From the IMG/VR virus record IMGVR_UViG_3300042317_001568, positions 1-64,000 of that record: a DNA stretch of 64,000 nucleotides; one strand, given 5' to 3'. This stretch comes from a virus. The notes below the pieces were generated by a model. The model was not told the DNA's origin, made no database searches, and was given only the letters and a program-made list of their open reading frames with translations. A program made the translations under genes and the position numbers. Positions 1-64,000 of the stretch are shown piece by piece (positions within the stretch are counted from its first letter, which is position 1; each line of letters begins with the position of its first letter).

Positions 1-1011
1 GGGGGGGGGGGGGTGGGGGGGGGGGGTGGGGGGTGGGGCGGCGGATGGTATTGGGGTTGGGGAGGCCTTGCCCCTAACGAAGAAAACAAATCGTGCACGC
101 CGGTAATTCGCTGGAAAGAAGATTTTTACCGCAAATGGTTTTGCGGCTCAGAGTGTTATGTCTACATGTCGTGGGCCTACGATAGCTGCTCGACACCGTG
201 GGGCGAGTATGAGGTCGTGGAAGCAGGCGAGGCGTGCAACAACAGATTTCGTGGTTGCTGCGCTAGCGCGCCTTCTAATCCGTGCGACTGCGTGTCTAAT
301 TGTTATGGCTGCGGTCCCTGCGGCGGCTCGTGGTACGGCTGGGGCTGGGGCGGCGGCTATTGGGGCGGCGGATGGTGGGGTTGGGGTGGTAATACTTTTG
401 GCTGTCATTGTTACGAAAACACGGGCGAAAAAGAAGAAGGGCGCTGGGTGGATTGTTCGTCAGGTTGCGGCAGCGGGTGTCCTCCGTGCTGGTATGGGTA
501 CGTGGGCGGTTATGACATTTGGCAGGCTAAATACGGTTCGTGCTACAAGGGCAGCACAAATTCAAGTGTAGCGCGGCTGATCATGTGGGACTGCGAGTCG
601 GGCACATGGAAAAACGTCACAGAAGAAGCGTATGAAATTGTGCCCGGCACCGCCGCGGGCCCGGGTCAGTGGATAGGTTTTTTCAAAACAACCACCGGCC
701 CTGACGATGAAGGCTTTTACACCTGCGAAATGGCGCCGGAAGAAGAATGGGGCGGGCGCTGGAAAATGGAAATTGCCGACGGAGGTATTAAAACCTCGAA
801 TCAATATCGCCCGGGCTACTATACATGCGAGCAATGCGGCTCTAACCCAGATTGTAATCCGTACTGGGGCGACAATCCGTGCGGCTACTGTTGCGGAGAC
901 TGCCAGCCTATTACGTACTGCGCGTGGCCTGCAGAGTGTTCGCCGCGGGTCAAAGAAATTTCCGAATATCCTGTTACGTGCCCCGAAGAACCAAGCGGCC
1001 CTGATTGTTAG
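1..1011 (+). CDS. Gly/Trp/Cys-rich probable surface protein (5' end outside window or in G-run)
   Basis: The frame is open from base 1, so the gene probably starts upstream; a GTG lies at 13. The first 50 bases are almost pure G and encode poly-Gly. About 330 residues follow, with two Gly/Trp-rich blocks (near residues 1-18 and 105-127) and many Cys, often as CxxC or CC pairs. The C-terminal third looks like a compact Cys-rich domain. No catalytic motif or membrane segment is seen. The composition suggests a disulfide-stabilised extracellular or tail-fibre type protein, and the next gene is also Cys-rich and repeat-containing. Function is not recognised. The G-run could be a sequencing artefact. 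Confidence 0.6.
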   Translation, partial: GGGGVGGGGGGWGGGWYWGWGGLAPNEENKSCTPVIRWKEDFYRKWFCGSECYVYMSWAYDSCSTPWGEYEVVEAGEACNNRFRGCCASAPSNPCDCVSNCYGCGPCGGSWYGWGWGGGYWGGGWWGWGGNTFGCHCYENTGEKEEGRWVDCSSGCGSGCPPCWYGYVGGYDIWQAKYGSCYKGSTNSSVARLIMWDCESGTWKNVTEEAYEIVPGTAAGPGQWIGFFKTTTGPDDEGFYTCEMAPEEEWGGRWKMEIADGGIKTSNQYRPGYYTCEQCGSNPDCNPYWGDNPCGYCCGDCQPITYCAWPAECSPRVKEISEYPVTCPEEPSGPDC

Positions 1012-1020
1012 TGTGCAACT

Positions 1021-1881
1021 ATGCCTGACTGCAACTATTCAGCGTGCAATCCCTGTGGCCCGATGCCGTCGTGGAAAGACCCGCCAGCAGACAAAAGCGT
1101 TGACTGCGAAGATTTAACAGAAGAAGATACGGGCGAAGAGCCTGAGCTAGAGTACGACAACTACGTGACTGATCCGGAAGATTGCCACATTGAAGGTAGC
1201 GTCACACCAGAGGTCACTGAATCATACGGCCCGTGTGGCGGTCAAATCATCAAAATTTGGAAGTTCGAAGAAGACTGCGCAAAGGCCACCAATCCAAACG
1301 ACCGGAAAATGGAGCATGTGCAAATCATTACGGTTAATTACTCAGATAATCCTGAGTGGGTAGAGCCCCCAGCAGATTTGGAACTTGGGTGTGTTGCTGG
1401 GCTGGAGTACATTGAAGACGGTCCGCAAGAATTGTCGTATGAGAACCACGCGGAGGGCGATGTAGACGGTTGTCGGGTATCTGGCACGGCGACTGGCTAC
1501 ATTTGCGCGGCTGTCGGGTACTGCTCCGGCATGATCACTCAAACGTGGACTGCCGACGACGAGTGCCGGCGTGTAATTGATCATACGCAAATTGTTACGA
1601 CGACGGCTGCCACGCAAGCTTCGTGGGTAAACCCGCCGCCTTCTCAGGGCATGACGTGCACGCAGGCGTATTTAACAACGCTGCAGCCATTGTCGGCGTT
1701 TCGGTTGCAGTACAAAAACAACTTGCGCGGGCCGTGCAAAATCGAAGGCTACATGGAGCCAAGAATCGAGGTAAATGTGCAGAATTGTACGGGAACTATT
1801 ACGCGGACATGGGAATTTACCGACCTTTGCCTGCGGACAATTACGCATGTGCAGGTGCTGACCGTCACTCCCGACGTTTGA
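1021..1881 (+). CDS. HYR-like repeat protein, probable tail/adhesin component
   Basis: 286 residues. Three repeats of about 80 residues each carry a C-x-G/E-x-G segment followed by G-x-I-x-x-x-W-x-F/A-x-D/E-x-C and end in HxQIxTV (near residues 60-110, 155-200 and 235-283). Repeats of this CxGTITRTW...D.C kind are typical of HYR-like beta-sandwich domains of bacterial cell-surface proteins. Linkers are Pro-rich (WVxPPxxL). It begins 10 bases after the preceding Cys-rich gene, so the two probably form one unit. An extracellular or virion adhesive role is inferred from fold type only. No signal peptide is seen, which fits a virion protein. Confidence 0.65.
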   Translation: MPDCNYSACNPCGPMPSWKDPPADKSVDCEDLTEEDTGEEPELEYDNYVTDPEDCHIEGSVTPEVTESYGPCGGQIIKIWKFEEDCAKATNPNDRKMEHVQIITVNYSDNPEWVEPPADLELGCVAGLEYIEDGPQELSYENHAEGDVDGCRVSGTATGYICAAVGYCSGMITQTWTADDECRRVIDHTQIVTTTAATQASWVNPPPSQGMTCTQAYLTTLQPLSAFRLQYKNNLRGPCKIEGYMEPRIEVNVQNCTGTITRTWEFTDLCLRTITHVQVLTVTPDV

Positions 1882-1945
1882 TTTTGATTGCTTGATGCTG
1901 CACTTGCTGTCGGCTATGATGCCCGCGAACAAGCGGAGCGCAAGC

Positions 1946-2590
1946 GTGGCAAAACTCTATTTCCGGCACGGCACTGTAGGCAGCGCAAAGACGTTAAATC
2001 TTCTTGCTGTAGCGCACAACTACCGACAGCAAGGCAAACAAGTTCTGCTGCTCAAGCCGGAGTTTGACACGCGCTTCGGCGTTGGGGTGATTCAGACCCG
2101 GGCTGGTATTTCTATGCCGGCTGACGTCATTGTGGGTGACACGCTTAAAGTGCCAGATTTGACACATATCGTGTGTATTCTGGTGGATGAGTGCCAGTTC
2201 TTGCACCATACGCATATCGACCGTCTGCGGGAGATTACGAACACTCACGATATCCCTGTCATCTGCTACGGCCTGCGCACAGACTTCCGCACGAACCTGT
2301 TTCCAGCCGCCCGACGCTTATTTGAACTGGCTGATAGCATTGAAGAGGTCAAAACCACGTGCAATTACTGCTTGCGAAAAGCCATCTTCAACCTTAAACT
2401 ACTCGACGGTAAGCCAACCCTCAGCGGGCCATCTGCAGAATTAGGCTGTGAAGAAAAATACCTTCCTGTCTGTGCGGACTGTTTTGATGAACACCATCTT
2501 AATGCCGGCAATGTTAGTAGCTGGAACTCTACTGTTAGCCGACGCAGCGCCTGTAACTGCGGAAGCGGCAGTTGCTGCTGTAAAAAGTGA
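1946..2590 (+). CDS. tdk: Thymidine kinase, type II
   Basis: Phosphorylates thymidine to dTMP with ATP, a common nucleotide-salvage function in large phages. The N-terminus reads AKLYFRHGTVGSAKT, the glycine-rich P-loop region of type II thymidine kinases, followed by LNLLAVAHNYRQQGKQVL. The Walker B-like VDECQF is near residue 80. A structural zinc site is formed by CNYC (about 138-141) and VCADC (about 174-178), with the lasso region between. GTG 1946 is chosen because family members start right before (A)KLYFR and AGCGGAG lies about 8 bases upstream; an earlier TTG/ATG at 1892/1895 would add an atypical tail. The C-terminus ends in an unusual Cys-rich run. About 100 bases overlap the next gene. 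Confidence 0.88.
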   Translation: MAKLYFRHGTVGSAKTLNLLAVAHNYRQQGKQVLLLKPEFDTRFGVGVIQTRAGISMPADVIVGDTLKVPDLTHIVCILVDECQFLHHTHIDRLREITNTHDIPVICYGLRTDFRTNLFPAARRLFELADSIEEVKTTCNYCLRKAIFNLKLLDGKPTLSGPSAELGCEEKYLPVCADCFDEHHLNAGNVSSWNSTVSRRSACNCGSGSCCCKK

Positions 2591-3038
2591 TCCGTCGGCG
2601 TCCCTGTGTTTTGCGATTACGTTTAGCGTGTGCGCCGCGATGCTCGCTATTGTTTTTGGCTTTATGACATTTGATGAAATAGCCAAGGTCCGCGCGCTAA
2701 AAAAGAAAAACGCGGATATCGAAGAACGCTATCGCCAAGTGCGCGCAGATATGTTGCAAGAGCTCGACCGCCGGCACCAAGCGGAGCAGGTTATTCGCGC
2801 TGCTATGCCCGCGGCTACAACGACGACTGCCTCAGCGGCTTTTCCTGTGACGTATGCTGTTAGCTCTACTTTTCCGCCGGGCACGTCAAGTAACGTTTTT
2901 CCATTACCGTTGACCAACATCGGCAACATCACGCTCCGTGCTTCAGATAGTCAATCAGCGGCTCCCACACCACCGCCGCACGACCAGAATCATTTTGAAC
3001 GTATTGCCGTGCCCCGCCGTTTTATACGCCTTGACTGA
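2487..3038 (+). CDS. Hypothetical two-helix membrane protein with coiled coil
   Basis: About 183 residues from ATG 2487; other starts (2448, 2502) are possible and no clear Shine-Dalgarno decides. Two hydrophobic segments (near residues 5-22 and 38-60) are followed by a charged helical stretch of roughly 55 residues likely to form a coiled coil, then a Ser/Thr/Pro-rich tail. The start lies inside the thymidine kinase gene in another frame, an unusually long overlap for this genome, so either the kinase C-terminus or this N-terminus could be misassigned. Function not recognised. Confidence 0.55.
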   Translation: MNTILMPAMLVAGTLLLADAAPVTAEAAVAAVKSDPSASLCFAITFSVCAAMLAIVFGFMTFDEIAKVRALKKKNADIEERYRQVRADMLQELDRRHQAEQVIRAAMPAATTTTASAAFPVTYAVSSTFPPGTSSNVFPLPLTNIGNITLRASDSQSAAPTPPPHDQNHFERIAVPRRFIRLD

Positions 3039-3047
3039 GGAGATTTC

Positions 3048-3233
3048 ATGGCAGGTCAGTATGTCACTGTTTCTTTTGGACCAGAAGAAAAGTATTCGTT
3101 ATTTATTCCCGTCACAGCAGAAAACCAAGAACAGCTTGCGACGCAGTTAAAAAAAGCTGCGGTGACAGTTAAAACGATAGCTGCGGCATCCGCGGCGCCG
3201 CAGCAACGCGTGTTCGATTTTTGCACTAAGTAA
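3048..3233 (+). CDS. Small hypothetical protein
   Basis: 61 residues with a good ribosome site (GAGGAG, 6 bases before ATG). It lies 10 bases after the previous stop and 13 bases before the glycosyltransferase. The N-terminal half looks beta-rich (QYVTVSFGPEEKYSLFIPV) and the rest is Ala/Lys-rich and helical. No recognised family. Confidence 0.6.
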   Translation: MAGQYVTVSFGPEEKYSLFIPVTAENQEQLATQLKKAAVTVKTIAAASAAPQQRVFDFCTK

Positions 3234-3246
3234 TTAGGTATTTCGC

Positions 3247-4362
3247 ATGGACGCCAAACCTACGCTGCACCTTATTGGTATCTTTCACACGATTCACAAT
3301 CAGGAGTATTCGCATTGCGCGTTTACTGGTAAAGCGCTGCGTTTCTCCAAGATGATGCGGGCCTATGGCTACAACGTCATTGAGTATGCCAACGAGGGCA
3401 GCGAAAGCGAAGCCAATGAAAAAGTCGTCATGCTGCGCTCTGACGAATTTCAAACAATGCTGGGCCGCACATCCAAAACAGCGTTCCACGGTGACCACGC
3501 GTCTACAGGGACTAAGCATCACAGTAAGTTTGAAGAGCGCTTAATCCCCGAATTAAAGAAACGCGTTCAGCCAAGAGACATTATTTGCCACCCGTTTGGC
3601 CACTCTCACGCGTCTGCCTGCAATGAGTTCCAGAAACATCTGCATTGCGAGACCGGCATCGGGTATCCTACGACCATGCCGGGAACAATGAAGATTTTCG
3701 AGAGCTACGCGTGGCGGCACTTTCATTGCGGCAAAGATAATCGGCAGGGCACAAACTACGAGTGGGTAATCCCGAACTACTTTGAAATTGACGACTGGGA
3801 CCCGCAGTACGAACCCGGCAAATACATTGCGTTTATGGGGCGCATCACAGAGTCCAAGGGCCTGCCCACGATTAGCGAGCTCGCCAAGTATGTAGATAAA
3901 AAAATCATCCTGTGCGGGCAGGGCGACCATAAGACCTACATGCGCCCGAACATCGAATACTGGGGCCCGCTTGAAGGCCGGCAGCGCAGTATGTTTATTG
4001 GTAATGCAATCTGTTCGCTTATGCCCACGACGTTTATTGAGCCCTTCGGTGGTTCTGGGGTTGAAGGCATGCTATGTGGCACGCCGTTGATTGCGTCGGA
4101 TTACGGCGCGTTTACAGAGACCGTGCTGGAGGGTGTGACCGGATATAGATGCAAAACCTTGTGGGATTGGATAGAAGCTATCGAACGCGTCGGCGAGCTA
4201 GACCGCAAAGTTATTGCTGATCGTGCCCGCGCGACATATAGCCTGCAGGCGTGCGGCAAGAAGTATGACAAAGCTTTTACGCAAATGTCGCAACTACACG
4301 ATGACGGCTGGTACACGTTGCCCCCAAAATACCGAAAAGAACAGCTCCAAAAAAGCGCCTGA
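3247..4362 (+). CDS. Glycosyltransferase, GT-B fold (GT4-like)
   Basis: 371 residues. The C-terminal half carries the nucleotide-sugar binding signature EPFGGSGVEGMLCGTPLIAS (about residues 265-284), followed by YGAFTETV, as in GT4 retaining glycosyltransferases. KYIAFMGRITESKG (about 198-211) is the usual start of the C-terminal Rossmann domain. The N-terminal half has no signal peptide, so the enzyme should be cytosolic. It probably modifies phage DNA, a virion protein or a host surface sugar; the acceptor cannot be read from sequence. Two more glycosyltransferase-like genes are at 31.3-32.9 kb. A promoter-like element follows the stop. Confidence 0.85.
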   Translation: MDAKPTLHLIGIFHTIHNQEYSHCAFTGKALRFSKMMRAYGYNVIEYANEGSESEANEKVVMLRSDEFQTMLGRTSKTAFHGDHASTGTKHHSKFEERLIPELKKRVQPRDIICHPFGHSHASACNEFQKHLHCETGIGYPTTMPGTMKIFESYAWRHFHCGKDNRQGTNYEWVIPNYFEIDDWDPQYEPGKYIAFMGRITESKGLPTISELAKYVDKKIILCGQGDHKTYMRPNIEYWGPLEGRQRSMFIGNAICSLMPTTFIEPFGGSGVEGMLCGTPLIASDYGAFTETVLEGVTGYRCKTLWDWIEAIERVGELDRKVIADRARATYSLQACGKKYDKAFTQMSQLHDDGWYTLPPKYRKEQLQKSA

Positions 4363-4368
4363 TAATAG

Positions 4369-4402
4369 CTAAATTGCTGTTAAATACAGGGCATATTCAT
4401 TG
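4369..4402 (+). promoter_or_regulatory. Promoter-like element, copy A
   Basis: CTAAAT at 4369 and GGGCATATTCATTG with CATAT at 4392, exactly 23 bases apart. The central CAAA found in other copies is replaced here by TTAAAT. It lies in the gap between the glycosyltransferase and the small membrane gene at 4459, on the same strand. Confidence 0.6.
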
Positions 4403-4458
4403 GCCCCCGCAGTAGCGTATTGCGGGTTTTCGCCACCGCGTATTGGGAGGAAACTACT

Positions 4459-4638
4459 ATGTCCCCGCGGAGAATCATTGGTGAATGCGCGTTAGTGGTC
4501 GGCGTGCTCGGCGGAACGGTTGTCGGCTTTTTAGCCGGCAGTCATTTCGTCGAACCGCAGATACAACTCGTGTTCGCTTTTATCGGCATGGCTCTTGGTG
4601 GAGCTTTTGTCGATATATGCTTAAGAGGAGGACAGTGA
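4459..4638 (+). CDS. Small two-helix membrane protein
   Basis: 59 residues from ATG 4459, preceded by GGGAGGAAA. Two hydrophobic helices (about 8-27 and 33-52) with Gly-rich faces (GVLGGTVVGFLAG) make up most of the protein. Its stop overlaps the start of the next gene (TGATG), suggesting translational coupling. Promoter-like copy A lies just upstream. Function not recognised. Confidence 0.65.
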   Translation: MSPRRIIGECALVVGVLGGTVVGFLAGSHFVEPQIQLVFAFIGMALGGAFVDICLRGGQ

Positions 4639-5270
4639 TGTTTGCAAAGCTGTTGTTGATTGTCGTGTGCCTGACTGCCGTAGCTCACGGACAGAACCAG
4701 CCCACGCAGAAGGATATCGACCAGATGCGTGATTCGCTGGTCGCAAACTTCGACGCCCAGTCTCGCGAGGACGTCGATGCGATGATTGCGACGATCAGTC
4801 CGAAGGGTCAGCAGATGGCTGGCCCCACCGAGATGGCCGAGCTTCGGGAAGAATCCTTGAAACTCTTCGAGGAAACAAACCTGAAGCTACGGTTGGTCAG
4901 CCTGCACGTGTACGACTACTCGCCACCCAGCGTCAGCGGCTGCGCGTACGCCGACGTCGTGCAGCTCACGCTGCCGTCGGAGCATTCGTACGCGGACTTG
5001 GAGGAGTACCCGGCCGACATGAGCTCGCTCTGGCGGCACCACTCGGGGGCCTTGCCCACATCGCAGCTGGTGAAGTATGTTCTTCGGTTCGACTACGACC
5101 CGAAGGACCGCACGTGGAAACCGACGCGGATCGTGGAGCCGCCGAAGCCCGTGAGCAACTGGCCTGAGAACACTCAGGAAGTGATGCACGGCAAAGTGGC
5201 GGACCCGACAAGTCGGACCGGGGTGTGTTCAAACGGCAGATGTTCGAACAGGCTTACCAACAACCGGTAA
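4638..5270 (+). CDS. Secreted NTF2-like protein
   Basis: 210 residues. The first 18 form a classic signal peptide ending AVAHG before QNQPTQ. The following region (QMRDSLVANFDAQSREDVDA..., then a beta-rich part VSLHVYDYSPPSV...ADVVQLTL) reads like the alpha + beta cone of NTF2/SnoaL-like domains, which bind small molecules or serve as scaffolds. Third codon positions are strongly G/C, unlike the neighbouring genes, suggesting recent acquisition. It is probably exported to the host periplasm or surface. Ligand or activity cannot be inferred. Confidence 0.55.
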   Translation: MFAKLLLIVVCLTAVAHGQNQPTQKDIDQMRDSLVANFDAQSREDVDAMIATISPKGQQMAGPTEMAELREESLKLFEETNLKLRLVSLHVYDYSPPSVSGCAYADVVQLTLPSEHSYADLEEYPADMSSLWRHHSGALPTSQLVKYVLRFDYDPKDRTWKPTRIVEPPKPVSNWPENTQEVMHGKVADPTSRTGVCSNGRCSNRLTNNR

Positions 5271-5314
5271 GCGGTCGACTGGGCGACCTAAAATAGGACT
5301 TAAGCCTAGTGCGT

Positions 5315-5336
5315 GGGGAGCGCTAATCCGCTCCCC
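5315..5336 (+). terminator. GC-rich hairpin after NTF2-like gene
   Basis: GGGGAGC and GCTCCCC form a perfect 7-bp stem with an 8-base loop 45 bases after the preceding stop. There is no T-run, so it may be an RNA 3'-end stabiliser rather than an intrinsic terminator. The rest of 5271-5530 shows no gene; it leads into the tRNA-Lys. Confidence 0.4.
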
Positions 5337-5530
5337 GATGTCTGCGTTCATAGTCGTTCATGATTGGCTGTGGCGTGGGTTATTGACACTCCTCGGCCTG
5401 CGTATGCCAACAGCCCTGCAAGGCTGCAAAAATACGTAGGCAGGCACGCCTGTGGTTGCAGCCGCAGTTTGGAAAGTCGCGCGCGTTATCGGGTTTCTCG
5501 GTGACGAAGTGTGGCGGCAGTGTCAGTCTC

Positions 5531-5604
5531 GCCCCTTTAGCTCAGTTGGTTAGAGCATCGGACTTTTAATCCGTTGGTCCTAGGTTCGAATCCTAGAAGG
5601 GGCA
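5531..5604 (+). tRNA. tRNA-Lys (anticodon TTT)
   Basis: Perfect 7-bp acceptor stem GCCCCTT/AAGGGGC with discriminator A, D-arm TAGCTCAGTTGGTTAGAGC, anticodon loop CTTTTAA, T-arm loop TTCGAAT. CCA is not encoded. Confidence 0.96.
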
Positions 5605-5642
5605 ATGGTTCAGTTGTTTTTTCACATCAAGGAGGGCGTGAA

Positions 5643-5852
5643 ATGAACTGGTTAATTATGTTGCTGATGTCGATCGTTGTGCCGGTCGTCCAGCCTGTCG
5701 TTCAGCAAGGAGTGCAGAACGTTCAGGTCCGCGTTGCGCAACGCATGCAACAACAGGCGGTCAAGCCCGTACAGCCCGCGGTCGTTTTTCATAACGGTCA
5801 GTGGTGGAAGTACGAGCAGGGCCAATGGTGGGTGTGGCAGGAACGCAGATGA
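5643..5852 (+). CDS. Small membrane-anchored Gln/Val-rich protein
   Basis: 69 residues from ATG 5643, 8 bases after AAGGAGGG and about 40 bases after tRNA-Lys. One N-terminal hydrophobic helix (NWLIMLLMSIVVPVV) is followed by a Gln/Val-rich stretch and a Trp-rich tail with the near repeats GQWWKY and GQWWVW. Its stop overlaps the next start (ATGA). Probably inner-membrane anchored. Function not recognised. Confidence 0.6.
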   Translation: MNWLIMLLMSIVVPVVQPVVQQGVQNVQVRVAQRMQQQAVKPVQPAVVFHNGQWWKYEQGQWWVWQERR

Positions 5853-6133
5853 CGAACTTTGAGTATCCGGTGGAAGAGTGGTTCACCGGACAGTACGCAG
5901 ACATCCCAATCCATATGCAGGAGACGATCAAACGGTACGTGATTGAAAAAGTCAGGCCGGGTGATTTTCTTTCTGCTATCATCACGAACGATCTCCGCGG
6001 CGCCGTTAACTACGCGGACGCCGACAACCTAGCCCGGATCAAGTTGTATGTGCAGTGGTTTTACAACCGCGCGCCAGCAATTTGCTCGGGTAGCAAGGAA
6101 GCGATGACCAACTGGCTTTCGGGTAACGCGTAA
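5849..6133 (+). CDS. Hypothetical protein
   Basis: 94 residues, starting at the ATGA overlap with the previous gene. Soluble, mixed alpha/beta, ending 8 bases before tRNA-Leu. The pattern EEWFTGQYADIPIHMQETIKRYVIEKVRPGDFL... followed by ALxxAD-like NYADADNLARI is helical and reminiscent of small host-like proteins, but I do not recognise a named family. Confidence 0.6.
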   Translation: MTNFEYPVEEWFTGQYADIPIHMQETIKRYVIEKVRPGDFLSAIITNDLRGAVNYADADNLARIKLYVQWFYNRAPAICSGSKEAMTNWLSGNA

Positions 6134-6140
6134 ACCCGTC

Positions 6141-6225
6141 GGGGTTGTGGCGAAATGGCAGACGCAGCGGACTTAAAATCCGCTGGGAAGTAATTCCCGT
6201 GTGGGTTCGAGTCCCACCTCCCCCA
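6141..6225 (+). tRNA. tRNA-Leu (anticodon TAA)
   Basis: 85 nt with the long variable arm expected for Leu (GGGAAGTAATTCCC), anticodon loop CTTAAAA in stem GCGGA/TCCGC, and T-arm GTGGG-TTCGAGT-CCCAC. The acceptor stem GGGGTTG/CTCCCCC has two mismatches next to its inner end (positions 5-68 and 6-67), so it may be weakened. CCA is not encoded. Confidence 0.85.
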
Positions 6226-6244
6226 ATGATGATGACGATACACC

Positions 6245-6329
6245 GAAGTCGCCGGTCTTGTGTTCTGCAGTTTACTTCCTGACCTGCGGAACACGAGCGT
6301 ACGTTGCGCTCGCCGGCGATTTCTTTTTT
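6245..6329 (+). terminator. Long branched hairpin with T6 after tRNA-Leu
   Basis: An 11-bp stem, GAAGTCGCCGG (6245) with CCGGCGATTTC (6313), is followed by TTTTTT. Inside it CTTGTGTTC pairs with GAACACGAG. Position and T-run suggest termination of the tRNA transcript just before the gene at 6344. Confidence 0.6.
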
Positions 6330-6343
6330 CTATTGGAGCTCCC

Positions 6344-6598
6344 ATGAACAAGTGTCCGGAATGCAATGCCAGCCTCGACGGCGGCGGGATTTTTGAGACC
6401 TTGCGACCACAAGACTGGTGCGCACACATGGACGACGACGAATTGCGCAAATATGTGGAAGACCACTACGGCGCCGTCGATGCGCGATTCAGCCGGGTTA
6501 TTGGTGTCGAGTACCGCGGGCGTTACGACGGTGTGTGGGAATGGCGTTGCCCTGACTGTGCGGCAACGTGGCCTAGATTCGCGGAAGGGAAACGATGA
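6344..6598 (+). CDS. Small zinc-ribbon protein
   Basis: 84 residues from ATG 6344 (TTGGAG upstream). CPEC at residues 4-7 and CPDC near 72-75 are the two knuckles of a probable zinc ribbon, separated by an acidic helical insert. It overlaps the next gene by ATGA, and that gene also has CxxC pairs. Several such tiny zinc proteins occur in this window (8585, 15806, 25267, 44584). A nucleic-acid or protein-binding role is plausible but not shown. Confidence 0.65.
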   Translation: MNKCPECNASLDGGGIFETLRPQDWCAHMDDDELRKYVEDHYGAVDARFSRVIGVEYRGRYDGVWEWRCPDCAATWPRFAEGKR

Positions 6599-6894
6599 GT
6601 TTTTTACACCAGAAATACGCGTTTCGAGAAGGGTGCTGTACGACCACGCTGGTCGACGCAGAAACTACGCGCAACACGCTGCGTGTTGATGGCCCGTGTT
6701 TTTACTGCAAAGAGCCGCAATCTGTCACGGTTCCGGCGGAAGCGCTTATTCGGTTTGGGCAGGGCGATTTCGCTCAAAACTGTTTTCCAAACCTAACCCC
6801 GGGACAGCGCGAGTTCTTGATATCCGGGATTTGTGACCCGTGCTGGGATCAGATGTTTGGAGCCGATGAAGAAGATGAGGAACCTGACGCCTAG
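6595..6894 (+). CDS. Small protein with two CxxC motifs
   Basis: 99 residues, ATGA-coupled to the preceding zinc-ribbon gene. CFYC (about 35-38) and CDPC (about 80-83) could bind one zinc ion. The C-terminus is highly acidic (EEDEEPDA). Function not recognised; co-translation with the preceding protein suggests a related role. Confidence 0.65.
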   Translation: MSFLHQKYAFREGCCTTTLVDAETTRNTLRVDGPCFYCKEPQSVTVPAEALIRFGQGDFAQNCFPNLTPGQREFLISGICDPCWDQMFGADEEDEEPDA

Positions 6895-6903
6895 GAGATC
6901 GAC

Positions 6904-7281
6904 ATGGCAGAGGAAGAAACAGTTGATCGGTTTGGATGGCGCAATTCCCACAAAGACTCGCCTGCAATGGGGCAGGAAGTCTACTATTTCGGTCCCAACA
7001 TAGGGATCGGAATCGGTCGGTACTCATACGAGGAAAACCGGTCATTTCGGCCGTATTCTTACGATGAAGCCGGCGTAAAAGTATATGACGACAAAGAGGT
7101 CGGGCTTTGTCCGCACATATTTACCAACAATAAATGGGGCGTGGTGGACGCGTGCGACGCCCCGCGATGGCAACCGTATGACCCAGAACGCGCCAAAAGC
7201 TGGTCGCCTATGCCGCCAGTCGGATATATCCGTCAAATCGTGCACGATCTCGACGCAATAACATATGTCGACGAGAAGTAA
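6904..7281 (+). CDS. Hypothetical protein
   Basis: 125 residues, TAGGAG 7 bases before ATG. Soluble and aromatic-rich (YYFGPNIGIGIGRYSYEENRSFRPYSY), with a central part (CPHIFTNNKWGVVDACDAPRW) that could be a small beta-barrel. No domain recognised. It lies in a run of same-strand small genes between tRNA-Leu and tRNA-Val. Confidence 0.6.
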   Translation: MAEEETVDRFGWRNSHKDSPAMGQEVYYFGPNIGIGIGRYSYEENRSFRPYSYDEAGVKVYDDKEVGLCPHIFTNNKWGVVDACDAPRWQPYDPERAKSWSPMPPVGYIRQIVHDLDAITYVDEK

Positions 7282-7299
7282 CAACAGAAAGAAGGTAAG

Positions 7300-7494
7300 A
7301 TGCCAGAAAATGTTTTTCTTTTTCAGCTGTTAACAGCGGCTGAAAAAAATATGCGCGAGGCTCTGGAGCCTTTGCAGAGTTTCGAGGCCGATGCTAAACA
7401 AAAAGATTCGCCGGCTGCGGTTCGTGGAAGGATCGCAGCAGACGCGATACGCGCGGCGTTGTTCGCGTTGCAGACAGTCAAGGCGGGAGCATGA
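7300..7494 (+). CDS. Small helical protein
   Basis: 64 residues after AGAAGGTAAG. Almost entirely predicted helix, Ala-rich, with no Cys and no membrane segment. It ends 4 bases before tRNA-Val. Function not recognised. Confidence 0.55.
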   Translation: MPENVFLFQLLTAAEKNMREALEPLQSFEADAKQKDSPAAVRGRIAADAIRAALFALQTVKAGA

Positions 7495-7498
7495 ACAA

Positions 7499-7572
7499 AG
7501 CCGCATAGCTCAATTGGTCAGAGCACCTCGTTTACACCGAGGGGGTTGGGGGTTCGAGTCCCTCTGCGGCTA
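7499..7572 (+). tRNA. tRNA-Val (anticodon TAC)
   Basis: Acceptor AGCCGCA/TGCGGCT, D-arm TAGCTCAATTGGTCAGAGC, anticodon loop TTTACAC in stem CCTCG/CGAGG, T-loop TTCGAGT, discriminator A. Confidence 0.95.
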
Positions 7573-7639
7573 TTAAACCCGGTGTGGGGCGCATCACGTG
7601 TTTTCAGGCACACCACTGAAAACAATCATGGAGGATTCT

Positions 7640-8017
7640 ATGGTCCGCAGTTTGCTGTGTCTGTTTTTGGTGGTGTCTGCCTTCACGGTCGAAGCAGCGC
7701 CACGGCGTCGTAGTTACACCTACACAACCCCGAGCACGTCATCGATGCCGCGCGTGTCAAGCTACACGTCAAGCTCGATGCCGGTTCATTCCAGTGGCGG
7801 CACTTCTTCCGCTCAGGGCGTTGCCGAGATGATGGCGTCTCGGGGCGTCATGCAGCATTTCGGAGGCAACTCCGGATATGAAGGGGTCGGCACCGGATCG
7901 ACGCCGGAACAGGCACTCGGCAATTGCTGCTATTCCAATAGCGGCATGGCTGTTGTTGATCAGGGCGTAGCCTGCGGCCGCAACGGCCGCTGGTACGCCT
8001 GCAAGCGTTACCGCTAG
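7640..8017 (+). CDS. Small secreted protein (YEGVG...NCC type)
   Basis: 125 residues from ATG 7640 (GGAGGA 9 bases upstream). A signal peptide (RSLLCLFLVVSAFTVEA) is followed by a Ser/Thr/Pro linker and a C-terminal block, GHFGG-like HFGGNSGYEGVGTGSTPEQAL then NCCYSNSG...RWYACKRYR. I associate this C-terminal block with small exported proteins common in planctomycetes; that is recollection, not a search. The paired Cys suggest a disulfide-bonded exported product. This gene is the main hint at host type. Confidence 0.65.
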   Translation: MVRSLLCLFLVVSAFTVEAAPRRRSYTYTTPSTSSMPRVSSYTSSSMPVHSSGGTSSAQGVAEMMASRGVMQHFGGNSGYEGVGTGSTPEQALGNCCYSNSGMAVVDQGVACGRNGRWYACKRYR

Positions 8018-8024
8018 GCCCACT

Positions 8025-8063
8025 GGCGGGCGCTGGAGGAAGCCCAAGCCTCTGGCGCCCGCC
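8025..8063 (+). terminator. Strong GC-rich hairpin between secreted-protein gene and tRNA-Ile
   Basis: GGCGGGCGC (8025-8033) pairs with GCGCCCGCC (8055-8063), and GGAGG pairs with CCTCT inside. There is no T-run. It may stop or stabilise the upstream mRNA or guide tRNA 5' processing. Confidence 0.5.
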
Positions 8064-8067
8064 TCAC

Positions 8068-8143
8068 GGGGCGTAAGGTAAGCCGGTTGCATCCAGCACT
8101 CTTATAAGGTGCCCATAGGTAGGTTCGACTCCTACACGCCCTA
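8068..8143 (+). tRNA. tRNA-Ile (anticodon TAT)
   Basis: Acceptor GGGGCGT/ACGCCCT (one G-T), anticodon loop CTTATAA in stem GCACT/GGTGC, T-arm GTAGG-TTCGACT-CCTAC, discriminator A. The D-arm (GGT...ATC) is short with one wobble and positions 8-9 are AA, so it is slightly atypical. It would read AUA. Confidence 0.8.
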
Positions 8144-8162
8144 CTCACACTCGGAGACTGCG

Positions 8163-8588
8163 ATGAGTGACGTTCTAGTCGACATTCAGGAAGAGTACGG
8201 CTACCAGCATTGGTGGCTGCTCTGCACAGAAAAAGAATTTGCAGATATTTGCCGGCGCTGGCAGACTATGAAAAACCTATGCTGTTTGGTGCCGGTAGAC
8301 CTCGTGTTTCCCGGCGCCCGTGGACAGTTTAATCAATGGCCGCCGGAGGCCGCCTGCAAATCACGGGTAGAAAATGCCCGCGTAGTCCGCGCGCATGTAC
8401 ATCAGCACGACGATTCGTGGCTGGATGGCGTCACGTACAACATACCGGTCAGCGCCGACGAAAATGACGACTCTTTCGAGATTGACGGCGTGGTGTACAC
8501 TGGCGAGCAAATCATAGCGTTGCTCGCCGAGTCGCGCGCCAAGCGCACGGCAGACTATTTCGCGCTTCATCCGGAGGACGCGGGGTGA
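8163..8588 (+). CDS. Hypothetical protein
   Basis: 141 residues from ATG 8163 (CGGAGA upstream), starting 20 bases after tRNA-Ile. Soluble with an acidic C-terminal half; Trp-rich N-terminus (YQHWWLLCTEKEFADICRRWQ). No domain recognised. Its stop overlaps the GTG start of the next gene. Confidence 0.6.
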   Translation: MSDVLVDIQEEYGYQHWWLLCTEKEFADICRRWQTMKNLCCLVPVDLVFPGARGQFNQWPPEAACKSRVENARVVRAHVHQHDDSWLDGVTYNIPVSADENDDSFEIDGVVYTGEQIIALLAESRAKRTADYFALHPEDAG

Positions 8589-8863
8589 AACTCTTGCTTT
8601 GCCCGGAATGTTCTGACATATTCAACCTGCAAGCACACGTTAAAATGTGCAGCTGCGGGCAAACGCGTGGTCAGTACATTGACAATATAAATGCTGTCTA
8701 CTCTGGGGGTATACCTCTGGGGTTCGCTAACACCACGTTTCTTGAGGCGGTTGCAAATCAGCCTCAAGCTGGTGACGGCAAAACGTTTACTGCGTTTGTG
8801 ATTCCTGTTATGTGTCCCACTTTCAAGGAGCTACCCGATGGCCTTTCGAAGAGTGAACGCTGA
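8585..8863 (+). CDS. Small zinc-binding protein
   Basis: 92 residues, GTG start within GTGA overlapping the previous stop. CPEC (6-9) and CSCG (22-25) form a probable zinc knuckle like those of small phage zinc-ribbon proteins of the CxxC...CxCG type. The remainder is not recognised. It overlaps the next gene by 26 bases. Confidence 0.6.
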   Translation: MKLLLCPECSDIFNLQAHVKMCSCGQTRGQYIDNINAVYSGGIPLGFANTTFLEAVANQPQAGDGKTFTAFVIPVMCPTFKELPDGLSKSER

Positions 8864-9005
8864 GCAGTATGTCGAGCTGTGTAACTTCTGCATGGAGAAT
8901 GACATCGCCTACGAGCTAAAAACGCTCGACAAGACGACGTTGCTCTTCGGGCTCGACCGACGATTCTGGCATGCGATTGACTACGGAGCGCTCGCGTGCG
9001 TGTAG
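8838..9005 (+). CDS. Small hypothetical protein
   Basis: 55 residues from ATG 8838 with AAGGAG 7 bases upstream, ending TAG just before tRNA-Glu. It reads MAFRRVNAEQYVELCN and onward, a helix-rich soluble peptide with no known motif. It overlaps the end of the zinc-binding gene in another frame. Confidence 0.55.
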   Translation: MAFRRVNAEQYVELCNFCMENDIAYELKTLDKTTLLFGLDRRFWHAIDYGALACV

Positions 9006-9008
9006 TTA

Positions 9009-9081
9009 GGCCCCATCGTCTAGAGGCCTAGGACACCACCCTTTCACGGTGGATACTGGGGTTCGAATCCCCATGGGGTCA
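9009..9081 (+). tRNA. tRNA-Glu (anticodon TTC)
   Basis: Acceptor GGCCCCA/TGGGGTC, D-arm TCGTCTAGAGGCCTAGGAC as in bacterial Glu tRNAs, anticodon loop CTTTCAC, T-arm TGGGG-TTCGAAT-CCCCA, discriminator A. Confidence 0.95.
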
Positions 9082-9115
9082 GTGGTTCGATTTTCTTTAA
9101 CAACAAAGGTTTCCC

Positions 9116-9274
9116 GTGAAAAGCCAGTATTTTTTCATCGCTGCCGCAGGGCTGAGTTTTGTCTTCAGTGTTAGTCTCTGGTTTGCCGGAGAGACTGATT
9201 TGAATCGGCAGCAGGCCCTTTTCGTAGGGCTGTGGGTGCCTAGTATCTTGGGTCTGGGGACACTCTTAAAGTGA
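9116..9274 (+). CDS. Small two-helix membrane protein
   Basis: 52 residues, GTG start after AACAAAGGT. Two hydrophobic helices (FFIAAAGLSFVFSVSLWFAG and ALFVGLWVPSILGLGTLL) separated by ETDLNRQQ. Its stop overlaps the GTG of the next gene (GTGA). Unknown function, probably inner membrane. Confidence 0.5.
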   Translation: MKSQYFFIAAAGLSFVFSVSLWFAGETDLNRQQALFVGLWVPSILGLGTLLK

Positions 9275-9372
9275 CTAACTTCACGATTTTCATCGTCGGA
9301 ATTATCGTGACACTGATAACAGGAATGGGCGTTCTGCTCAGTCTTGTGTCCATTGGGTACAAAAAAAAGTAA
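9271..9372 (+). CDS. 33-residue single-helix membrane peptide
   Basis: GTG start overlapping the previous stop; encodes one hydrophobic helix (FTIFIVGIIVTLITGMGVLL) and a YKKK tail. The coupling with the preceding membrane gene supports translation. Function unknown. Confidence 0.45.
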   Translation: MTNFTIFIVGIIVTLITGMGVLLSLVSIGYKKK

Positions 9373-9386
9373 GTATCTTCTGGCGT

Positions 9387-9460
9387 GACTCGGTAGCCCA
9401 ACTGGCAGAGGCGCAGGATTTAGGTTCCTGTTGTTGTGGGTTCGACTCCCACCCGGGTCA
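9387..9460 (+). tRNA. tRNA with Leu anticodon TAG but a short variable loop
   Basis: Acceptor GACTCGG/CCGGGTC (one G-T), D-arm TAGCCCAACTGGCAGAGGC, anticodon stem CAGGA/TCCTG with loop TTTAGGT, five-base variable loop, T-arm GTGGG-TTCGACT-CCCAC, discriminator A. The anticodon arm resembles bacterial Leu(UAG), but the class II variable arm is missing. It would read CUA; the amino acid charged is uncertain. Confidence 0.85.
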
Positions 9461-9486
9461 TTGGTCTTTTTCTATAGGAGCGCATT

Positions 9487-9798
9487 ATGCGTATTTGGCT
9501 CGATGACGTTCGGCCCATGCCGGCTGAGTGGGACGTATGGCTCAGGACAGCCGAACAAGCTATTCTGGCTATCAAGCTTGGCGGCGTGACGGCTATTTCA
9601 CTGGACCACGATCTCGGCGACGAGTCTGCTAAGACCGGCTACGACGTGGCGAAGTTCATCGAAGAAGGAGCCTTTAAGGATACAATAGCTCCCATAGAAA
9701 TCTACGTCCACACCGCAAACGCGGCGGGCAGACAAAACATCATCCGTTCGATTCGCAAAGCCGAGAAGTTTTGGCATGAGCGACTCACGCGGACTTGA
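9487..9798 (+). CDS. Cyclic-phosphate processing receiver-like (cpREC) protein
   Basis: 103 residues, ribosome site TAGGAG before ATG. It has the receiver-like pattern of the family: MRIWLDDVRPMP (LDD at 5-7), ISLDHDLGDE (about 37-46), TGYDVAKFIEE, then YVHTANAAGRQNI. In the literature this family is tied by genomic context to RNA repair involving 2',3'-cyclic phosphates. Its neighbours here are tRNAs, a tmRNA and, downstream, HAD-SAK and 2H proteins, which fits that role. Enzymatic activity is inferred, not shown. Confidence 0.75.
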   Translation: MRIWLDDVRPMPAEWDVWLRTAEQAILAIKLGGVTAISLDHDLGDESAKTGYDVAKFIEEGAFKDTIAPIEIYVHTANAAGRQNIIRSIRKAEKFWHERLTRT

Positions 9799-9813
9799 CG
9801 ATTCGCTTCGGCA

Positions 9814-9912
9814 AAAACGGTGCTCTGATAGTTGGTAGAGCTTAATTGCGTTCAGCCCTAGTCGGTGTGTTTTCCTCCTTTCTTAACACCGGCCAAAAAA
9901 TGCAGCCGTTTT
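9814..9912 (+). other. tRNA-like structured stretch with anti-Shine-Dalgarno loop
   Basis: AAAACGG (9814) can pair with CCGTTTT (9906). Just inside is a D-arm-like GCTC...GTTGGTAGAGC, then a hairpin CGGTGT/ACACCG whose loop contains CCTCCTTTCT, matching the 3' tail of bacterial 16S rRNA. There is no T-arm. It is either a degenerate tRNA or a small RNA; it lies between the cpREC gene and the tmRNA. Confidence 0.35.
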
Positions 9913-9921
9913 CTCTTACTC

Positions 9922-10268
9922 GGGGGCGTACTGGTATCGACAGGATAAAGAAGGTAAAGACTGCGTGTCGTGGTTGATCGGGTGGCCACGTTAAAACTCG
10001 ATTATGTTTCTAGCTGGCGCACATGCACCGGCCCTCGCTGCCTGACCTAGGTTAGGTGGTGAGTGGGGCGTCCTGAGCCCCATCGCCCAATCAGGATGAC
10101 GCCGATAATCGGCTGATCTGGCCCAGCAAGAAAGGGCAAGATGGTGGTAGCCCACCTGACGCCGATAATCGGCTAACTTTGGCAGTAGTGTAAACAACAA
10201 CTGCCTACACACGTAGACGTTTTTACTAGGCATATCTCTGGACGCGGGTTCGACTCCCGCCGCCTCCA
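9922..10268 (+). ncRNA. ssrA: tmRNA (transfer-messenger RNA)
   Basis: Rescues stalled ribosomes and tags the nascent protein. The tRNA-like domain is formed by 5' GGGGGCGTACTGGTATCGAC and 3' ACGCGGGTTCGACTCCCGC then CGCCTCC A: the acceptor GGGGGCG/CGCCTCC has one G-T, and the T-arm is perfect. A tag reading frame ends ...CTC GCT GCC TGA (stop 10043-10045). An in-frame TAA at 9992-9994 limits it to at most 16 codons; a likely reading is SIMFLAGAHAPALAA, with the ALAA end typical of degradation tags. Downstream are repeated pseudoknot-like units: TGACGCCGATAATCGGC occurs twice (10096 and 10157). CCA is not encoded. A strong terminator follows. Confidence 0.93.
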
Positions 10269-10271
10269 CTG

Positions 10272-10332
10272 CACTACCGCGCTTTGACTGCATGGGTAAA
10301 ACCCTAAGTCAAAGCGCGGTAGTGTTTTTTTT
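10272..10332 (+). terminator. Strong intrinsic terminator of tmRNA
   Basis: Perfect 18-bp stem from CACTACCGCGCTTTGACT to AGTCAAAGCGCGGTAGTG with an A/G-rich loop, then TTTTTTTT. Confidence 0.95.
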
Positions 10333-10337
10333 GTACT

Positions 10338-10367
10338 CCCATCGGCAACGTGCCGGTGGGTTTTTTT
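10338..10367 (+). terminator. Second intrinsic terminator
   Basis: CCCATCGGCA-ACG-TGCCGGTGGG hairpin (10 bp with one wobble) followed by TTTTTTT, directly downstream of the tmRNA terminator. Confidence 0.9.
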
Positions 10368-10404
10368 GTTGATTATCTTTCCCCAGCAGAAGGAGTTGCT
10401 GCAA

Positions 10405-11037
10405 ATGGCAACGAAGGCACGGAGTAAGAAGTCGCGGATTGCCAATAAGACCGCGATCAAGAAGAAGCAGACGGCCACGAGCGTGAGCCGTATCGATGTC
10501 ACGAAGGTGGCGACAGGACTTGTGGCGCAGATCACCGCGGCGCTGAAGCGCTTCGGCAAGGTCGACCATCACAAGCTCCGGACGACTGTTTACGCTAACC
10601 GCGAGGTGGCGCTGAACATTCTGCCTGCGCACGTGCGAGGTGCTTCCAAGCGTGTGGACAACTCTTGTCCGGTCGCGAGGGCGCTGCTCGCGTCGCCGCT
10701 TGGTCAGTGGATCACCGACGCACATGTCGGTAATACCACTGTGCGTGTTTGGAACGCGGCTGTTCCAGACTTGGAGGTTAAGTTCCTGTTGTCCCCTGAG
10801 TTGATGTACGCTGTAAAGGCGTGGGATCGGCCGAACGGAAAGTGGGAACTTGATCCCGGAGTGTACTGGCTGCACTCGTACCCGCGATCGCTCCGACGTG
10901 GTTACGTGGCGCGTGAGCCGCGGACCTATTCAGAATCGGGTCCTCGTGTCCGCACGGCGATGCGGCATATCACGCGTCTCAACGACGTGCGGCGCGCGAT
11001 GGCTTTGTCGGATGTCAAGATGACCAAGAAGCGCTAA
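10405..11037 (+). CDS. Hypothetical basic protein
   Basis: 210 residues from ATG 10405 (AAGGAG upstream). The first 35 residues are very basic (Lys/Arg/Ser-rich), suggesting nucleic-acid binding. A middle part has NSCPVARALLASPLGQ, and the C-terminus is again basic. Third positions are strongly G/C, like the genes at 4638, 13229, 14260 and 15070 and unlike the virion genes. No family recognised. It is isolated between terminators. Confidence 0.65.
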   Translation: MATKARSKKSRIANKTAIKKKQTATSVSRIDVTKVATGLVAQITAALKRFGKVDHHKLRTTVYANREVALNILPAHVRGASKRVDNSCPVARALLASPLGQWITDAHVGNTTVRVWNAAVPDLEVKFLLSPELMYAVKAWDRPNGKWELDPGVYWLHSYPRSLRRGYVAREPRTYSESGPRVRTAMRHITRLNDVRRAMALSDVKMTKKR

Positions 11038-11053
11038 ACTCTAGCGCACTGAA

Positions 11054-11152
11054 AACAAGCTCCGCTGCTGGAAAGCGACTCAGCCACCGAGTTGTCAGGT
11101 AAAATCGCCCCGTACAGGGGCACAGGGACAACCAGCGGATACTTGTTTTTTT
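11054..11152 (+). terminator. Branched terminator-like RNA structure
   Basis: AACAAG and CCGCTG near 11054-11067 pair with CAGCGG and CTTGTT near 11133-11147, followed by TTTTTT. Inside are GTTGTC/GACAAC and the hairpin GCCCCGTACAGGGGC. It ends the transcript of the preceding gene or is a small structured RNA. Confidence 0.55.
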
Positions 11153-11169
11153 AACTACTGGAGCCAAGC

Positions 11170-11628
11170 ATGGACAAGCTGCTGTTTCTTGATGTCGATG
11201 GTGTGCTTAACAACGCCCGAATATTACGCGCAGAAAGTATTTTTGGGCTCGGTTGCAAGCAATTGAGTCTTCTAAAGCTTATCGTAGCTAACACTTGTTG
11301 TGAAATCGTACTCTCGTCAACGTGGCGACTGAACGACGAGCATAGAGAAGCGCTGCGTAACGCTTTTGAAGAACACTTAATACCTATGTGGATCGGGCAA
11401 ACGCCTGATTTGGGCATTTGCATGCGTCGTGACGAGATACTTTCGTGGATGATTGGGCATGAGGCGCCGGCCAAAGTCGTTATTCTCGACGACGACAAGG
11501 ACGCAATGCTGGTAAACGCGCCAGAACGCTTCCGAGAACGGCTTTTTGTGCACACTAACTTCGATCATGGTCTTACGTTAGACCACGCGGAGGCGATTTT
11601 GGAGTTTTTTAAGGAGGACTGTAAGTGA
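11170..11628 (+). CDS. HAD-SAK family phosphatase-like protein (RNA repair associated)
   Basis: 152 residues. HAD motifs: LFLDVDGVLNN (4-14, nucleophile Asp), VLSSTWR (about 46-52), and VVILDDDKDA (about 102-111). The pairing of LDVDGVLN with SSTWR is characteristic of the HAD domain described in 'Swiss Army Knife' RNA-repair proteins, which are proposed to remove phosphates from RNA ends. ATG preceded by TGGAG. Its stop overlaps the GTG of the next gene. Context with the cpREC and 2H genes supports RNA-end processing; substrate unproven. Confidence 0.75.
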   Translation: MDKLLFLDVDGVLNNARILRAESIFGLGCKQLSLLKLIVANTCCEIVLSSTWRLNDEHREALRNAFEEHLIPMWIGQTPDLGICMRRDEILSWMIGHEAPAKVVILDDDKDAMLVNAPERFRERLFVHTNFDHGLTLDHAEAILEFFKEDCK

Positions 11629-11837
11629 TTATGCGTCATTTAGAGGCAATGATTCTGCAAGAGCGCGGCGACAACCGAAATCTGCTCGCGGAAATCAAAG
11701 AAAAGCTGTCTCCTGAGTCGCAGGAACGGCTTTTCCGCCTTTTCCAAGACCATGAGCACGAGATTGGCCGCCTGAAAAGGAAAGCCAGCATGACTTCGGC
11801 AGCAATCGCGAGTCATCTGGCTGGTTTTGGACGCTGA
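11625..11837 (+). CDS. Small helical protein
   Basis: 70 residues, GTG at 11625 overlapping the HAD-SAK stop and 7 bases after AAGGAGG (ATG 11631 is the alternative). Charged, helix-forming, coiled-coil-like (LLAEIKEKLSPESQERLFRLF...HEHEIGRLKRKA). Function unknown; probably co-translated with the HAD-SAK protein. Confidence 0.55.
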   Translation: MIMRHLEAMILQERGDNRNLLAEIKEKLSPESQERLFRLFQDHEHEIGRLKRKASMTSAAIASHLAGFGR

Positions 11838-11853
11838 AAAGCAGTGTTTTGAC

Positions 11854-11931
11854 GTAACTCCTTATCGCGCAGTAGTTTACGACCGCTGGCATATGCTATT
11901 TGTCGTAAATGTCTGTGCGGTAAGGAGTTAC
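11854..11931 (+). repeat. Long near-perfect inverted repeat / hairpin
   Basis: Three consecutive paired blocks, GTAACTCCTTA/TAAGGAGTTAC, TCGCGCAG/CTGTGCGG (wobbles) and TTTACGAC/GTCGTAAA, with one small internal loop, make about 27 bp closing an 18-base loop. There is no T-run and no gene inside. It could be an RNA processing site, a DNA cruciform or a protein-binding site. Confidence 0.7.
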
Positions 11932-11971
11932 GCAAAATACACCAAACGCAACGATCCGTTTTTTTAGCTAA

Positions 11972-12013
11972 TAGCGCCCCTGTATACTCATTTGTTTACA
12001 CAGGAGGGCGCTA
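11972..12013 (+). promoter_or_regulatory. Hairpin covering the ribosome site of a 23-codon ORF
   Basis: TAGCGCCC (11972-11979) pairs with GGGCGCTA (12006-12013) and CTGT with ACAG, enclosing the AGGAGGG ribosome site and the A of the ATG. Translation of the following mini-ORF would be blocked when folded. The 5' arm is part of the repeated TTTAGCTA-ATAGCGC element. Confidence 0.45.
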
Positions 12014-12084
12014 TGGATACCTGCAGCTTCGATTTTGAGGACATTATGTCCTTCCTGTTCGACGACGACTGGGACGCCGAATAG
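12013..12084 (+). CDS. Candidate 23-residue acidic peptide
   Basis: ATG 12013 preceded by AGGAGGGCGCT. The product is acidic (nine Asp/Glu in 23 residues) with aromatic residues, ending FDDDWDAE. Very short, so coding status is uncertain, but the ribosome site is excellent and is placed in a possible regulatory hairpin. It ends just before promoter-like copy B. Confidence 0.4.
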   Translation: MDTCSFDFEDIMSFLFDDDWDAE

Positions 12085-12110
12085 CCCTAAATACCCCCTA
12101 TGGCGAATAG

Positions 12111-12144
12111 CTAAATATAGGCCAAAAACAGGGTATATGAATTG
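12111..12144 (+). promoter_or_regulatory. Promoter-like element, copy B
   Basis: CTAAATA at 12111, CAAAAA at 12123, GGTATATGAATTG with TATAT at 12134: same 12/23 spacing as the other copies. It sits immediately before the 1-kb structured non-coding stretch. Confidence 0.65.
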
Positions 12145-13151
12145 ACGGGGATAATAGGTATTGCCTATAGACCCGTCCCGGAACCCGCTACGGTGAAAGT
12201 GGGACCAGACCTGCAGCAGCAGTGTTCTGGGCTTAATACTGCGGGGAAGCGCCGCAGGGCTGATGATCGGCCGCCACAATCCGTCGGGTCCGTTGCAGTG
12301 GACCAGTGAGACGTTAAAACAGAATCTCGACTGCGCGGCCTAATACGCCGTAACGTTCTGGCTGTAAAGTCAGATCGTTATCCGCACCGCTACAGGTGTG
12401 GGTGAGCCGGCCCTTCTCGATGGGGTCTGGTTTCCCGATGGGGGTGTGCACTCATTAGAGCACCTCCATTAAGACGTTGTGGCGCCTCTTCTGCGCGACC
12501 AACGTACGGCCTGTGTCAATATAAGTCGTACCCAAGGTACGCTTTTGAAACAGGGTTTGCTGCTAATTCCTCCAGCGCAGCACACGGTTTTCGCAAGCCG
12601 TCCAATCGGGAGTCGATTCAGTGTAGGGAGACAAAGTAGCCATGGCGAAATGTTTCCAGCAGTGTTGACAGGGCGTAACGCACCCTGTGTGTGACACACT
12701 GCGATCTACAGCTGCAATCGGCTGCGAACCCATCTTCGGTTCGTGAGTGGAGGACAATACACGCTAGCCGCAAGGCTGGCACGTCGTTTCTTCCGACGTA
12801 GCGGAAGAGGTTTGACCAACAAGCCTAACTGTTGGTGATCGTATGTGGGTTAAACCACAAACGTTCGCGAGCCGCTCAGTCGCCAAAGTTCCAAGAGCCC
12901 TTAGTTGCGTTACGGAAGTGAAACGCAACGGCTAGCCGTGTAGCAGGAACGTGTATTAAGACACGTACACGGCACAATAAACGCCTACCACCGGGCGATA
13001 TGGCGTGGCTGCCGCACGAGGGAAGTAACGTGCGTGGGGACCGGCACCTAGCCGGGGCTGTGGACGCACAGTTGACGCTTAAATGGAAGACGCGGCGAGG
13101 TGCACCTCAAAGCGAGCCGGGTTCGATTCCCGGCATAGTGTCTAGTTTTTT
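12145..13151 (+). ncRNA. Candidate giant structured non-coding RNA (about 1 kb)
   Basis: About 1,000 bases without a convincing gene, starting at promoter-like copy B and ending with a hairpin plus TTTTTT at 13146-13151. Hairpins are dense. Examples: GACGGG/CCCGTC (12144-12177), CTGCGG/CCGCAG (12239), CCGCACC/GGTGTGG (12382), GTGC/GCAC (12447), ACAGGG/CCCTGT (12667), GAACC/GGTTC (12725), CTAGCC-GCAA-GGCTGG (12763), ACGTCG/CGACGT (12781), CCAACA/TGTTGG (12817), GTTGCGTT/AACGCAAC (12904), CCGTGT/ACACGG enclosing ACGTGT/ACACGT (12936-12972), CCGGC/GCCGG (13041), CTGTG/CACAG (13059). The 3' end is a tRNA-like T-arm, GCCGGG-TTCGATT-CCCGGC (13115-13133). Size, phage setting, nearby tRNAs and the T-arm recall GOLLD-type giant RNAs, but no sequence match was tested. 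Any short ORFs inside lack ribosome sites. Confidence 0.65.
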
Positions 13152-13228
13152 GGCAAGGTACCGTTCCCTGCCACCCCATCTGAGGGCTTTTGAACGGACG
13201 CGTGTCTCGAAAGAGAAAGGGGAGTGCT

Positions 13229-14101
13229 ATGAGCACTTTCAAGTCAGTTGTCGCCAGCCCGTTTTACGGGTTCGGCTGGGTCGCTGGTCAGATCAAGAAC
13301 GGCTACGACAAGGCGGTGAACGCCACGTCGTCGGCCGCGTCGCAGGTGGCCACCGCCGCCACCTCGACGGCCAAGGCCGCCAAGGCCAAGGCCACCAAGG
13401 CGGGCAAGGCCGTGAAGGGCGGCGCCAAGGCGGCCAAGGCTGCTACGGTTAAGGCCGGCAGCTCGGCCAAGGCGAAGGTTGCGTCCTTCGCCCGCCACGC
13501 CGCCGCCGATGCCCGCGGGCTCGGCGCCATGCTGTTCGGCATGGTCAAAGTGGCCGCCGTGGGCGTTGTCACGATTGCCACCGCGGTTCTCCTCGGTGTC
13601 GTCAAGACGGTGGGCTTGGTGGCCCACGCCGTGGGGCTGATTGCCCTCGGCGTGGCGGCGTTGGTGGTGACTAGCTTCTCGCTGGTTGCCATTGCAGCGT
13701 TCTGCGTGGCGTTTCTCGCAACGCTCGCCGTGGTGTTCATCGTCCGCGGAATCTTCACAGCGCTCGCGGCTGTGGGGCGGTTTCTGACCGGCGAAGGCGG
13801 CATGGTTATCGCGACCGTGTTGCACGACCTGTCGGTGTTCTGCTGCTTCCTTGCCGCCGTTTACGCCTGCGTTGCGGTGGCGGCGGTGGCCATTCCGGCG
13901 CTCGGGATTGCCGCCGCCAATGCTGCCGCCGTGGCGGTGATCGCCACGTGGTGTGCCCTGCTGGGCGCGGGAACGGGGATTGCCGGCCTTCTGCTGGAGG
14001 CCGCCAACCGCCTCCCGGAGGTTGTGGTGTATGCGCCGCCCAGTCGGCGTATCCTGCCTAACGACGTCTATCCGGGCGTCATCGGCACCGCGACTGCCTG
14101 A
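13229..14101 (+). CDS. Histone-H1-like tail fused to multi-helix membrane domain
   Basis: 290 residues from ATG 13229 (AAAGGGGAG upstream). Residues about 30-95 are Ala/Lys/Thr-rich (KAAKAKATKAGKAVKGGAK...), like the C-terminal tail of histone H1. They are followed by five or so very hydrophobic Ala/Val-rich helices between about 105 and 270 and a short polar tail. Membrane localisation with a cytosolic, possibly DNA-binding, basic region is the simplest reading. Codons are strongly G/C-ending. It lies directly downstream of the giant RNA candidate. Function unknown. Confidence 0.65.
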   Translation: MSTFKSVVASPFYGFGWVAGQIKNGYDKAVNATSSAASQVATAATSTAKAAKAKATKAGKAVKGGAKAAKAATVKAGSSAKAKVASFARHAAADARGLGAMLFGMVKVAAVGVVTIATAVLLGVVKTVGLVAHAVGLIALGVAALVVTSFSLVAIAAFCVAFLATLAVVFIVRGIFTALAAVGRFLTGEGGMVIATVLHDLSVFCCFLAAVYACVAVAAVAIPALGIAAANAAAVAVIATWCALLGAGTGIAGLLLEAANRLPEVVVYAPPSRRILPNDVYPGVIGTATA

Positions 14102-14179
14102 CTAAGGTCGGGTAGTAAACATTGACGCGCACACACGCGTGGAGGGCAGCAAGCCACCTCCTTACCAAAAAAGAATTGC

Positions 14180-14215
14180 ACGGGCCGGTCACGCCGACGC
14201 AGGCCCGTTTCTTTT
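14180..14215 (+). terminator. Intrinsic terminator
   Basis: ACGGGCC (14180) pairs with GGCCCGT (14202) around a 15-base loop, followed by TTCTTTT. It separates the membrane protein from the HD hydrolase gene. Confidence 0.75.
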
Positions 14216-14259
14216 ATCTATTCCCAATCCCACATCCTTAAGAAAGGAACGCGTTAATT

Positions 14260-14886
14260 ATGGGAATTCTGGACACCAAGGCTGCCGTGGCGTGCACGGT
14301 TGCTCACGAGTCGATTCAGCAGATGCGGAAGTATGGCGACCGGCGCTATTACACGCACCCGCTGACGGTGGCCGCGCTCGTGCACACGCTGCCGGGCACG
14401 GACGAGGCGATGTTCGCTGCGGCGTGCCTCCATGACGTCATCGAAGACGTCTACCCGAAGAACCCCGCCTACGGCCCCGCGTGGGTTGCGAACAACTTCG
14501 GCGAGGAAGTGCTGCTGCTCGTTCATGAGCTCACCAACGAGTTCACGAAAGAGCGGTATCCCGACCTCAACCGCAACGAGCGGAAGCGGCGGGAGAGTCT
14601 GCGGCTCGCCGACATCTCCGACGCCGCGAAGGTTGTGAAGCAGGCAGACCTGTATCACAACAGCACGGAGATCAGCCCTGACACCCGCTTCTGGGGTCAA
14701 TGGTTGAAGGAGAAGAACGAGCTCGACGAGCTCATCGGCGCGTGGGAGGACCGCGAGTGCGGCTTCCTCACGGGTGGCGACGTCTGGAGTCTTGTCGGCT
14801 CTGGCGAGTTCAAGATGCTCGTCGCTACGGCGCACGAGATCGACGAGTTCTACAAGGTCGCCGACTGGGGCCTTGTGACTGCGTAA
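14260..14886 (+). CDS. HD-domain hydrolase, RSH/Mesh1-like (possible (p)ppGpp hydrolase)
   Basis: 208 residues, AAGAAAGGA before ATG. HD-superfamily residues are in RSH order: YYTHPLTVAALVHTL (His about 33), CLHDVIEDV (about 57-65, the HD and ED pair) and KQADLYHN (about 127-134, equivalent to KLADRLHN of SpoT/Mesh1). The size matches single-domain small alarmone hydrolases, with no synthetase domain. By family knowledge it would degrade (p)ppGpp or a similar nucleotide and damp the stringent response during infection. Substrate is not proven. G/C-ending codons suggest recent acquisition. Confidence 0.75.
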   Translation: MGILDTKAAVACTVAHESIQQMRKYGDRRYYTHPLTVAALVHTLPGTDEAMFAAACLHDVIEDVYPKNPAYGPAWVANNFGEEVLLLVHELTNEFTKERYPDLNRNERKRRESLRLADISDAAKVVKQADLYHNSTEISPDTRFWGQWLKEKNELDELIGAWEDRECGFLTGGDVWSLVGSGEFKMLVATAHEIDEFYKVADWGLVTA

Positions 14887-14894
14887 ACAATTGG

Positions 14895-14930
14895 CGCGGC
14901 AGGGAGTCCTGCCCTCCCGCACCTTTTGTT
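14895..14930 (+). terminator. Intrinsic terminator
   Basis: GGCAGG-GAGT-CCTGCC hairpin after the HD gene, followed by CACCTTTTGTTT; the T-run merges into a TTTAGCTATTAGCGC element. Confidence 0.65.
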
Positions 14931-14943
14931 TAGCTATTAGCGC
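14929..14943 (+). repeat. Repeated 15-bp element TTTAGCTATYAGCGC
   Basis: Near-identical copies lie at 11963-11977, 14929-14943, 15570-15584, 17330-17344, 17921-17935 and, inside a coding region, 19586-19600. The intergenic copies start in a T-run, in most cases that of a terminator, and the copies at 14929, 15570 and 17330 are followed 18-19 bases from their start by the CTAAAT promoter-like element. Probably an upstream control site. Confidence 0.6.
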
Positions 14944-14947
14944 GTAG

Positions 14948-14981
14948 CTAAATATACGACAAATAAACGGCATATCTAATG
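14948..14981 (+). promoter_or_regulatory. Promoter-like element, copy C
   Basis: AGCTAAATA with C at 14948, CAAAT at 14960, CGGCATATCTAATG with CATAT at 14971. Spacing is 12 and 23. It precedes the 2H phosphoesterase gene at 15070. Confidence 0.7.
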
Positions 14982-15069
14982 AGTACCGGGAATCATATTG
15001 CCACTGGTACTTGAGTTTTAAGCCGCACATCCGGCTAGCTCCACAAGGCAATTCTGAAGGAGCCCACAA

Positions 15070-15492
15070 ATGGCATCTATCTACACCGCCGTCCTCCTGA
15101 CCGAAGAGTCCCGCCAGAACCTGATCGCGTTCTACGGTCTCACGTCGTTCTACGCGGAGGGTTGGGTCATCAAGGCCCACCACATGACGATCGATACCAA
15201 GTCTGCGGATAAGGCCGGCGTCGCGGACTTGGTCGGCAAAGAGTTCACGATGGACGTGACCGCCGTCGGCAGGCTCATGGTGGACGACACCCGCGGCATC
15301 GTCGCCGTGACTGTCGAGACTGCGGCCCCGTCGAAAAACGCCATCAAGCACGTCACGGTGGCGCACGCGGATGGCGTCAAGCCTATGATGTCTAACAACA
15401 TCACCGACTGGCGGCCCGTCAAGCCGGGCACGCTCACGCTCACGGGCGTCGTGTGCATGCTTGAGTCGGCTCCCGTGCCGGCGAAGAGCTGA
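15070..15492 (+). CDS. 2H phosphoesterase-like protein
   Basis: 140 residues, GAAGGAG upstream of ATG. Two HxTx motifs, HHMTID (about 37-42) and HVTVAH (about 94-99), with the spacing expected for the 2H (LigT/SAK) superfamily. These enzymes hydrolyse or ligate 2',3'-cyclic phosphates at RNA ends. N-terminal YTAVLLTEESRQNLIAFY is the first strand and helix. It stands alone between promoter-like copy C and a terminator. With the cpREC and HAD-SAK genes it suggests RNA-end repair. A second 2H protein is at 37926. Confidence 0.7.
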   Translation: MASIYTAVLLTEESRQNLIAFYGLTSFYAEGWVIKAHHMTIDTKSADKAGVADLVGKEFTMDVTAVGRLMVDDTRGIVAVTVETAAPSKNAIKHVTVAHADGVKPMMSNNITDWRPVKPGTLTLTGVVCMLESAPVPAKS

Positions 15493-15538
15493 ACACTCGC
15501 GGCGGCTTACAACGCCGCGCAGTAGGTCTGCATAGACC

Positions 15539-15572
15539 AGCCCCCAAACCGAAAGGTGCGGGGGCTTTTTTT
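15539..15572 (+). terminator. Intrinsic terminator
   Basis: AGCCCCC (15539) pairs with GGGGGCT (15560), followed by TTTTTTT that leads into the TTTAGCTATCAGCGC repeat. Smaller hairpins (GCGGCG/CGCCGC, GGTCT/AGACC) lie just upstream. Confidence 0.9.
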
Positions 15573-15587
15573 AGCTATCAGCGCGTG

Positions 15588-15621
15588 CTAAATATGGAAC
15601 AAATGCGCGGCATATTGATTG
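15588..15621 (+). promoter_or_regulatory. Promoter-like element, copy D
   Basis: CTAAATA at 15588, CAAAT at 15600, CGGCATATTGATTG with CATAT at 15611. It precedes the small gene at 15679 and the zinc protein at 15806. Confidence 0.7.
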
Positions 15622-15678
15622 TGCGCCAGTGATTTTTTGTTGGCGCGGGTTTGTTGACAACTGCAAAAGGACCTTGCG

Positions 15679-15780
15679 GTGTTTGAATTCTTTGACAACA
15701 TGTCGCTCAGCTCCTTGATGGCGTTCGCGTTAAGTACGTCATGGGTGCTTAGTTCTTTGTGTGAATTGTTCGAGGAGTAA
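15679..15780 (+). CDS. 33-residue hydrophobic peptide
   Basis: GTG start, AAAAGGA 8 bases upstream. One amphipathic or membrane helix (SLMAFALSTSWVLSSLCELF) ending FEE. First possible gene after promoter-like copy D. Short, so moderate confidence. Confidence 0.45.
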   Translation: MFEFFDNMSLSSLMAFALSTSWVLSSLCELFEE

Positions 15781-15805
15781 CGCTCTTTAAGAAGGGAGTC
15801 GTCCG

Positions 15806-16303
15806 GTGGATATTTTTCTAGACATAAAAAGGCAGCAAGAATACGCGAAACAGCTGGAAGACGGCGACAGGCGTAACGTGGAAGACTGGGCCCGCAACCA
15901 AGAGCGCCGTAATGAGGCAAAGCGCCGCGGCCTTTTTCAGCGCGATAAGCCCAAAGAGCGCCGCATTGCTATTTTTCAGCGCTGGCAAAAAATGCGTAAA
16001 GCGAGTGCCATCAAGCTGCGCGCCCCGGACGGCGACTCTAGGTTTTGTTTATGTAAATGCGGTCGGCCCAAGGCGTGCGCACAAACGCACTGCTACGACT
16101 GTCAGGACATGATGTTTATTGTCCGGCACAGGATACCAATGTCTGGCGCAGTAGAAGTCGAAAAGCGATATGGGCGAATATACGAAACGCCCCTGCTGCG
16201 CCACGACATCGACTACCGATCGTCTAGGTACGAGGACAGTGAGAACTTCGGTAGCCTCCACAATGTGATTCGGGCGATGGAAGACTCCCTAGCGTACGAT
16301 TAA
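15806..16303 (+). CDS. Basic protein with Cys cluster (probable zinc finger)
   Basis: 165 residues from GTG 15806, AAGAAGGGAG upstream. The N-terminal 70 residues are charged and helical (Arg/Lys/Glu/Gln). The middle has CLCKCGRPKACAQTHCYDC (about 75-93), a dense Cys pattern for one or two zinc ions. The rest is acidic. Nucleic-acid binding is plausible. It ends 3 bases before promoter-like copy E1. Confidence 0.6.
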   Translation: MDIFLDIKRQQEYAKQLEDGDRRNVEDWARNQERRNEAKRRGLFQRDKPKERRIAIFQRWQKMRKASAIKLRAPDGDSRFCLCKCGRPKACAQTHCYDCQDMMFIVRHRIPMSGAVEVEKRYGRIYETPLLRHDIDYRSSRYEDSENFGSLHNVIRAMEDSLAYD

Positions 16304-16306
16304 ACG

Positions 16307-16340
16307 CTAAATAGTCTCCAAAAGCCTGACATATACAGAA
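16307..16340 (+). promoter_or_regulatory. Promoter-like element, copy E1
   Basis: CTAAATA at 16307, CAAAA at 16319, GACATAT with CATAT at 16330. Same 12/23 spacing; the 3' part (ACAGAA) is the most divergent copy. In tandem with E2. Confidence 0.55.
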
Positions 16341-16359
16341 AATGCGGGTTTCTGCTGAG

Positions 16360-16393
16360 CTAAATATTCAGCAAAAACACGGCATATCTAGTG
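16360..16393 (+). promoter_or_regulatory. Promoter-like element, copy E2
   Basis: AGCTAAATA with C at 16360, CAAAAA at 16372, CGGCATATCTAGTG with CATAT at 16383. It directly precedes the second long structured non-coding stretch. Confidence 0.7.
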
Positions 16394-17046
16394 CTCAGCG
16401 CGCTAGCTGTCGACGGCTACGCGCTAATTGACGTGAATTCGTTCTGAGCCTGCGCGGTGTACCATTGCTTGAACGGATGCTTCCGTGGTGATTCGAGCAG
16501 TGAGTAAAAGCTGCGCAGGCTTTTCCGTAAATACGTCCGCGGCAGGCAGTTAAGCCGCGTAGAAAACTGCCAATACACTCGACCTTCGCCTTGCGAGAAT
16601 GCGGCGAACAGAATCTGCCGTCACGGGCACCATCTTTGGTGGCTCGAAAGTTGGGCGATCATCGGCCCAAAGGCGGGATAGGACGCACACTATCCGCGCT
16701 ACGCGATTTGTAAATCCCAAAGTGGAAGGAGGAAATGTCGAATTCCCAAAGCAAGGAATTCCGTAGCAGGCTGTGTAAGACTGCGCAAAAAGCATTTCCA
16801 AGCGCCCCGGACCGCTAGCTCAAACACAACGACGCTAGAAGAGGGTTCGGTACCGGATGGGCCGGTCGTGATTCATAGCATAAACCTGCGTTTGTTACTT
16901 TGGTCGGCCAACCAAATAATAAACAAAGGCGCTACTGCAGTCGGTCGTACAACTGACTGTAGAGTAATCGCGTGACTGATGAGGATAGCAAACACGTAGT
17001 TGGGGAACTCGTAGCAGGTTAGCGTCTGCTGCGATGCTTCTTCCCA
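16394..17046 (+). ncRNA. Candidate second large structured non-coding RNA (about 650 nt)
   Basis: No convincing gene in about 650 bases downstream of promoter-like copies E1/E2. Strong paired elements: AGCGCG-TAGC/GCTA-CGCGCT (16397-16425), GCCTGCGC/GCGCAGGC (16448-16519) enclosing ACGGA-TGCT-TCCGT, an H-type pseudoknot (16539-16571), TTCGCC/GGCGAA (16584), TTGGGC/GCCCAA (16651), GGATAG/CTATCC (16676), GGAAATG/CATTTCC (16731-16799) enclosing GAATTCC/GGAATTC, TTTGGT/ACCAAA within GTTTGTTA/TAATAAAC (16889-16923), CTAC/GTAG enclosing GCAGTC/GACTG (16932-16963), AGCAG/CTGCT (17012). The 3' end is not marked by an obvious terminator, so the RNA may continue into the gene at 17104. Relation to the 1-kb RNA is unknown. 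Confidence 0.6.
16539..16571 (+). other. H-type RNA pseudoknot
   Basis: GCGGC (16539-16543) pairs with GCCGC (16554-16558), while the loop segment GGCAGTT (16545-16551) pairs with AACTGCC (16565-16571). Two perfect interleaved stems, a textbook pseudoknot within the second large RNA. Confidence 0.7.
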
Positions 17047-17103
17047 AAGGTGGTGCCCGTGACGGCAGTTGTTAGTTTAACCCCTAAGAAAGGATGGACT
17101 CTC

Positions 17104-17319
17104 ATGTTGTTTATTGGAATGCTCGGTGCGGTGTTCGTGCTCGGTGCGGTTGCTGGGACCATCAGCGACATGGTCAATACCGAAAAGCCTAAAATGGCCA
17201 CCACGTTTACTCGTGTTTCGACCAAGGTCACGAGCGGTATCGTCGACGTGGACCCGAATGGCAACATCATCAGGATCACCGACGCCTCCGGGCGCGTGGT
17301 CTATGAGGAGGGGGCTTAA
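17104..17319 (+). CDS. Small membrane-anchored protein
   Basis: 71 residues from ATG 17104 (AGAAAGGA upstream). One N-terminal helix (MLFIGMLGAVFVLGAVAGTI) then a soluble beta-rich tail (SGIVDVDPNGNIIRITDASGRVVYEEG). Only gene after the second large RNA. The stop codon lies inside a short GGGC/GCCC hairpin. Function unknown. Confidence 0.55.
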   Translation: MLFIGMLGAVFVLGAVAGTISDMVNTEKPKMATTFTRVSTKVTSGIVDVDPNGNIIRITDASGRVVYEEGA

Positions 17320-17331
17320 CGCCCTTTCTTT
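17312..17331 (+). terminator. Short terminator-like hairpin
   Basis: GGGC-TTAAC-GCCC followed by TTTCTTTT, overlapping the stop codon of the preceding gene and leading into the TTTAGCTATCAGCGC repeat at 17330. Confidence 0.5.
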
Positions 17332-17348
17332 TAGCTATCAGCGCCCAC

Positions 17349-17382
17349 CTAAATTAAACACAAAAGCCCGTCATATTTATTG
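17349..17382 (+). promoter_or_regulatory. Promoter-like element, copy F
   Basis: CTAAAT at 17349, CAAAA at 17361, CGTCATATTTATTG with CATAT at 17372; 12/23 spacing. It precedes the gene at 17440. Confidence 0.65.
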
Positions 17383-17439
17383 TTGTACGACATAGCTGCC
17401 AGTGTCGGCAGTTTATTTTCATCAAAGGAGGACCCGATC

Positions 17440-17886
17440 GTGTCAAAGACCGTTAAAAAAAAGCGCCCTGCTGAGTCGCTCCACGTACGCTATATGGGTG
17501 TCGATTCCCGTATCGCTGAAATTCGTGGCCACATCGTCAAAATGTGCGCTGCCATTGACGACATCGAGGCACGGCACAAGGAACACGGCGAAGTTCCCGA
17601 CGAGCACTTGTCGTGGTTGAACTCGTTTATCGATAACCTCGATGACACGATGTACCATCACAAGCTGATCTCCGTTAAAAAGCCGCCTAGCCATGGTGTT
17701 ATTGTCAAAAAGCGCACGGAATACTACGACCGCCGCTGGAAGAAACGGATGGCCATGCTCACCAAGTCGCTCAACACGATGTCGCGGAAAATCAAAAGCG
17801 CCTTCGATAACTTCCCGCCCGAAATCGAATCGCGGCTCACCGCGCTTGAGAGCACTGTCCCTGACATCGATAACAGTGATGACTGA
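17440..17886 (+). CDS. Hypothetical helical protein
   Basis: 148 residues. GTG 17440 is chosen because AAAGGAGG ends 7 bases upstream; an upstream ATG at 17380 overlaps the promoter-like element. Basic N-terminus (SKTVKKKRP), then long helices with coiled-coil character (RGHIVKMCAAIDDIEARHKEHG..., RLTALESTVPDI). Function unknown. Confidence 0.6.
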   Translation: MSKTVKKKRPAESLHVRYMGVDSRIAEIRGHIVKMCAAIDDIEARHKEHGEVPDEHLSWLNSFIDNLDDTMYHHKLISVKKPPSHGVIVKKRTEYYDRRWKKRMAMLTKSLNTMSRKIKSAFDNFPPEIESRLTALESTVPDIDNSDD

Positions 17887-17892
17887 TTTTTC

Positions 17893-17923
17893 GGGGGTGT
17901 GCAAACGCGCGCCCCCTTTTTTT
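17893..17923 (+). terminator. Intrinsic terminator
   Basis: GGGGGTGTGC-AAAC-GCGCGCCCCC, 10 bp with two G-T, followed by TTTTTTT merging into the repeat TTTAACTATCAGCGC. Confidence 0.85.
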
Positions 17924-17974
17924 AACTATCAGCGCTCCGTTGCCATTCTATTCCCTTTTTGTCACAATATTCGT

Positions 17975-19048
17975 ATGCCATTCAAATCTGAAAAGCAGCG
18001 TCGTTTTCTCTGGGCCTCGCATCCCGATATAGCGAAGCGGTGGGCGCACGAATACCCCGAATCAAACAAAGGCCTGCCTATGTACGCGCACAAGAAGAAA
18101 GACGAGAAAGAGGCCGCATTAACAGCAATTCACAGTTACGTGAATAAACTTAACAATTTGTTAATATTGCCACATACCGTACAAAACAAGGCTTTTTCGA
18201 AAGTTGCCAATTCAAAGCAGACATATATTGAGATTCCCCACAGCGAAAAGCCAACGTACGCTGGGGAAGAACGGGAGAAAAACCCCGAACATCGCCCAGA
18301 CTTTGATGTCACGCAATCAGGCACAGAACAGCCTAAAAAACGCCAAGAAAACGCAATTAACTCGCTTCTCAAGAAGATCGCTTTGGTCGTAGGGCCCAAC
18401 ATCAGAAAGATAAAAGAAGAGCAAGACGCTGCGCTGGAAGGCCGCGAACCCGCCTACGTGCCGACAAACGCGGACGTAAAGCGCTATCCCGTCGCGACAA
18501 CGGGAATTATGCCGCCCATGGGCTCGCAACCACAGCCACAACAGCAAGCGCCGGTCAAGCAACCGCAGTCTCGCCCTTCTGCGCCCCCTGTCGGAAACGG
18601 TAGCAGCACGCAATCTCGTCCCATTCAGTCTTTAGGCGGCTTGTCTGTAAAAAACGAACTCACCGGAAACTCGGGTTCTGCTGGCGGACGTAATCCGGGC
18701 GCAGGTATCAAAACGTCAAGCAGTCCAGCGTGGCAACGAAGCGCTGGTAAAAATGACGAAGGCGGCTTAAACGCCAAAGGTCGCGCCAGCTACAACAACG
18801 CTACGGGCGGCAATCTCAAAGCCCCCGTGACCGAGTCCAGCCCCAAAGGCGATCGGGCAAAGCGCCAGAACTCATTTTGTTCGCGGATGTGCGGTATGAA
18901 AAAACATGAGACTGGCAGCAAGACCAAGAAAGACCCCGATTCCCGCATCAATAAAGCTTTGCGTAAATGGAACTGCAAGTGCAGCAGTGTCAATGGTCTA
19001 GTTGAAATGCTGCGTAATTCGCGTTTTGCCGGCCCCCAATCCCGATAA
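17975..19048 (+). CDS. Phage protein with C-terminal DUF6321-like domain
   Basis: 357 residues from ATG 17975. The N-terminus (MPFKSEKQRRFLWASHPDIAKRWAHEYPE) is the motif often seen at the start of phage virion-associated proteins. The centre is Pro/Gln/Ser-rich and disordered. The C-terminal part (GGLNAKGRASYNNATGGNL...KRQNSFCSRMCGMK) resembles the widespread phage domain I know as DUF6321. A virion or packaging-associated role is suggested by this kind of architecture; no activity is known. Terminator and repeat element directly upstream. Confidence 0.6.
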   Translation: MPFKSEKQRRFLWASHPDIAKRWAHEYPESNKGLPMYAHKKKDEKEAALTAIHSYVNKLNNLLILPHTVQNKAFSKVANSKQTYIEIPHSEKPTYAGEEREKNPEHRPDFDVTQSGTEQPKKRQENAINSLLKKIALVVGPNIRKIKEEQDAALEGREPAYVPTNADVKRYPVATTGIMPPMGSQPQPQQQAPVKQPQSRPSAPPVGNGSSTQSRPIQSLGGLSVKNELTGNSGSAGGRNPGAGIKTSSSPAWQRSAGKNDEGGLNAKGRASYNNATGGNLKAPVTESSPKGDRAKRQNSFCSRMCGMKKHETGSKTKKDPDSRINKALRKWNCKCSSVNGLVEMLRNSRFAGPQSR

Positions 19049-19120
19049 TTTGGTAATTGTTAACAATGCCTGTTATGTTAAATAGGCAAATACGGTAGCG
19101 ATTACCCCGAGGACCGCGTC

Positions 19121-19465
19121 ATGCGTTACTGGCTGGCATTCATTCTGAGCCTATTCGGCGCCCTAAGCTGGGCTGACGAACTAATCATCTTTCACATGCC
19201 CGGCTGCCGCCCCTGCGCGCAGCTTAAGCAGGTCCTAGACGAAAACCCTGAGCTTGTTCAGGGTTTTACTGTTTCACGCATTGATATTCTGGCGGATACC
19301 CAAAGCGCTGAGATATTTCGTGTCTCGTCTGTACCCACCGTGGTGCGACTAGACGCAAAAGACCGCGAAATCGCCCGCTCGGTTGGTTTCATGAACCGAA
19401 AAGAACTCGCCCACTGGCTTGATAATCCTTCGACGACCCGCAGTTTCCGTCGAACCCGCCGCTAA
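19121..19465 (+). CDS. Exported thioredoxin-like protein
   Basis: 114 residues. A signal peptide or anchor (RYWLAFILSLFGALSWA) is followed by a thioredoxin fold: LIIFHMPGCRPCAQLKQVL with redox pair Cys29/Cys32 and the cis-Pro segment SVPTVVRL (about 68-75). Expected to reduce, form or shuffle disulfides outside the cytoplasm. The next two genes encode other secreted-type proteins, and many Cys-rich proteins occur in the window, which would be natural clients. Basic C-terminus (RSFRRTRR). Confidence 0.78.
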   Translation: MRYWLAFILSLFGALSWADELIIFHMPGCRPCAQLKQVLDENPELVQGFTVSRIDILADTQSAEIFRVSSVPTVVRLDAKDREIARSVGFMNRKELAHWLDNPSTTRSFRRTRR

Positions 19466-19538
19466 TTACGTGCTCGTAACTGCATGGAAAGTGAGTAGAA
19501 CTGGCTTTATGTAAACACACTCTTGTTATAGGTGACCC

Positions 19539-20456
19539 ATGCATGGACGCATTTTCACGGTACTCCTACGTACCTTTTTCTTTTTTTTAGCTATTAGCGC
19601 TGGTGTAAACATCTGCGCCGGCACTCGTGACCCCAATACGCCAGACGCCCGATACCTCGAATTCGGACAAAAGTTCCCGAATGTGGTGAGCGTCAAAGCC
19701 CTGCGTGTTGAAGGCGTTGACGATATTATGCAAATTCAGGAGCTGGATTTAAGCCCTGATAGCAAAGAAAAAGGCATCAAAGTTTCTTTCCAATTCGGCT
19801 CGGCTGTCGTCATTCGGCCCAATTGGCTTCTGACCGCGGGGCATGTCGTCAAAGGCGCGCCGCTTGTGCTGGCTGTCACAGATGACAAGTCAGAGCACAA
19901 GCTGCACAAGATCATTGTCCACCCGCGCTTCGAAGACGAGGACTTTGGCTTTCACGATCTAGCGCTGTGCTACTCGGCTAAAGCATTTGAGATGGCGTTT
20001 TATCCTGAGCTGTACACCAAGCTGGACGAGGTTGGCGCGGCTATTACTATTGCTGGCTATGGCACGACCGGGACTTTCAATACTGGCGCAACTGGCGAAG
20101 ACCACCAAAAGCGTGGCGGCCATAACAGAATAGACTCCAGCGAGCGCACTATTCTTATCTGCACGCCCAGTATCCAGCACGATAAGTTTCCACTGGAGTT
20201 CATGATCGCCCCGGGAGATTCTGGCGGCGGTATGTTTATTGGTAACAAACTAGCTGGTATTAATTCGTTCCTAATGGCCCGGGATAAGAAACCTAATGGT
20301 TCTTACACGGACGAATCGGCTTTTACGCGAATTAGTCTGTACCACGAGTGGATTGAAGAACAGATTGCTTTGCACGAACTAGCCATTGCGAGCAAAAGCA
20401 CCATGGCGCCTGACTTGGACAAGATCACGCCGATTCTTACGGGAGTTGCGCCATGA
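19539..20456 (+). CDS. Secreted trypsin-like serine protease
   Basis: 305 residues. Signal peptide (TVLLRTFFFFLAISAGVNICAG) then a chymotrypsin-fold domain with the full triad: LTAGHVV (His about 102), FHDLALC (Asp about 139) and APGDSGGGMF (Ser about 228). IVHPRFEDED precedes the Asp region as in trypsin-family proteins. It acts outside the cytoplasm, on host envelope or competing proteins by inference. Its stop overlaps the CAP gene start (ATGA). Oddly, the signal-peptide codons contain the repeat TTTAGCTATTAGCGC (19586-19600) otherwise found between genes. Confidence 0.85.
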   Translation: MHGRIFTVLLRTFFFFLAISAGVNICAGTRDPNTPDARYLEFGQKFPNVVSVKALRVEGVDDIMQIQELDLSPDSKEKGIKVSFQFGSAVVIRPNWLLTAGHVVKGAPLVLAVTDDKSEHKLHKIIVHPRFEDEDFGFHDLALCYSAKAFEMAFYPELYTKLDEVGAAITIAGYGTTGTFNTGATGEDHQKRGGHNRIDSSERTILICTPSIQHDKFPLEFMIAPGDSGGGMFIGNKLAGINSFLMARDKKPNGSYTDESAFTRISLYHEWIEEQIALHELAIASKSTMAPDLDKITPILTGVAP

Positions 20457-21091
20457 AAAAGCCCGTCAAGCAGCTCGTATACGAACTTCGGCGCTGGGTG
20501 CACGCACCTAATGCAGTTTCAGCACAGGACATGCTGGACGAGGCTGCTGACAGGCTGGAAGAGCTTGCCCACGACAGCGACAAGTTCTGGCGCATGGCTG
20601 AACGCTGCAAAGAGAACTACATGGCGGCGACAAAAGAAAATGCGCAGTTTCGCCGGGCGCTGTACAGCCAGCCAGCGTTAATTCGTTTAGACGCCCCACA
20701 AGTAGCTGATTTGAACAAACTCATTGAACTTCACAACGACGCTCGGGCTAAGAAGAGCTGGTTTCGGCCACTGCGGGCATTGACCAAAAGCGCGGCCCTG
20801 ACTGAGTACGCCCAGCGCCACGCATTCAAGATGGCCGATGGCGGCTGGCTGCGGCACTCTTCTATGGACAATGTGCTCAAACTAGGATTTACAGCAGCCG
20901 GCGAGAATATTGCGTGGGGTCAGAATTCAGAAGAAAGCGTCTTAAATTCGTGGCTGTGGTCGTACGGGCACAGGGCCAATATTCTCAGCAGCAAATACGA
21001 CAGTATCGGCTGTGGCGCACGCAAAGATAAAGCTGGTCGGTTATACTGGTGCGTAGTGTTCGGCAAGTTAAAGCCGCAGTCCGCCAGTTAA
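20453..21091 (+). CDS. CAP (SCP/PR-1) domain protein
   Basis: 212 residues, ATGA-coupled to the protease. The N-terminal 80 residues are helical. Residues about 85-205 are a CAP domain: LIELHNDARAKKS, ALTEYAQRHAFKMA, LRHSS, AGENIAWG, VLNSWLWSYGHRANIL and CGARKDKAGRLYWCVVFG. CAP proteins are usually secreted and act in protein or lipid binding or proteolysis. No clear signal peptide here, so export would need another route. It is probably an operon partner of the trypsin-like protease. Confidence 0.82.
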   Translation: MKKPVKQLVYELRRWVHAPNAVSAQDMLDEAADRLEELAHDSDKFWRMAERCKENYMAATKENAQFRRALYSQPALIRLDAPQVADLNKLIELHNDARAKKSWFRPLRALTKSAALTEYAQRHAFKMADGGWLRHSSMDNVLKLGFTAAGENIAWGQNSEESVLNSWLWSYGHRANILSSKYDSIGCGARKDKAGRLYWCVVFGKLKPQSAS

Positions 21092-21119
21092 TTTACGCCG
21101 ATTTAACGAGCTAGCGCCA

Positions 21120-21203
21120 ATGATGTACCGAGACATACCCCGGCTAATTCGGCTCGTGATTCTTTTTGGGATACTGGTCTGGCTTGTGGGGGCGACTCTA
21201 TGA
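21120..21203 (+). CDS. 27-residue membrane peptide
   Basis: ATGATG start, one hydrophobic helix (LIRLVILFGILVWLVGATL), stop overlapping the start of the helicase gene (ATGA). The ribosome site is weak. It may serve mainly to couple translation into the helicase. Confidence 0.4.
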   Translation: MMYRDIPRLIRLVILFGILVWLVGATL

Positions 21204-23146
21204 CCACAGCAGCAGGTATGTTCTATGGCGGCAGCGCGCTAAACAAAGCAGCCGAACTCGTACCAGACGTCCAGTTACAAGACCACCAGCAGCGCATTGC
21301 AGACCGTATCTCGGGCGATGACCCCAGACTGCTTGTGTATCACGGACTGGGCTCTGGCAAGTCCCTGTCAGCTCTGGCAGCAGCTGAGAAAGCCCGCACA
21401 GAACAGGGCGGCGAATATGGCGTCGTCGTACCAGCCAGCCTCAAGGGCAACTTCGAGAAGGAGATCGCCAAGTTCACGCGCGACTCGAACCCGGAAGTCA
21501 TGAGCTACACGGGCTTGGGCATGGGCAAGGATTTTACGAATAATCCCGACACGCTGGTGATGGACGAAGCAGCTCGGCTAAGAAATCCCACAGCCGCGAG
21601 CACATCTGCCGCTATGCGCGCAGCCCAGAAAGCCAAAAGACTGGTCCTGCTCACAGGCACGCCGATCACCAATGAGCCGAGTGATATCGCCAGCTTGCTG
21701 TCTATGCTGCACAACAAACAAATCACGCCGCAGCAATTTGATCAGCAGTTTGTAAGCGAGAAGAAAGTTCGGCCGGGTATCTTAGCGTGGTTGCGTGGCA
21801 TAAAGCCCGGTATGAAGCCAGTTATCAAGAACGAAAGCAAGCTGCGCGCATTGCTAGAGGGCAAAGTCGATTACTTACCCAGCAAAACACCTGAAGGCGT
21901 AAACGTTAACGAAGAAGTCGTGCGTGTGCCGCTGTCAGCCGAACAGCAGCGTATCCAGAAGGCTATTCGGACCAAGATTCCGCCGGGCTTTCTCTGGAAA
22001 CTGGACCAAGAGTTCCCGCTGTCGCGCGATGAGCTGGCGAAACTAAACAGCTTTATGACTGGTCTGCGCCAAGTGAGTCTAAGTACACAGCCGTTTCGAG
22101 CTGACAAAGACATGTACCGCGCGTATTCTCAGTCCAGCAAATTACAGAAAGCCATGGCAGACTTGCAGGAGACGCTCAAGAGTGATCCGCGCAAGAAGGC
22201 TATTATCTACTCTAACTTCATTGACGCTGGATTAAATCCATATGCTGCGGCGTTAGAGAAGAACAAGATTCCCCACGCGTTCTTCCACGGCGGCATGCCC
22301 GTCAAAGCGCGTCAGCAGGCACTCAAGCAGTACAACGAAGGCAAGCTCAAGGCGCTCTTGCTCGGCCCCGCAGCAGCCGAAGGTATCTCGACTAAGGGCA
22401 CCAGTCTCATTCAGCTTCTGGACCCGCACTGGAACGAAGCACGCAGTCAGCAAGCTCGTGGTCGTGGTCTGCGCTTTGACTCCCACGAGGGCCTGCCCGA
22501 AGAGCTGCGCAACGTAGCTGTCCGGCGATATCTTAGCTCGTCAGAAAATCCGGGCATTGTTGGCAAATACTTGCTGGGCAGAAAGCGTGAACGCACCGGT
22601 GACGAAGTGCTGGAAAGACTCACGGCAGAGAAAGAACAGTTTAATGACGTGTTCCGCAACTTACTCCGCGAAGTCGGCAGCGAGAAGCAAAGTGACGAAG
22701 CGCCGCCAATAGCGAAAAAAAAGAAGCCGGTACCCGCGTTCACACCTGACTTTACGCCAGAACAGCTTGAAGAACTGGGCGTCTATAACTCGCTGTACCG
22801 CGGCATTGGCCCCCGTCTGGCTAGCTTGGGCGAATGGAAACCAGAGTGGGTGAATCCTGTCGACCCCAAAGGCTGGGCGCAGTGGTACAAGCGTTATTCT
22901 GGTGGCCGGAGATTAGGCGACGAAGATGAGCGTCAAATCAAGCGCTGGGCCAATTTTAAGTCCCGTCACGGCGGCCCATTTGTTAAAAAACCCACGCCTC
23001 GCCGCGGTTGGGCGCTGCAGAACTGGGGGATTGATCCTAGCCTGCTCGTTCCCGAAGAAGAATCTGATAAAATCAAAACCATGCTGCAGAACTATGCTGT
23101 TAAACAAACGGCAAAGCATGTAGCGAATACAACGCCGGAACAGTAA
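21200..23146 (+). CDS. SNF2-like superfamily 2 helicase
   Basis: 648 residues. Motif I VYHGLGSGKSLSALAAA (about 47-63), motif II MDEAARLRNP (DEAA in place of DEAH/DEGH, about 121-130), motif III LTGTPITNEP (about 151-160), motif V/VI region LLLGPAAAEGISTKGTSLIQLL...QQARGRGLRFDSH (about 390-430). ATP-dependent DNA translocase; in phages it may act in replication, recombination or transcription. The last 180 residues are an extra C-terminal domain ending with WAxxYxRY-like segments that I do not recognise. It is followed 1 base later by a Gly-rich gene. Confidence 0.85.
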   Translation: MTTAAGMFYGGSALNKAAELVPDVQLQDHQQRIADRISGDDPRLLVYHGLGSGKSLSALAAAEKARTEQGGEYGVVVPASLKGNFEKEIAKFTRDSNPEVMSYTGLGMGKDFTNNPDTLVMDEAARLRNPTAASTSAAMRAAQKAKRLVLLTGTPITNEPSDIASLLSMLHNKQITPQQFDQQFVSEKKVRPGILAWLRGIKPGMKPVIKNESKLRALLEGKVDYLPSKTPEGVNVNEEVVRVPLSAEQQRIQKAIRTKIPPGFLWKLDQEFPLSRDELAKLNSFMTGLRQVSLSTQPFRADKDMYRAYSQSSKLQKAMADLQETLKSDPRKKAIIYSNFIDAGLNPYAAALEKNKIPHAFFHGGMPVKARQQALKQYNEGKLKALLLGPAAAEGISTKGTSLIQLLDPHWNEARSQQARGRGLRFDSHEGLPEELRNVAVRRYLSSSENPGIVGKYLLGRKRERTGDEVLERLTAEKEQFNDVFRNLLREVGSEKQSDEAPPIAKKKKPVPAFTPDFTPEQLEELGVYNSLYRGIGPRLASLGEWKPEWVNPVDPKGWAQWYKRYSGGRRLGDEDERQIKRWANFKSRHGGPFVKKPTPRRGWALQNWGIDPSLLVPEEESDKIKTMLQNYAVKQTAKHVANTTPEQ

Positions 23147-23147
23147 A

Positions 23148-24419
23148 ATGCCGCCGTTTGTATACCGTAGTTTAAAAGACTTCATGCGCGCGTCAGCTAC
23201 GGCTCAGACGCGCCAAGAGCTTTTACAAAAACTCATAACCACCGCCGCAAAACGTAAAGCCCAATTCCACGTCGACGCCACTGACGCACGACTTGTCACA
23301 TCTCCGGAGACTTTTGGCATGAACCTCAGCAAACAAATCATGAATAAGCAAGCCAACATGGCCCTGCTTCGACAAATTCTCAGCCCGGCGATGAAGCAAC
23401 TGCAAACAGGTGCCGCAAAAACAATGGGCGGCTTGAAGACTTACGGCAAACGGCTTATGGGCGATTCAACCGTGCGACCGATTCGTAACCGCATTAATGT
23501 AATAAAGGACGTAGAGCGTGATTTGGCGCATAATATTCCCAACCCAAAAAACGTAGCGGTAAACAGCTTGCGTTACAACCCGCGCGCGGTTGGTAATCCA
23601 ACGCAAGCTGTGGCAGATGCGCGACGGGCCCGAAATATTGGCTTTGAAGCGTACAAAGATTTAAACACGCAAAGTTTGGACTCGTATGACGCGTTGTTTA
23701 AAGAATTGGAAGCTATCCGCAGGACACGCCTGTATACAGGTGGCGCCGTTTCCGGGGCCACGCTTGGCGTTATTGGCGACGCGGCATTAAAGAACACTGC
23801 CGGCACCAAGCAATCCATGACTATGCCGCAGCCGTCGTCACGCGGCCAGACTAAGAAAGTACAAATGCCCGAAGCAAGCCTAACTAAACCGGACTGCGAT
23901 CCGGAAGGAGTTCAGATGAGTAACAACAAGCAAGCGTTTATGGGTCTCGGCGCATTAGCCGGTATGGCAACGGCCCCGAACAAAGAAGAAGAGGACCTCT
24001 CGATTGGCCGCGGTGCGTTGCGTGGTGCCGGCACAGCTTTAGGTGCTAGTGCTGGTGCTGGTATTGGCGGAATTGGCGGAGCTGGTATTGGCGCAATTGG
24101 TGGCGGGCTACTAGGCGCACTTGCAGGCGCATTTGGAAAGAAGCCAGTTGGACCCGGTCGTCATACCTTGTTGCCTTTAGGTCAACGTGTCGCCAATGGT
24201 GCGGTCGCCGGCGGTGGCCTCGGCGCTCTTGCTGGTATTCCCGCCGGCGCGATTTATGGGGGCATCAAGGGCAACAAGGCTACCAAAGCCCTGCTCGACA
24301 AGAGCGCCCCGATTAGCGAAAAGAAGAAAGACAAGAAAGACGACAAAGAAGACGACAAGGAAGTGAAAGAAGCTGCTGCTGTCGTACTTGCTCAGCTGAA
24401 ACGCAATCACAACAAGTGA
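23148..24419 (+). CDS. Hypothetical protein with C-terminal glycine-zipper membrane region
   Basis: 423 residues. The N-terminal 220 are basic and helical. The C-terminal third is Gly/Ala-rich and hydrophobic (ALGASAGAGIGGIGGAGIGA..., AVAGGGLGALAGIPAGAIYGG), then a Lys/Asp/Glu-rich tail (KKKDKKDDKEDD). Such glycine-zipper helices suggest a membrane-inserting virion protein. An internal ATG at 23915 has a perfect GGAAGGAG ribosome site 7 bases upstream, so a shorter in-frame product (168 residues, just the membrane part) is likely made. Function unknown. Confidence 0.6.
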   Translation: MPPFVYRSLKDFMRASATAQTRQELLQKLITTAAKRKAQFHVDATDARLVTSPETFGMNLSKQIMNKQANMALLRQILSPAMKQLQTGAAKTMGGLKTYGKRLMGDSTVRPIRNRINVIKDVERDLAHNIPNPKNVAVNSLRYNPRAVGNPTQAVADARRARNIGFEAYKDLNTQSLDSYDALFKELEAIRRTRLYTGGAVSGATLGVIGDAALKNTAGTKQSMTMPQPSSRGQTKKVQMPEASLTKPDCDPEGVQMSNNKQAFMGLGALAGMATAPNKEEEDLSIGRGALRGAGTALGASAGAGIGGIGGAGIGAIGGGLLGALAGAFGKKPVGPGRHTLLPLGQRVANGAVAGGGLGALAGIPAGAIYGGIKGNKATKALLDKSAPISEKKKDKKDDKEDDKEVKEAAAVVLAQLKRNHNK

Positions 24420-24426
24420 GTTGACT

Positions 24427-24825
24427 ATGAACGCATTTCAATTCGGCCAGTCGGTCGCGCAGTTTATTAAACAAGCTGACGACATGTACAACAAATACCA
24501 GTCCAGCGGTCACGCGGGGACAATGTCGTACGAGGACTTTTTAGAGGCCCACGACGACGGGCCGACACCGCCCCAAGCCCCGACAACGCCAGAAATGCCC
24601 TCGACACCCGCAGCACCAGCCCAGCCGCAAGGCGGTTTCTTTTCTCGCATGGGCGCGAAAGCAGACGCCGCAGTAGCTTTACCCGGTCAAGTCGCCAAGG
24701 GTGTTTACAATTGGGGCACCCGGCCGCTTAATCAATCGTATCCCAACACCTTTAACTCGGCGCCAAAACCACCCAATCCGCAGTGGGAAGCCCAGCGTCA
24801 AAACTTCGAAGGGTCGATGTTTTAG
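24427..24825 (+). CDS. Hypothetical protein, N-terminal FG motif
   Basis: 132 residues from ATG 24427. The N-terminus NAFQFGQSVAQFIKQADD matches the pattern seen at 26402 and 28287 (aromatic-x-FG, hydrophobic, Lys). The middle is Pro/Thr-rich (PPQAPTTPEMPSTPAAPAQPQ), the end Pro/Asn-rich. Probably a virion-associated protein by similarity of layout to its neighbours. No domain recognised. Confidence 0.55.
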   Translation: MNAFQFGQSVAQFIKQADDMYNKYQSSGHAGTMSYEDFLEAHDDGPTPPQAPTTPEMPSTPAAPAQPQGGFFSRMGAKADAAVALPGQVAKGVYNWGTRPLNQSYPNTFNSAPKPPNPQWEAQRQNFEGSMF

Positions 24826-24852
24826 GCGTAAATTAACGCAAAAAAACCCTCT

Positions 24853-24881
24853 GCGACAACCTATAGTCATACCTGTATAAT
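24853..24881 (+). promoter_or_regulatory. Sigma70-like promoter
   Basis: GCGACA, 17 bases, TATAAT, in the gap before the metallopeptidase gene. The leader then folds as CCCTG-TGGC/GCCA-CAGGG (24886-24910), next to the AGGGAGAG ribosome site. Confidence 0.5.
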
Positions 24882-24919
24882 CAAGCCCTGCTGGCAAGGA
24901 CGCCACAGGGAGAGCAGGC

Positions 24920-25267
24920 ATGGCAGCCAAATTTTACAATTACAAGATTCTCCTGTCGGCGCTCAAAAAAAAGTGCCCCGCGGCGTACCCAGTTAGCGTT
25001 CGTCGCGTTAAATTAACGAATTTTGAAGGGCGTTGCTGGAAACACGGCAAGCACTTTCATATTCAGGTCGACAGCAAGCTTGACGAACATCGGGCGATTG
25101 GCGTGCTTTTACACGAATGGGCGCACGCCCGGGCTTGGAATCACCGGCTAGACGCTGCCGATACCGACGAGCTTTTTAATAGCCTCGCTCACGACGCAAC
25201 GTGGGGTGTGGCGTATGCCGAAGTGTACGTCGTTTACGAGCGTGCGTTGACGGTTGCGCCGCTGTAA
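24920..25267 (+). CDS. Small zinc metallopeptidase-like protein
   Basis: 115 residues. LLHEWAHARAWNH (about 70-82) contains HExxH, the zinc site of gluzincins/SprT-like or ImmA-like peptidases. A downstream acidic residue is available (ELFNSLAHDATWG). No signal peptide, so it is probably cytosolic or virion. The stop overlaps the start of the next gene. The substrate is unknown. Confidence 0.7.
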   Translation: MAAKFYNYKILLSALKKKCPAAYPVSVRRVKLTNFEGRCWKHGKHFHIQVDSKLDEHRAIGVLLHEWAHARAWNHRLDAADTDELFNSLAHDATWGVAYAEVYVVYERALTVAPL

Positions 25268-25518
25268 TGAGTGCGCGAAATAACGGTTCAGAGCCGCTTT
25301 CTCGGCAAACTCTGCTGTCTTGGGGCCGGTGCTGCGGGCGCAAATGCGTCAATTGCCCGTATATTCCTCGGCACAAACGCGGCGCTACAGAAACAACATT
25401 GGCTTGTATATGTTACGTCTGTGCGGGTACACTAGTAGAGATTCGCGGGAAACAAATTTGTAGCCAATGCCGCACAATTAATGAGACCTGTTGTGACGGC
25501 GGGCAGTGTCATTTTTAA
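25267..25518 (+). CDS. Cys-rich small protein
   Basis: 83 residues, TAATG overlap with the metallopeptidase. RCCGRKCVNCPYIP resembles the CCGxGCxxCPY segment of a known small Cys protein family (DUF5522-like). A second region, CYVC...CSQC (18 residues apart), looks like a zinc ribbon. Likely metal-binding; function unknown. Confidence 0.6.
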   Translation: MSARNNGSEPLSRQTLLSWGRCCGRKCVNCPYIPRHKRGATETTLACICYVCAGTLVEIRGKQICSQCRTINETCCDGGQCHF

Positions 25519-25532
25519 CAACGAGTCTGCTC

Positions 25533-26390
25533 ATGCCGCCAGCATTTACGGCGTTATCGCTTTACAAAATTGCCGTCATGGAAGGCGCCCCCAATGTTCC
25601 AGAGCGCACGTGGGGGCAGTTTGGCCGACAACTAGCATTTGGAAAGGGCCTTTCGCACATTCTCGATGCCGACAATCGCGGCATGGTGGCGGACGCGGCG
25701 CTGTATTCAAACCCATTTACTGGCGTTCCCACAGCCGTCCTCGATACTGGCCGCCATCTCTGGAACGGGCGATTTGGTAGTGCGCTCGGCTCGGCCGCGA
25801 TGGGCACCGTAAGTTTTCTCCCCGGAGCTGGTAGCGCTCTTGGTGTCGCTGGCCGTGGTGCGCTTGGTGCGGCAAAGGGTGTAGCCGGTGCTGCGGCAAA
25901 GGGCGTCGCTGGTCAAGCTGCGCGATCTGCCGCCCGGCAAGCTACCAGTAGCGGAGCACGCGCCGTCACGAATACACTGGCCTCCGCCGGTCGCCGAATG
26001 GGTTCCAGCTCGCTCGACAATGCAGCGCTGGCAGCTAACAACTACGCGCGTTCTGGCGCCCAAGCTGTTGGTAACGCGCAGCGCTCATTTGTTCAAGGCG
26101 CTGAACAAATACTTCCCGGCGGTTTCCAGTACAAATCGTGGCAACACGGACTCCAGAATCCGCTGTCTAATGGCGCAGGTGGTTGGGGTATGCGGTCGCC
26201 TGTAGCTGGCGGCCGCTATTTGCCGTCAATAAGCAAGTCAGTGCGCTCCGGCATTGACACTGTCGCGCAGAATCCGCTGAGCTCGGCTACGTTCTTCCAT
26301 GATTACGGCGCTGGCGGCGCATTCGACCCAACGAATACGCAAGCGTACGACGACGCGCACAGACAATGGCTTAACGAACAATTCAAGTAA
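25533..26390 (+). CDS. Gly/Ala-rich hypothetical virion-type protein
   Basis: 285 residues from ATG 25533 (a GTG at 25506 overlaps the previous gene). N-terminal PPAFTALSLYKIAVMEGA, then WGQFGRQLAFGKG, a Gly/Ala-rich hydrophobic centre (SALGSAAMGTVSFLPGAGSALGVAGRGALGAAKGVAGAAAKGVAG), and a polar, Asn/Ser/Tyr-rich C-terminus. Belongs by composition to the glycine-zipper group of this cluster. Membrane interaction is inferred. Weak ribosome site. Confidence 0.55.
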   Translation: MPPAFTALSLYKIAVMEGAPNVPERTWGQFGRQLAFGKGLSHILDADNRGMVADAALYSNPFTGVPTAVLDTGRHLWNGRFGSALGSAAMGTVSFLPGAGSALGVAGRGALGAAKGVAGAAAKGVAGQAARSAARQATSSGARAVTNTLASAGRRMGSSSLDNAALAANNYARSGAQAVGNAQRSFVQGAEQILPGGFQYKSWQHGLQNPLSNGAGGWGMRSPVAGGRYLPSISKSVRSGIDTVAQNPLSSATFFHDYGAGGAFDPTNTQAYDDAHRQWLNEQFK

Positions 26391-26401
26391 GAGTACACAC
26401 T

Positions 26402-27028
26402 ATGACACCATTTGAATTTGGCTGCCAATGCAGCCAGTTTGAAAAGCAATCGTTAAATCCAATTCTGGGCGGCTTGCTTCACGGCGGCAAAAAGATTGTC
26501 AAAGGTCTTGGCGGCATTGATAACGCTGCCGGCGGTCTGATGCGCAGTGTTGGTTCTTTGTCGGGCGGCATCGGCAAACTGTTTGGTTCTGCCGGGCAAA
26601 TGGCCAAACCGGTTGGACAAGCCATTACCCGTGGCGGCGAAGCAATGGCCAACACGAATATCAAAAATGAAACCGCCCGCGACCTTATTCGCATGCTCGG
26701 CTATGCCACGAAAACAACCGGTAAGGGCATAACGGCATCTGGTGGCGGCGCAAATATTGTCGGCGGCGGTTTTAACCTGCTCGACAAAGGTTTAAAACGC
26801 GTTGGTAATTTTGGTTACGGCGTGCCGACGCTTGGCACGTTAGGTTTGGGCGGCGCTGGATTCCAAGCTGGTGTGTTGCAAAACCCTGTGCGGATTGCGC
26901 CCAGCAATGACCACATTGACGTTCGGTCGCCCGTGACGCTGCCTGTTGCCGTACGCAACATGTTCGACGAGCCGGCTCCGCGGCGTCCTCGTCCCAAATA
27001 CACTGCTTCCGGCAAACGCATTCGTTAA
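26402..27028 (+). CDS. Gly-rich hypothetical protein, N-terminal FG motif
   Basis: 208 residues. N-terminus TPFEFGCQCSQFEKQS follows the same pattern as 24427 and 28287. The body is Gly-rich and amphipathic (LLHGGKKIVKGLGGIDNAAGGL...), with a hydrophobic stretch (TLGTLGLGGAGFQAGVL) and a basic C-terminus (PRRPRPKYTASGKRIR). Probably virion-associated; function unknown. Confidence 0.55.
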   Translation: MTPFEFGCQCSQFEKQSLNPILGGLLHGGKKIVKGLGGIDNAAGGLMRSVGSLSGGIGKLFGSAGQMAKPVGQAITRGGEAMANTNIKNETARDLIRMLGYATKTTGKGITASGGGANIVGGGFNLLDKGLKRVGNFGYGVPTLGTLGLGGAGFQAGVLQNPVRIAPSNDHIDVRSPVTLPVAVRNMFDEPAPRRPRPKYTASGKRIR

Positions 27029-27038
27029 GGAGAACCAC

Positions 27039-29225
27039 ATGTCGCATTATCACTATGATTTCGAAAAAGAAGCCGTTAAAGGTAAATTCCTCAAAGCGCT
27101 GCTTGGTGGCGCGAAAGACCTCGCTGTTCGCGGCGGCTCGACTGCGCTGGACTTTGGAAAAAAGATGGTCAGCCCCGGAACGAGCGCGTATCAGGCTGCA
27201 AAAGCGACTGGCAAATCCACTGCCCGCGCTCTTGGCGAAGCAACAAAAGATCAGGCTGTTGCGGCCGGCAAAGTCATGGGCGACGCCGGCACTGCGGTAT
27301 ACAACAATCCAACAGCGCAATCAGTAGGTAAAAAAGTAACTGAAACGCTATCTCCTGTAACATCTCGCGTCGGCCGCGTTGGTCAGTTTACGACAGACGT
27401 AAGCCGTAACGCGTTAAACATGGGCGATGATGCTGTGGCTCGGATGCGCGGACAAAACCGGCCCGCTGGCGCAGGTTGGGGACTCGGCGACGCAATAATT
27501 TCGCCGACGGCTAAAAATCCTTCGTCGTTACGAAATGTCGGTGTCGGCAGCGGCGTACTATACGGCGGTGCTCGCGCAACTGGCCTTACGGGCGGCAGCA
27601 ACGATCCGCAAGACGACGTTTATACGCCTGTGGCTCCCGGCGCTCAAATGCCGCGGCCTATTCAAAACTATTCGGGCGGCGGATTTTTAGGCGGTATTCC
27701 GAAAGAGATGCAATACGCCGCAGCCGCTGGCGTACCGCTCGCGCTCCTTGGCGCTTACATGGGCGGCGGCAAAGGTCTCGCGACGGGCGCTCTTGGTTTG
27801 GGCGCGCTTGGTCTTGGCGCCGCGGGCTCTGGCTACTTTGGTGACGGCGCTCGGCGAATGGTCGGCCAAGGCGCCAACAGCCTTATGGGGTTATTTGGTG
27901 GCAACCAGAATGGCGACATGATGTCCCAGATTGAACAGCTCAGCAATCTAAGCCCCGAGTTTGGCGTTACTATGTTAATGGGTAAGAATCCCGGGCTGTC
28001 ACGCGAAGACGCTGAGCAGATGTATCACTTTTTGACGCAAAACAAGGGCGTGATTTCCAAGATGGCTCCGATGATTACTGGAGCTAAGACGCCAATGGCC
28101 AAGGCCGGTGCTTTGCGGGCAATCTCGTCGGAGCTGGAAAAGGCCGCCCGATGCTGGAAGGGTTACGAGCCTGTTCCGGGTAAAGCGCCATATAGCAACA
28201 ATTCGTGCCGGCCTGCTGGCAGCGGCAAGAAAAAGAAAAAACAGGAAAAAACTTCGGCTTACACCTCTAACCATGAAAGTGACAACATGCTTACTCCGTA
28301 CGACTTTGGGCGGGCTCTTGTGAAGAGCGCCGCGTTTCCGTTTGACGCAAACAATGTGTTAACGTCTGGCGCTGGCGGCTCTATGTCCGGCGGCAGTTCG
28401 CCGACAATGTCGTTAGCTAATCCCGCCGTACATAACGTTTCTATGCAGGCCAAGCCGGTCGCGAAGCCAATGGTCAATCGCCCAGCAGCTCCGGCACCCG
28501 CGGCCGCTAAAAGCCTTACGGGCGGTTTCTCGGCTAATCAGGCGCCCATGACTGGCACGAGCCCTACCGGTCGTCGCTGGGATATGAAAGACAATCCCAT
28601 GCAGGCGAACGCCGTAGGCAGCATGCCTGTTCCTACGCTTTCGTTAGCGCGACCTGACGGTATGCGGCCGCAACACACGCTTACTACTAGCGGCACGCGT
28701 CCCGGGCAGGTAACGCCCGTTGCTCCGGCAAACACGCCGGTTGTTCGACCCTCTGCTGCGCCAAAGATGGCCCCGACACAGGCCGCTACTCCCGCAGCCA
28801 AACCGGCAATGACCGCCGAAGATTATTCGTCGCAAGCCAAGAGGATGCTGGCTGAGCTTAACGCGCGTGTGCGCGCTAATGGCGGTGTAACATCTGACTA
28901 CAAGCAGGTCAGTGATCAAGCGAATGCGCTGCTCGATCGCGCGAACAAGATGCGCAATGCTCCGGGATATAAGCCGGGAGCTAACGAGCAGAACATCGCG
29001 CAAGTGCAGCAACTAAACGCTGACCGTGCCCGTGCCGGCGGCGAAGTGGCTAATATTGGACAGCGCATGCAGGCGATCAACAACGCTAGCCGCGACTACG
29101 ACACAGCGTCGTGGAACCGCGCTACGCAGGGCATTCCGCAGCGCATGCCTGTTGGCAATCCCTCGCGTGTTCCCATGAACGGCCCGCCGGTTCAAGGCGG
29201 TCCTGTTCAGGTCGCCAAGCGCTAG
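27039..29225 (+). CDS. Large Gly/Ala/Pro-rich protein, possibly a fusion of two genes
   Basis: 728 residues from ATG 27039 (AAGGAG upstream). Part 1 (to about 410): amphipathic Gly/Ala/Lys helices, glycine-zipper region (GGGKGLATGALGLGALGLGAAGSG), and SQIEQLSNLSPEFGVTMLM..., ending with a Lys-rich patch (GKKKKKQEK). Part 2 from Met at 28287: MLTPYDFGRALVKSAAF, the FG motif that otherwise marks N-termini here, then a Pro/Ala/Met-rich disordered region and a coiled coil. No stop separates them and there is no ribosome site before 28287, so a true fusion or a lost stop codon is possible. Virion protein by context. Confidence 0.55.
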   Translation: MSHYHYDFEKEAVKGKFLKALLGGAKDLAVRGGSTALDFGKKMVSPGTSAYQAAKATGKSTARALGEATKDQAVAAGKVMGDAGTAVYNNPTAQSVGKKVTETLSPVTSRVGRVGQFTTDVSRNALNMGDDAVARMRGQNRPAGAGWGLGDAIISPTAKNPSSLRNVGVGSGVLYGGARATGLTGGSNDPQDDVYTPVAPGAQMPRPIQNYSGGGFLGGIPKEMQYAAAAGVPLALLGAYMGGGKGLATGALGLGALGLGAAGSGYFGDGARRMVGQGANSLMGLFGGNQNGDMMSQIEQLSNLSPEFGVTMLMGKNPGLSREDAEQMYHFLTQNKGVISKMAPMITGAKTPMAKAGALRAISSELEKAARCWKGYEPVPGKAPYSNNSCRPAGSGKKKKKQEKTSAYTSNHESDNMLTPYDFGRALVKSAAFPFDANNVLTSGAGGSMSGGSSPTMSLANPAVHNVSMQAKPVAKPMVNRPAAPAPAAAKSLTGGFSANQAPMTGTSPTGRRWDMKDNPMQANAVGSMPVPTLSLARPDGMRPQHTLTTSGTRPGQVTPVAPANTPVVRPSAAPKMAPTQAATPAAKPAMTAEDYSSQAKRMLAELNARVRANGGVTSDYKQVSDQANALLDRANKMRNAPGYKPGANEQNIAQVQQLNADRARAGGEVANIGQRMQAINNASRDYDTASWNRATQGIPQRMPVGNPSRVPMNGPPVQGGPVQVAKR

Positions 29226-29228
29226 TAA

Positions 29229-29897
29229 TTAAAAACACGGCATAAGACTCGCCATGTTGATTAAACCGTTTCCGTGAAACAGCAGCGGCGTCGTGTCGAA
29301 CTGTTTGTTACGAATGGTCGTGCCGTCGATCACGAAGTCTGGCATATTAACGCCAGCGCCGACGCTACCGTTGTACAACGACTGAAACACCCGACACTCG
29401 TAGTCTAGCGCGAGTAAACCCGGCTGCGATAAGAACAGCAACGACAGCGCGTGCTGGTCGTCGCCGACCCGTACGATGTCTTCGAGCATCTCGTCGTACA
29501 TGCGTTTGACCGCGCTGACTTTACCGGCATAAAGCCCAGCATTGAGATAACGCCACTTACCGGGCGCTTTGGGATACTTTTGGGCAAGCTCTGCGGCCGG
29601 AAAACAGTTTGTCTCGGCATTGAACGTGACTTTGTCTAAATCAAAGTGCGTCTCTACGGCGTCGCGCAGTGTTTCTGCCGTGCACCCATTGAATGGCAAA
29701 ACGTCGTAGCCATCTAACAACACAATGATGTCGTCGTCCGGCAGTGATTTGACAAACTCGTGGACGCCGAAGGCTTTGGCGTAAAAGCTCCCGGTCCACG
29801 CAATAAGATTAGGCACAAACTCAATCGGGAGTTTCTGCCGTAACTGCCGTAAGTTTGAATGATCAGCATTTGTGACGTAAGTCAAGATTTTCAACAT
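29229..29897 (-). CDS. PLOD/collagen-galactosyltransferase-type glycosyltransferase
   Basis: 222 residues and the only minus-strand gene in the window. Typical blocks: LTYVTNADHSNLRQLRQ, DDDIIVLLDGYDVLPFNG (DxD-like LDGYDV about 60-65), FNAETNCFPAAELAQKYP, WRYLNAGLYAGKVSAVKRM, DDQHALSLLFL, LDYECRVFQSL and a late FHGNG. This is the fold of the glycosyltransferase domain of lysyl hydroxylase/procollagen galactosyltransferases and of viral homologues, which transfer sugars to hydroxylysine or other acceptors. No collagen-like or hydroxylase gene is seen nearby. Orientation and isolation suggest an independently acquired gene. Confidence 0.78.
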   Translation of the reverse strand: MLKILTYVTNADHSNLRQLRQKLPIEFVPNLIAWTGSFYAKAFGVHEFVKSLPDDDIIVLLDGYDVLPFNGCTAETLRDAVETHFDLDKVTFNAETNCFPAAELAQKYPKAPGKWRYLNAGLYAGKVSAVKRMYDEMLEDIVRVGDDQHALSLLFLSQPGLLALDYECRVFQSLYNGSVGAGVNMPDFVIDGTTIRNKQFDTTPLLFHGNGLINMASLMPCF

Positions 29898-30002
29898 GAA
29901 TTTTTCTTTCGTGTGGAATAGTATCGTTTAGTCGTTAAGCGCGTTTGTTAAAATAGCGGTGGGTTAGTCAATGTCTCTAACCACTCTTATGAGGACCATC
30001 GC

Positions 30003-30701
30003 ATGGCGCGCAACTCTCGCAAGGCGGCACGGGTGCAACGAAAAGAACAAAAACAGGAGAAACAGGCACAGAATATTTATACACCACTTAACATTGAATT
30101 ACGTACAGAAACACAGAATCTTGCGTGGAAGACAATGGAAGATAAGCTGGTGACGTTTTTGCTCGGGGCAGCGGGCTCCGGTAAGACATTCTTGGCCATG
30201 GCATACGCGATCAACGCCGTGCTGACTCGCCAATGCGAGAAAATCGTTCTTACACGCCCCATTGTCGAATCGGGCGAGAAGCTGGGATTTCTCCCCGGCT
30301 CATTTGGTGAAAAAGTCAACCCGTACATGCAGCCCCTGTATGACGCCCTCGAAGTCATGGTTGGACGAGGCGGCGGTCAGCGGGAAGTCATCAACAAAGC
30401 TATTGTGCTGGCGCCGCTGTGCTATATGCGCGGTAGAACGTTCGATAACTCTATTTGCGTTTTTGACGAAGCCCAGAACGCGAGCTACATGCAACTAAAG
30501 CTCTTTCTGAGCCGGTTTGGGCAGAATACGCAATTTATTATCACTGGTGACCCAGAGCAGAGTGACCTGTATTCGCGCGACGTGCCTTTAATGGATGTCG
30601 TGAAGAAGCTGCAGTCCGTGGGCGAAATCGGCACAATCCGTTTCGATAACGCCGACATTGTGCGCCATCCATTGATATCAAAAATACTCAAGAAACTCTG
30701 A
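30003..30701 (+). CDS. phoH: PhoH-family ATPase
   Basis: 232 residues. A basic N-terminus (MARNSRKAARVQRKEQKQEKQ) then the PhoH core: TETQNLAWKTMEDKL, Walker A GAAGSGKTFLAMA (about 56-68), KIVLTRPIVESGEKLGFLPG, Walker B VFDEAQN (about 154-160), LSRFGQNTQFIITGDPEQSDL. Very common in tailed phages; proposed ATP-driven RNA/DNA helicase or RNase-associated role. Divergent from the minus-strand glycosyltransferase, so the 105-base gap must hold its promoter; TTAAAAT at 29948-29954 is a possible -10 box. Confidence 0.9.
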   Translation: MARNSRKAARVQRKEQKQEKQAQNIYTPLNIELRTETQNLAWKTMEDKLVTFLLGAAGSGKTFLAMAYAINAVLTRQCEKIVLTRPIVESGEKLGFLPGSFGEKVNPYMQPLYDALEVMVGRGGGQREVINKAIVLAPLCYMRGRTFDNSICVFDEAQNASYMQLKLFLSRFGQNTQFIITGDPEQSDLYSRDVPLMDVVKKLQSVGEIGTIRFDNADIVRHPLISKILKKL

Positions 30702-30764
30702 AAACGCTGTTGCCGGCTTATTTAGACCGCGATACATTTATGTGCGTTGAATGGAGTCAACCAC

Positions 30765-31340
30765 ATGATGTTAACACTGTTTCCCGCGGCAAAGCAGATC
30801 AAGCTCGCAGAAAAACGTGAGCGGACAATGCGCGCTGAAATTCAAGCGCAAACTGGCCGAACACATCTTCGCAACTCAATTACTGCTGGCGCTGGAACGC
30901 TGGCAAGCTTGGTGTGCGAAGTCTGCCTGCGCGAGTTTTACGACCTCGAATTCTCGCCTGACGACGAGAAGCACGACTATGACCTCGTGCATCCGTTGCG
31001 TTTCGGCAAGATTGACAACAAGACTAAGATTCGTACAGTAGCGCCCAAGCCGGAATACCTCGGCACTGTGGCGTCGTACAACACGCGGCAGCAGTGTGAC
31101 TTCTACTGCTTTACGAGCATTCTCAAAGATTTCAGCCAGATGTGGATCGCTGGCTTTATGCCCAAAGCCGCGTTTGGCGAGCAAGCAGTATTTCACAAAA
31201 AAGGCGATATTGACCCAAGCTCAGACCGTGGTTGGCGTTTCAAAGCCGACTGCTGGAATATGCCATACGGCGACATGTGGACCCCGCCGGCACCCGACAA
31301 AATTGACGAGCGCTATTTAGTTTCGACAAACGTGACGTAA
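30765..31340 (+). CDS. Putative PD-(D/E)XK nuclease
   Basis: 191 residues from ATG 30765 (TGGAG upstream; a TTG at 30747 is possible). The central region reads as a restriction-endonuclease fold: ITAGAGTLASLVCEVCLREF (helix), HDYDLVHPLRFGKIDNKTKIRTVAPKP (Asp and IDNK giving the D...(D)xK pattern), VASYNTRQQCDFYCFTSI, WIAGFMP. Phage nucleases of this type process DNA or degrade host DNA. Assignment rests on the pattern only. Confidence 0.6.
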   Translation: MMLTLFPAAKQIKLAEKRERTMRAEIQAQTGRTHLRNSITAGAGTLASLVCEVCLREFYDLEFSPDDEKHDYDLVHPLRFGKIDNKTKIRTVAPKPEYLGTVASYNTRQQCDFYCFTSILKDFSQMWIAGFMPKAAFGEQAVFHKKGDIDPSSDRGWRFKADCWNMPYGDMWTPPAPDKIDERYLVSTNVT

Positions 31341-31352
31341 CAGGAGCTTCGC

Positions 31353-32297
31353 GTGCGCCGGATTCTGTTTTTTGTTGATTCGGAATGGGCATTTGGCAAT
31401 ATCCACAACTCGCTGCGTAAATGCCTGTACCCCGAATATGACTGCGACCTCATGTGCTGGTCGAAGGTCTACACAGCTGAGACGTTCAAGTACCTGATCG
31501 ACAAGTACGACTTGTTCTGGTCTACGCCAGCGGGTGCTTTTGCGCTGCACAGCTCGTACGGCGTGCCCAACGAAAAACTGGTCGGGCTCGCCCACCACGA
31601 CTTCGACATATCCAGCCCGATTGAGAAGGCACGCGCTGACCAACTCAACGGCTACGTCGGATCGCCAAAGCATTTTGCAGACCTGCGCGGTTTTGCTGTC
31701 GTGGGCAAGAAGCTGCTGACGACCTCGATTGCGTATGGCGTATCACGGCTGCCGACAATTCTGCCAATGGGCTTGCACACGCGCGAATATGTCAGGCCGA
31801 TGTCGACTGAAGTAAAACGTTTAGGTTATTTTGGCCGTCTAGAGCGGTTTGATCACCGCGACTTTGACAGCAAACGTGGCCGGCTTGCGATCGCCGCGGC
31901 TGAAAAGACCGGCATGACGTTATACGCGCCGCAGTTCCAGAAAGACATTCATTATTTGGCCACCAGCCAGATGTATCGAGACATCGACCTGCTGATGTTT
32001 TGTTCGCTGCAGGAGGGCCAACCGTGCACGGCGTTTGAGGCGTTAGCGTCCGGCGTGCCGGTCTTAGGCACCGCAGCGGGCGTGTTTGACGAGCTGGCTG
32101 AGTTTGGCGGCGGCGGTGTGCTGCCGTACGACGAAAACGCGTTCTTAGAGCAAGCGGTAGAAGTTATTCAGGCCCTTCAGGCCGACCACACGCTGTATGC
32201 TAAGATGCACTTTGCGGCCGTAGAAACCAGCAGAAACTTCGATTGGGCCGTATTAAAACCGACATGGCTTGAATACCTTGACGGGTTATTCGCATGA
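31353..32297 (+). CDS. Glycosyltransferase, GT-B fold
   Basis: 314 residues, GTG start after CAGGAGCTTCGC. N-terminal RRILFFVDSEWAFGNIHNSLRKCL and the C-terminal nucleotide-binding region LLMFCSLQEGQPCTAFEALASGVPVLGTAAGVFDEL (about 212-247) follow the GT1/GT4 pattern. LGYFGRLERF begins the C-terminal lobe. The stop overlaps the next start (ATGA), and the next gene is also transferase-like, so the two may build one glycan. Acceptor unknown; cytosolic. Confidence 0.8.
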   Translation: MRRILFFVDSEWAFGNIHNSLRKCLYPEYDCDLMCWSKVYTAETFKYLIDKYDLFWSTPAGAFALHSSYGVPNEKLVGLAHHDFDISSPIEKARADQLNGYVGSPKHFADLRGFAVVGKKLLTTSIAYGVSRLPTILPMGLHTREYVRPMSTEVKRLGYFGRLERFDHRDFDSKRGRLAIAAAEKTGMTLYAPQFQKDIHYLATSQMYRDIDLLMFCSLQEGQPCTAFEALASGVPVLGTAAGVFDELAEFGGGGVLPYDENAFLEQAVEVIQALQADHTLYAKMHFAAVETSRNFDWAVLKPTWLEYLDGLFA

Positions 32298-32881
32298 TTG
32301 TCGATGTTGTGGTGGCGCGGTATTCAGAGCCGCTAGACTGGCTGGCCACAATCCCAGACGAGTGGCGCATCTTTGTATATGACAAAGGCGGCACGCCAGC
32401 ATTACAGAATGGCCCGCTAAAGCGCGCTATTATCACAATTCCGCGCCCCAACATCGGCCGCGATCTGGAAACGTTTTTGTGGCATAACTTGACGACCACG
32501 CACGCTGACTACACCATTTATTTACAGGGCCGTCCGTTTGACCACTGCGCTGACCCTATTCCGCGTGCCCAATCGGTTATTGCAAAAAAAGAGAAGCTCG
32601 GCTGGCTCGGCCCGACATGGGACGCCACATGGAACGCGCTCCCGCACCGACTGTGTGATTTAGGCACTGCGGAAGTCTGGCCGCAAATATTTCCCAACGA
32701 ACCAGTACCGGAAAACTTTCTGTTTCCAGCTGGCGCTCAGATGATCGTCCACCGCGATCGTTTGGTTGCGAGAACAAAAGAGTGGTGGTATAACGCGCAT
32801 CGGGTTTCGTTTACAAATGACTGGCGCATGCCGCACTGTATCGAGCGGTTTTGCCCGGCTATCTACGGCAGCACGCTTTAA
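32294..32881 (+). CDS. DUF3431-like putative glycosyltransferase
   Basis: 195 residues, ATGA-coupled to the preceding glycosyltransferase. IVDVVVARYSEPLDWLATIPDEWRIFVYDKG, then RPNIGRDLETFLWHNLTT and YTIYLQGRPFDHC match the pattern I know for the DUF3431 family, thought to be GT-A-like transferases. WLGPTWDATW and FPAGAQMIVHRDRL follow. Probably the partner of the 31353 product. Confidence 0.68.
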   Translation: MIVDVVVARYSEPLDWLATIPDEWRIFVYDKGGTPALQNGPLKRAIITIPRPNIGRDLETFLWHNLTTTHADYTIYLQGRPFDHCADPIPRAQSVIAKKEKLGWLGPTWDATWNALPHRLCDLGTAEVWPQIFPNEPVPENFLFPAGAQMIVHRDRLVARTKEWWYNAHRVSFTNDWRMPHCIERFCPAIYGSTL

Positions 32882-32890
32882 GGACATATC

Positions 32891-33376
32891 ATGACGCTCA
32901 GCGACTTTTTGCAATTAATGAACGCGGACCTACAGAACGAGTGGACGCATCTGCAGTTCTATCTTTATCACGCGTCGTCTGTAATCGGCATCCACGCCGC
33001 CGAATATCGAGAGTTTTTCTCGGAATCTGCTAAGGGAGAAATGCAGCATGTCCAGCAGTTTCTAGATCGGCTGTTTGGGCTGCACTTTAATCTGCCAAAT
33101 TCCAGCGGCAAACAGTTTCCGCTGTGTCGGAATACTGAAACGGCACTAGGCGAAGCTTTAAAGCTAGAAGAAGAAGTTATCAAGAACTACGCCACGCGGC
33201 TCGCACAACTTGACGCCCTGATGATCAACAATCCCGTTGAAGCGACGTACCTTCGTATTTTTTACGAAGATCAGCTGCAAGATAGCTACGAAGACTGTGA
33301 ACGTATTCGGCAGATTTTAGGCGATACTCTGGCACACGCTTTCCGGGCGCTCAACACGTCGACCGCCAAGGAATAA
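32891..33376 (+). CDS. Ferritin-like diiron protein
   Basis: 161 residues forming four helices with metal-ligand motifs: NEWTHLQFYLYHA (Glu and, one turn on, His), KGEMQHVQQFLDRL (ExxH), LEEEVIKNYATRL and YEDQLQDSYED. The last helix has ExxQ where bacterioferritin/Dps-like members have ExxH, so the second iron site may be altered. Such proteins store iron or oxidise Fe(II) with peroxide. 10 bases after the DUF3431 gene and just before tRNA-Asn. Confidence 0.72.
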   Translation: MTLSDFLQLMNADLQNEWTHLQFYLYHASSVIGIHAAEYREFFSESAKGEMQHVQQFLDRLFGLHFNLPNSSGKQFPLCRNTETALGEALKLEEEVIKNYATRLAQLDALMINNPVEATYLRIFYEDQLQDSYEDCERIRQILGDTLAHAFRALNTSTAKE

Positions 33377-33381
33377 AACAA

Positions 33382-33453
33382 TGCCCGATAGCACAACGGT
33401 AGTGCGGCAAACTGTTAATTTGTAGGTTGTAGGTTCGAATCCTACTCGGGCAG
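33382..33453 (+). tRNA. tRNA-Asn (anticodon GTT)
   Basis: Perfect acceptor TGCCCGA/TCGGGCA, D-arm TAGCACAACGGTAGTGC, anticodon loop CTGTTAA in stem GCAAA/TTTGT, T-arm GTAGG-TTCGAAT-CCTAC, discriminator G. Confidence 0.96.
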
Positions 33454-33455
33454 CT

Positions 33456-33605
33456 ATGGACCTTCACGACAAATTCTTTGGGGCTACAAACATGACTGTC
33501 CCCGTGGCCATTGCAACCGCGATTGCATTGTGCTGTGGGCTTGTGGTTGTCGTAATTACGGTATTGTGTCTCGACCTGTGGCGAGTTGGGCGCAGGAGAC
33601 GTTAA
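33456..33605 (+). CDS. Small single-helix membrane protein
   Basis: 49 residues from ATG 33456, right after tRNA-Asn (ATG 33492 is an alternative). One long hydrophobic helix (VAIATAIALCCGLVVVVITVLCL) and a basic tail (RVGRRRR), giving a positive-inside orientation. Ends 2 bases before the next start. Function unknown. Confidence 0.5.
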   Translation: MDLHDKFFGATNMTVPVAIATAIALCCGLVVVVITVLCLDLWRVGRRRR

Positions 33606-33607
33606 AC

Positions 33608-33958
33608 ATGTCGCCTGAAAATCGTTGGACTGCCGGAACACGCCTGTCAGCCCTTAGCTGGTCTACTGACCCGAGAGTACGCGCGATCGCTGTTGAAGAA
33701 GAAAACGTGACAGAAAAACTTGATTCTCGACGCGCGCGTATTTCTGCGCTGTTGCTCACGTGGTGGTTTTTGAGTTGCGTACTTTGGTTTGGGCTGTCAT
33801 ATTTGTGGACGTTCGACAGTTGGCAGCAGCTTTTGCAGGTTTTTAAATATGCGGGAATGGTCGTAGGCGTTGTCGCAGCTATTTTCGGCTGCATGACCAC
33901 GTTCGCTTTTGTTCTCACCCGCGGCCGGCTGTTTGAAGGTAATTACCGTGACTTTTAA
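33608..33958 (+). CDS. Two-helix membrane protein
   Basis: 116 residues from ATG 33608 (AGGAG 11 bases upstream). A cytosolic-looking N-terminal 45 residues, then helices LLLTWWFLSCVLWFGLSYLW and YAGMVVGVVAAIFGCMTTFAFVL, and a short tail. Function unknown. Confidence 0.6.
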   Translation: MSPENRWTAGTRLSALSWSTDPRVRAIAVEEENVTEKLDSRRARISALLLTWWFLSCVLWFGLSYLWTFDSWQQLLQVFKYAGMVVGVVAAIFGCMTTFAFVLTRGRLFEGNYRDF

Positions 33959-33974
33959 CAACAAGGACAAAGCC

Positions 33975-34217
33975 ATGCCAGACCGTTTTGACTTAGAAAA
34001 CGAAATCACGAACCTGACGGCTGTGTCAGACGACCTTGTATTGCTAGCAGGCGCGGTGCTCGAAAGAGAAGAGTTTTCAGCAGACGAGCTTTCTAACGCG
34101 CTGCTTGGTCTGAGCGTTATGGTGACGCTGCGCTCTGAAAAGCTGTTTGACATCTTTAAGGCGGTCTTCCAGCTCGACGAATACTCGCCCGAGATGCAGA
34201 AGTACACCCGCGAGTGA
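33975..34217 (+). CDS. Small acidic helical protein
   Basis: 80 residues from ATG 33975 (AAGGACAAA upstream). Reads DRFDLENEITNLTAVSDDLVLLAGAVLEREEFSADELSNALLGLSVM; all-helical, acidic. Similar small phage proteins that look like this are common, but I cannot name the family. Confidence 0.55.
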   Translation: MPDRFDLENEITNLTAVSDDLVLLAGAVLEREEFSADELSNALLGLSVMVTLRSEKLFDIFKAVFQLDEYSPEMQKYTRE

Positions 34218-34220
34218 CGC

Positions 34221-34472
34221 ATGGAAGACTTTAGCTGGCTCCGCGCGATTACCGTATTCTTTGTGTACGTGCTGTTTGACATCTTGTACGCCTTATACGT
34301 AATTTGCGTCAGCAAGCAGCGGCCGCTTGCAGCCAGTGGAATCAGCGCCGTTATGTACAGCGTTGGTGCGTATGGCGTCATGAGCTATCTACACAACCCG
34401 ATCTACCTTATTCCGCTCGCGTGCGGAGCGTTTATCGGCACGTACGTCGCCGTAAAATACATGAGCAAGTAA
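34221..34472 (+). CDS. Small polytopic membrane protein
   Basis: 83 residues with three hydrophobic helices ([60 protein letters not shown]). Starts 3 bases after the previous stop. Overall look of a small EamA/DMT-like or DUF membrane unit. Function unknown. Confidence 0.6.
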
Positions 34473-34477
34473 CGGGC

Positions 34478-34888
34478 ATGACGCCGTTTCGGCATACGAC
34501 GATTGCCATAGACTTCGACCGCACGTTTACCAGTGACGTCGAATTCTGGCGATTTTTTATCCGGCACGCTGTTCGACGCGGGCACAAAGTTCTTTGCGTG
34601 ACCGGCCGGACGGAGAGCGCCTTTACCCGGCGCGAGCTGTTCTCTGTCTTTGGCGAGAAGACGTACAGCCTGCTGCACGACGTGATTTTCTGCAATCATT
34701 CTCCCAAACGCGACCGCACGCTGGCGCTGGGCTACAAAATAGATATCTGGATCGACGACATGCCCGAGGGTATTGGCGCGGCAGACAAGGCCGTCTTTGA
34801 GCGGCTTGAAGATATGTTTCCGGTATGCGAGACTCTTCCTGTGTTCACTAAAGGTAACGTAGACCCTAGTAAGGTTTGGACACCATGA
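34478..34888 (+). CDS. HAD-superfamily phosphatase-like protein
   Basis: 136 residues from ATG 34478. HAD motifs: [14 protein letters not shown] (DxDxT, about 7-20), LCVTGRTES (motif II Thr), and [18 protein letters not shown] (motif IV DD). It is the minimal size for an uncapped HAD phosphatase. Distinct from the HAD-SAK protein at 11170 (no SSTWR). Cytosolic; substrate unknown. Stop overlaps the next gene (ATGA). Confidence 0.75.
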
Positions 34889-35142
34889 CACTGCCCTATG
34901 AGCGCACCCGGTCGGTCGTTAACGTGCATGACTTTCTTGTGCGCTTAATCAGTCCGTACAATAAAGACGGCTTCAAGAGAATTCCCAAGGTTGTTCGGCA
35001 AGAGGCGTTAGCGCTACTTCGGCACTATCCGCAGCCGTACGATATTCACGCCGCAGCCAAATGCGCGCCAGATGTGTTCGACGCGCAGGAAATACTTCGC
35101 TATAACGAAGAGCGCAACCCCGAGCCCCTTACCGATATTTAA
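34885..35142 (+). CDS. BPSL0761-like small protein
   Basis: 85 residues, ATGA overlap with the HAD gene. [20 protein letters not shown] and [18 protein letters not shown] match the pattern I associate with the BPSL0761 family of small helical proteins in phages and proteobacteria; no function is known. Assignment by memory of the motif only. Confidence 0.55.
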
Positions 35143-35155
35143 GCTGTGGTATACT

Positions 35156-35506
35156 ATGATTGGCGTCAATTTATTAACTGTAGTTGTCGCCGCGTGGTTT
35201 GCAGGCGTACTTATCGGATACACGATTGCGCGCCTCGACGGTATTGGTCGGCATCTGTATAACTCGTCTGCAAACAACCTTCAGCCGGAAATGCGGCAGC
35301 CGGGATTTTTTACGAAAAATCGGGCCGCTGCGCCGGCTGAAGTTATTAAAACAGCCAAGATTGATATCGATACCAGCAAGGTCGTCACAGAAATAAGCAC
35401 CAAAGGACTTGAACGCGTCTCGCCGGCTGAGCTGGGCACAACCACGACGACCGAAGACACGATCAATAAATCGGTATCTCGGCTCTCGCAACTAAAGGGT
35501 AAATGA
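35156..35506 (+). CDS. Membrane-anchored protein with coiled tail
   Basis: 116 residues from ATG 35156. One N-terminal helix (LLTVVVAAWFAGVLIGYTIARL) and a polar Thr/Lys-rich tail. It ends 1 base before the actin-like gene; it could anchor that filament protein to the membrane, by adjacency only. Confidence 0.55.
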   Translation: MIGVNLLTVVVAAWFAGVLIGYTIARLDGIGRHLYNSSANNLQPEMRQPGFFTKNRAAAPAEVIKTAKIDIDTSKVVTEISTKGLERVSPAELGTTTTTEDTINKSVSRLSQLKGK

Positions 35507-35507
35507 C

Positions 35508-36542
35508 ATGGCCAAAGGACTCGACGTCGGTACCTCGTTTATTGTTCTTGCCGCGAACTCTTCTGCCCCCGCGAGTTTCACGGGTGACGAGACGTTTGAC
35601 TACGTTCAGTACAAAGAGTTCCGGGACGCGTTCTACGTCATTAAGCCTACGACCCCTGTAGCCACGAAAATGATCGAAAAGGGCCTGCAGGGCAAAGTCT
35701 TTGTCAAAGACGCCGACGGCACGTTTATCATTCTGGGCCAAGACGCTATTGAGAAAGCTGTCGAGCGCAACGACTCCGCCAAGCGTCCGATGTACCGCGG
35801 CGTCGTGTCGAGCAAAGAAAAAGAAGCGAAGCGCGTACTCGCCTACATTCTGAAACAAGTTTGTGGCAAGGCCGACGAGCCAAATGAGAAGCTCGTGTTC
35901 TGCATTCCAGCGCAGCCTGTAGACCAAGACGACGACGACTTTGACGTCGGCTACCACGAAGACGTGGTCCGGACTATTTTGGCTGAATGCGGCTACAGCG
36001 CGCGAGCCATCAATGAGGCCGAAGCGCTGTGCTACTCGGAGCTAGAGAGCGACGATTACACCGGCGTAGCGCTTTCCTGTGGCGCCGGCATGGTGAACTG
36101 CTGCGTTATGCTCAACGGCGAGCCTACGGTGATGTTCAGCACCACAAAGTCCGGCGACTGGATTGATCGCATGACCGCTGTAGCCGTTGGCGAACCAGAT
36201 AGCGTGGTGCAGGCTGAAAAAGAGAACGGCGAGTTTGTGATTGGCGAACAGAATGACAATCCAATTTTGGCGGCTGTGTCGAGCTACTACGAGCGCCTGA
36301 TCGATTACACAACAAAGAATCTTGCCGCTGCTATGACGGGCCACAAGCTGTTGCCGAAGTTCAAGAATCCGCTGCCGGTTGTCATTGCCGGCGGAACATC
36401 ACAGGCGGCGGGTTTTGTTGCGCTGTTTCAGAAGAAACTTGCTGACAATGAGTTTCCGCTCCCAGTCAGCGAAGTGCGTCACGCCAAAGACCCGCTGCAC
36501 GCTGTTGCTCGCGGCTGTCTAATCGCCGCAAAAGTTCTTTGA
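35508..36542 (+). CDS. Actin-like ATPase (ParM/Hsp70 superfamily)
   Basis: 344 residues. Nucleotide-binding signatures: phosphate-1 AKGLDVGTSFIVLAA (about 2-16), phosphate-2 GVALSCGAGMVNCCVM (about 186-201) and adenosine motif PVVIAGGTSQAAGFVALF (about 290-307). No Hsp70 substrate domain at this length; closest in size to plasmid ParM/StbA. Phage actins or tubulins position genomes or the replication compartment; that role is inference. The membrane protein immediately upstream may be linked. Ribosome site overlaps the previous gene end. Confidence 0.75.
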   Translation: MAKGLDVGTSFIVLAANSSAPASFTGDETFDYVQYKEFRDAFYVIKPTTPVATKMIEKGLQGKVFVKDADGTFIILGQDAIEKAVERNDSAKRPMYRGVVSSKEKEAKRVLAYILKQVCGKADEPNEKLVFCIPAQPVDQDDDDFDVGYHEDVVRTILAECGYSARAINEAEALCYSELESDDYTGVALSCGAGMVNCCVMLNGEPTVMFSTTKSGDWIDRMTAVAVGEPDSVVQAEKENGEFVIGEQNDNPILAAVSSYYERLIDYTTKNLAAAMTGHKLLPKFKNPLPVVIAGGTSQAAGFVALFQKKLADNEFPLPVSEVRHAKDPLHAVARGCLIAAKVL

Positions 36543-36608
36543 CGCGCTAGACGCGATTCTGACCGCGGTGTACCATGGCACCTTTGCACGAACGCAGAAG
36601 GTGAACAT

Positions 36609-37076
36609 ATGCGGCGACGGGCTAAGTTTGAAGGAATTATCATTGCGCGATACGGAAACATTAACGGACCCGACGAGCTGCAGAATTCACCAAAATTTGT
36701 CGAACAAACTTTAAAAGCGGGCTGGCACGTATGCGTCGAAGTGGTTTTCCACAACGGCGCATTTTTATTGCCCCACGCAGAGATTAACGGGCACTCTTTT
36801 ACGCCTGTCCCGCCGTCCTTTTTTTCTCGGCAGCGTGTGTGGGCGTGCGCAACAAATCCTGAAACGTTAGACGCGCTGTGCAATATTAATGCGCACTGCT
36901 TTATGTTTTCTGGAGAGCAGCCTACGCTGACGAGCGCGCATTTTATCTGGACGCCGACGCCACACGCGCTGACAGACCGCGGAATTGCCTATTTGCCTGA
37001 AACCGCCCCGCCGGACTGGCTTGAGAATTGTGAGCCAGCCGGCCTATGCAGTGACCAACCCGCGCAGTATATCTAA
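36609..37076 (+). CDS. Degenerate GDPD/PI-PLC-like protein
   Basis: 155 residues, AGAAGGTGAACAT before ATG. Layout follows small bacterial glycerophosphodiesterase-like proteins (HRGNxxGP..ENSP..., ExDxW, LGHD, WxHAKN, TLTSxGYIW): here ARYGNINGPDELQNSPKF, CVEVVFHNGAFLLPHAEI, RVWACATNPETLDAL, HCFMFSGEQPTLTSAHFIWT. The usual catalytic His and acidic residues (HRG, ExD, GHD) are replaced by RYG, EVV and PHA. It is probably catalytically dead or changed. Role unknown. Confidence 0.5.
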   Translation: MRRRAKFEGIIIARYGNINGPDELQNSPKFVEQTLKAGWHVCVEVVFHNGAFLLPHAEINGHSFTPVPPSFFSRQRVWACATNPETLDALCNINAHCFMFSGEQPTLTSAHFIWTPTPHALTDRGIAYLPETAPPDWLENCEPAGLCSDQPAQYI

Positions 37077-37419
37077 GCGTAGTGGTCTGCGTTCGTTGAC
37101 AACTTGGCCGGCAAAAGCGGTTTTATTCGGGTTTATCGCTGCGCGATAAAACTGTTAAAATACGTGTGCGTCGAGAATTAGTTGTGGCGGTCAACTGGTT
37201 AGGGCTGTAGAACGACAGGGATGTCTATTTTGCAGCTGGTGTCGTGGTCAGGTACTAGCCGAGAACACGATTGGAGGCACGGCGAATGCCGCACGAGACA
37301 ATTTTTTGTCTTCGAAAGTCGCCGTAAAGTCTCGATTTTTAATCGAGATACGGACTCGCGGAAGGGGATCGCGAGAATTCTCGACGCACACAAATCTTTA
37401 CCCGCCAACGGTTTAAACG
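37077..37419 (+). other. 343-base gap with hairpins, no gene seen
   Basis: Contains TTTATCG/CGATAAA (near 37130-37155), CGTA-TCTCGAT/ATCGAGA-TACG with a TTTT loop (37325-37352) and CTCGCG/CGCGAG (37356-37376). TTAAAATACG at about 37155 is a possible -10 region. It may encode a structured leader RNA that ends at the terminator-like hairpin 37402-37458. No ribosome site plus ORF of convincing length. Confidence 0.4.
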
Positions 37420-37458
37420 ATGTTAAATGAAATAACAGAGCCGTTGGCGGTCTTTTTT
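37402..37458 (+). terminator. Terminator-like hairpin overlapping a gene start
   Basis: CCGCCAACGG (37402-37411) and CCGTTGGCGG (37441-37450) form a perfect 10-bp stem around a 29-base loop, followed by TCTTTTTT. The ATG of the next gene is in the loop. Could be an attenuator or the real terminator of an upstream leader RNA. Confidence 0.65.
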
Positions 37459-37776
37459 AGCGCCTTTGGTGTTTCGGCTTTTGCCGGGCTGGCAACGCTT
37501 TTGCGCTTTGCCCGGAAACTGTCTAAACTATCTATCATCAGCGCGATGCTAAACGCCGGTTTTATGGGTTTAGCGATTTCGCTGCTTTGGTATCAAAACT
37601 ACAGAAAAGCAGAAAACATTTCGGGCCTGATTGGCATCTGTGTTGTAGCCGGGATGGGTGGCGGAACACTAACAGACATTTTAATCTCGTTACTGTCCGG
37701 CGCCGGCATTCGTGTTACCATTACCCACGAAAGGGAGCAGCATGAAAGCGATCGCGATACCCCAACATTACCGTAA
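37420..37776 (+). CDS. Holin-like three-helix membrane protein
   Basis: 118 residues from ATG 37420. Helices: AVFFSAFGVSAFAGLATLL, LNAGFMGLAISLLWY and ISGLIGICVVAGMGGGTLTDILISLL, then a charged tail. Size and three helices fit a phage holin (LydA-like pattern). No Shine-Dalgarno is visible and the first codons overlap a terminator-like hairpin, so expression is probably controlled or the start is elsewhere. Confidence 0.5.
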   Translation: MLNEITEPLAVFFSAFGVSAFAGLATLLRFARKLSKLSIISAMLNAGFMGLAISLLWYQNYRKAENISGLIGICVVAGMGGGTLTDILISLLSGAGIRVTITHEREQHESDRDTPTLP

Positions 37777-37915
37777 TCAACTAAGTCTTTTGTCTTGGGT
37801 CTTCGCGGCAATTTGCGCGGGGCTCCTTTTTTTGGCGGCGGCTGCTTCGGCCAATTCCAGTCACGCCGATACACGCGCCACGAACACGGTAGTTGTATCC
37901 GCTCAGACAAAGTAG
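37742..37915 (+). CDS. Small signal-peptide/anchored protein ending SAQTK
   Basis: 57 residues from ATG 37742 (AAAGGGAGC upstream), overlapping the end of the holin-like gene. One hydrophobic segment (LSLLSWVFAAICAGLLFLAAAASA) then a short polar tail ending VVVSAQTK, a C-terminus shared with the product of 42536. Possibly a lysis accessory (spanin-like) protein by position and topology; not proven. Confidence 0.5.
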   Translation: MKAIAIPQHYRNQLSLLSWVFAAICAGLLFLAAAASANSSHADTRATNTVVVSAQTK

Positions 37916-37925
37916 TGGTGCCGCC

Positions 37926-39311
37926 ATGGACGGCCTCTCCGTACTTGACCCGTCGGGCTGGGAGCCGACCAGCCTAAAGAAATGCGCCGCGTATGCGCAG
38001 GGTAATGCGCTAGGCTGGCTGAGCCGTTCTGATAAGCAAGCGAGCGTCAATCACCCGCTCGCCGGCCGCCTGTATTTAGCCAAAAGCGGGTGGCTGCTTC
38101 TTTCTGTCCCGAACGCCTTTGTGCGTGGCGTGTACGACGCCCTTGTTGCGCCGGGCGCTGAACTTCCGCTTGCCGGCACCATGAACGTGCCCAATGTCGA
38201 CGCGGGCGTCCTGAACGCCCATATTTCCGTAATGACTGCCGACGAGGTGCAGTCAATCGGCGCCGACAAGATTAACGAGCGCGGGCACATGTTTTACTAC
38301 GGCCTCGGCCCAGTGAAAGAGATTCCCGTTACCAGCATCGAAGGCGTCAGCAAAGTCTGGGTTGTGCAGGTAGCCAGCCCGACCCTCGCGGCTTTGCGCA
38401 AAAGCTACGGCCTGACCCCGCTACCGAAAGGAAACCACCCGTTCCACATCACTATTGCCGCTCGGCGCAAGCACGTGATGGGCAACAACACTGTCAGCAA
38501 ATTTGACACAGCCCAAGGCCGCGGCGAGCTAAAAGCCGCAGAACTTTCCCGTTCGGGACAAAAAGTTGCCCGCTCGGGACAAAACGACCTTTTACCGGGC
38601 GGAAAAGCCGACAATTTACCCGATCGGGATTTTTCTTCGTCTGCCTTAGCTGAAGGAGCTAAACATGAACACGAACACGTCACAAATGACCAAATCGCCA
38701 AAGAAATTGCCAAAGATCATTTGCTCGAAGACCCCACCTACTACGAAAAAGTAAAGAAGATCGAAAAAGCGGCCAGCCCCGTGTTGAAAATGCTGCGCGA
38801 GGCCAAAGAGCACTCTGATAACAAGCGCTACGAGCACAAGGCGCGCATTTTGCGGCAATTGATGTCACAGTCTCCGCAAGACTGGGTGATCGACGACAAT
38901 AAGCCCAAGTTCAAGGGTGTGACACATAAACCTACGAACTTCCGCCTGCACGCCGACCCGCGCAGCATTGATCCGAGAGTAAAAGCCGCTTACTTCAACA
39001 CCAACTCGCCTTATCGCAGCGTGTACGTTCAGGAGATGCTCAATCAGTTTAACCGGCGCATTCCGATTACGTACGATCACAACTTGCCGCTGTTTAAAAA
39101 CATCCAGAATCAGTTGCTAGAGGTCAAGAACCGCGGAGACTTTATTCTGCGCACGAGGCAGAACGCCGAGATGTACCGGGCGCATCTTGATCCGATGTAT
39201 CGCCAGCAGCGGGCGCTTGATGCGTTCCACAACCGCGACCAGCAGATGCCCATGCTCGACCGCGTGATTTCGCGACACGGTAACGACATTCTTGGCGCTG
39301 GAGGTGCGTGA
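37926..39311 (+). CDS. 2H phosphoesterase-like domain fused to DUF5661-like domain
   Basis: 461 residues from ATG 37926. The N-terminal about 185 residues have two HxTx/HxSx motifs, AHISVM (about 98-103) and FHITIA (about 173-178), as in 2H phosphoesterases (cf. LigT/SAK). After a Ser/Gly linker, EHEHVTNDQIAKEIAKDHLLEDPTYYEKVKKIEK-like text (about 245-285) matches my memory of DUF5661. The rest is helical and basic. A 2H domain would act on 2',3'-cyclic or 2'-5' phosphates. Placement among virion-type genes raises the possibility that it is delivered with the particle. Confidence 0.6.
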   Translation: MDGLSVLDPSGWEPTSLKKCAAYAQGNALGWLSRSDKQASVNHPLAGRLYLAKSGWLLLSVPNAFVRGVYDALVAPGAELPLAGTMNVPNVDAGVLNAHISVMTADEVQSIGADKINERGHMFYYGLGPVKEIPVTSIEGVSKVWVVQVASPTLAALRKSYGLTPLPKGNHPFHITIAARRKHVMGNNTVSKFDTAQGRGELKAAELSRSGQKVARSGQNDLLPGGKADNLPDRDFSSSALAEGAKHEHEHVTNDQIAKEIAKDHLLEDPTYYEKVKKIEKAASPVLKMLREAKEHSDNKRYEHKARILRQLMSQSPQDWVIDDNKPKFKGVTHKPTNFRLHADPRSIDPRVKAAYFNTNSPYRSVYVQEMLNQFNRRIPITYDHNLPLFKNIQNQLLEVKNRGDFILRTRQNAEMYRAHLDPMYRQQRALDAFHNRDQQMPMLDRVISRHGNDILGAGGA

Positions 39312-39580
39312 TGTTAGGCAGCAATCTCAAAAAGTTATGGACCGACCTCACTAAAAAGACGCCAACCGATATTCCGGCGCTTCCTGAAATACCGAACAAG
39401 CCGCCGAACGCGTTGCATTTGATGTGGCTGCTCTGGCGGCAGAAAATCGACAAAACAAAGTGGTATTCGATGCTCGTAACAGTACCGATGATTGTTTTTT
39501 TATCTATCAGTGGGATTGTGGCGTGGGTGGCTGTACTCGGCGGATTTTTTTGGCGTTTGTTTAAGGCTATCGCTACATGA
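39311..39580 (+). CDS. Small membrane protein
   Basis: 89 residues from ATG 39311, overlapping the previous stop (GTGATG; GTG 39308 also possible). Polar, Pro-rich N-terminal half, then one hydrophobic helix (MLVTVPMIVFLSISGIVAWVAVLGGFFW). Stop overlaps the next start (ATGA). Function unknown. Confidence 0.55.
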   Translation: MLGSNLKKLWTDLTKKTPTDIPALPEIPNKPPNALHLMWLLWRQKIDKTKWYSMLVTVPMIVFLSISGIVAWVAVLGGFFWRLFKAIAT

Positions 39581-40560
39581 CGCTCATTTCGTGGAAAAAC
39601 GTACCGGATATTGTGACGCAAACGCTCCCGCACGCGCTTGCGGCGAAGAACGCTTATCTAGAGCAAGCGAAAGAGCGTTTCCAGTTTCCGGGTGAGATCG
39701 TGACATGGCAACCCGGCAGCGACCGCATTCGTATTTACAGCATAGAAACAAACACGCCGCTGAAGTTCGACAAGTACGCGTTTGAGTTTGTGCCAATGTC
39801 TCGGCAGCCTGACTTGACCGCGGAGATATTAATTAAACGCGCAGCGCTTCCGGTTGTCGGGCCCGTGTTTGATTTTGCGCACAAAGCTCTAGGTGGCCCT
39901 CGGCCCCTGTCAAACGCTATCGTCGCTGGTTTACTAGCCGGCGGACTTGGCTATGGCGCAGGCACACTGATGGAGCAGCTGTTTCCAGAACGCTATTTAC
40001 GCCGCGGTAAGATTCGGCGCACTCTTGGTTTAACTGGCGTCGGCGCTGGCGCATTGCTCGGCTTGAACAACGCTTACGCAAACGCTGAGCACACAGGGCA
40101 AAGTTTTGTTGACGGTCTACTGACCCGTAACGACTCGATGCCGGATTACCCCGAACCGCCCGACGTAATCAAAAAAGCGTTCATGACAAATAGCGGGTTG
40201 GATAACGCTATGTATCAGCCTTCTATTTCTGTGCCACAATTTAACAATGCCGCGTGGCGCGACGTAAACATGGGTTTTCAGCGGGGCACGCCATTTTCCA
40301 CCCCACCGGCCTACGCGGCCGCGACAACCGGGTTAATGTCGGGGCTAAGCACCGGCATGAATTCACCGATTATTCGGCCTGTCGACGTTGTGCGCGGTAT
40401 TGCATCCGCTGGTGTTGGTTTAGCCACGGCCACGGTAGCAGGCAAAGCTTTATCGGCGCTGGCGGGGTTAACTCCCGCCGGACAGCAAAAACTGCAAGAC
40501 ATGGGCATGTGGGGCGGAATGATGCGCGCCATCGTTCCATCTATGTTCGGCATGCGTTAA
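39577..40560 (+). CDS. Hypothetical virion-type protein with Gly-rich helices
   Basis: 327 residues. N-terminal 80 residues form a soluble mixed domain; then Gly-rich hydrophobic stretches (IVAGLLAGGLGYGAGTLM, LTGVGAGALLGL, GIASAGVGLATATVAGKAL). Similar architecture to the Gly/Ala-rich proteins at 23-29 kb and 45-47 kb. Probably membrane-interacting virion component. No family named. Confidence 0.55.
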   Translation: MTLISWKNVPDIVTQTLPHALAAKNAYLEQAKERFQFPGEIVTWQPGSDRIRIYSIETNTPLKFDKYAFEFVPMSRQPDLTAEILIKRAALPVVGPVFDFAHKALGGPRPLSNAIVAGLLAGGLGYGAGTLMEQLFPERYLRRGKIRRTLGLTGVGAGALLGLNNAYANAEHTGQSFVDGLLTRNDSMPDYPEPPDVIKKAFMTNSGLDNAMYQPSISVPQFNNAAWRDVNMGFQRGTPFSTPPAYAAATTGLMSGLSTGMNSPIIRPVDVVRGIASAGVGLATATVAGKALSALAGLTPAGQQKLQDMGMWGGMMRAIVPSMFGMR

Positions 40561-40584
40561 AATAAACAACACAGGAAATTTATC

Positions 40585-40953
40585 ATGGAATCAAAAGAAC
40601 TGCCAGTCGTCGCTGAATTTCGTGAAATGAACGCCGCGATGGGCGTAGACGAGAAGTACCTTGTCGAGAAGTGGTTAACACCCGAATTCTGGACTATGGC
40701 TGTTGCCGTAGTGACGAACGTACTGACCGTCGGCGTATTGCTCGGTTTTGTAAACGCGTCTGACGTGCAAGAACTCAGCAAGTCTTTGACTGGCATCATT
40801 ACCGCCACCGAAGTTGTGGTTGTGAACGCACTGCTTGTGTGGAAGTATCTTTCTGGTCGGCAGCAGCTGCGGTCTCAAATGCTGGCATCTCGTTACCGGA
40901 TGATTGAAGCGGTCACAGTAGAGCGCATGCGTTTAGCGAGCACACAAAAATGA
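40585..40953 (+). CDS. Two-helix membrane protein
   Basis: 122 residues, ACAGGAAAT before ATG. Helices WTMAVAVVTNVLTVGVLLGF and LTGIITATEVVVVNALLVW, with a charged C-terminal helix. Size and topology compatible with a holin or superinfection-exclusion protein. ATGA-coupled to the next gene. Confidence 0.55.
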   Translation: MESKELPVVAEFREMNAAMGVDEKYLVEKWLTPEFWTMAVAVVTNVLTVGVLLGFVNASDVQELSKSLTGIITATEVVVVNALLVWKYLSGRQQLRSQMLASRYRMIEAVTVERMRLASTQK

Positions 40954-41372
40954 AATCAATTGACATGGACAAACTGGAGCAGGCAATTAACAGCTCTCCG
41001 GCTTTGTCCGCTGTCGTAAACGAATTAGAAAAATCGATTGCCGATGAAATGGGTGAAAACAACATCGGCATTGATCCGTTTTTAATTCTGATGTTGATTT
41101 CGGTAATTATTCAAGTCGTCCGATTCTGCCAAGAGCGCAACAAGCAGACGGACGACGTTATTGTGGCGGCGTTAACCGGGCTCGACAAATTGCCGCTGCG
41201 CCGGACGATTGTATTACGCCGCCGGGTGGATAAGGCGTGGGTTGAATACTGCCGCAATCGAAATATCTCTGCAACGGCGCCTAATCCTTTACTCGGCGCG
41301 TTGCGAACAATATCTAACAAAATGACCGCAGAAACAGCGCAAGAGTTTGTTGCGGTCGCCAAAACCGTATAG
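40950..41372 (+). CDS. Hypothetical protein with one membrane helix
   Basis: 140 residues, ATGA overlap. A hydrophobic segment (IDPFLILMLISVIIQVVRF) sits between two charged helical parts. Co-translated with the preceding membrane protein and followed by the matrixin. Function unknown. Confidence 0.55.
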   Translation: MKSIDMDKLEQAINSSPALSAVVNELEKSIADEMGENNIGIDPFLILMLISVIIQVVRFCQERNKQTDDVIVAALTGLDKLPLRRTIVLRRRVDKAWVEYCRNRNISATAPNPLLGALRTISNKMTAETAQEFVAVAKTV

Positions 41373-41379
41373 GTGCCAC

Positions 41380-42198
41380 ATGGCGAAAAAAACAACAGGC
41401 CGTACGAAAGACGTACTGCCGACAAATGAAGTATTGAAATTTTTGTACGACTACGGCTATTTCGGCGGCAAGACGTGGGCGCAAGTGAAAAGCATCCGCG
41501 GCAAAGCTTTAAAAGACGCCGTGTGCGCGTACCAGAAATTTAACGGCATTAATGAGTGCGGTTGCGTGAATGAGGTTACGGCGCACCGCATCAAGAAACG
41601 CCGCTGCGGCCTTCCAGACTTTAATCTGACGGACCCGAGCAGCGTGTGCAAATGGCCGATGAAGAAAATCACGTACCATCACGACATCGCGCTTCCGGGT
41701 TTATCCAACGAGCAGATTGCGCAGGCGTATGACATCGCTTTTTCTCAGTGGGCTGCCGTATGCGACCTTGAGCCTACCCGCGTAGACGCCCCCAACAAAG
41801 CTAACATTTATGCGCGTTCAGGCAGCGGTAAGAAACACCAACTAGACGGTTCTGGCGGCACATTAGCGTGGAGTGAACTGCCGTGCGGTGTGCACGAGAC
41901 CATTCAGCTCGACCAAATGTTCGACGAAGCAGAAGATTGGTCGTTTAACATGGCAATCGCGGTTATTTGTCATGAACTCGGTCACGCGCTTGGTTTACCG
42001 CATTTAAGTTGGGGCAACCTCATGGCGCCGTATTACGACCCGAACGTCACCGCGCCGCAAGCCGGAGACGTCGAAGAAATTGTTAAATTATATGGTTCGC
42101 GGAAGGCGCCCTATAGCGCGATAAAAGACGCTGTTATAGAAGTGAACGGCACTATTACAATTAATGGCCGCCCTTATCTGTTGATACCCCAAACGTGA
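41380..42198 (+). CDS. Matrixin (M10A) metalloprotease with peptidoglycan-binding-like N-domain
   Basis: 272 residues. The N-terminal part (EVLKFLYDYGYFGGKTW...ALKDAVCAYQKFNGINECGCVNEVTAHRI) is a PGBD-like helical domain. RRCGLPDF (about 75-82) is the cysteine-switch motif (PRCGxPD) that keeps animal MMPs latent. Catalytic zinc motif HELGHALGLPH (about 198-208, HExxHxxGxxH) and Met-turn NLMAP. No signal peptide, so it is delivered by lysis or with the virion. By family it cuts extracellular or cell-surface proteins; it could be the cell-wall-degrading or lysis enzyme. Confidence 0.85.
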   Translation: MAKKTTGRTKDVLPTNEVLKFLYDYGYFGGKTWAQVKSIRGKALKDAVCAYQKFNGINECGCVNEVTAHRIKKRRCGLPDFNLTDPSSVCKWPMKKITYHHDIALPGLSNEQIAQAYDIAFSQWAAVCDLEPTRVDAPNKANIYARSGSGKKHQLDGSGGTLAWSELPCGVHETIQLDQMFDEAEDWSFNMAIAVICHELGHALGLPHLSWGNLMAPYYDPNVTAPQAGDVEEIVKLYGSRKAPYSAIKDAVIEVNGTITINGRPYLLIPQT

Positions 42199-42210
42199 AC
42201 ATGGTATATT
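42181..42210 (+). promoter_or_regulatory. Sigma70-like promoter
   Basis: TTGATA (42181), 18 bases, TATATT (42205), about 30 bases before ATG 42240 and overlapping the end of the matrixin gene. Confidence 0.45.
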
Positions 42211-42239
42211 GACCTATTGCCTATTTAAGGGAGCTACAC

Positions 42240-42515
42240 ATGACAAATTTTCAACTAATCTCGCTCGGTGTCGCGCTCGTTGCAGTTGCCGCCGCGTACC
42301 GAAATGAATTACTTGTGCTGGTAAAGAAACTGGTCGGTCGGGCCGGCATGGGCGTGAAGCCGTCGATTGCCGTGACGATTGTGAGCGAGCTTATCTCGGT
42401 CACCGAGCTGCGTGACAAGCTCGCCGCCGAAGGTTGTCCAGAAGGCGTCGAAGCGTGCACGAATCTTCTGCGTGTCATTGTTGAACAATCGCAGCCGGCA
42501 AAAACGGCTGGTTGA
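42240..42515 (+). CDS. Small membrane-anchored protein
   Basis: 91 residues, AAGGGAG upstream of ATG. N-terminal helix (FQLISLGVALVAVAAAY) then a soluble helical part (VSELISVTELRDKLAAEG). Function unknown. Confidence 0.55.
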   Translation: MTNFQLISLGVALVAVAAAYRNELLVLVKKLVGRAGMGVKPSIAVTIVSELISVTELRDKLAAEGCPEGVEACTNLLRVIVEQSQPAKTAG

Positions 42516-42535
42516 GCCTTTTCGGAATTACAGCC

Positions 42536-42985
42536 ATGAAAAAACTAGTAGCGTTACTCGCGGTCAGCTTAGTCCTGTTTTCATTCGCATTTCCGAATGG
42601 GGTCTCACTCCCGACACGGCCAGCCGTTGTGCAGCCTGAAGACGTCATCACTGCGTTTCCGGACGACGTAATTGTTTCGCTGCTGCGCAAAGCACCGGCG
42701 ACAGACCGTGCGCGGATTGTCGGCGTATACAGCGGCCTTCGCACCGTGCTGATGCGAGACAAAGGCGTGCGCGTATCGAACACCGAAAAGCTGGCCGAAC
42801 TGCATGCTAACACGTTGCAGCTGGCTATTAGCGAAGTCGGCAAGTATCCCGGACTAGACGTGGCAATCGACAACGTATTCAAAAAGGTTGTTGGCACTGA
42901 CGATGTCGTCGCCGCCACACCGCAAATCGTGTCCAATCTTGTAAAAGCCTGCGAAACCGTAATAGTATCCGCGCAAACAAAATGA
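42536..42985 (+). CDS. Exported helical protein ending SAQTK
   Basis: 149 residues from ATG 42536. Signal peptide KKLVALLAVSLVLFSFAFPNG, then helical (VITAFPDDVIVSLLRKAP...). The last residues VIVSAQTK match the C-terminus of the 37742 product (VVVSAQTK). Stop overlaps the next start (ATGA). Possibly an envelope protein; function unknown. Confidence 0.55.
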   Translation: MKKLVALLAVSLVLFSFAFPNGVSLPTRPAVVQPEDVITAFPDDVIVSLLRKAPATDRARIVGVYSGLRTVLMRDKGVRVSNTEKLAELHANTLQLAISEVGKYPGLDVAIDNVFKKVVGTDDVVAATPQIVSNLVKACETVIVSAQTK

Positions 42986-43515
42986 CTTTTATAGAACTAG
43001 TAGCGATTAGTTTGTTAGGCGCGCTCTGGTTGTTAGTCGTAATCAAATCGGTTGCGGCGCTGGCGCGTGCGAAGAGTGTGGTGATTTCGTCACCACAGGG
43101 TTTATCTGTTCGACAGATAGAAAGGGATGATGAAGCTATGGCTGATACCATGACCTATGAAATCACCGTCGCTGCTCCGGCCGCGAATGACGTCGTAAGC
43201 CGCGAAATGACTGTGGTTGTTGATGGCGTGTATCGTGATCCTGTAGTTTTTCCGGCGTATGAAGTGAATCTCGGCCAAGTAAGCGCGCCGCAAGATTCGA
43301 ATGTTGTTGTATCGCTCGTCGACGTTGACGACAGCGGTAATCGGTCTGAACCGGCTACCGTTAGCTTTCAAGCGCTAGACGTTGTTCCCCCTGCAGTTCC
43401 GGGCGGACTCAGCGTCACGGTTGTTGGCGAAACGTTCGTCACCCCCGACGCGCCCGAAGTTGTTGAGCCGGAAGTAACGCCGGAAGTAACGCCTGACAGC
43501 GAAGAGAACAGCTGA
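42982..43515 (+). CDS. Membrane-anchored Ig-like protein (or two products)
   Basis: 177 residues. An N-terminal helix (ELVAISLLGALWLLVVIKSVAAL), then from about residue 55 a beta-rich Ig/FN3-like segment (MTYEITVAAPAANDVV...VVSLVDVDDSGNRSEPATVSFQA) and an acidic Pro/Glu tail. ATG 43138 has AAAGGGATGA upstream, so the soluble Ig-like part may also be made alone. Surface or virion display role inferred. Confidence 0.55.
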   Translation: MTFIELVAISLLGALWLLVVIKSVAALARAKSVVISSPQGLSVRQIERDDEAMADTMTYEITVAAPAANDVVSREMTVVVDGVYRDPVVFPAYEVNLGQVSAPQDSNVVVSLVDVDDSGNRSEPATVSFQALDVVPPAVPGGLSVTVVGETFVTPDAPEVVEPEVTPEVTPDSEENS

Positions 43516-43536
43516 TAATTTTCTCATAGGTGTTTT

Positions 43537-44571
43537 ATGGCTGCAAATGACCGCGAAGTAATGTTTTCCAGCGTCTTTGACGTTGTAAAAGCCTATGAGA
43601 CTGGTTTTGTCGGCGCCTACGCTGACCCAGAAGCGGGTACCGCCCTGCGCGACTACATTAAGTCGTCGGGCGGTACCCCAAATGGGGCCGACGCTTGCAC
43701 GCAGTACGGTTTGCAAGAATCTGGCGCGGGCAAATTAAGTTTGCCCGTGCTGGAGATTCTTGAACTCTATCCAGACTCTCTTCCCGGCGGTGCTCAAGGC
43801 CGTGGTGACTGCGTAAGTTGGTCGACGCGCAATGCGGGCCTCGGCACCATGTGCTGCGAGATCAACAGCGGCATTCCTGACGACGTAACCGGAAAGCTTG
43901 AAGGCGCGCCTGAAGTAAGCGAAGCTGCGCGCGTAAATGGCGTGCTCAGCACAGAAGCCATTTACAATTGGCGCCGCCATGGGGGCGACGGCTGGAGCTG
44001 TCAGGCCGCGGCTAATGTCGTGTTAAAAGAAAGCGGCTTGTGGCTGCGTAAGAAATACGACGAGATCGACGTCGACTTCACCACATACAGTTCGCGCAAT
44101 GCCGGCTTGTACGGGTCAAGAACACCGCCTGAAGCGTGGCTTAAAATTGGGCGGGAGCACCTTATCCGCACCGCGACCGAAGCCAGTAGCTTTGAGGAAG
44201 TGCGCGACCTATTAACAAACGGTTACTGCATTTCGTCATGCGGCGGCGAGTCGTTCTCGGAAGAGCGCGATGAAAACGGCGTATCAAAGAGAACACCGCG
44301 TGGTTGGGCGCACGCGCTCGCCTATCTCGGCGTCGACGACCGTGACGACACCAAGAAAATTTACGGCGGGCCGCTCGTATTAGTTCAAAACAGCTGGGGT
44401 GATTGGAATAACGGCCCGCGGAAGATTCGCGGCACGCGGTTCAGTATTCCTGTGGGCTCGTTCTGGGCGAGGTGGTCGGACATTAGCAACCGGACAGCCA
44501 TTGCGTTTTCTGGCGTTAACGGTTTCCCGCCGAAGAAACTGAAGCATTTTGGCGCGCTCGGCAATATCTAG
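43537..44571 (+). CDS. Papain-like cysteine peptidase (C1 family)
   Basis: 344 residues. Catalytic elements in order: GGAQGRGDCVSWS (Gln and nucleophile Cys, about 84-96), GWAHALAYLGV (His about 258) and VQNSWGDW (Asn about 285, the NSWG block). No signal peptide; it sits in a block of virion-type genes. With the matrixin it suggests proteolytic rather than muralytic host-surface degradation or virion maturation. The N-terminal 75 residues could be a pro-region or virion-attachment part. Confidence 0.82.
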   Translation: MAANDREVMFSSVFDVVKAYETGFVGAYADPEAGTALRDYIKSSGGTPNGADACTQYGLQESGAGKLSLPVLEILELYPDSLPGGAQGRGDCVSWSTRNAGLGTMCCEINSGIPDDVTGKLEGAPEVSEAARVNGVLSTEAIYNWRRHGGDGWSCQAAANVVLKESGLWLRKKYDEIDVDFTTYSSRNAGLYGSRTPPEAWLKIGREHLIRTATEASSFEEVRDLLTNGYCISSCGGESFSEERDENGVSKRTPRGWAHALAYLGVDDRDDTKKIYGGPLVLVQNSWGDWNNGPRKIRGTRFSIPVGSFWARWSDISNRTAIAFSGVNGFPPKKLKHFGALGNI

Positions 44572-44583
44572 TGAGGAAATACC

Positions 44584-44904
44584 ATGGACTGGCTTTTCGC
44601 TTTGCTTTTCGGCGCCCCTGTCGCCCCACCTGATTACGTCGGGCAGGTTTCGGCTGAGGCGGCCTATTCGGCCATGCTCCAGACAGACGTACCCGAAGAA
44701 GACGACACCCGCCCTGTAAATCCAGATTGCAAGACATGCAACGGCACCGGTCGCGTCCGTTCGGGCGACGGGCAAGGGTGGTCGAAATGCCCCAGTTGCT
44801 TTCCTCTGGCCGCGGCTATGGAAAATCCGGCCGCCCCACTCCCGACAGGAAAGTTTCAGACTGGCGCGCCGGTAAAAAATACCTATCCGAATAGTCAAAA
44901 ATGA
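44584..44904 (+). CDS. Small protein with DnaJ-type zinc motif
   Basis: 106 residues, GAGGAAATACC before ATG. CKTCNGTGRVRSGDGQGWSKC...C: CxxCxGxG followed by CPSC, as in one zinc unit of DnaJ Cys-rich domains. Hydrophobic start (DWLFALLFGAPVA) may be an anchor. Function unknown; follows the papain-like peptidase. Confidence 0.6.
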   Translation: MDWLFALLFGAPVAPPDYVGQVSAEAAYSAMLQTDVPEEDDTRPVNPDCKTCNGTGRVRSGDGQGWSKCPSCFPLAAAMENPAAPLPTGKFQTGAPVKNTYPNSQK

Positions 44905-44955
44905 CTTCGGGGGTTATATTGCCGGCAGTCGACTCGGCTTTAATAGGAGCGCGCT

Positions 44956-45447
44956 ATGACTGCGGCAAAAACCGGAAAGTGTTACACATTTCGCGGGCTT
45001 AAGTTCTACGCCCAAAACGGCTTTGTTTGTTTACACGATGAACAAAGCGGCGAGTTCTTCGTGCTGACTCGAAAAGAGTTTCTACAGCGCGCGCAGGCTC
45101 TTAGCGAAGAAGCACGGCGGCTTCGCACAATCGCGGCGGAAAACCCGGCAAAAGCGGCATGGATGTCGGCTGACCGCGCTGATTTAATTCGGGCCGTTGA
45201 AGAAATGATTGCCTGCACCGGCGAGGCTAAAGAGCAGGGCGACAGAATGGACCCCACCGTAGACGCGTGGTTTATGAAGCACCGCCCGCATCGCCGAAGT
45301 AAAATATCCATGGCGTCCGCCGCCGACTTTACGACCTCTTTGCCCGGTAATTTGCCGCGCGGATTAGACACTGGTAAACACGTGTCGCCAGATTTTACAA
45401 TAGGGGCACCAGCGACGAAACGAAAACTCATACTCCCCGGTGAATGA
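44956..45447 (+). CDS. Hypothetical protein
   Basis: 163 residues, ATAGGAGCGC before ATG. N-terminal beta-rich segment (CYTFRGLKFYAQNGFVCLHDEQSGEFFVLTRKEF), then helices and a basic, Ser-rich C-terminus. TTATATT at 44914 may be a -10 box. Function unknown. Confidence 0.55.
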   Translation: MTAAKTGKCYTFRGLKFYAQNGFVCLHDEQSGEFFVLTRKEFLQRAQALSEEARRLRTIAAENPAKAAWMSADRADLIRAVEEMIACTGEAKEQGDRMDPTVDAWFMKHRPHRRSKISMASAADFTTSLPGNLPRGLDTGKHVSPDFTIGAPATKRKLILPGE

Positions 45448-45448
45448 C

Positions 45449-45898
45449 ATGCCAGACGCAGACAAAGACTTGTTTAAATTAGGCTTTTTAACTCGGTGCG
45501 CGGAAGAGGGCCTAGCGCCCGAAGAAGTCTCCGTACGTATTGAAAAAGCCAGCACCAAAAGCGCGTCGTCGTTGTTTTGGCGCGCAGCCCTTCCCGCGGC
45601 CGGTGTCGGTCTTTTGTCGCACATACTCAGCAGTGGCCAAAACGCTGCAAATGCCGTTAACACGGCCGCGAGCGGATTCGATCTTGCTGGCCGCGGCGCG
45701 TTAGCGCTTGGCAGTGCCGCCGCAGGTGCCGGTCTTTTAGGTGGTGGCGCCCTTGGTTATGGCGCCGCAAAGATTACAGAGCCGACTATCACCGATGAAG
45801 ATATCAAAAAGCAAGAGTTAGCCGAGACTTATCGCATTTACGCAGAACGTGCCCGCGCCAAACGTAAGGTAAGGAAATACCGCCCACAATCGTCATGA
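45449..45898 (+). CDS. Virion-type protein with Gly/Ala membrane segment
   Basis: 149 residues from ATG 45449, overlapping the previous gene end. The N-terminal pattern FKLGFLTRCAEEGLAPEEVSVRIEKA is one I have seen at the start of structural proteins in large phages. Hydrophobic Gly/Ala region (AALPAAGVGLLSHIL, GALALGSAAAGAGLLGGGALGYGAA) then a Lys/Arg-rich tail. Membrane-active internal virion protein is a reasonable guess. Confidence 0.55.
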   Translation: MPDADKDLFKLGFLTRCAEEGLAPEEVSVRIEKASTKSASSLFWRAALPAAGVGLLSHILSSGQNAANAVNTAASGFDLAGRGALALGSAAAGAGLLGGGALGYGAAKITEPTITDEDIKKQELAETYRIYAERARAKRKVRKYRPQSS

Positions 45899-46248
45899 GC
45901 ATCAACAAATATCACGGTCTCGACCGCGGCGGCCCCCGACACGACAATCAAAACCTTTTTTGGCCGGGCACGGCAGACGGTTTTCCGGCAATTGGTCCGC
46001 CCGGCGCCGCCGCGCACCTCAAAAAAGAGGAATTTGAAAATCTCGACATTCGGCTGGACTTTAAATCACAGATGTTTCAGCTGTGGGAACCGGCGCAAAA
46101 AGCGGAATTTGACGACATAAACGATAGAATAGTAAACGGCTGGTATTACCTACAAAAACGTAGCGACCATTGGGACGAAGAAAACAAACATTACCGCGTG
46201 TGGCTAGAGTGGTGCCAAGTTTACGGAATGGTGCCCGCCCCCAAGTGA
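45895..46248 (+). CDS. Hypothetical soluble protein
   Basis: 117 residues, ATGA overlap. Aromatic-rich, hydrophilic; C-terminal helix WYYLQKRSDHWDEENKHYRVWLEWCQVYG. No motif recognised. In the virion-type block upstream of the RNA polymerase. Confidence 0.55.
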   Translation: MSINKYHGLDRGGPRHDNQNLFWPGTADGFPAIGPPGAAAHLKKEEFENLDIRLDFKSQMFQLWEPAQKAEFDDINDRIVNGWYYLQKRSDHWDEENKHYRVWLEWCQVYGMVPAPK

Positions 46249-46258
46249 GAGGTTAATT

Positions 46259-47092
46259 ATGCCGACATACGATCCTACGCCGTTTGGAAAAGAAATCGTA
46301 CAGAGCGGGCTTACCGGCGCAGGAGTCGGGACCTCGGCTATGGCGCTTTACTACCTTCTCAACAGACTTCGCCCCGCCGAGCTGCCCAAAACACTTTTAC
46401 AGGATCAGTCAGCCGAGAAGCTCCCGACGGCGTTAACACCGACGGAAAAAAAGAAAAAGCAGGTTAAAGACGAAGCGCTTGCTAAAACGGCAATGGGCGT
46501 AAACGACATTTACGCTAGCATCGGCAGCGCCATCCCGACGACGTTTAATCCGTTCGCCGGCAATCCCGGTTCTGGCGGCCCGGGCCTCGAAAGCCCGACA
46601 ATAGCGCACGCTGGTTGGCGTACCGCGGCCAACGTCGCTGCGCTGCTCGGCGGCCTTTATGGCGGCCGGAAGCTTGTAAACACCATGGAGTCGCACAAGA
46701 AAAAGAAGCAGCTGGCGCAAGAGGTCGAAGATGCGCGCCGACAATATTTTACGGCGCTGACAGAAAAAGAGTCGCAAGTTCTTGATGCGGTTTACGAGCA
46801 GCTTGCGGAAAAAAAGGCTGATCCTGCCGGCATCGTACAACAGCAGGTTATCGGCCCCGCGTCAGACTTCACAAAGAATTACGTCGGTATTCCGCTGTGG
46901 CGCGCGCTGCTTATGACTGGTTTAGGTACCGGCGCTCTTGGCGCGCACTACATGTATAACCGCACAAAAGACACGTCGCAGTCGCGCAACCTGCAACGCG
47001 CGCAAAAAGCTCGCGCGAGGTTAAAGTCGCTGCAGGAAACTCCGTGGGTTGACCCGGCAGAACTGGAAGCCCTATCCACCGCCGCGAAGTAA
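46259..47092 (+). CDS. Virion-type protein with membrane segments
   Basis: 277 residues. N-terminus PTYDPTPFGKEIVQSGLTGAGVG (FG motif variant) then a hydrophobic stretch, a Lys-rich linker, a second hydrophobic segment (WRTAANVAALLGGLYGG), a coiled coil (KKKKQLAQEVEDARRQYFTALTEKESQVLDAVYEQL) and a third (WRALLMTGLGTGALGAHYMY). 15 bases before the RNA polymerase gene. Function unknown. Confidence 0.55.
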   Translation: MPTYDPTPFGKEIVQSGLTGAGVGTSAMALYYLLNRLRPAELPKTLLQDQSAEKLPTALTPTEKKKKQVKDEALAKTAMGVNDIYASIGSAIPTTFNPFAGNPGSGGPGLESPTIAHAGWRTAANVAALLGGLYGGRKLVNTMESHKKKKQLAQEVEDARRQYFTALTEKESQVLDAVYEQLAEKKADPAGIVQQQVIGPASDFTKNYVGIPLWRALLMTGLGTGALGAHYMYNRTKDTSQSRNLQRAQKARARLKSLQETPWVDPAELEALSTAAK

Positions 47093-47107
47093 GCCACGGG
47101 TGCACCT

Positions 47108-50100
47108 ATGCCGAGCATTTTGCCGTCATCCGGTTTACAGCCGCCGGCACCACAACCTGCGCAGTACCGGGCATTCGGCGACGTACCGGCACTTCGAGAC
47201 AATATTTTTAACAACGCTTTGCAGAGCGCTCAAAGTATCGAGCCGATGCAAAACGATCTTTATACGCTGCGACTATCCGACGTCACTTACGACGGGCCTG
47301 AGCGGTTTACTAAAGCCGACCAGAAGAACGCTATTTTGACGCACGGCTCGCTGCACAGAAAAATGAGGGGCACATGGACTCTGCTGGACAACAAGACACA
47401 GAAGCCTGTTGCGACGAGGGCCGCTACGATTGCCAACGTGCCGTACCTAACGGACGCCGGTACGTTCGTCAATCGGGGGGTGGAGTACACGCTGGCGCAC
47501 CAACTGAGGCTGCGTCCCGGTATCTTCACACGCGAGAAAGAAAACGGGGAGCTGGAAGCCCACGTGAATGCGTTACCGGGCAAAGGCCGGTCGCACCGCT
47601 ATTATCTGGACCCAAAGACGGGGGTGTTCAAGATACAGATCGGCCAAGCGCAGATTCCGGTCATGCCGTTGTTAAAAGCGATGGGGATGCGGGACAACGA
47701 CATCCGGTCAGCGTGGGGGAACGAGATCACAGCCGCGAACATGGAGAAGGGGGACGCGGGGACGATCGACAAGTTGTACCAGCGCCTAGTGTACAAGCCG
47801 AAACCGGGGATCGACGAGCTGGGAAAGATCAAGGAGATAGCGCAGGAGTTCGCGAAGACGGAGTTCGACGAGGAAGTGACAAAAAGAACGCTCGGAAAGC
47901 CGTACAAGCAGCTGACTCCGGAAACGATCATGGACATAACGAAAAAGCTGATCGCGGTGAATCGGAAGGAGGCTGATTCCGACGACCGCGACAGCATGGC
48001 GTTCCAGCAGGTTTATGGCCCCGAAGATTTAATCGCTGAGCGTTTCGTAAAAGACAAAACTGGATTACGGCAGTTACTCTGGAAAGCAACCGCGAAAAAG
48101 TCGCTGGATCACATTCCGTCGGGCGTGTTCAACAAAGGCATTAACGCCGCCCTGATTGGCTCGGGTCTTGGTTCGTCGCTGGAAGAAATCAATCCGGCAG
48201 AAATCTTTGATCACCAGACTCGTGTAACGCGCCTAGGCGAAGGCGGCATCGGTTCGATCGACGCCATTCCCGCCGAGTCCCGCAGCGTGCAACCGAGTCA
48301 TTTCGGTTTTATCGACTATTTGCGTACGCCAGAGTCCGGCAAAGTTGGCGTCGATATGCGGTTTGCCGCCGGTGCCCGAAAAAGCCCGACAAATATTCAT
48401 ACGTTCGTGGTGCCGGTAAAAAACGTTCACACCGGCGACACGGTCTACAAGACGCCGCAAGAACTAGCCGACACGCCGCTGGTATTTCCGGGCGAAGAGC
48501 GCAGCGACCTGCCCATGGTAGCCGCTTTGCAGAACGGCAAAATTAAATACGTGCCTAAGAAAGACGCGCAGTTCATGTTGCCGAGCATGGACAACTCACT
48601 CTCCATGCTTTCAAACATGGTGCCGATGAAGTCGATGTCTAAGGGCCAGCGCGTCATCATGGGTAGCCGCATGTTTACGCAGGCACTGCCCCTAGTAAAC
48701 GCTGAATCGCCGTTTGTGCAGTCAGCAACGAGCGACGACCCGAATATTTCTTATGAAGACAAGATGGGCGAGCATCTTGGTGCCGTAAAAGCCTCCGCGC
48801 CCGGAATTGTCGAGAAAGTGACCCCCGACGAGATCATCATTAAAGGCGCAGACGGCAAACGACAGTCTATCGAGCTTTACAACGACATGCCGTTTAATCG
48901 CAAGACGTTGTGGACGCAAAGGCCGACTGTGCAGCCCGGAGATCAGATTACGCCCGGGCAATTACTCGCCACGTCGAACTTTACCGATAAAAACGGCACG
49001 ACGGCGCTGGGTTTAAATCTTCGCGTCGGGTATGTCCCTTTCCGCGGCCGTAACTATGAAGACGGCGTGGTTATCAGCGAATCAGCCGCCAAGCGCCTGA
49101 CCAGCGAGCACATGTATCAGAACGAAGTCGAGTTTGACGACAACACGCATGTCGGCAAGCGGGCGTTTGTGAGTTTGTTCCCGGGCGTTTACGACAAAAA
49201 GATGCTGGAGCGCTTTGACGACAACGGCGCAGTGAAAAAAGGCCAAGTCGTCAATTTCGGCGACCCGCTGGTGTTAATGGCCAAGAAGCGCGAAGCGGTG
49301 TACGGCAAAGTACACCGAGGCCGCGCTGGCAGCTTCGCTAACGAGACGATTACGTGGGACCATCATTCTCCCGGCGTAGTCACGGACGTTGGCGTAACAA
49401 AAAACGGTGTGAACGTAGTAGTAAAAGCGCAATCGCCGATGGAAGTCGGCGACAAGCTTTCTGGGCGATTTGGCGATAAAGGCGTTGTGGCTGAGATAGT
49501 CCCGGATCATCAGATGCCCCAAGACGCCGACGGGCGTGCGATGGAGGTGCTGGTTAGCCCGCTGGGTTTAATCAGCCGCGTAAATCCGTCTCAGGTTATC
49601 GAGGCTGCGCTGGGTAAGATTTCAGCCAAGACGGGTAAAGCATATAAGGTCAAAGATTTCGATCAGGACACAGACCTCGTTGACTTTGCGCAGGGAGAGT
49701 TAGCCAAGCACGGGCTGTCAGACACAGAAGACTTGACAGACCCGGAGACTGGTAGAAAGATTCGGGGCGTGCTGACGGGCTCCCGGTTCTACATGAAGCT
49801 CCACCATACGGCTGAATCAAAGGGTCAGGGGCGGTCTACGGGCAGTTACACAGCTGAAGGCACGCCGGCCAAGGGCGGTTCCGAAGGCGCCAAGCGCGTC
49901 GGCATGCTCGATCTTGGCGCGCTGTTAAGCCACGGTGCCGGAAAAGTTATCCGCGACGCCAAGATGGTGCGCGGCCAAGCTAATCCGGAGTATTGGGCGC
50001 AGTTCATGGCTGGCTATGACCCGCCGCTGCCCAAGGTCCCGCACGTCTACGAGAAGTTTGTCAGTCAACTGCGTGGCGCTGGCGTTAACACGGTAAAGTC

Positions 50101-51511
50101 CGGCTCCAAGGTTAATATCATGGCCCTCACCGATAAAGACATCGATGAGCTGGCCGGCGACCGAGAAATCCAGAACACTGAGACCGTGGACTGGAAAGGT
50201 AACTTAAAGCCGAAGCAGGGCGGCCTGTTTGACGAAAAGCTCACCGGCGGCCACAACGGCACGCGATGGTCAAAAGTCACGCTCCACGAGCCGATGCCCA
50301 ATCCTGTGATGGAAGAGCCCATTCGCCGCGTGCTGGGCCTTACAGAAAAGGAATTCCGCGGCGTGCTGGCCGGCGAAGAAAAGCTTTACGACAAGACAGG
50401 CCCGGCGGCTATTCGTACGGCGCTCGAAAACATCAACGTACCGAAAGCTATTGAGCAGGCTCGGCAGGATATCCAGTCTGGGCGCAAAACACTGCGTGAC
50501 GCCGCTGTCCGCCGGCTCGGGTTCTTGAAGGGCTCTGAAACCACGGGTGTTCATCCAAAAGACTGGATGCTGACCAAAATGCCGGTCCTGCCGCCAATGT
50601 TCCGGCCGGTGTCGCAAATCGGCTCCAAAAAGATGCAGCTGATCGACGACGCCAATTATCTCTACAAAGAACTGCTTGAATCTAACTCAGTGCTTAAAGA
50701 AGCTACCGGCGTGCTCGGTAACGTAGGCAACGAGCGCTTGGCCCTGTACGACGCCATGAAAGGCGTTACGGGCCTCGGCGACCCTGTAAACCCCAAACAC
50801 GTCGAAAAGAACGTCCGGGGTTATTTACGCAAGATATTCGGCGACAGCCCCAAGTTCGGCACCATGCAGCGCAAACTGCTGTCAAGCACGGTAGACCTTG
50901 TCGGCCGGGCGGTGATTACCCCCAACTCCGACCTAGACATGGACGAGGTTGCCCTGCCGGAAGAAAAGGCGTGGGATATTTACAAACCGTTTATTGTCCG
51001 CGGCCTTGTGCGTCGCGGTATGCCCCGGATGACCGCGCTCCAGTCCGTTGAAGACAAAAACAAGATCGCGTTCGACGAGATGCATAAACAAATGAATTCG
51101 CGGCCGATTGTTATTAATCGTGCCCCGGTTTTACACCGATATGGTATGATGGCCTTCTACCCCCGGCTTACGAAAAACAAGGTTATGGAGGTCAATCCGG
51201 TCATCACCAAGGGCTTTAACGCCGACTTCGACGGTGACGCGATGCAGTATCACGTCCCCAGTACCGAAGAGGCGGCCAAAGAGGCAATTGAGAAAATGCT
51301 GCCCAGCAAAAATCTGTTTGCGGCGGCTTCTTTCAAGGCGCACTACATGCCGACGATGGATTACCACACAGGCATCTATCTCGCGTCGAGTCGCATTAAC
51401 TCTAAAGCTAAGCCCCGTGTTTACCGAAATAAGAAAGACGCCGTCCGCGCGTATCGTGCCGGCGAAATTGATGTGGACACGCCGGTACACATCGTGGAAG
51501 ATAAAGACTGA
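47108..51511 (+). CDS. RNA polymerase beta subunit fused to N-terminal half of beta'
   Basis: 1467 residues. The first roughly 1050 residues are beta-like: PYLTDAGTFVNRGVEYTLAHQLRLRPG (fork/N-terminal lobes) and VGDKLSGRFGDKGVVAEIVPD...ADGRAMEVLVSPLGLISRVNPSQV (about 780-825, the conserved GDKxxxRxGxKG block). Then beta': PVLPPMFRPV (about 1158), GRAVITPNSDLDMDEVALP, RPIVINRAPVLHRYGMMAFYP (about 1335) and the catalytic Mg site FNADFDGDAMQYHVP (about 1370-1384). It ends shortly after the active-site barrel; bridge helix and trigger loop are in the gene at 52474. The two halves must assemble. Residues about 78-298 are encoded with different codon use (many GGG and AGG). Likely transcribes phage genes; location among virion genes suggests packaging in the particle. 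Confidence 0.9.
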   Translation: MPSILPSSGLQPPAPQPAQYRAFGDVPALRDNIFNNALQSAQSIEPMQNDLYTLRLSDVTYDGPERFTKADQKNAILTHGSLHRKMRGTWTLLDNKTQKPVATRAATIANVPYLTDAGTFVNRGVEYTLAHQLRLRPGIFTREKENGELEAHVNALPGKGRSHRYYLDPKTGVFKIQIGQAQIPVMPLLKAMGMRDNDIRSAWGNEITAANMEKGDAGTIDKLYQRLVYKPKPGIDELGKIKEIAQEFAKTEFDEEVTKRTLGKPYKQLTPETIMDITKKLIAVNRKEADSDDRDSMAFQQVYGPEDLIAERFVKDKTGLRQLLWKATAKKSLDHIPSGVFNKGINAALIGSGLGSSLEEINPAEIFDHQTRVTRLGEGGIGSIDAIPAESRSVQPSHFGFIDYLRTPESGKVGVDMRFAAGARKSPTNIHTFVVPVKNVHTGDTVYKTPQELADTPLVFPGEERSDLPMVAALQNGKIKYVPKKDAQFMLPSMDNSLSMLSNMVPMKSMSKGQRVIMGSRMFTQALPLVNAESPFVQSATSDDPNISYEDKMGEHLGAVKASAPGIVEKVTPDEIIIKGADGKRQSIELYNDMPFNRKTLWTQRPTVQPGDQITPGQLLATSNFTDKNGTTALGLNLRVGYVPFRGRNYEDGVVISESAAKRLTSEHMYQNEVEFDDNTHVGKRAFVSLFPGVYDKKMLERFDDNGAVKKGQVVNFGDPLVLMAKKREAVYGKVHRGRAGSFANETITWDHHSPGVVTDVGVTKNGVNVVVKAQSPMEVGDKLSGRFGDKGVVAEIVPDHQMPQDADGRAMEVLVSPLGLISRVNPSQVIEAALGKISAKTGKAYKVKDFDQDTDLVDFAQGELAKHGLSDTEDLTDPETGRKIRGVLTGSRFYMKLHHTAESKGQGRSTGSYTAEGTPAKGGSEGAKRVGMLDLGALLSHGAGKVIRDAKMVRGQANPEYWAQFMAGYDPPLPKVPHVYEKFVSQLRGAGVNTVKSGSKVNIMALTDKDIDELAGDREIQNTETVDWKGNLKPKQGGLFDEKLTGGHNGTRWSKVTLHEPMPNPVMEEPIRRVLGLTEKEFRGVLAGEEKLYDKTGPAAIRTALENINVPKAIEQARQDIQSGRKTLRDAAVRRLGFLKGSETTGVHPKDWMLTKMPVLPPMFRPVSQIGSKKMQLIDDANYLYKELLESNSVLKEATGVLGNVGNERLALYDAMKGVTGLGDPVNPKHVEKNVRGYLRKIFGDSPKFGTMQRKLLSSTVDLVGRAVITPNSDLDMDEVALPEEKAWDIYKPFIVRGLVRRGMPRMTALQSVEDKNKIAFDEMHKQMNSRPIVINRAPVLHRYGMMAFYPRLTKNKVMEVNPVITKGFNADFDGDAMQYHVPSTEEAAKEAIEKMLPSKNLFAAASFKAHYMPTMDYHTGIYLASSRINSKAKPRVYRNKKDAVRAYRAGEIDVDTPVHIVEDKD

Positions 51512-51526
51512 TTTCGGAGGCAAAAA

Positions 51527-52258
51527 ATGTACACAGTAAATCCTGAACTCTTTCGACTCGCGCAACAAAAGCTATTTGAAAAGTCCGCGGTAGTTCCCGG
51601 ACAAATGGCGATGCCGCCACAAGACCCGGCGGCTATGGGCGCAGTGCCTCCAGCGGGCCCAATGGACCCGTCACAGCAGATGGGCGCAGCTCCTCCCGCA
51701 GGTGGAGACCCGTCGGCGGCTATGGCCAGCATGGCCCCGCCGATGGACCCGACAGCTTCTATGCAGCAACCTCCGGCAGCGCCAGCCCCGACAGCGCAGC
51801 CGCAGCAGAAGCTAAAACCAGAACAGATGATGCAGATGCTCGATTATCGGCTGTATAACATGCAGCAGCAGCTCACGGCAATTATGAATGCCATGGGTGT
51901 CGAAGTCGCGCCTGAATCTCTCGTTTTGCCGCCGGGCACAACAGGTGCTCCCCCTGCTGAAGCTGCGTTACCGGGTGGTCCCATGGCGCCCCCGCCTCCC
52001 GCGCAAGATCAAGCAGGCGGTCCGATGCCCCCCGGCGGCCCTGTACCTCCCGGCGGCCCTATGCCGCCGAATGCGCCACCAGCCGATGACGGCGCGCCCA
52101 AAACAGCGCAATGGTGGCAGACGGAGCACACCGCACAGAGAATTGGCCGCCCCACCGCACAAGGCGACAATCTTGACGTTAACAGCCCGACACCGATGCA
52201 AACAAAAGCAGGTGCGATCGCCGCCCTTTGCCGGAATTTGCTGAATAATGATCATTGA
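51527..52258 (+). CDS. Pro/Met/Gln-rich protein between polymerase genes
   Basis: 243 residues, CGGAGG before ATG. The N-terminus (YTVNPELFRLAQQKLFEKSA) is helical. Most of the rest is low-complexity Pro/Ala/Met/Gly with a short helical centre (QKLKPEQMMQMLDYRLYNMQQQLTAIMNAMG) and PGGPMPPGGP repeats. Probably an extended virion or scaffold-type protein. The C-terminal part (NSPTPMQTKAGAIAALCRNLL) is conserved-looking. Overlaps the next gene by 11 bases. Confidence 0.6.
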   Translation: MYTVNPELFRLAQQKLFEKSAVVPGQMAMPPQDPAAMGAVPPAGPMDPSQQMGAAPPAGGDPSAAMASMAPPMDPTASMQQPPAAPAPTAQPQQKLKPEQMMQMLDYRLYNMQQQLTAIMNAMGVEVAPESLVLPPGTTGAPPAEAALPGGPMAPPPPAQDQAGGPMPPGGPVPPGGPMPPNAPPADDGAPKTAQWWQTEHTAQRIGRPTAQGDNLDVNSPTPMQTKAGAIAALCRNLLNNDH

Positions 52259-52466
52259 GTCCCAACACGCGCTTATCCCTAACAAGATAGCCGCGCACAA
52301 TGTTGTAATACGCGACGATGCCGGTAACGCCATATTCGCAGCTATTCACTTTGCAGACAGCATCGTGTATTCGGCGATCGGCAATAAAGATTTTGCATCC
52401 GTGCTCAGACTCATCGTGGACGAAGCACCGCCAAAAGTAACAGAATTTCCGCCCGTTAAAAAATAG
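52248..52466 (+). CDS. Small hypothetical protein between polymerase genes
   Basis: 72 residues; ATGATCATTGAG start overlapping the previous gene. Compact mixed alpha/beta (NKIAAHNVVIRDDAGNAIFAAIHFAD). Position between the two polymerase genes suggests a possible accessory (omega-like) role, but no similarity is recognised. Confidence 0.5.
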   Translation: MIIESQHALIPNKIAAHNVVIRDDAGNAIFAAIHFADSIVYSAIGNKDFASVLRLIVDEAPPKVTEFPPVKK

Positions 52467-52473
52467 GTGCCGT

Positions 52474-54384
52474 ATGCTGAAAACGACACTCGGGCAAATC
52501 ATGATCAACGACGCGCTACCGCAGGAGATGCGGGACTACAATCGCGTCATGGATAAGAAGACGCTGAGCTCGTTATCGACCGAGCTCGCCAAGAATTATC
52601 CCGAACAGTACCGCGAAGTTACCAAGAAGCTGTTCGATGTTGGGCGAGACGCCTCCTACTCAACAGGCGGTTTGACGTTCTCCCTGCGAGACATCAAACA
52701 AACGCTCGCCGGTCAGCGGGCTAAGCTGGAAGTGCGAAAGCAGCTTCGCGGCATTATGGCCACGCCGGGCTTGTCTGAAAAAGACCGCAACTTAAAAATC
52801 CTCCAGCTGGCGGCGAACACGCAAAACAAGCTGCTTGAAGAAGTTTTTAACGAGGCGCAAGATCAAGACAACCCGCTCGCGACCCAAGTCAAATCGGCTA
52901 TTCGCGGCAATAAGTACAGTCTTAGCTCACTTATTGGCGCCGACATGCTTTACGTCGACCACAAGGACGAGCCGATTCCGATCCCCGTTCTTAACAACTA
53001 TGGTAGGGGTCTTACACCCGCAGAATATTTCGCGGGCGCCTTCGGCGCCCGCAAGGGTCTAATTGACACGAAGACAGCCACGGCTGACGCCGGGTTCTAC
53101 GGCAAGCAATTGACGCAAATGGCGCACCGATTACTGGTGACGGCTGACGACGAAGACGACGACGCGCACAAGGACGCTTTAGAAGTCAGAGGGTTCCCAA
53201 CCGATGTCGATGACGCCGACAATGAGGGCGCGCTTCTTGCCCGCGGTGCGGGCCCCTATAAACGAAATACAGTGCTGACGCCAAAAATCCTAAAAGACCT
53301 GAAACAGATGGGCGTAAAGGACATCCTTGTTCGTAGTCCATTGGTCGGCGGCCCCGGCGATGGCGGCGTGTTCGGTAAGGACGTCGGCTACCGCGAAAAG
53401 GGCCGCATTCCTCCAATTGGCGACTATGTCGGTATTGCCGCCGCCCAAGCGTTAAGCGAGCCGGTGTCGCAGTCGCAATTGTCGTCAAAGCACTCCGGCG
53501 GTGTTGGTGGCGCGCGGGCCATTGGCGGCTTCAAAGCTATTAACGCGCTGGTGCAGGTTCCCAAAACTTATCCTGACGGCGCGACACACGCGCAGCGCGA
53601 CGGAGCGGTTCAAGAAGTACGCCCCGCGGCTCAGGGCGGCTTTTACGTGCGCGTTGACGGAGAAGATCATTACATCCGCGCCGATCAAAACGTGTCTGTC
53701 AAAAAGGGCGACCCGATCGAAGCCGGCGACGTGCTTTCGGACGGCATGCCCAACCCGTCTGAGGTCGTACGGCATAAAGGCGTCGGCGAGGGGCGTCGGT
53801 ACTTCGTGGGCGCCATGCGTGACGTGTTAAAAAATAGCGGCATTACACCGCACCGACGAAACATCGAACTGGTGGCCCGCGGGCTGATCAATCATGTGCG
53901 GTTAACTGACGAATACGGCAGTTACGCCCCAGATGACGTCGTGCCGTATTCGACGTTAGAGCGCGACTGGCAGCCGAGAGAAGGCGCTGTCTCTGGCGCG
54001 CCCTCTTCGTTAAAGGGGCATTACTTGGAAAAACCGGTGCTGCACTACTCGGTCGGCACAAAGATTGGTAAGGGCGTAATTGACAATATGAGCCGCTACG
54101 GAATTAACAACGTGCAGGCCCACAGAAACCCGCCGCCGTTCCAGCCAGAAATGGTCCGCGGCATGGCGAACATTTCCAACGACCCGGACTGGATGACGCG
54201 CATGCTTGGCTCCTACCAAGAACGCGGATTCTTAAACAGCGTGCACCGGGGACTAAAAAGCGACACAAGCGGCAGTAGTTATGTGCCGGCCCTTGCCCGC
54301 GGCGAACAATTCGGGCTTTCTGGCCCCACAAGCGGCTGGAATCCGGCAACAACTAGGATAGACAGCCAAAACACTGTAAATTAG
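52474..54384 (+). CDS. RNA polymerase beta' subunit, C-terminal part
   Basis: 636 residues. The bridge helix block LTPAEYFAGAFGARKGLIDTKTATADAGFYGKQL (about 178-212, compare YFxSxxGARKGLxDTALKTAxSGYLTRRL) and the trigger-loop block GDYVGIAAAQALSEPVSQSQLSSKHSGG (about 317-344) identify it. Downstream are the jaw/C-terminal clamp parts. It lacks the DFDGD site, which is on the 47108 product, so both are needed. The split between active-site barrel and bridge helix differs from normal bacterial rpoC. Part of the phage polymerase. Confidence 0.88.
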   Translation: MLKTTLGQIMINDALPQEMRDYNRVMDKKTLSSLSTELAKNYPEQYREVTKKLFDVGRDASYSTGGLTFSLRDIKQTLAGQRAKLEVRKQLRGIMATPGLSEKDRNLKILQLAANTQNKLLEEVFNEAQDQDNPLATQVKSAIRGNKYSLSSLIGADMLYVDHKDEPIPIPVLNNYGRGLTPAEYFAGAFGARKGLIDTKTATADAGFYGKQLTQMAHRLLVTADDEDDDAHKDALEVRGFPTDVDDADNEGALLARGAGPYKRNTVLTPKILKDLKQMGVKDILVRSPLVGGPGDGGVFGKDVGYREKGRIPPIGDYVGIAAAQALSEPVSQSQLSSKHSGGVGGARAIGGFKAINALVQVPKTYPDGATHAQRDGAVQEVRPAAQGGFYVRVDGEDHYIRADQNVSVKKGDPIEAGDVLSDGMPNPSEVVRHKGVGEGRRYFVGAMRDVLKNSGITPHRRNIELVARGLINHVRLTDEYGSYAPDDVVPYSTLERDWQPREGAVSGAPSSLKGHYLEKPVLHYSVGTKIGKGVIDNMSRYGINNVQAHRNPPPFQPEMVRGMANISNDPDWMTRMLGSYQERGFLNSVHRGLKSDTSGSSYVPALARGEQFGLSGPTSGWNPATTRIDSQNTVN

Positions 54385-54422
54385 AGTACCGAGTTTCGAC
54401 CAATTGCCGCATGGAGGTGGCT

Positions 54423-56792
54423 GTGTACAACAAACGAGAAAAAAAGGCGTCAGTGCCCCAACTGCTGAAAATTGTGCGTAGTTTTGACCGCACAAACACG
54501 AAAACAGCGGCGATCGGCGGTCACGGCGACGACACATCGTTCGAGCAGGCTTTTTCGAATCTGGCGCATGCTTATTTGCGCGATTCTGCGCCGAAACTCC
54601 TTGACCACGAGGTTGGTTTCCAGCTTCTTGACCGAAACCGCGAAAATACCAAAGCAGTCGGCGTTTTTGCGTTTAAAGTCGGCTCAAATTGGATGTACGC
54701 CCCGGTTTTCTTTTTAAATGGCGATCTTAAGGGTCACGAGCTGCTGTATCTGAAAAATCAGGACATGTTCGTGCCGCTCAAAGAAAACTGGATTAATTAT
54801 TTACTCAACCGCAAGCCGAGCATTCTGGGCAGCGGTATTCAACGAAATTTAACGTCTCTCGGCCAACGGCAGCCTGACTTTACACAGCTTTCCCGTTCGC
54901 CCGCAAAGTTTGGTTCCGCGCAACCGACGCTCAAGGAAATGATGGCGTCCGTTATGCCGACGTTTGCCCGCACGGCGACGATGAACACCAAAGAGGCATT
55001 TGAACAGCTTGGGAAGTCTCTCCATCTGGGCACGTTTTTAAAGCAAGCGCGACTCGAAACGGTCGAAATGCTTGTGAAGCTCTGTCAGCATGCTCCGCAA
55101 GTCGCGGAGGCTCTCGACGAGTTTCACGGGCTAAATATCGTTAAAGAAGCGATTGCCGAAATCAAGGAACGTGACCGGCTGAGCAAAATTAGCAGCGTGC
55201 TGACGAAAAAGGCCGAGAAGCCGGAAGCGCAGGGCACGTTGCAGGTCATCACGTACGACCTCACGGTGCAAAAGGCTTTACCGCCAGAATACACCGAAGA
55301 AGATCAAGAAAAACTGCTTCGGGACGGCGTGCTGATTAAAGACCAGCGGGACCGCGACGCTGTGTCCATTCCGTACAACATTCAAGTCTCGCAGAAGTTC
55401 TTCAACCCGACCGAAAGCGGTCTCTACGAAGTGTTAGTCAAGCCCGGTGAGATTGAGCGGTGCTACATCGCCGTCCACCCAATGGGTCCCAGCAAGCGCG
55501 CTGACTTTGCCACTGTAGTGCGCATTGACGGTAAACCGGACTGGCTGAATACGCGACCTGATCATATTTTTTGTTTAGCGCACGTCGAAGGCGACGAGTT
55601 CGATTCTTGGTACAACGCGCTCCCTGACGCCAACAGCGTTGGTAAGGATGCGCGGTACATGGTGCTTAACAAAAACGGAGATACGTCCGTACCGTTCCGC
55701 GTGCTCAAAGAGCACGGCGAAAATTCGTACGGGACGACGACCTATGAGGTCCACATGGAAGATCATTCAAAATTTCCTCCGCGTGGAAGCATTGGCCCGT
55801 GCTGCTACTCAGACCCGTTGAATTACGACAAGTACCGCGACGGGGTCCGCGTCCATCTGAACGGTAAGAAGGGCGCTGGCTTGCGTTCCAGCATGGGCGA
55901 CATTTTCGTTCCAGAGAGTTTCAAGCTGTTAAAAGTCAGCAAGGGCGAAGATGACGACGAATTAGACGGGCAAGATACCTGCGGCTGCGGCGAAAGCGAC
56001 CCGCCAGCCCTGCAGCCCGGCAACCTGCTTGATGTGCAGTCTGTGCTTATGAACAAGCTCGGCAGCCTTGAAGTCCGGCATAACGGCTCTGACGTCTGGA
56101 TTAACAACGAGCAATTTACAACAAAGAGCGCGCTGATCTCACTGGTAAAACAGCACGGCCTGCGCGAGGCAGCCGCCCGCGAGATTCTTAGCAAAGCAGC
56201 CGCACAGCGTAAATTCGCGTGCCACGTCAAATATGCCGACCCGTACGGCGGCCCGATGATGATTCACGGCGCCCCGACTGCTCCGGCTGATCCGGGACCG
56301 GTTATGGGCGGCGAAAGCATTATGGGGACGAACATTCCAACGCAGCTTGGCATTGACGTTGGCGTTCCGGTGCCGGGCATGAGCGCGACCCAAACAGACC
56401 GCAGCGTTTACAACCCCAACACCCAGTTCGACCAAAAGGCCGTGCAGCAGGTACTCGACGCCGCCCAGTCTGGTCAGCGTGAAGTGTTTGATACGGCCAT
56501 GATCGGCACCATGTTGCGCGCCGTCCGAGACGACGGCCTTGTCGACCGGTACATGGGCGACCTGACAAAGGGTCTGGATAAGATCGGCCGTATTTTGTTT
56601 ATGTTTTACTGGCACGGTGACCGCTTTGCCGATCGTTACGGTAAGTCGGACATGCCCGAACTAGAAGACTCGTTGCGCAATGCTTTTGAAATGCTCGGCG
56701 ACGTTATTCTGTTCTTGAAGCAAAAAACAATCGAGCCGTACCCCGAAGAGTCATCGCAGGACGTCGACTTGAACGCGCCTGCTAACGTATAG
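54423..56792 (+). CDS. Large virion-type protein
   Basis: 789 residues from GTG 54423, chosen because GGAGGTG lies 5-10 bases upstream (ATG 54411 overlaps that site). Mixed soluble protein: residues 30-130 look like a compact domain (SFEQAFSNLAHAYLRDSAP...VGVFAFKVGSNWMYAPVFFLNGDLKGHELLYLKNQDMFVPL), a central helical part, a long beta-rich region (300-560) with a CGCGESDPPALQPG Cys cluster, and a helical C-terminus. Position between RNA polymerase and head genes suggests a structural or injected protein. I do not recognise a family. Confidence 0.6.
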   Translation: MYNKREKKASVPQLLKIVRSFDRTNTKTAAIGGHGDDTSFEQAFSNLAHAYLRDSAPKLLDHEVGFQLLDRNRENTKAVGVFAFKVGSNWMYAPVFFLNGDLKGHELLYLKNQDMFVPLKENWINYLLNRKPSILGSGIQRNLTSLGQRQPDFTQLSRSPAKFGSAQPTLKEMMASVMPTFARTATMNTKEAFEQLGKSLHLGTFLKQARLETVEMLVKLCQHAPQVAEALDEFHGLNIVKEAIAEIKERDRLSKISSVLTKKAEKPEAQGTLQVITYDLTVQKALPPEYTEEDQEKLLRDGVLIKDQRDRDAVSIPYNIQVSQKFFNPTESGLYEVLVKPGEIERCYIAVHPMGPSKRADFATVVRIDGKPDWLNTRPDHIFCLAHVEGDEFDSWYNALPDANSVGKDARYMVLNKNGDTSVPFRVLKEHGENSYGTTTYEVHMEDHSKFPPRGSIGPCCYSDPLNYDKYRDGVRVHLNGKKGAGLRSSMGDIFVPESFKLLKVSKGEDDDELDGQDTCGCGESDPPALQPGNLLDVQSVLMNKLGSLEVRHNGSDVWINNEQFTTKSALISLVKQHGLREAAAREILSKAAAQRKFACHVKYADPYGGPMMIHGAPTAPADPGPVMGGESIMGTNIPTQLGIDVGVPVPGMSATQTDRSVYNPNTQFDQKAVQQVLDAAQSGQREVFDTAMIGTMLRAVRDDGLVDRYMGDLTKGLDKIGRILFMFYWHGDRFADRYGKSDMPELEDSLRNAFEMLGDVILFLKQKTIEPYPEESSQDVDLNAPANV

Positions 56793-56801
56793 AGGTAAAC
56801 T

Positions 56802-57200
56802 ATGCCCGCTACCGTATGGTCCAACGCGCAAAGCTTCTCCGTTAACTCCGGCGCCGCCACCGTCGTGCCGATTCGCGTGCCGTATCGCGGCGTCTTGCGC
56901 GGTTACAGCTTAATTCAAACCAGCGGCACAAATGCCGGGGCGACAGCCAAACTATTGTCGAGCAACCGGGAAAAAGCGCCGAATAGCACATATCCCGAGG
57001 ATTCGTTTATTGTCACGACAATGACCGTCGCGGCCAGCAGCGCTTCAACATCGCAAGAAAGTTTGAACATCGCCTATCAAAACCGCGACGGCGATCCCAG
57101 CAACGGAAAGCGGTTCCTGTATCTAAAAATTACGCCGGCTGGTTCTGGCAGCAAAGATTTTACGCTCACGGTCACAATTGAAACACCGCGGCTAAACTAA
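56802..57200 (+). CDS. Small beta-rich protein, probable virion decoration type
   Basis: 132 residues, AGAGGTAAACT before ATG. Beta-sandwich-like (VVPIRVPYRGVLRGYSLIQTSGTNAG..., SLNIAYQ, FTLTVTIETPRL). The stop overlaps the next start (TAATG). Compatible with a head or tail decoration protein. Not recognised by name. Confidence 0.55.
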   Translation: MPATVWSNAQSFSVNSGAATVVPIRVPYRGVLRGYSLIQTSGTNAGATAKLLSSNREKAPNSTYPEDSFIVTTMTVAASSASTSQESLNIAYQNRDGDPSNGKRFLYLKITPAGSGSKDFTLTVTIETPRLN

Positions 57201-58144
57201 TGACTCAGGCGCTGTGCGACAATCTAAAGCGCGCGCCAAGCTGGCGGTGGTTGCGCGCCATGGAAATTGACGGCGGTGGCTTCAAGGCCACGAAGGCGCT
57301 CGACGGGTCTGACGGCTTTCGGTGGATTCGACGCTCGTTGCGGTTTAAGCGACGTTTTGACGCGGCGGGCAATCAAACCCCCGCTATTTACGCCGTGGTG
57401 TTGGCGGACAGGCCACTATTCTGGGCGCACTCTATCTGGGCTGACGAGAAAAGCCCCGTTCGTTGGGCGATCGAAGCCCGCATCCTTGCCGGCGAGTCTG
57501 ACGAAGCAATCGCCGAGAAGCTGGGGACAAAAGCCGACGTTATCGATGTTTACGCTAATACGTTCTTTGACGTTCGGAGCAAGTTGCAGAACATGGATTA
57601 CGTGCTGACGGTCGTATTAGCCGACGCTGTCACACGCGGATTACAAGAACGGCACTACGACCTATTGTGGAAAATGCTGGGATATTGCGGCGGCGCTCAC
57701 GTGCTGGACGCTACGATCAGCCGGTTCACAAAAATGGTTAAACCGGATAGCCCCGAACAAGTTTCCACGTTTTTCCAAGAATTTGCCGTTAATACCATGA
57801 AATACAAGGCCGCGCTGTCTGCCATGACGGTTCCGGTCAACACGCACACACAATTGCCTTTAATCGACTCTTTTGTAAAATATGTAGAGATCGAGCGTAC
57901 AACCGAAAATGCAGTAAAGGCACAATCGTCTATCGTCGAAAACATTGGGGAAATGCTAAAATCGCTTACGTTCACAGTCGGCACCAAACTAGAAGCAAAT
58001 CCGATCAAAGTGTTGCCGTATGACGATCAGGCTGCGGAATTAAGAAGTGACGAGCTGCTATCTGCGGCAGTCGGCGGTGTGGTTTTAAATGGCGCCGACA
58101 TTCAAAAATTAAACTTCCCGGAGAAGGACAATGCAGGCACTTAA
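57200..58144 (+). CDS. Hypothetical protein with helix-turn-helix-like segment
   Basis: 314 residues, ATG overlapping the previous stop. EARILAGESDEAIAEKLGTKADVIDVYANTFFDVR (about 93-127) resembles an HTH as in small terminase or regulator proteins. The remaining C-terminal half is helical. It overlaps the following gene by 14 bases. Possibly DNA-binding in packaging or transcription; unproven. Confidence 0.55.
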   Translation: MTQALCDNLKRAPSWRWLRAMEIDGGGFKATKALDGSDGFRWIRRSLRFKRRFDAAGNQTPAIYAVVLADRPLFWAHSIWADEKSPVRWAIEARILAGESDEAIAEKLGTKADVIDVYANTFFDVRSKLQNMDYVLTVVLADAVTRGLQERHYDLLWKMLGYCGGAHVLDATISRFTKMVKPDSPEQVSTFFQEFAVNTMKYKAALSAMTVPVNTHTQLPLIDSFVKYVEIERTTENAVKAQSSIVENIGEMLKSLTFTVGTKLEANPIKVLPYDDQAAELRSDELLSAAVGGVVLNGADIQKLNFPEKDNAGT

Positions 58145-59690
58145 CAAACAAGCGGAGGCGAAGCTCATCAGCGCGATTGAACGCGCGGCTACATTCGCCA
58201 ACGAGGGCATGAGTCCTAACGACGCGATCATCAAAAGTGCCGGCGAGGCCAACGTGCCTGCCGGGCATATTAACTTGATGGTGCACGCGTACAACACGGG
58301 TCGTACGACAAAACAACGAGAAGCTGGCGAAGACACGCTGCAGAAGGCGGCCGACTTTCAATTAGCAGACGCCGACGTTGTATTAAAAGCGCTTTACCCT
58401 GAAACGGTAAAGACTTCCGCGGAAATATCGCAAAACTCGATAGTGTCGGCAGAGTATGCTGTGTCCCCCGTCGGCATGCTCCAGCGCCGGCAGGCCGAGA
58501 TGCGCAAAGCCGCGGCTGCCAAGGTAGCGCTTCCTGAAAAGACATACGTACCGCCTCCCCGCGACGAGCACGCGGCTGCCATGCGTTCGCAGAGCGAAAA
58601 GGTAGCCGCGCAGCGTGCTGCCGACGAAAAACGCCGCTTAGCTTTTATTGCGTATAACGAAGCCGCGGCTGACATGGCGAAGCTTGCCGAGTATTTCCGT
58701 CGGCCGGGCAACATGCCGTTTCAAGACGCCCTGCGCGAGGTCGGGCTGCGCTTCGGTGACAGCGGCGTGGCTGTGTTGAACAAGGTCGCCGAGGTGTACC
58801 CGCACTTCGCGAAACAAGCCAGCGCAAAAGCCAACTACTTCGGTAACGACGATGTTTACGGCCTTGTTACAAAGGTCGTAAACGGCATTGAGCGGTACAA
58901 CGATTTAAAAAGCGCTGTGCCGGAACTGAACACAAAGGTAGCGCAAAAAAAAAATCTTGAGCCCGCCCAAATTGTGACCGGGTCGGTGCTCAACGCGCTG
59001 CAGCAAAAGCCGTTGCAGCTTAAAACCGCGTACAACCCGCGTGGTGCCGGGGCGTGGAACAACGCTGGACCGCAAGACCCAGATGAAGCCGCCGCTGTAA
59101 TGGGCGCTTTAGGAATTGGCGGTGACGAGCCGCCACCTCCGCCTCCTAACGATATGCCGCGGTACGTGCCGGACTGGAATAACACAGTCAGGCGAGAAAG
59201 AGACTACGGCGACTTCCGCCTTAACAACGTTTATTCTCGCGGCGACGACTCAGTGCTGAGCTCTATCGGCGGCATGCTCGCCGGCCCGCAGCAAGCCGCG
59301 ATGGGCGCTATCGGCAAAGAGCTTTTTGATCCGGCAAAAAAAGAAAAAATGAAGCGGCAAGAGTACGAGAAGCTGACTTCACCCGACCACGAAACGGCGC
59401 TGAAAAATATCAAGGCTCAGGCCACGCTTCACGACTTGTTGTTAAATGACGACGTCGTTTCCGGGCATGATCCGAAAGAGGTCGCCGTGGCGTTTAATGA
59501 AATTGCTAACGCCGCTCCCGGCGTCGTTGACTCGCCCGCTGTGCTGCAGGCCCTCCTGCGGAAGCGATTAGAGTCTGGCCAGCTGGCTGACTTCGACGTC
59601 AAGCAACTGCTGGAAATGGACAAGCTCAAGGCCGAGCGCGACAAGCTGCGAACCGAAACCATGGAAAAGGAGCGCAACCTCGTTGCGTAA
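58131..59690 (+). CDS. Hypothetical virion-type helical protein
   Basis: 519 residues, CGGAGAAGGACA before ATG. Helical N-terminus (AEAKLISAIERAATFANEGMSPNDAIIKSAGEANV), long charged helices with coiled-coil character (EKVAAQRAADEKRRLAF), a Pro-rich break (GGDEPPPPPPNDMP) and helical C-terminus (VKQLLEMDKLKAERDKLRTETMEKERN). Could be a scaffold, portal-associated or tape-like component; not identified. Confidence 0.55.
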   Translation: MQALNKQAEAKLISAIERAATFANEGMSPNDAIIKSAGEANVPAGHINLMVHAYNTGRTTKQREAGEDTLQKAADFQLADADVVLKALYPETVKTSAEISQNSIVSAEYAVSPVGMLQRRQAEMRKAAAAKVALPEKTYVPPPRDEHAAAMRSQSEKVAAQRAADEKRRLAFIAYNEAAADMAKLAEYFRRPGNMPFQDALREVGLRFGDSGVAVLNKVAEVYPHFAKQASAKANYFGNDDVYGLVTKVVNGIERYNDLKSAVPELNTKVAQKKNLEPAQIVTGSVLNALQQKPLQLKTAYNPRGAGAWNNAGPQDPDEAAAVMGALGIGGDEPPPPPPNDMPRYVPDWNNTVRRERDYGDFRLNNVYSRGDDSVLSSIGGMLAGPQQAAMGAIGKELFDPAKKEKMKRQEYEKLTSPDHETALKNIKAQATLHDLLLNDDVVSGHDPKEVAVAFNEIANAAPGVVDSPAVLQALLRKRLESGQLADFDVKQLLEMDKLKAERDKLRTETMEKERNLVA

Positions 59691-59702
59691 TGAAGTGCCG
59701 CT

Positions 59703-61181
59703 ATGAGCATGATTAAAGTAATTCAGCCGCACGCACAAAACTTTAGCGAGCCCGTAGCCGCGCTCATCAAAGTATCTAGCCGCGGAATAATCGGGTCTGA
59801 TCGGTCAGCGCTGATTAAACGTGCCGGCGCTGAGTTCGTAGATCATTTGGCCAACATCAAGTTTGCCGCGGATGAGGTGCCTGTGCATCTTATCGCCATC
59901 GGCGCCACCGAGGATTACGGCCCGAACCGCAACGGAGACGGTTTCACGCGTGACTGCTGCAAGAAGTATCACCACACGTTTGAAAAGTTTGCGCGGTTCT
60001 ATCGGGATCACGCCAACAAGAATCCGGCAAAAAGCTACGGGCTTGTAAAGGCGTCGTTTTACAACGAACCAATGCGCCGAATCGAACTGGTATGCGCTTT
60101 AAATAGCACCAAAGAAGCAGCAGAGCGTAACGGCGGTTTAGTGGCCGACAAAGAACTAGAGAAGCTGTCGAACGACCAAGAGATTCCAGTTTCGATGGCG
60201 TGCAAAATTCCATTCGACAAGTGTTCGTCGTGCGGCAACATGGCCCGCACCCGCGCCGAGTACTGCGACTCGATTGAGAATGGCGGTCACTGCAAAGCTG
60301 GCGGTTTGAAACACAACATCGGTCGGGTAATGTCTGACGGTCACATCCTGCACGCCGACAACCCTGACCCTTCGTTCTTTGATATTTCGCATGTGTTTCG
60401 TCCGGCTGACCGCATCGCGTACGTTTCCGGACAACTGCAAAAAGCTGCCTCAAGTGCCGGCTGTATGTCTGGCGCAGAGTTAGCTGAGCAAATGGGTGTA
60501 ACGCTCCCCGTATCGCTCTTAACCAACGAATTTACTAGTAAGCGGGCGCAGGCGCAGTTACAGGCTTTACAGTTACTCGCTGACACGGAGCGCACCCTGA
60601 ACCTGCGTGATCTTACGAAAGCGGCCGCGTACACCCCAACCGGTCTCTCCGCAGCCATTCAGCAGCCGATTGATTTTGAAAGCGCCCCGATTGTCGGCTC
60701 CGTTAAGCTTGCAGAGTTGCTGCGCGGCTTGGCTGACGCGGCGGTTGTCTTACCCGTGCGCGACTTCTTGATGTTAACAATTAAACAAGCTGATTTTGGG
60801 CTCGTGAACGCGGTATCATCTGCGACAATTAGCATTTTTGACCGGCTGTTGAACGAGCCAAATATTGCATCTACACTTGAAAATAACGTATACTTTCCGG
60901 CAGACGCAGCTCCGCCGGCCGTGCGTTTATGGGCCGAAAAAGTGGCGTGCACTTACAGCGTACTAGAAGATCGTATGCAAAAACAGGCTTATACAGCGGC
61001 ATTGCGCGGTGCAACGCCGCGTCATCTTGTAGAGAAGACTGCATCGGCAACGCCAGCGATAAATGCTCTTGCAAAGCACTACGCTCTCTATAAGATTGCT
61101 GCATTAACGGCAGTCACTGAGAAATATGGAAATAACTTGTTGACAGTAGGCCACTGCATACTGCAAAATTACATTACTTGA
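59703..61181 (+). CDS. Putative prohead maturation protease
   Basis: 492 residues. Residues about 55-250 read like a large-phage capsid maturation protease family I remember from similar genomes: HLIAIGATEDYGPNRNGDGFTRDCCKKYHHTFEKFARFYRDH, SYGLVKASFYNEPMRRIELV, a zinc-like CSSCGNMARTRAEYC, and SFFDISHVFRPADRIAY. It lies directly before a scaffold-like gene and the capsid genes, the expected order protease-scaffold-capsid. Catalytic residues cannot be pinned down by eye. C-terminal half is helical and unrecognised. Confidence 0.5.
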   Translation: MSMIKVIQPHAQNFSEPVAALIKVSSRGIIGSDRSALIKRAGAEFVDHLANIKFAADEVPVHLIAIGATEDYGPNRNGDGFTRDCCKKYHHTFEKFARFYRDHANKNPAKSYGLVKASFYNEPMRRIELVCALNSTKEAAERNGGLVADKELEKLSNDQEIPVSMACKIPFDKCSSCGNMARTRAEYCDSIENGGHCKAGGLKHNIGRVMSDGHILHADNPDPSFFDISHVFRPADRIAYVSGQLQKAASSAGCMSGAELAEQMGVTLPVSLLTNEFTSKRAQAQLQALQLLADTERTLNLRDLTKAAAYTPTGLSAAIQQPIDFESAPIVGSVKLAELLRGLADAAVVLPVRDFLMLTIKQADFGLVNAVSSATISIFDRLLNEPNIASTLENNVYFPADAAPPAVRLWAEKVACTYSVLEDRMQKQAYTAALRGATPRHLVEKTASATPAINALAKHYALYKIAALTAVTEKYGNNLLTVGHCILQNYIT

Positions 61182-61227
61182 ACCGAAGCTGGTCACATGA
61201 CGTGACCCAGTCTTTAAGGAGAAAAAC

Positions 61228-62613
61228 ATGGCACGGATGCAACGTTCTCTTTTTGCTCAGTTAAACGCGTTAGCGGAAGAAATTTCGCAGGGCGCCGTCA
61301 AGGCCGCGTCGGAAAAGTCGGCTGGCCCCGTTCCTTCCGATCCGGGTGGGTATCAGGGCGCTTCGAGCCACCCCACAACGAGCATTGATAACAACGTACG
61401 AGACGCTGCGACCGGTGCGCGAGCTTCTGAGTATGAGGCTGACATCAAGAAGCAGCAGGGCCCCCTTTCAGTCGACAACGCTCCTGAGATGTCTCAAGAA
61501 GGTCGGCAGGACGAGGTTCAACTTAACATCAATACAAAGGCCACGGCTGTCGGTGAAGACCCGTCGGTTGAAAAGGATTACAAGGGCGACAAGGACGACC
61601 CGGGCACAGCTCACCCCGCCAAGACAAACGACGGCGAGAAGTACAGCTCGGTAACTTTCAAGACTGCGCGCGAAGCTTGCGGCAATCTTGGAAACGATAT
61701 CCTCGCTAACCTGATCAATTTCGGCACTGCCCGTCTTAACGCCGAGAAGGCCGCTGAAATGCCGGCCTTCATTCAGGCGAAAATGGACGAAAAAAAAGAG
61801 TCGCCCGCTAAAGAAAAAGCCGAGCACGGCAAACTGAAGGGCGACCAGCACAAGCTCGACGTCGACAACGACGGCAAGATTGAGGGTTCGGACCTCGCTT
61901 CGCTGCGCGGAGACAAAGAAGCCGCTTATAGCGCCGGTTATGAGCTGGCAGCACATCTTGGCGTAGAAAAAGAGGCTGCTGAAGCCGCCGTTCGCGAGGT
62001 GTGTGCAAACACGCTGCGCGAAGCCGACGAGATGGCCGACCTGCTCATTGGATTTTTAACAACCAAGCGTGCGAATGACGACGCGCTTGGTGATGCGTCT
62101 GAAGGCGAAGATCACGACACCGCTGGTGACGAAGACTCCGGCGCTGGCGATGCCCCTATGATGGGCGGCGCTGACGAATCCGCTGCGCTTGCCGGAGCCG
62201 AAGGTGACCCTGCCGCCGGTGGCGACATGGGCGGCATGATGGACGGCGGCATGGGCGGAGAACCGTCTGAAGACGAAGCTGTTCAAGAACTGGCGATGGC
62301 TTTAGAAGAACTCGGCATTCCGCCGGAAGCACTTCTTGAAGCTGTTCAATCTGGCGCTCTCGGCGGAGACGCCGGCGGTGCTGGTGGAATGCCCCCAGCC
62401 GGCGGCGAAATTCCTGCTGAAGCTGCTGCGCCCGGTATGGACGCTGCGCCGAAGATGGCTGCCGACCGCGCGCAAGCCCTAACTGAAGTTGGCTCTGCTG
62501 TAATCAACTTCAAGCGCTCTGGCAAGTTTCAAATCAAAGAAGCTCGTACAAAGCGTTCCCGCCAGTTGCGTGATATAATGAAGCAGCATGTAATCGAACT
62601 GGTAAACCGATAA
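61228..62613 (+). CDS. Scaffold-like acidic protein with EF-hand/dockerin-like loop
   Basis: 461 residues, AAGGAG before ATG. Highly acidic and Gly/Ala/Met-rich in the middle (GDASEGEDHDTAGDEDSGAGD...GGDMGGMMDGGMGGEPSEDEA), with helical ends and a basic C-terminus (KEARTKRSRQLRDIMKQHVIELV) that could bind the shell. DVDNDGKIEGSDLASL (about 211-226) is a calcium-binding EF-hand/dockerin-like loop. Position between putative protease and capsid genes fits a scaffolding role; inferred. Confidence 0.55.
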   Translation: MARMQRSLFAQLNALAEEISQGAVKAASEKSAGPVPSDPGGYQGASSHPTTSIDNNVRDAATGARASEYEADIKKQQGPLSVDNAPEMSQEGRQDEVQLNINTKATAVGEDPSVEKDYKGDKDDPGTAHPAKTNDGEKYSSVTFKTAREACGNLGNDILANLINFGTARLNAEKAAEMPAFIQAKMDEKKESPAKEKAEHGKLKGDQHKLDVDNDGKIEGSDLASLRGDKEAAYSAGYELAAHLGVEKEAAEAAVREVCANTLREADEMADLLIGFLTTKRANDDALGDASEGEDHDTAGDEDSGAGDAPMMGGADESAALAGAEGDPAAGGDMGGMMDGGMGGEPSEDEAVQELAMALEELGIPPEALLEAVQSGALGGDAGGAGGMPPAGGEIPAEAAAPGMDAAPKMAADRAQALTEVGSAVINFKRSGKFQIKEARTKRSRQLRDIMKQHVIELVNR

Positions 62614-62627
62614 TTACGGAGGTTTTA

Positions 62628-63059
62628 ATGTCCGCTAACAACACAAATACACTTGTGCAAAAAATCATCGATTACATTGGTTATTCCGATGCCGCGATGA
62701 CAAAGGCTGCCGCATCGCTGCAGGTCCAAGAAACACAGGCGACAAAGATTGCCTCGCTGATTCCGACCGCCGTGAAGGCGTGCGTTGAAAATGAACGGAT
62801 CGAACCGCATCAAAAAGAAGCGCTTGAACAAGCCCTTCGCGACCCAGTAGCGACCATGGAGCTTGTTGTAAAACTTGCTTCGCATCGCAACTCCGCCGAA
62901 CTCGGCCGCCTCGGCCAGCCGGTTGGTCAGCAAAAGTCTGCGTCGTACGATCCGAACACAAGTCTGACGAACGGGTACGTGGGTGCCCGTGACGGCCGCG
63001 TAAAGGCGTCCGACGTGAAGTTGTTCACGGGTCTCGGTCTGAATCCGCCCACCACCTGA
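62628..63059 (+). CDS. Hypothetical protein of head module
   Basis: 143 residues, ACGGAGGTTTTA before ATG. Helical (LVQKIIDYIGYSDAAMTKAAASLQVQETQATKIASLIPTAVKAC), C-terminus polar. Lies between scaffold-like and decoration-like genes. Function unknown. Confidence 0.55.
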   Translation: MSANNTNTLVQKIIDYIGYSDAAMTKAAASLQVQETQATKIASLIPTAVKACVENERIEPHQKEALEQALRDPVATMELVVKLASHRNSAELGRLGQPVGQQKSASYDPNTSLTNGYVGARDGRVKASDVKLFTGLGLNPPTT

Positions 63060-63093
63060 TCCTTAAAAACTACTTAGACATGGAGGTCTAACA

Positions 63094-63687
63094 ATGGCTG
63101 TTCCTGAGCAAATGTTTGCGCACGGTTTAGACGTCAAAAAGGGCTGGTTCGACATGGCCTCGCTCGATTATTCGGCGAAGCTTGCGACTACCGTCACGTT
63201 TGACGTAAAGCGCGGTCGCGTTGTCCACGTTAACACTAACGGTGAGTTCGTGCCGGGTGCGCACAAGACGTGCCCCGCGGTCTTCCTGCTTAACGGTTCG
63301 GACGACGCCGACGTAAGTAACCCCGGTTACAACTCGCCGATGACATCGGCGAATTTCATGCACATCGCAGTTGCGCCGACCGGCAAGATGTCCGGCCTCG
63401 TAGCGACTGGCGGTTACGAAATCTCCTCGACGGAGTTCGTGACTGCTAACACCTACACGCCCGGCGATCTGCTTTCGGTAACTACGAAAACTGGCGCTGG
63501 CAGCACCGTAGCTGCTACCGACGGTCTTCTGACGAACTACAGCGTTACGCAGTATGCGCAGCCGGTAGTCGGCGTTGTATCCAGCGGTGCTGGCAAGAAT
63601 CACAACGGGATTCAAGCCCTTTCGTTCTGGTGCGTCTATCTCCCGGGCGCGGCCAACTGGAACGGCGTACAGGCGGCTAGCGCCTAA
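63094..63687 (+). CDS. Head decoration-like protein
   Basis: 197 residues, ATGGAGG upstream. Beta-rich with Gly/Thr/Ser (TTVTFDVKRGRVVHVNTNGEFVPGAHKTCPAVFLLNG..., GVVSSGAGKNHNGIQALSFWCVYLPG), the style of capsid decoration or fibre proteins that sit just before the major capsid gene. Identity inferred from position and composition. Confidence 0.55.
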   Translation: MAVPEQMFAHGLDVKKGWFDMASLDYSAKLATTVTFDVKRGRVVHVNTNGEFVPGAHKTCPAVFLLNGSDDADVSNPGYNSPMTSANFMHIAVAPTGKMSGLVATGGYEISSTEFVTANTYTPGDLLSVTTKTGAGSTVAATDGLLTNYSVTQYAQPVVGVVSSGAGKNHNGIQALSFWCVYLPGAANWNGVQAASA

Positions 63688-63718
63688 CTCTAACTAATAG
63701 AACATGGAGGTTCTTAAG

Positions 63719-64000
63719 ATGCCCACTCAGCAAGAAATCCAACTGCTCAACGAGACTCTTTTTGAGCAGCTTGATACACCCGGCATGCAGAAGCAGGCCA
63801 TTGATGCGGTTAACGACTTCACGCGCACCAAGATGCGTGAAGACGGCTTCTACCGTCGTATTATCCCGCCGCTAACCATCACCAACGACGAACTCGATCG
63901 TCAGGTTGATACGGACAAGCCGGTGAAGGTAGTCGACAAGGAGCCCGATTCCCCGGCAGCCGTGTCGATTCCGTTCGCCACGCTCCCGAGCAACTTTTAC
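63719..64000 (+). CDS. Probable major capsid protein (5' part; runs off window)
   Basis: ATG 63719 after ATGGAGG. The first 94 residues (ETLFEQLDTPGMQKQAIDAVNDFTRTKMREDGFYRRIIPPLTITNDELDRQVDTDKPVKVVDKEPDSPAAVSIPFATLPSNFY) have the look of the N-arm and start of a large-phage major capsid protein. It follows protease, scaffold and decoration genes, as expected. Cut by the window edge. Confidence 0.65.
   Translation, partial: MPTQQEIQLLNETLFEQLDTPGMQKQAIDAVNDFTRTKMREDGFYRRIIPPLTITNDELDRQVDTDKPVKVVDKEPDSPAAVSIPFATLPSNFY

Follow-up and report, generated by a model that had tools for sequence, protein, structure and literature searches.

The stretch of DNA analysed here, hereafter the window, covers the first 64 kb of a 205,010-bp IMG/VR virus record, and all positions follow its numbering. 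The record derives from an uncultivated jumbo phage of bacteria that carries multisubunit RNA polymerase genes, and its nearest cultured relatives by RNA polymerase protein, Salmonella phage Arash and Vibrio phages D69 and D181, show only ~32% identity to it. Six tRNAs and a tmRNA form an island at 5.5-10.3 kb (ARAGORN), and 3' of this island lies a hairpin-dense + strand region of about 1 kb (12145-13143), here called RNA1, which lacks coding signal, folds strongly and carries a T-arm. Two + strand genes follow, one for an ORFan hydrophobic (membrane) protein (13229-14101) and one for an HD-domain phosphohydrolase (14260-14886). Several further features of this phage and its relatives came to light: a Pistol ribozyme (5273-5343, 58 bits) sits immediately past the stop of an ORF at 4485-5270, ahead of the tRNA island; the two domains of a helicase ORF (21200-23146) have exchanged places when compared with the homologue L029:13485-15431; and in the relatives L011 and L013 (5001-10403) the RNA polymerase gene is interrupted near codon 410-427 by ~1 kb, perhaps an intron or an inserted homing gene.

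Promoter and probable extent of the RNA1 unit

RNA1 is preceded by a promoter of phage type, not sigma-70 type, with the form GCTAAATA-N16-TATAT (12110-12138, + strand), and the motif is conserved at the syntenic place in the related phage G006. The window holds five exact GCTAAATA-N16-YATAT sites, this one included, and 7 sites when up to two mismatches are allowed, against 1.3 expected; all 59 promoter sites found over the window and related loci (a count that includes duplicates from the same phages) face the transcribed direction. By analogy with the other promoters of these phages, RNA1 would start at about 12145, and its transcript would open with a hairpin (12144-12177, + strand), as other units in these phages likewise do.

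Where does this unit end? In these phages, unit ends commonly consist of a T-run and then TAGCTATCAGC, a motif present at 9 sites, 7 on the + strand, when up to two mismatches are tolerated (1.1 sites expected). Around RNA1 the + strand carries it at 11963 and 14929 only; the second occurrence, TTTAGCTATTAGC (14929-14941, + strand), follows a T-run, with the next promoter at 14947. A near-perfect 78-nt hairpin (11854-11931) stands ~35 nt ahead of the T-run and unit end at 11963. A search of 12145-14900 found neither a unit-end motif nor a second promoter, so both 13229-14101 and 14260-14886 are probably carried on the RNA1 transcript. At the TTTTTT run just past RNA1 (13146-13151, + strand), the terminator scan makes no call of an intrinsic terminator.

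The same layout of promoter, structured noncoding stretch, hydrophobic ORF and unit end recurs at a second locus, RNA2 (16306-17095, + strand). Here promoters at 16306 and 16359 lead into ~700 nt of structured noncoding sequence (16388-17095, z -7.9), followed by a 71-aa hydrophobic ORF (17104-17319) and a unit end. RNA2 lacks the RNA module described below, and no counterpart of it was matched in the relatives.

A folded noncoding kilobase with a tRNA-like 3' end

In a codon-usage model trained on the same phage, the + strand ORFs of at least 40 aa within RNA1 score -5.5, -18.3 and -0.3, against +82 for the gene that follows; the minus strand holds one 45-aa ORF scoring +10.7, near the noise level. 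RNA1 has a predicted minimum free energy of -430 kcal/mol, corresponding to z -6.9 on the + strand and z -3.4 on the - strand (100 dinucleotide shuffles), with z -8.4 and -4.9 in smaller sets of 20 and 16 shuffles. All three thirds fold beyond chance (z -4.5, -4.6 and -3.0), and in 29 helices of at least 5 bp the pairing probability averages 0.8 or more. Folding energy does not settle the matter by itself, because the GC-rich gene just downstream is equally extreme at z -7.1.

Near its 3' end RNA1 contains a perfect match to a tRNA T-arm, GCCGGG-UUCGAUU-CCCGGC (13116-13134, + strand), with the 5-bp stem and TTCRANN loop that define this element. Perfect T-arms number nine on the + strand, eight within tRNA or tmRNA genes and the ninth in RNA1, as against 0.25 per 64 kb in shuffles. 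The surrounding ~70 nt are predicted to fold into a closed tRNA-like shape (13074-13142, + strand), in which GACGCU (13074-13079) pairs with AGUGUC (13137-13142) as the closing stem; ARAGORN and Rfam found no complete cloverleaf there. A long noncoding RNA that ends in a tRNA-like fold with a true T-arm recalls mascRNA and similar 3' domains, but the mascRNA model of Rfam gives RNA1 19.4 bits, below the gathering threshold of 42.5. The tRNA-like 3' end is probably a site of processing or end protection.

These results bear out most of the initial annotation, which had described about 1 kb free of protein and dense in hairpins, with its own promoter-like element at the 5' end (now a strict phage promoter motif), a tRNA-like T-arm as the last hairpin and a T-run at the 3' end. 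Its coordinates, 12145-13151, are correct, the last position being the end of the T-run. Membership of GOLLD or ROOL, which it named as giant phage RNAs known near tRNAs, is not supported: an Rfam scan of 11850-13260 with 4227 models returned no relevant match at E<=1, GOLLD, ROOL, riboswitches and ribozymes included, which agrees with its remark that the RNA could not be matched to any described class. A resemblance to cobalamin riboswitches was dropped for want of an Rfam match in RNA1, L046, L054 or L068, and hammerhead-like CUGAUGA strings in RNA1 and RNA2 were likewise without an Rfam match.

Copies of RNA1 as a whole are near-identical ones only. Nucleotide searches of cultured phages and plasmids gave nothing at E<=0.01, and short chance matches and tRNA-Asp T-arms at E<=10; a degenerate pattern around 12516-12547 retrieved identical copies only from viral contigs; and the syntenic loci of the relatives G001 and G006 hold no homologue of the whole RNA. 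Related jumbo phages were gathered through their RNA polymerase and helicase proteins, and blastn against 57 such records (two of them the same phage) returned only the promoter, T-arms and short chance matches. By sequence comparison, then, the full RNA1 is an orphan, without a counterpart in more than 50 related jumbo-phage records. The covariation check proposed in the initial annotation was strongly positive for a module of ~56 nt; for the remaining ~940 nt the searches gave no diverged homologue, and the fold there is a predicted one.

A covarying module in jumbo phages and Patescibacteria

The best-supported new fact of our analysis is this module (12228-12283, + strand), a strongly covarying small RNA family that is absent from Rfam 15 and present in jumbo phages and Patescibacteria. 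Its consensus comprises UAAUAC (12234-12239 in RNA1), a hairpin, P2, with a GGAAGYN loop (12239-12244/12252-12257, loop GGAAGCG) and a short hairpin, P3, with pseudoknot potential (GGC 12258-12260/GCC 12270-12272). A further hairpin, at 12205-12230 in RNA1, usually lies ahead of UAAUAC in members, and the hairpin and flanks of the RNA1 module recur in the related phages G006 (L030) and L054. A likeness of UAAUAC to the 530 loop of 16S rRNA was discarded, since the pairing differs and no rRNA match was found.

The module in RNA1 was recognised by pattern and pairing before any model was built. Pattern scans, two over viral contigs and one over bacterial genomes, brought in L149, a virus contig, and L188, a Saccharibacteria genome, and the module stem pairs in all five members although pairing was not part of the patterns; the remaining matches, in which the stem did not pair, were discounted as chance. 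With model R1 and afterwards R2, the module was found in 11 of 295 Patescibacteria genomes sampled from the class and 7 of 380 from the phylum, two samples that overlap, and convincing matches among 39 jumbo-phage records came only from G000, G006 and the L054 phage. Within the window, the RNA1 module, itself a member of the training set, matches at 58.5 bits (E 7e-16) with its stems paired, and all other R2 matches are weak (<=15 bits, chance level). A search of 150 genomes from the Serratia phylum, run without a positive control, found no module, and Rfam at E<=10 returned no such family for the members L188 and L211.

In a set of 26 distinct sequences, both partners vary in every one of the six P2 pairs and in one P3 pair, 98.7% of cells pair as against 77% in shuffles, and the covariation score is 0.578 versus 0.164 in shuffles (0/500). 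This alignment was fitted to the model, and a MAFFT alignment of nine sequences agrees with it. Pairing between the P3 loop and the 3' tail averages -5.5 kcal/mol for cognate and -3.4 kcal/mol for permuted combinations (0/5000), which lends support to a pseudoknot in the family as a whole but, with members partly related, gives no exact significance; in RNA1 itself the pseudoknot pairing is weak, with G-U pairs and a competing local hairpin.

In Patescibacteria the module generally lies past a small, mostly unrecognised ORF and often ahead of a terminator, and contig L232 carries four consecutive copies in an array, each after an ORF. The region L232:4861-7552, where small ORFs succeed one another and each has the module and a terminator-like hairpin behind it, resembles a gene-cassette array; inspected by eye for integron attC sites, the Patescibacteria arrays showed no clear core sites. 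The module stands between ORFs in phages L030 and L054 and just before a Shine-Dalgarno sequence and start codon in L149, and in RNA1 it begins ~85 nt past the presumed start with no ORF ahead. An untranslated mRNA position is common to all these sites. This speaks for a function in mRNA stability, processing or regulation, and we infer that the module is a binding or stabilising element in mRNA. With its untranslated position beside ORFs and its covarying stems it is akin to structured untranslated elements of mRNAs, whether riboswitch-like or stabilising, but it belongs to no Rfam family and its adjacent genes have no common function. Its role is open to direct test by way of the covarying stem and the cassette arrays.

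Operon leader or free-standing RNA

How might these parts fit together? We favour, with middling confidence, a reading of RNA1 as the structured leader of an operon, modular in build and possibly processed at its tRNA-like 3' end. Transcription would most likely be started at ~12145 by the RNA polymerase of the phage itself, the transcript would continue through both downstream genes to the unit end at ~14930, and the tRNA-like 3' end may free RNA1 from the mRNA. We prefer this reading because a promoter lies at 12110 and none between RNA1 and the gene at 13229, because the nearby unit-end motifs are confined to 11963 and 14929 and no terminator is called at 13146, because RNA2 has the same layout, because the module is untranslated beside ORFs everywhere else and covaries, and because the T-arm exceeds chance. 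A kilobase-long leader is unusual, and we count this size against an operon leader, along with the T-arm and T-run, which could well be a true 3' end, and with the fold, which for most of RNA1 is a prediction, no diverged homologue having been found, and whose energy is as extreme in the neighbouring gene.

The same size, promoter, 3' T-arm and T-run, together with the strand-specific folding excess, are what one would expect if RNA1 were a giant free-standing RNA that forms a new phage class, works like GOLLD or ROOL, runs from its own promoter to the tRNA-like domain and T-run, and is abundant during infection and perhaps multimeric. A homo-oligomeric RNA cage is one hallmark of GOLLD. ROOL is a large structured phage RNA often located near tRNA islands, and GOLLD is ~1 kb long, phage-encoded, highly structured, situated near tRNAs and associated with a tRNA element (PMC12286853). 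RNA1 also adjoins a tRNA island, as do these RNAs, and it shares with GOLLD its length of ~1 kb, its phage origin, its structure, a phage location near tRNAs (for RNA1 a jumbo-phage record with six tRNAs and a tmRNA upstream), and a tRNA element, and with ROOL the character of a large structured phage RNA near such an island (PMC12286853). However, it matches neither model, carries a T-arm in place of a full tRNA and is probably no separate unit: 13146 has no typical terminator, and the gene after RNA1 has no promoter of its own. Known giant RNAs form families, whereas RNA1 is an orphan. We therefore regard a free-standing RNA as a serious but somewhat doubtful alternative, although a functional analogy with GOLLD and ROOL is possible despite the rejected membership. 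Only tentatively do we propose that RNA1 is the first of a new giant phage RNA class, with a previously undescribed 5' pseudoknotted module common to jumbo phages and Patescibacteria cassettes and a 3' end matured as a tRNA mimic.

The module might instead be a metabolite-sensing or ribozyme-type element that switches downstream genes, with the rest of RNA1 as scaffold. Its compactness, the invariant nucleotides of its loop, its covarying stem and its potential for a pseudoknot would suit such a role, as would its place directly ahead of the Shine-Dalgarno sequence in L149, but the Patescibacteria copies follow ORFs without a common function and often precede a terminator, which is not the position of a riboswitch, and no riboswitch or ribozyme in Rfam matches; we consider a switch improbable. 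We give hardly any credence to RNA1 being mostly decayed or drifting DNA in a hypervariable zone, with nothing but the module and T-arm surviving in it as real elements. From tmRNA to helicase the sequence does differ strongly among relatives, diverged homologues are absent and some coding DNA here folds equally well, but the strand-specific folding excess extends across all three thirds, promoter and T-arm are intact and the module covaries. As an operon leader or otherwise, RNA1 joins the small number of known large phage RNAs as an orphan, structured and a kilobase in size, that ends in a tRNA-like tail. In relatives, structured noncoding sequence also lies behind phage promoters at L068:2889-3195 (z -6.9) and L046:3804-4265 (z -3.2), the latter with an internal repeat.

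What the first reader, a model, noticed from the sequence alone, without database searches (positions are those of the whole stretch)
16394..17046. Second large structured RNA locus with H-type pseudoknot
About 650 bases with no supported gene, directly downstream of tandem promoter-like copies E1/E2, with at least eight strong stems and a perfect H-type pseudoknot at 16539-16571. Two separate giant RNA loci under the same promoter class in one phage would be unusual.
Basis: partly seen in the sequence, partly recalled or inferred. Interest (0 to 1): 0.8.

Follow-up and report, generated by a model that had tools for sequence, protein, structure and literature searches.

The report
Large structured RNA in jumbo phage
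A large bacterial virus carries a gene whose product appears to be a roughly 650-base folded RNA rather than a protein; its core shape is kept in a distant relative although much of the sequence has changed, so it very probably does a job as RNA, and that job is unknown.

Summary
Window 16388-17103 folds far better than shuffles or coding stretches of the same phage (z -8.7; 25 controls -4.4 to +1.2). No shared ORF fits it. Two copies of a phage promoter (CTAAATA-N14-GGCATAT) precede it, and the H-type pseudoknot is exact at 16538-16571. A homolog in a second phage (G020, locus L087) keeps the core, 16615-17068, at 59% identity. The two folds, predicted separately, share 79 pairs, 26 with both bases changed; 60 controls gave at most 18 and 4. 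In the consensus, 40 of 122 pairs are compensatory. The flanking genes are unrelated, so the RNA is what is conserved. The 5' third with the pseudoknot has no homolog, so it is structured but unproven. The RNA most likely acts in trans as a large structured RNA, first transcribed together with a small ORF (17104-17319). It matches no Rfam family. Related phages (IMG/VR) carry other sequence-unrelated, large noncoding units under the same promoter, so 'two giant RNAs in one phage' is supported but not unusual for this clade. Function, transcription and oligomeric state are untested.

The parts
16307..16334 (+). upstream promoter copy (E1), CTAAATA-N14-GGCATAT class, 1 mismatch
16360..16387 (+). 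downstream promoter copy (E2), exact match to the phage promoter class
   Evidence: control patterns 0
16388..16604 (+). 5' domain of the RNA: hairpins plus pseudoknot; no homolog found
   Evidence: B5 z -3.9
16538..16571 (+). exact H-type pseudoknot (stems 6 and 7, loops 1, 2, 5)
16615..17068 (+). conserved core of the RNA, multibranched, closed by a long helix; homologous to L087 1396-1847
16615..16639 (+). 5' strand of closing helix P1 (pairs with 17044-17068); 9 of its 23 consensus pairs changed on both sides in the homolog
17044..17068 (+). 3' strand of closing helix P1
16721..16862 (+). most conserved block (79% identical over 16719-16856), used for covariance model R1
17009..17034 (+). 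conserved hairpin near the 3' end of the core; listed by the terminator scan but conserved by compensation as a helix of the RNA
17104..17319 (+). 71-aa ORF with an N-terminal hydrophobic stretch, probably on the same transcript; not conserved with the RNA
17310..17338 (+). probable end of the unit: short GC hairpin, T run and the clade's TTTTAGCTATCAG tail; not listed by the terminator scan because the stem is short

Best explanation
The locus encodes a large structured noncoding RNA of a jumbo phage. Shown: a compact ~455-nt core closed by a long helix, conserved in structure in a second phage; the same promoter class directly upstream in both; unrelated genes on either side. Inferred: the phage's own transcription machinery reads it from tandem promoters at 16307 and 16360 into one RNA of about 950 nt that also carries the 71-aa ORF and ends near 17338. 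Inferred: the core folds on its own and acts in trans as an RNA machine or scaffold, in the manner of the large ornate phage RNAs GOLLD and ROOL. The 25-bp closing helix may protect it or let a host nuclease such as RNase III release it from the ORF part. The less conserved 5' domain with the pseudoknot would be a variable appendage.
For: Homolog in G020 (strong match in 1 of 13 records, E 9e-25; other matches E 0.06 or worse) at the same place before the MPF[K/R]SEKQ gene and after an exact promoter. 40 of 122 consensus pairs compensatory against 1-5 when the partner is slid. Independent folds share 79 pairs, 26 changed on both sides; antisense 45 and 18; controls at most 18 and 4. The ORFs 3' of the RNA do not align, those 5' give only chance words, and the 3' ORF has no convincing match in 15 related records (best E 0.03). 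The locus is identical in three same-species contigs while one of them has 15 SNPs in 8.5 kb around it. Promoter motif 8 or 9 times in each of six ~200-kb genomes, one strand only, 0 in controls. Other units of the clade are RNA only, from promoter to terminator tail (L046, L072, L227).
Against: Only two distinct sequences support the covariation; no third homolog was found. No RNA-seq, so transcription, ends and processing are inferred. The helix ends 35 nt before the ORF here and 38 nt before the other ORF in G020, which a leader would also give. The 5' domain has no conservation evidence. The in-trans role rests on analogy.
Confidence: 0.62

Rival explanations
1. It is a very long 5' leader that controls, in cis, translation or decay of the small ORF that follows (a riboswitch-like or RNA-thermometer-like element or a stabiliser).
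For: The closing helix ends 35-38 nt before an ATG in both phages (sequence); no terminator between RNA and ORF; in the G011 RNA C a pseudoknot lies just before the ribosome-binding site.
Against: The ORF after it is different in the two phages and lacks a convincing match in 15 records. Sister RNAs D and L072 have no ORF before their terminators, and RNA F lies 3' of its ORF.
Confidence: 0.27
2. It is a very divergent member of a described class of large phage RNA (GOLLD or ROOL).
For: Same size class, pseudoknot, phage location on the same genome as tRNA and tmRNA genes.
Against: No Rfam match up to E 10 for either homolog, in a library of 4227 families; that GOLLD and ROOL are among them is from PMC12286853 passages, whose authors fetched their profiles from Rfam.
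Confidence: 0.06
3. It is a mobile RNA element such as an intron remnant, or a decayed gene.
For: The locus is an island: G006, a relative, lacks it and has only small ORFs in that place.
Against: No group I or II intron match; both copies follow a promoter rather than interrupting a gene; a decayed gene would not keep 40 compensatory pairs.
Confidence: 0.03

Closest known systems
ROOL RNA
   Same: Large (659-nt example) phage and prophage RNA with complex branches and pseudoknots, often near tRNA islands, function unknown (PMC12286853 passages).
   Different: No Rfam match; here it precedes a small ORF and follows a phage promoter; oligomerisation untested.
GOLLD RNA
   Same: [quoted passage not shown] the present RNA also has a conserved 3' core and an unconserved 5' domain.
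   Different: No Rfam match; smaller; no tRNA in this RNA.
Other promoter-linked noncoding units of the same phage clade (RNA A of this window, C and D of G011, L072, L227, F of L071 and L076)
   Same: Same promoter class and terminator tail, 0.45-1.1 kb, noncoding-looking, fold z -3.3 to -9.3.
   Different: No sequence similarity to this RNA; covariation is moderate for C (7 pairs), slight for F (4), weak for D and E, not tested for A.

Membership tests
GOLLD / ROOL | matches the Rfam covariance model | tested here: not met
   window 11900-17200, E up to 10; L087
GOLLD / ROOL | large (over about 500 nt) structured noncoding RNA of a phage | tested here: met
   core 454 nt, probable full RNA ~650-700 nt; transcription itself not shown
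GOLLD / ROOL | close to tRNA genes | tested here: inconclusive
   six tRNAs and a tmRNA at 5.5-10.3 kb on the same strand; the tmRNA ends about 6.1 kb away
GOLLD / ROOL | forms homo-oligomeric RNA-only cages | not testable with these tools
   needs cryo-EM or native gels
group I / group II introns | Rfam intron model match and a split gene | tested here: not met
   flanks are promoter and intergenic sequence
cis-regulatory leader (riboswitch-like) | constant association with one gene family | tested here: not met
   downstream ORFs do not align; no convincing match in 15 records (best E 0.03)
CTAAATA-N14-GGCATAT phage promoter regulon (defined here) | exact spacing of 14, same strand throughout a genome | tested here: met
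   six genomes 8-9 sites each, 0 in controls

The most novel reading that the evidence does not exclude
This clade of jumbo phages runs a dedicated promoter regulon whose products include a rapidly changing set of giant, modular RNAs (0.45 to about 1.1 kb and perhaps more) that act as RNA machines or RNA-only assemblies. Modules are shuffled between them (L227 joins parts of RNA C and RNA D), and the window's RNA is one conserved member.
Probability: 0.35. Interest if true: 0.88.

Novelty: new variant of a known kind. Interest (0 to 1): 0.66.

Why it matters
Large structured phage RNAs are few and their functions are poorly understood. This is a family absent from Rfam, with strong compensatory support, inside a phage group that seems to carry several such RNAs behind one recognisable promoter. 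That promoter gives a simple way to find more of them and to ask what phages use giant RNAs for.

Tried and rejected
More homologs of the core: three DNA patterns in viral contigs gave only same-species contigs, G020 and chance hits (read). Two patterns in genome contigs gave 0. Plasmid and phage records gave nothing convincing. Model R1 matched 5 of 20 records (four of the same species and G020), then 0 of 14, and only L079, the G020 copy, among 30 loci.

Scan for relatives by the MPFKSEKQ gene: 80 loci kept of 515; by promoter content most look like other phages; nothing new for this RNA.

Shared domains with the 12.1-13.2 kb RNA: none by sequence.

Shared pairs alone as evidence for RNA: rejected as a sole test, because a coding control also shared 57 pairs; only pairs changed on both sides were weighed.

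A pseudoknot shared by both homologs: none found. Hammerhead-like letters near 16975 (my own reading, recalled consensus): not supported by Rfam.

Full report
What the sequence shows. The window is part of a 205,010-base IMG/VR virus record with a tmRNA, tRNAs, a Pistol ribozyme and a multisubunit RNA polymerase gene. Between the end of ORF 15806-16303 and ORF 17104-17319 lie 800 bases. Every ORF of at least 35 aa inside them scores negative for coding on both strands; the model is not perfect, since it also misses ORF 15806-16303. The stretch folds with z -10.05 (801 nt, 20 shuffles). In a second run 16388-17103 gave z -8.7, against 25 control windows of 700 nt between -4.4 and +1.2. The antisense strand folds well too, so the energy alone does not choose the strand.

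Promoters. The motif CTAAATA-N14-GGCATAT occurs at 16307 (1 mismatch) and 16360 (exact). With up to one mismatch it occurs 9, 8, 9, 9, 9 and 8 times in six genomes of about 200 kb (G000, G015, G018, G019, G021, G024), always on one strand of each genome, and 0 times when the pattern is read backwards. In two distant isolates it is absent (2 of 2). I call it a promoter by position and by the spacing of its boxes; no experiment shows it.

The homolog. A search of 13 related records with window 16388-17330 found one strong match, in G020 (79% over 138 query bases, E 9e-25); the other matches had E of 0.06 or worse. In G020 (locus L087) the RNA follows an exact promoter and lies before a gene starting MPFRSEKQ; in the window the MPFKSEKQ gene follows in the same direction. 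Over 495 aligned columns the two are 59% identical.

Covariation. RNAalifold gives 122 pairs, 40 with both sides changed and kept. The pair count confirms this: slid versions have 1 to 5 such pairs, and 0 of 500 shuffles reach the observed values. The structure came from these same two sequences, so I also folded each alone: 79 pairs coincide and 26 are changed on both sides. Column-shuffled controls gave at most 11 shared (30 controls) or at most 18 shared and 4 changed on both sides (60 controls). The antisense strands share 45 and 18, so the sense strand fits better. Helix 16615-16639 with 17044-17068 closes the domain.

The 5' third. 16388-16604 is absent from G020, where the closing helix starts about 20 nt after the promoter. 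It has z -3.9 and an exact H-type pseudoknot, 16538-16571: one such site on the + strand of 64 kb, 13 in 40 shuffles of the whole window. With stems of at least 6 pairs, 2 of 7 RNAs of this kind have one (this one and RNA C of G011) against 0.05 expected, and 1 of 54 coding windows does. It is probably real but not shown to be conserved.

The ORF after it. The 71-aa ORF does not align with the 83-aa ORF of G020 and has no convincing match in 15 records (best E 0.03). The ORFs before the RNA give only six- and nine-residue words. So the RNA, not its neighbours, is the conserved element. Yet the helix ends 35 and 38 nt before an ATG, and no terminator separates them, so the two are probably on one transcript. 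A leader role is the main rival.

The clade. Promoter scans of viral contigs (18 and 64 stretches) led to 73 promoter-terminator units, of which 40 have a stretch of at least 330 nt without coding signal. Caution: the coding model was trained on this window, some units are nested, and a few motif hits look like other phages (for example L252 and L268, z -1.0 and 0.1). Clear RNA-only units are D (L046), L072 and L227. L227 joins a C-like 5' part (E 4e-20) to D-like pieces (E 4e-14 and 5e-5). Covariation there is moderate for C (7 pairs), slight for F (4) and weak for D and E.

Comparison with the known. No Rfam family matches either homolog at a believable score: nothing overlaps the RNA up to E 10. 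The Nature 2025 paper on GOLLD, ROOL and OLE (PMC12286853; I read passages found by term search) says that GOLLD and ROOL occur in phages and prophages near tRNA islands, form RNA-only cages and have poorly understood functions. The present RNA resembles them in kind but fails the model test. Text searches for large structured RNAs in jumbo or huge phages (listings only) brought no description of this RNA; most subscription papers and preprints are not covered.

Verdict. The finding is real: a conserved, large structured RNA, most likely noncoding and acting in trans, of unknown job. The core claim (conserved RNA structure) I hold at about 0.95; the in-trans role at about 0.62.

Noticed in passing
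window 12139-13190: RNA A: about 1 kb without coding signal after a promoter at 12111 (z -5.6 for 12139-13150), ending in a tRNA T-arm-like hairpin (GCCGGGTTCGATTCCCGGC); no homolog found.
   Followed up: partly
L227 11551-12633: A promoter-to-terminator unit of 1.08 kb with no coding signal that joins sequence like RNA C (G011) and RNA D (G011), and also has a T-arm-like hairpin: modular giant RNAs.
   Followed up: partly
L045 8218-7760 (minus strand), G011: RNA C: about 460 nt after an exact promoter in a syntenic place, with an exact H-type pseudoknot just before a ribosome-binding site and a 52-aa ORF.
   Followed up: partly
L046 (minus strand) and L070, after promoter CTAAATATTGGGCAAAAACCGGGCATAT: RNA D: stand-alone noncoding unit of about 610 nt between promoter and terminator.
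   Followed up: partly
L072, minus strand, from the promoter at 5952 of the reverse strand: Stand-alone noncoding unit of about 610 nt ending in a strong terminator.
   Followed up: partly
L071, L069, L076 (families E and F): About 190-nt conserved leader, then an ORF of 74-81 aa, then about 500 nt noncoding (F) up to the terminator; E also in L074, L077, L080, L259, with weaker matches in L234 and L241.
   Followed up: partly
L250 from 158, L233 minus strand: Units of 1.86 kb (z -11.6) and 0.63 kb (z -9.0) without coding signal after the promoter motif; not examined further and could be coding in a phage of other composition.
   Followed up: no
window 5273-5343: Pistol ribozyme (Rfam 58.1 bits) just upstream of a tRNA-Lys in the phage tRNA region.
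   Followed up: no
window, e.g. 15569-15584, 17328-17338, 17917-17935: Terminators of the clade carry a conserved tail TTTTAGCTATCAGCGC after the T run, often just before the next promoter.
   Followed up: partly
window 11848-11937: Inverted repeat with 45-nt arms, 76% complementary and no spacer, upstream of RNA A.
   Followed up: no
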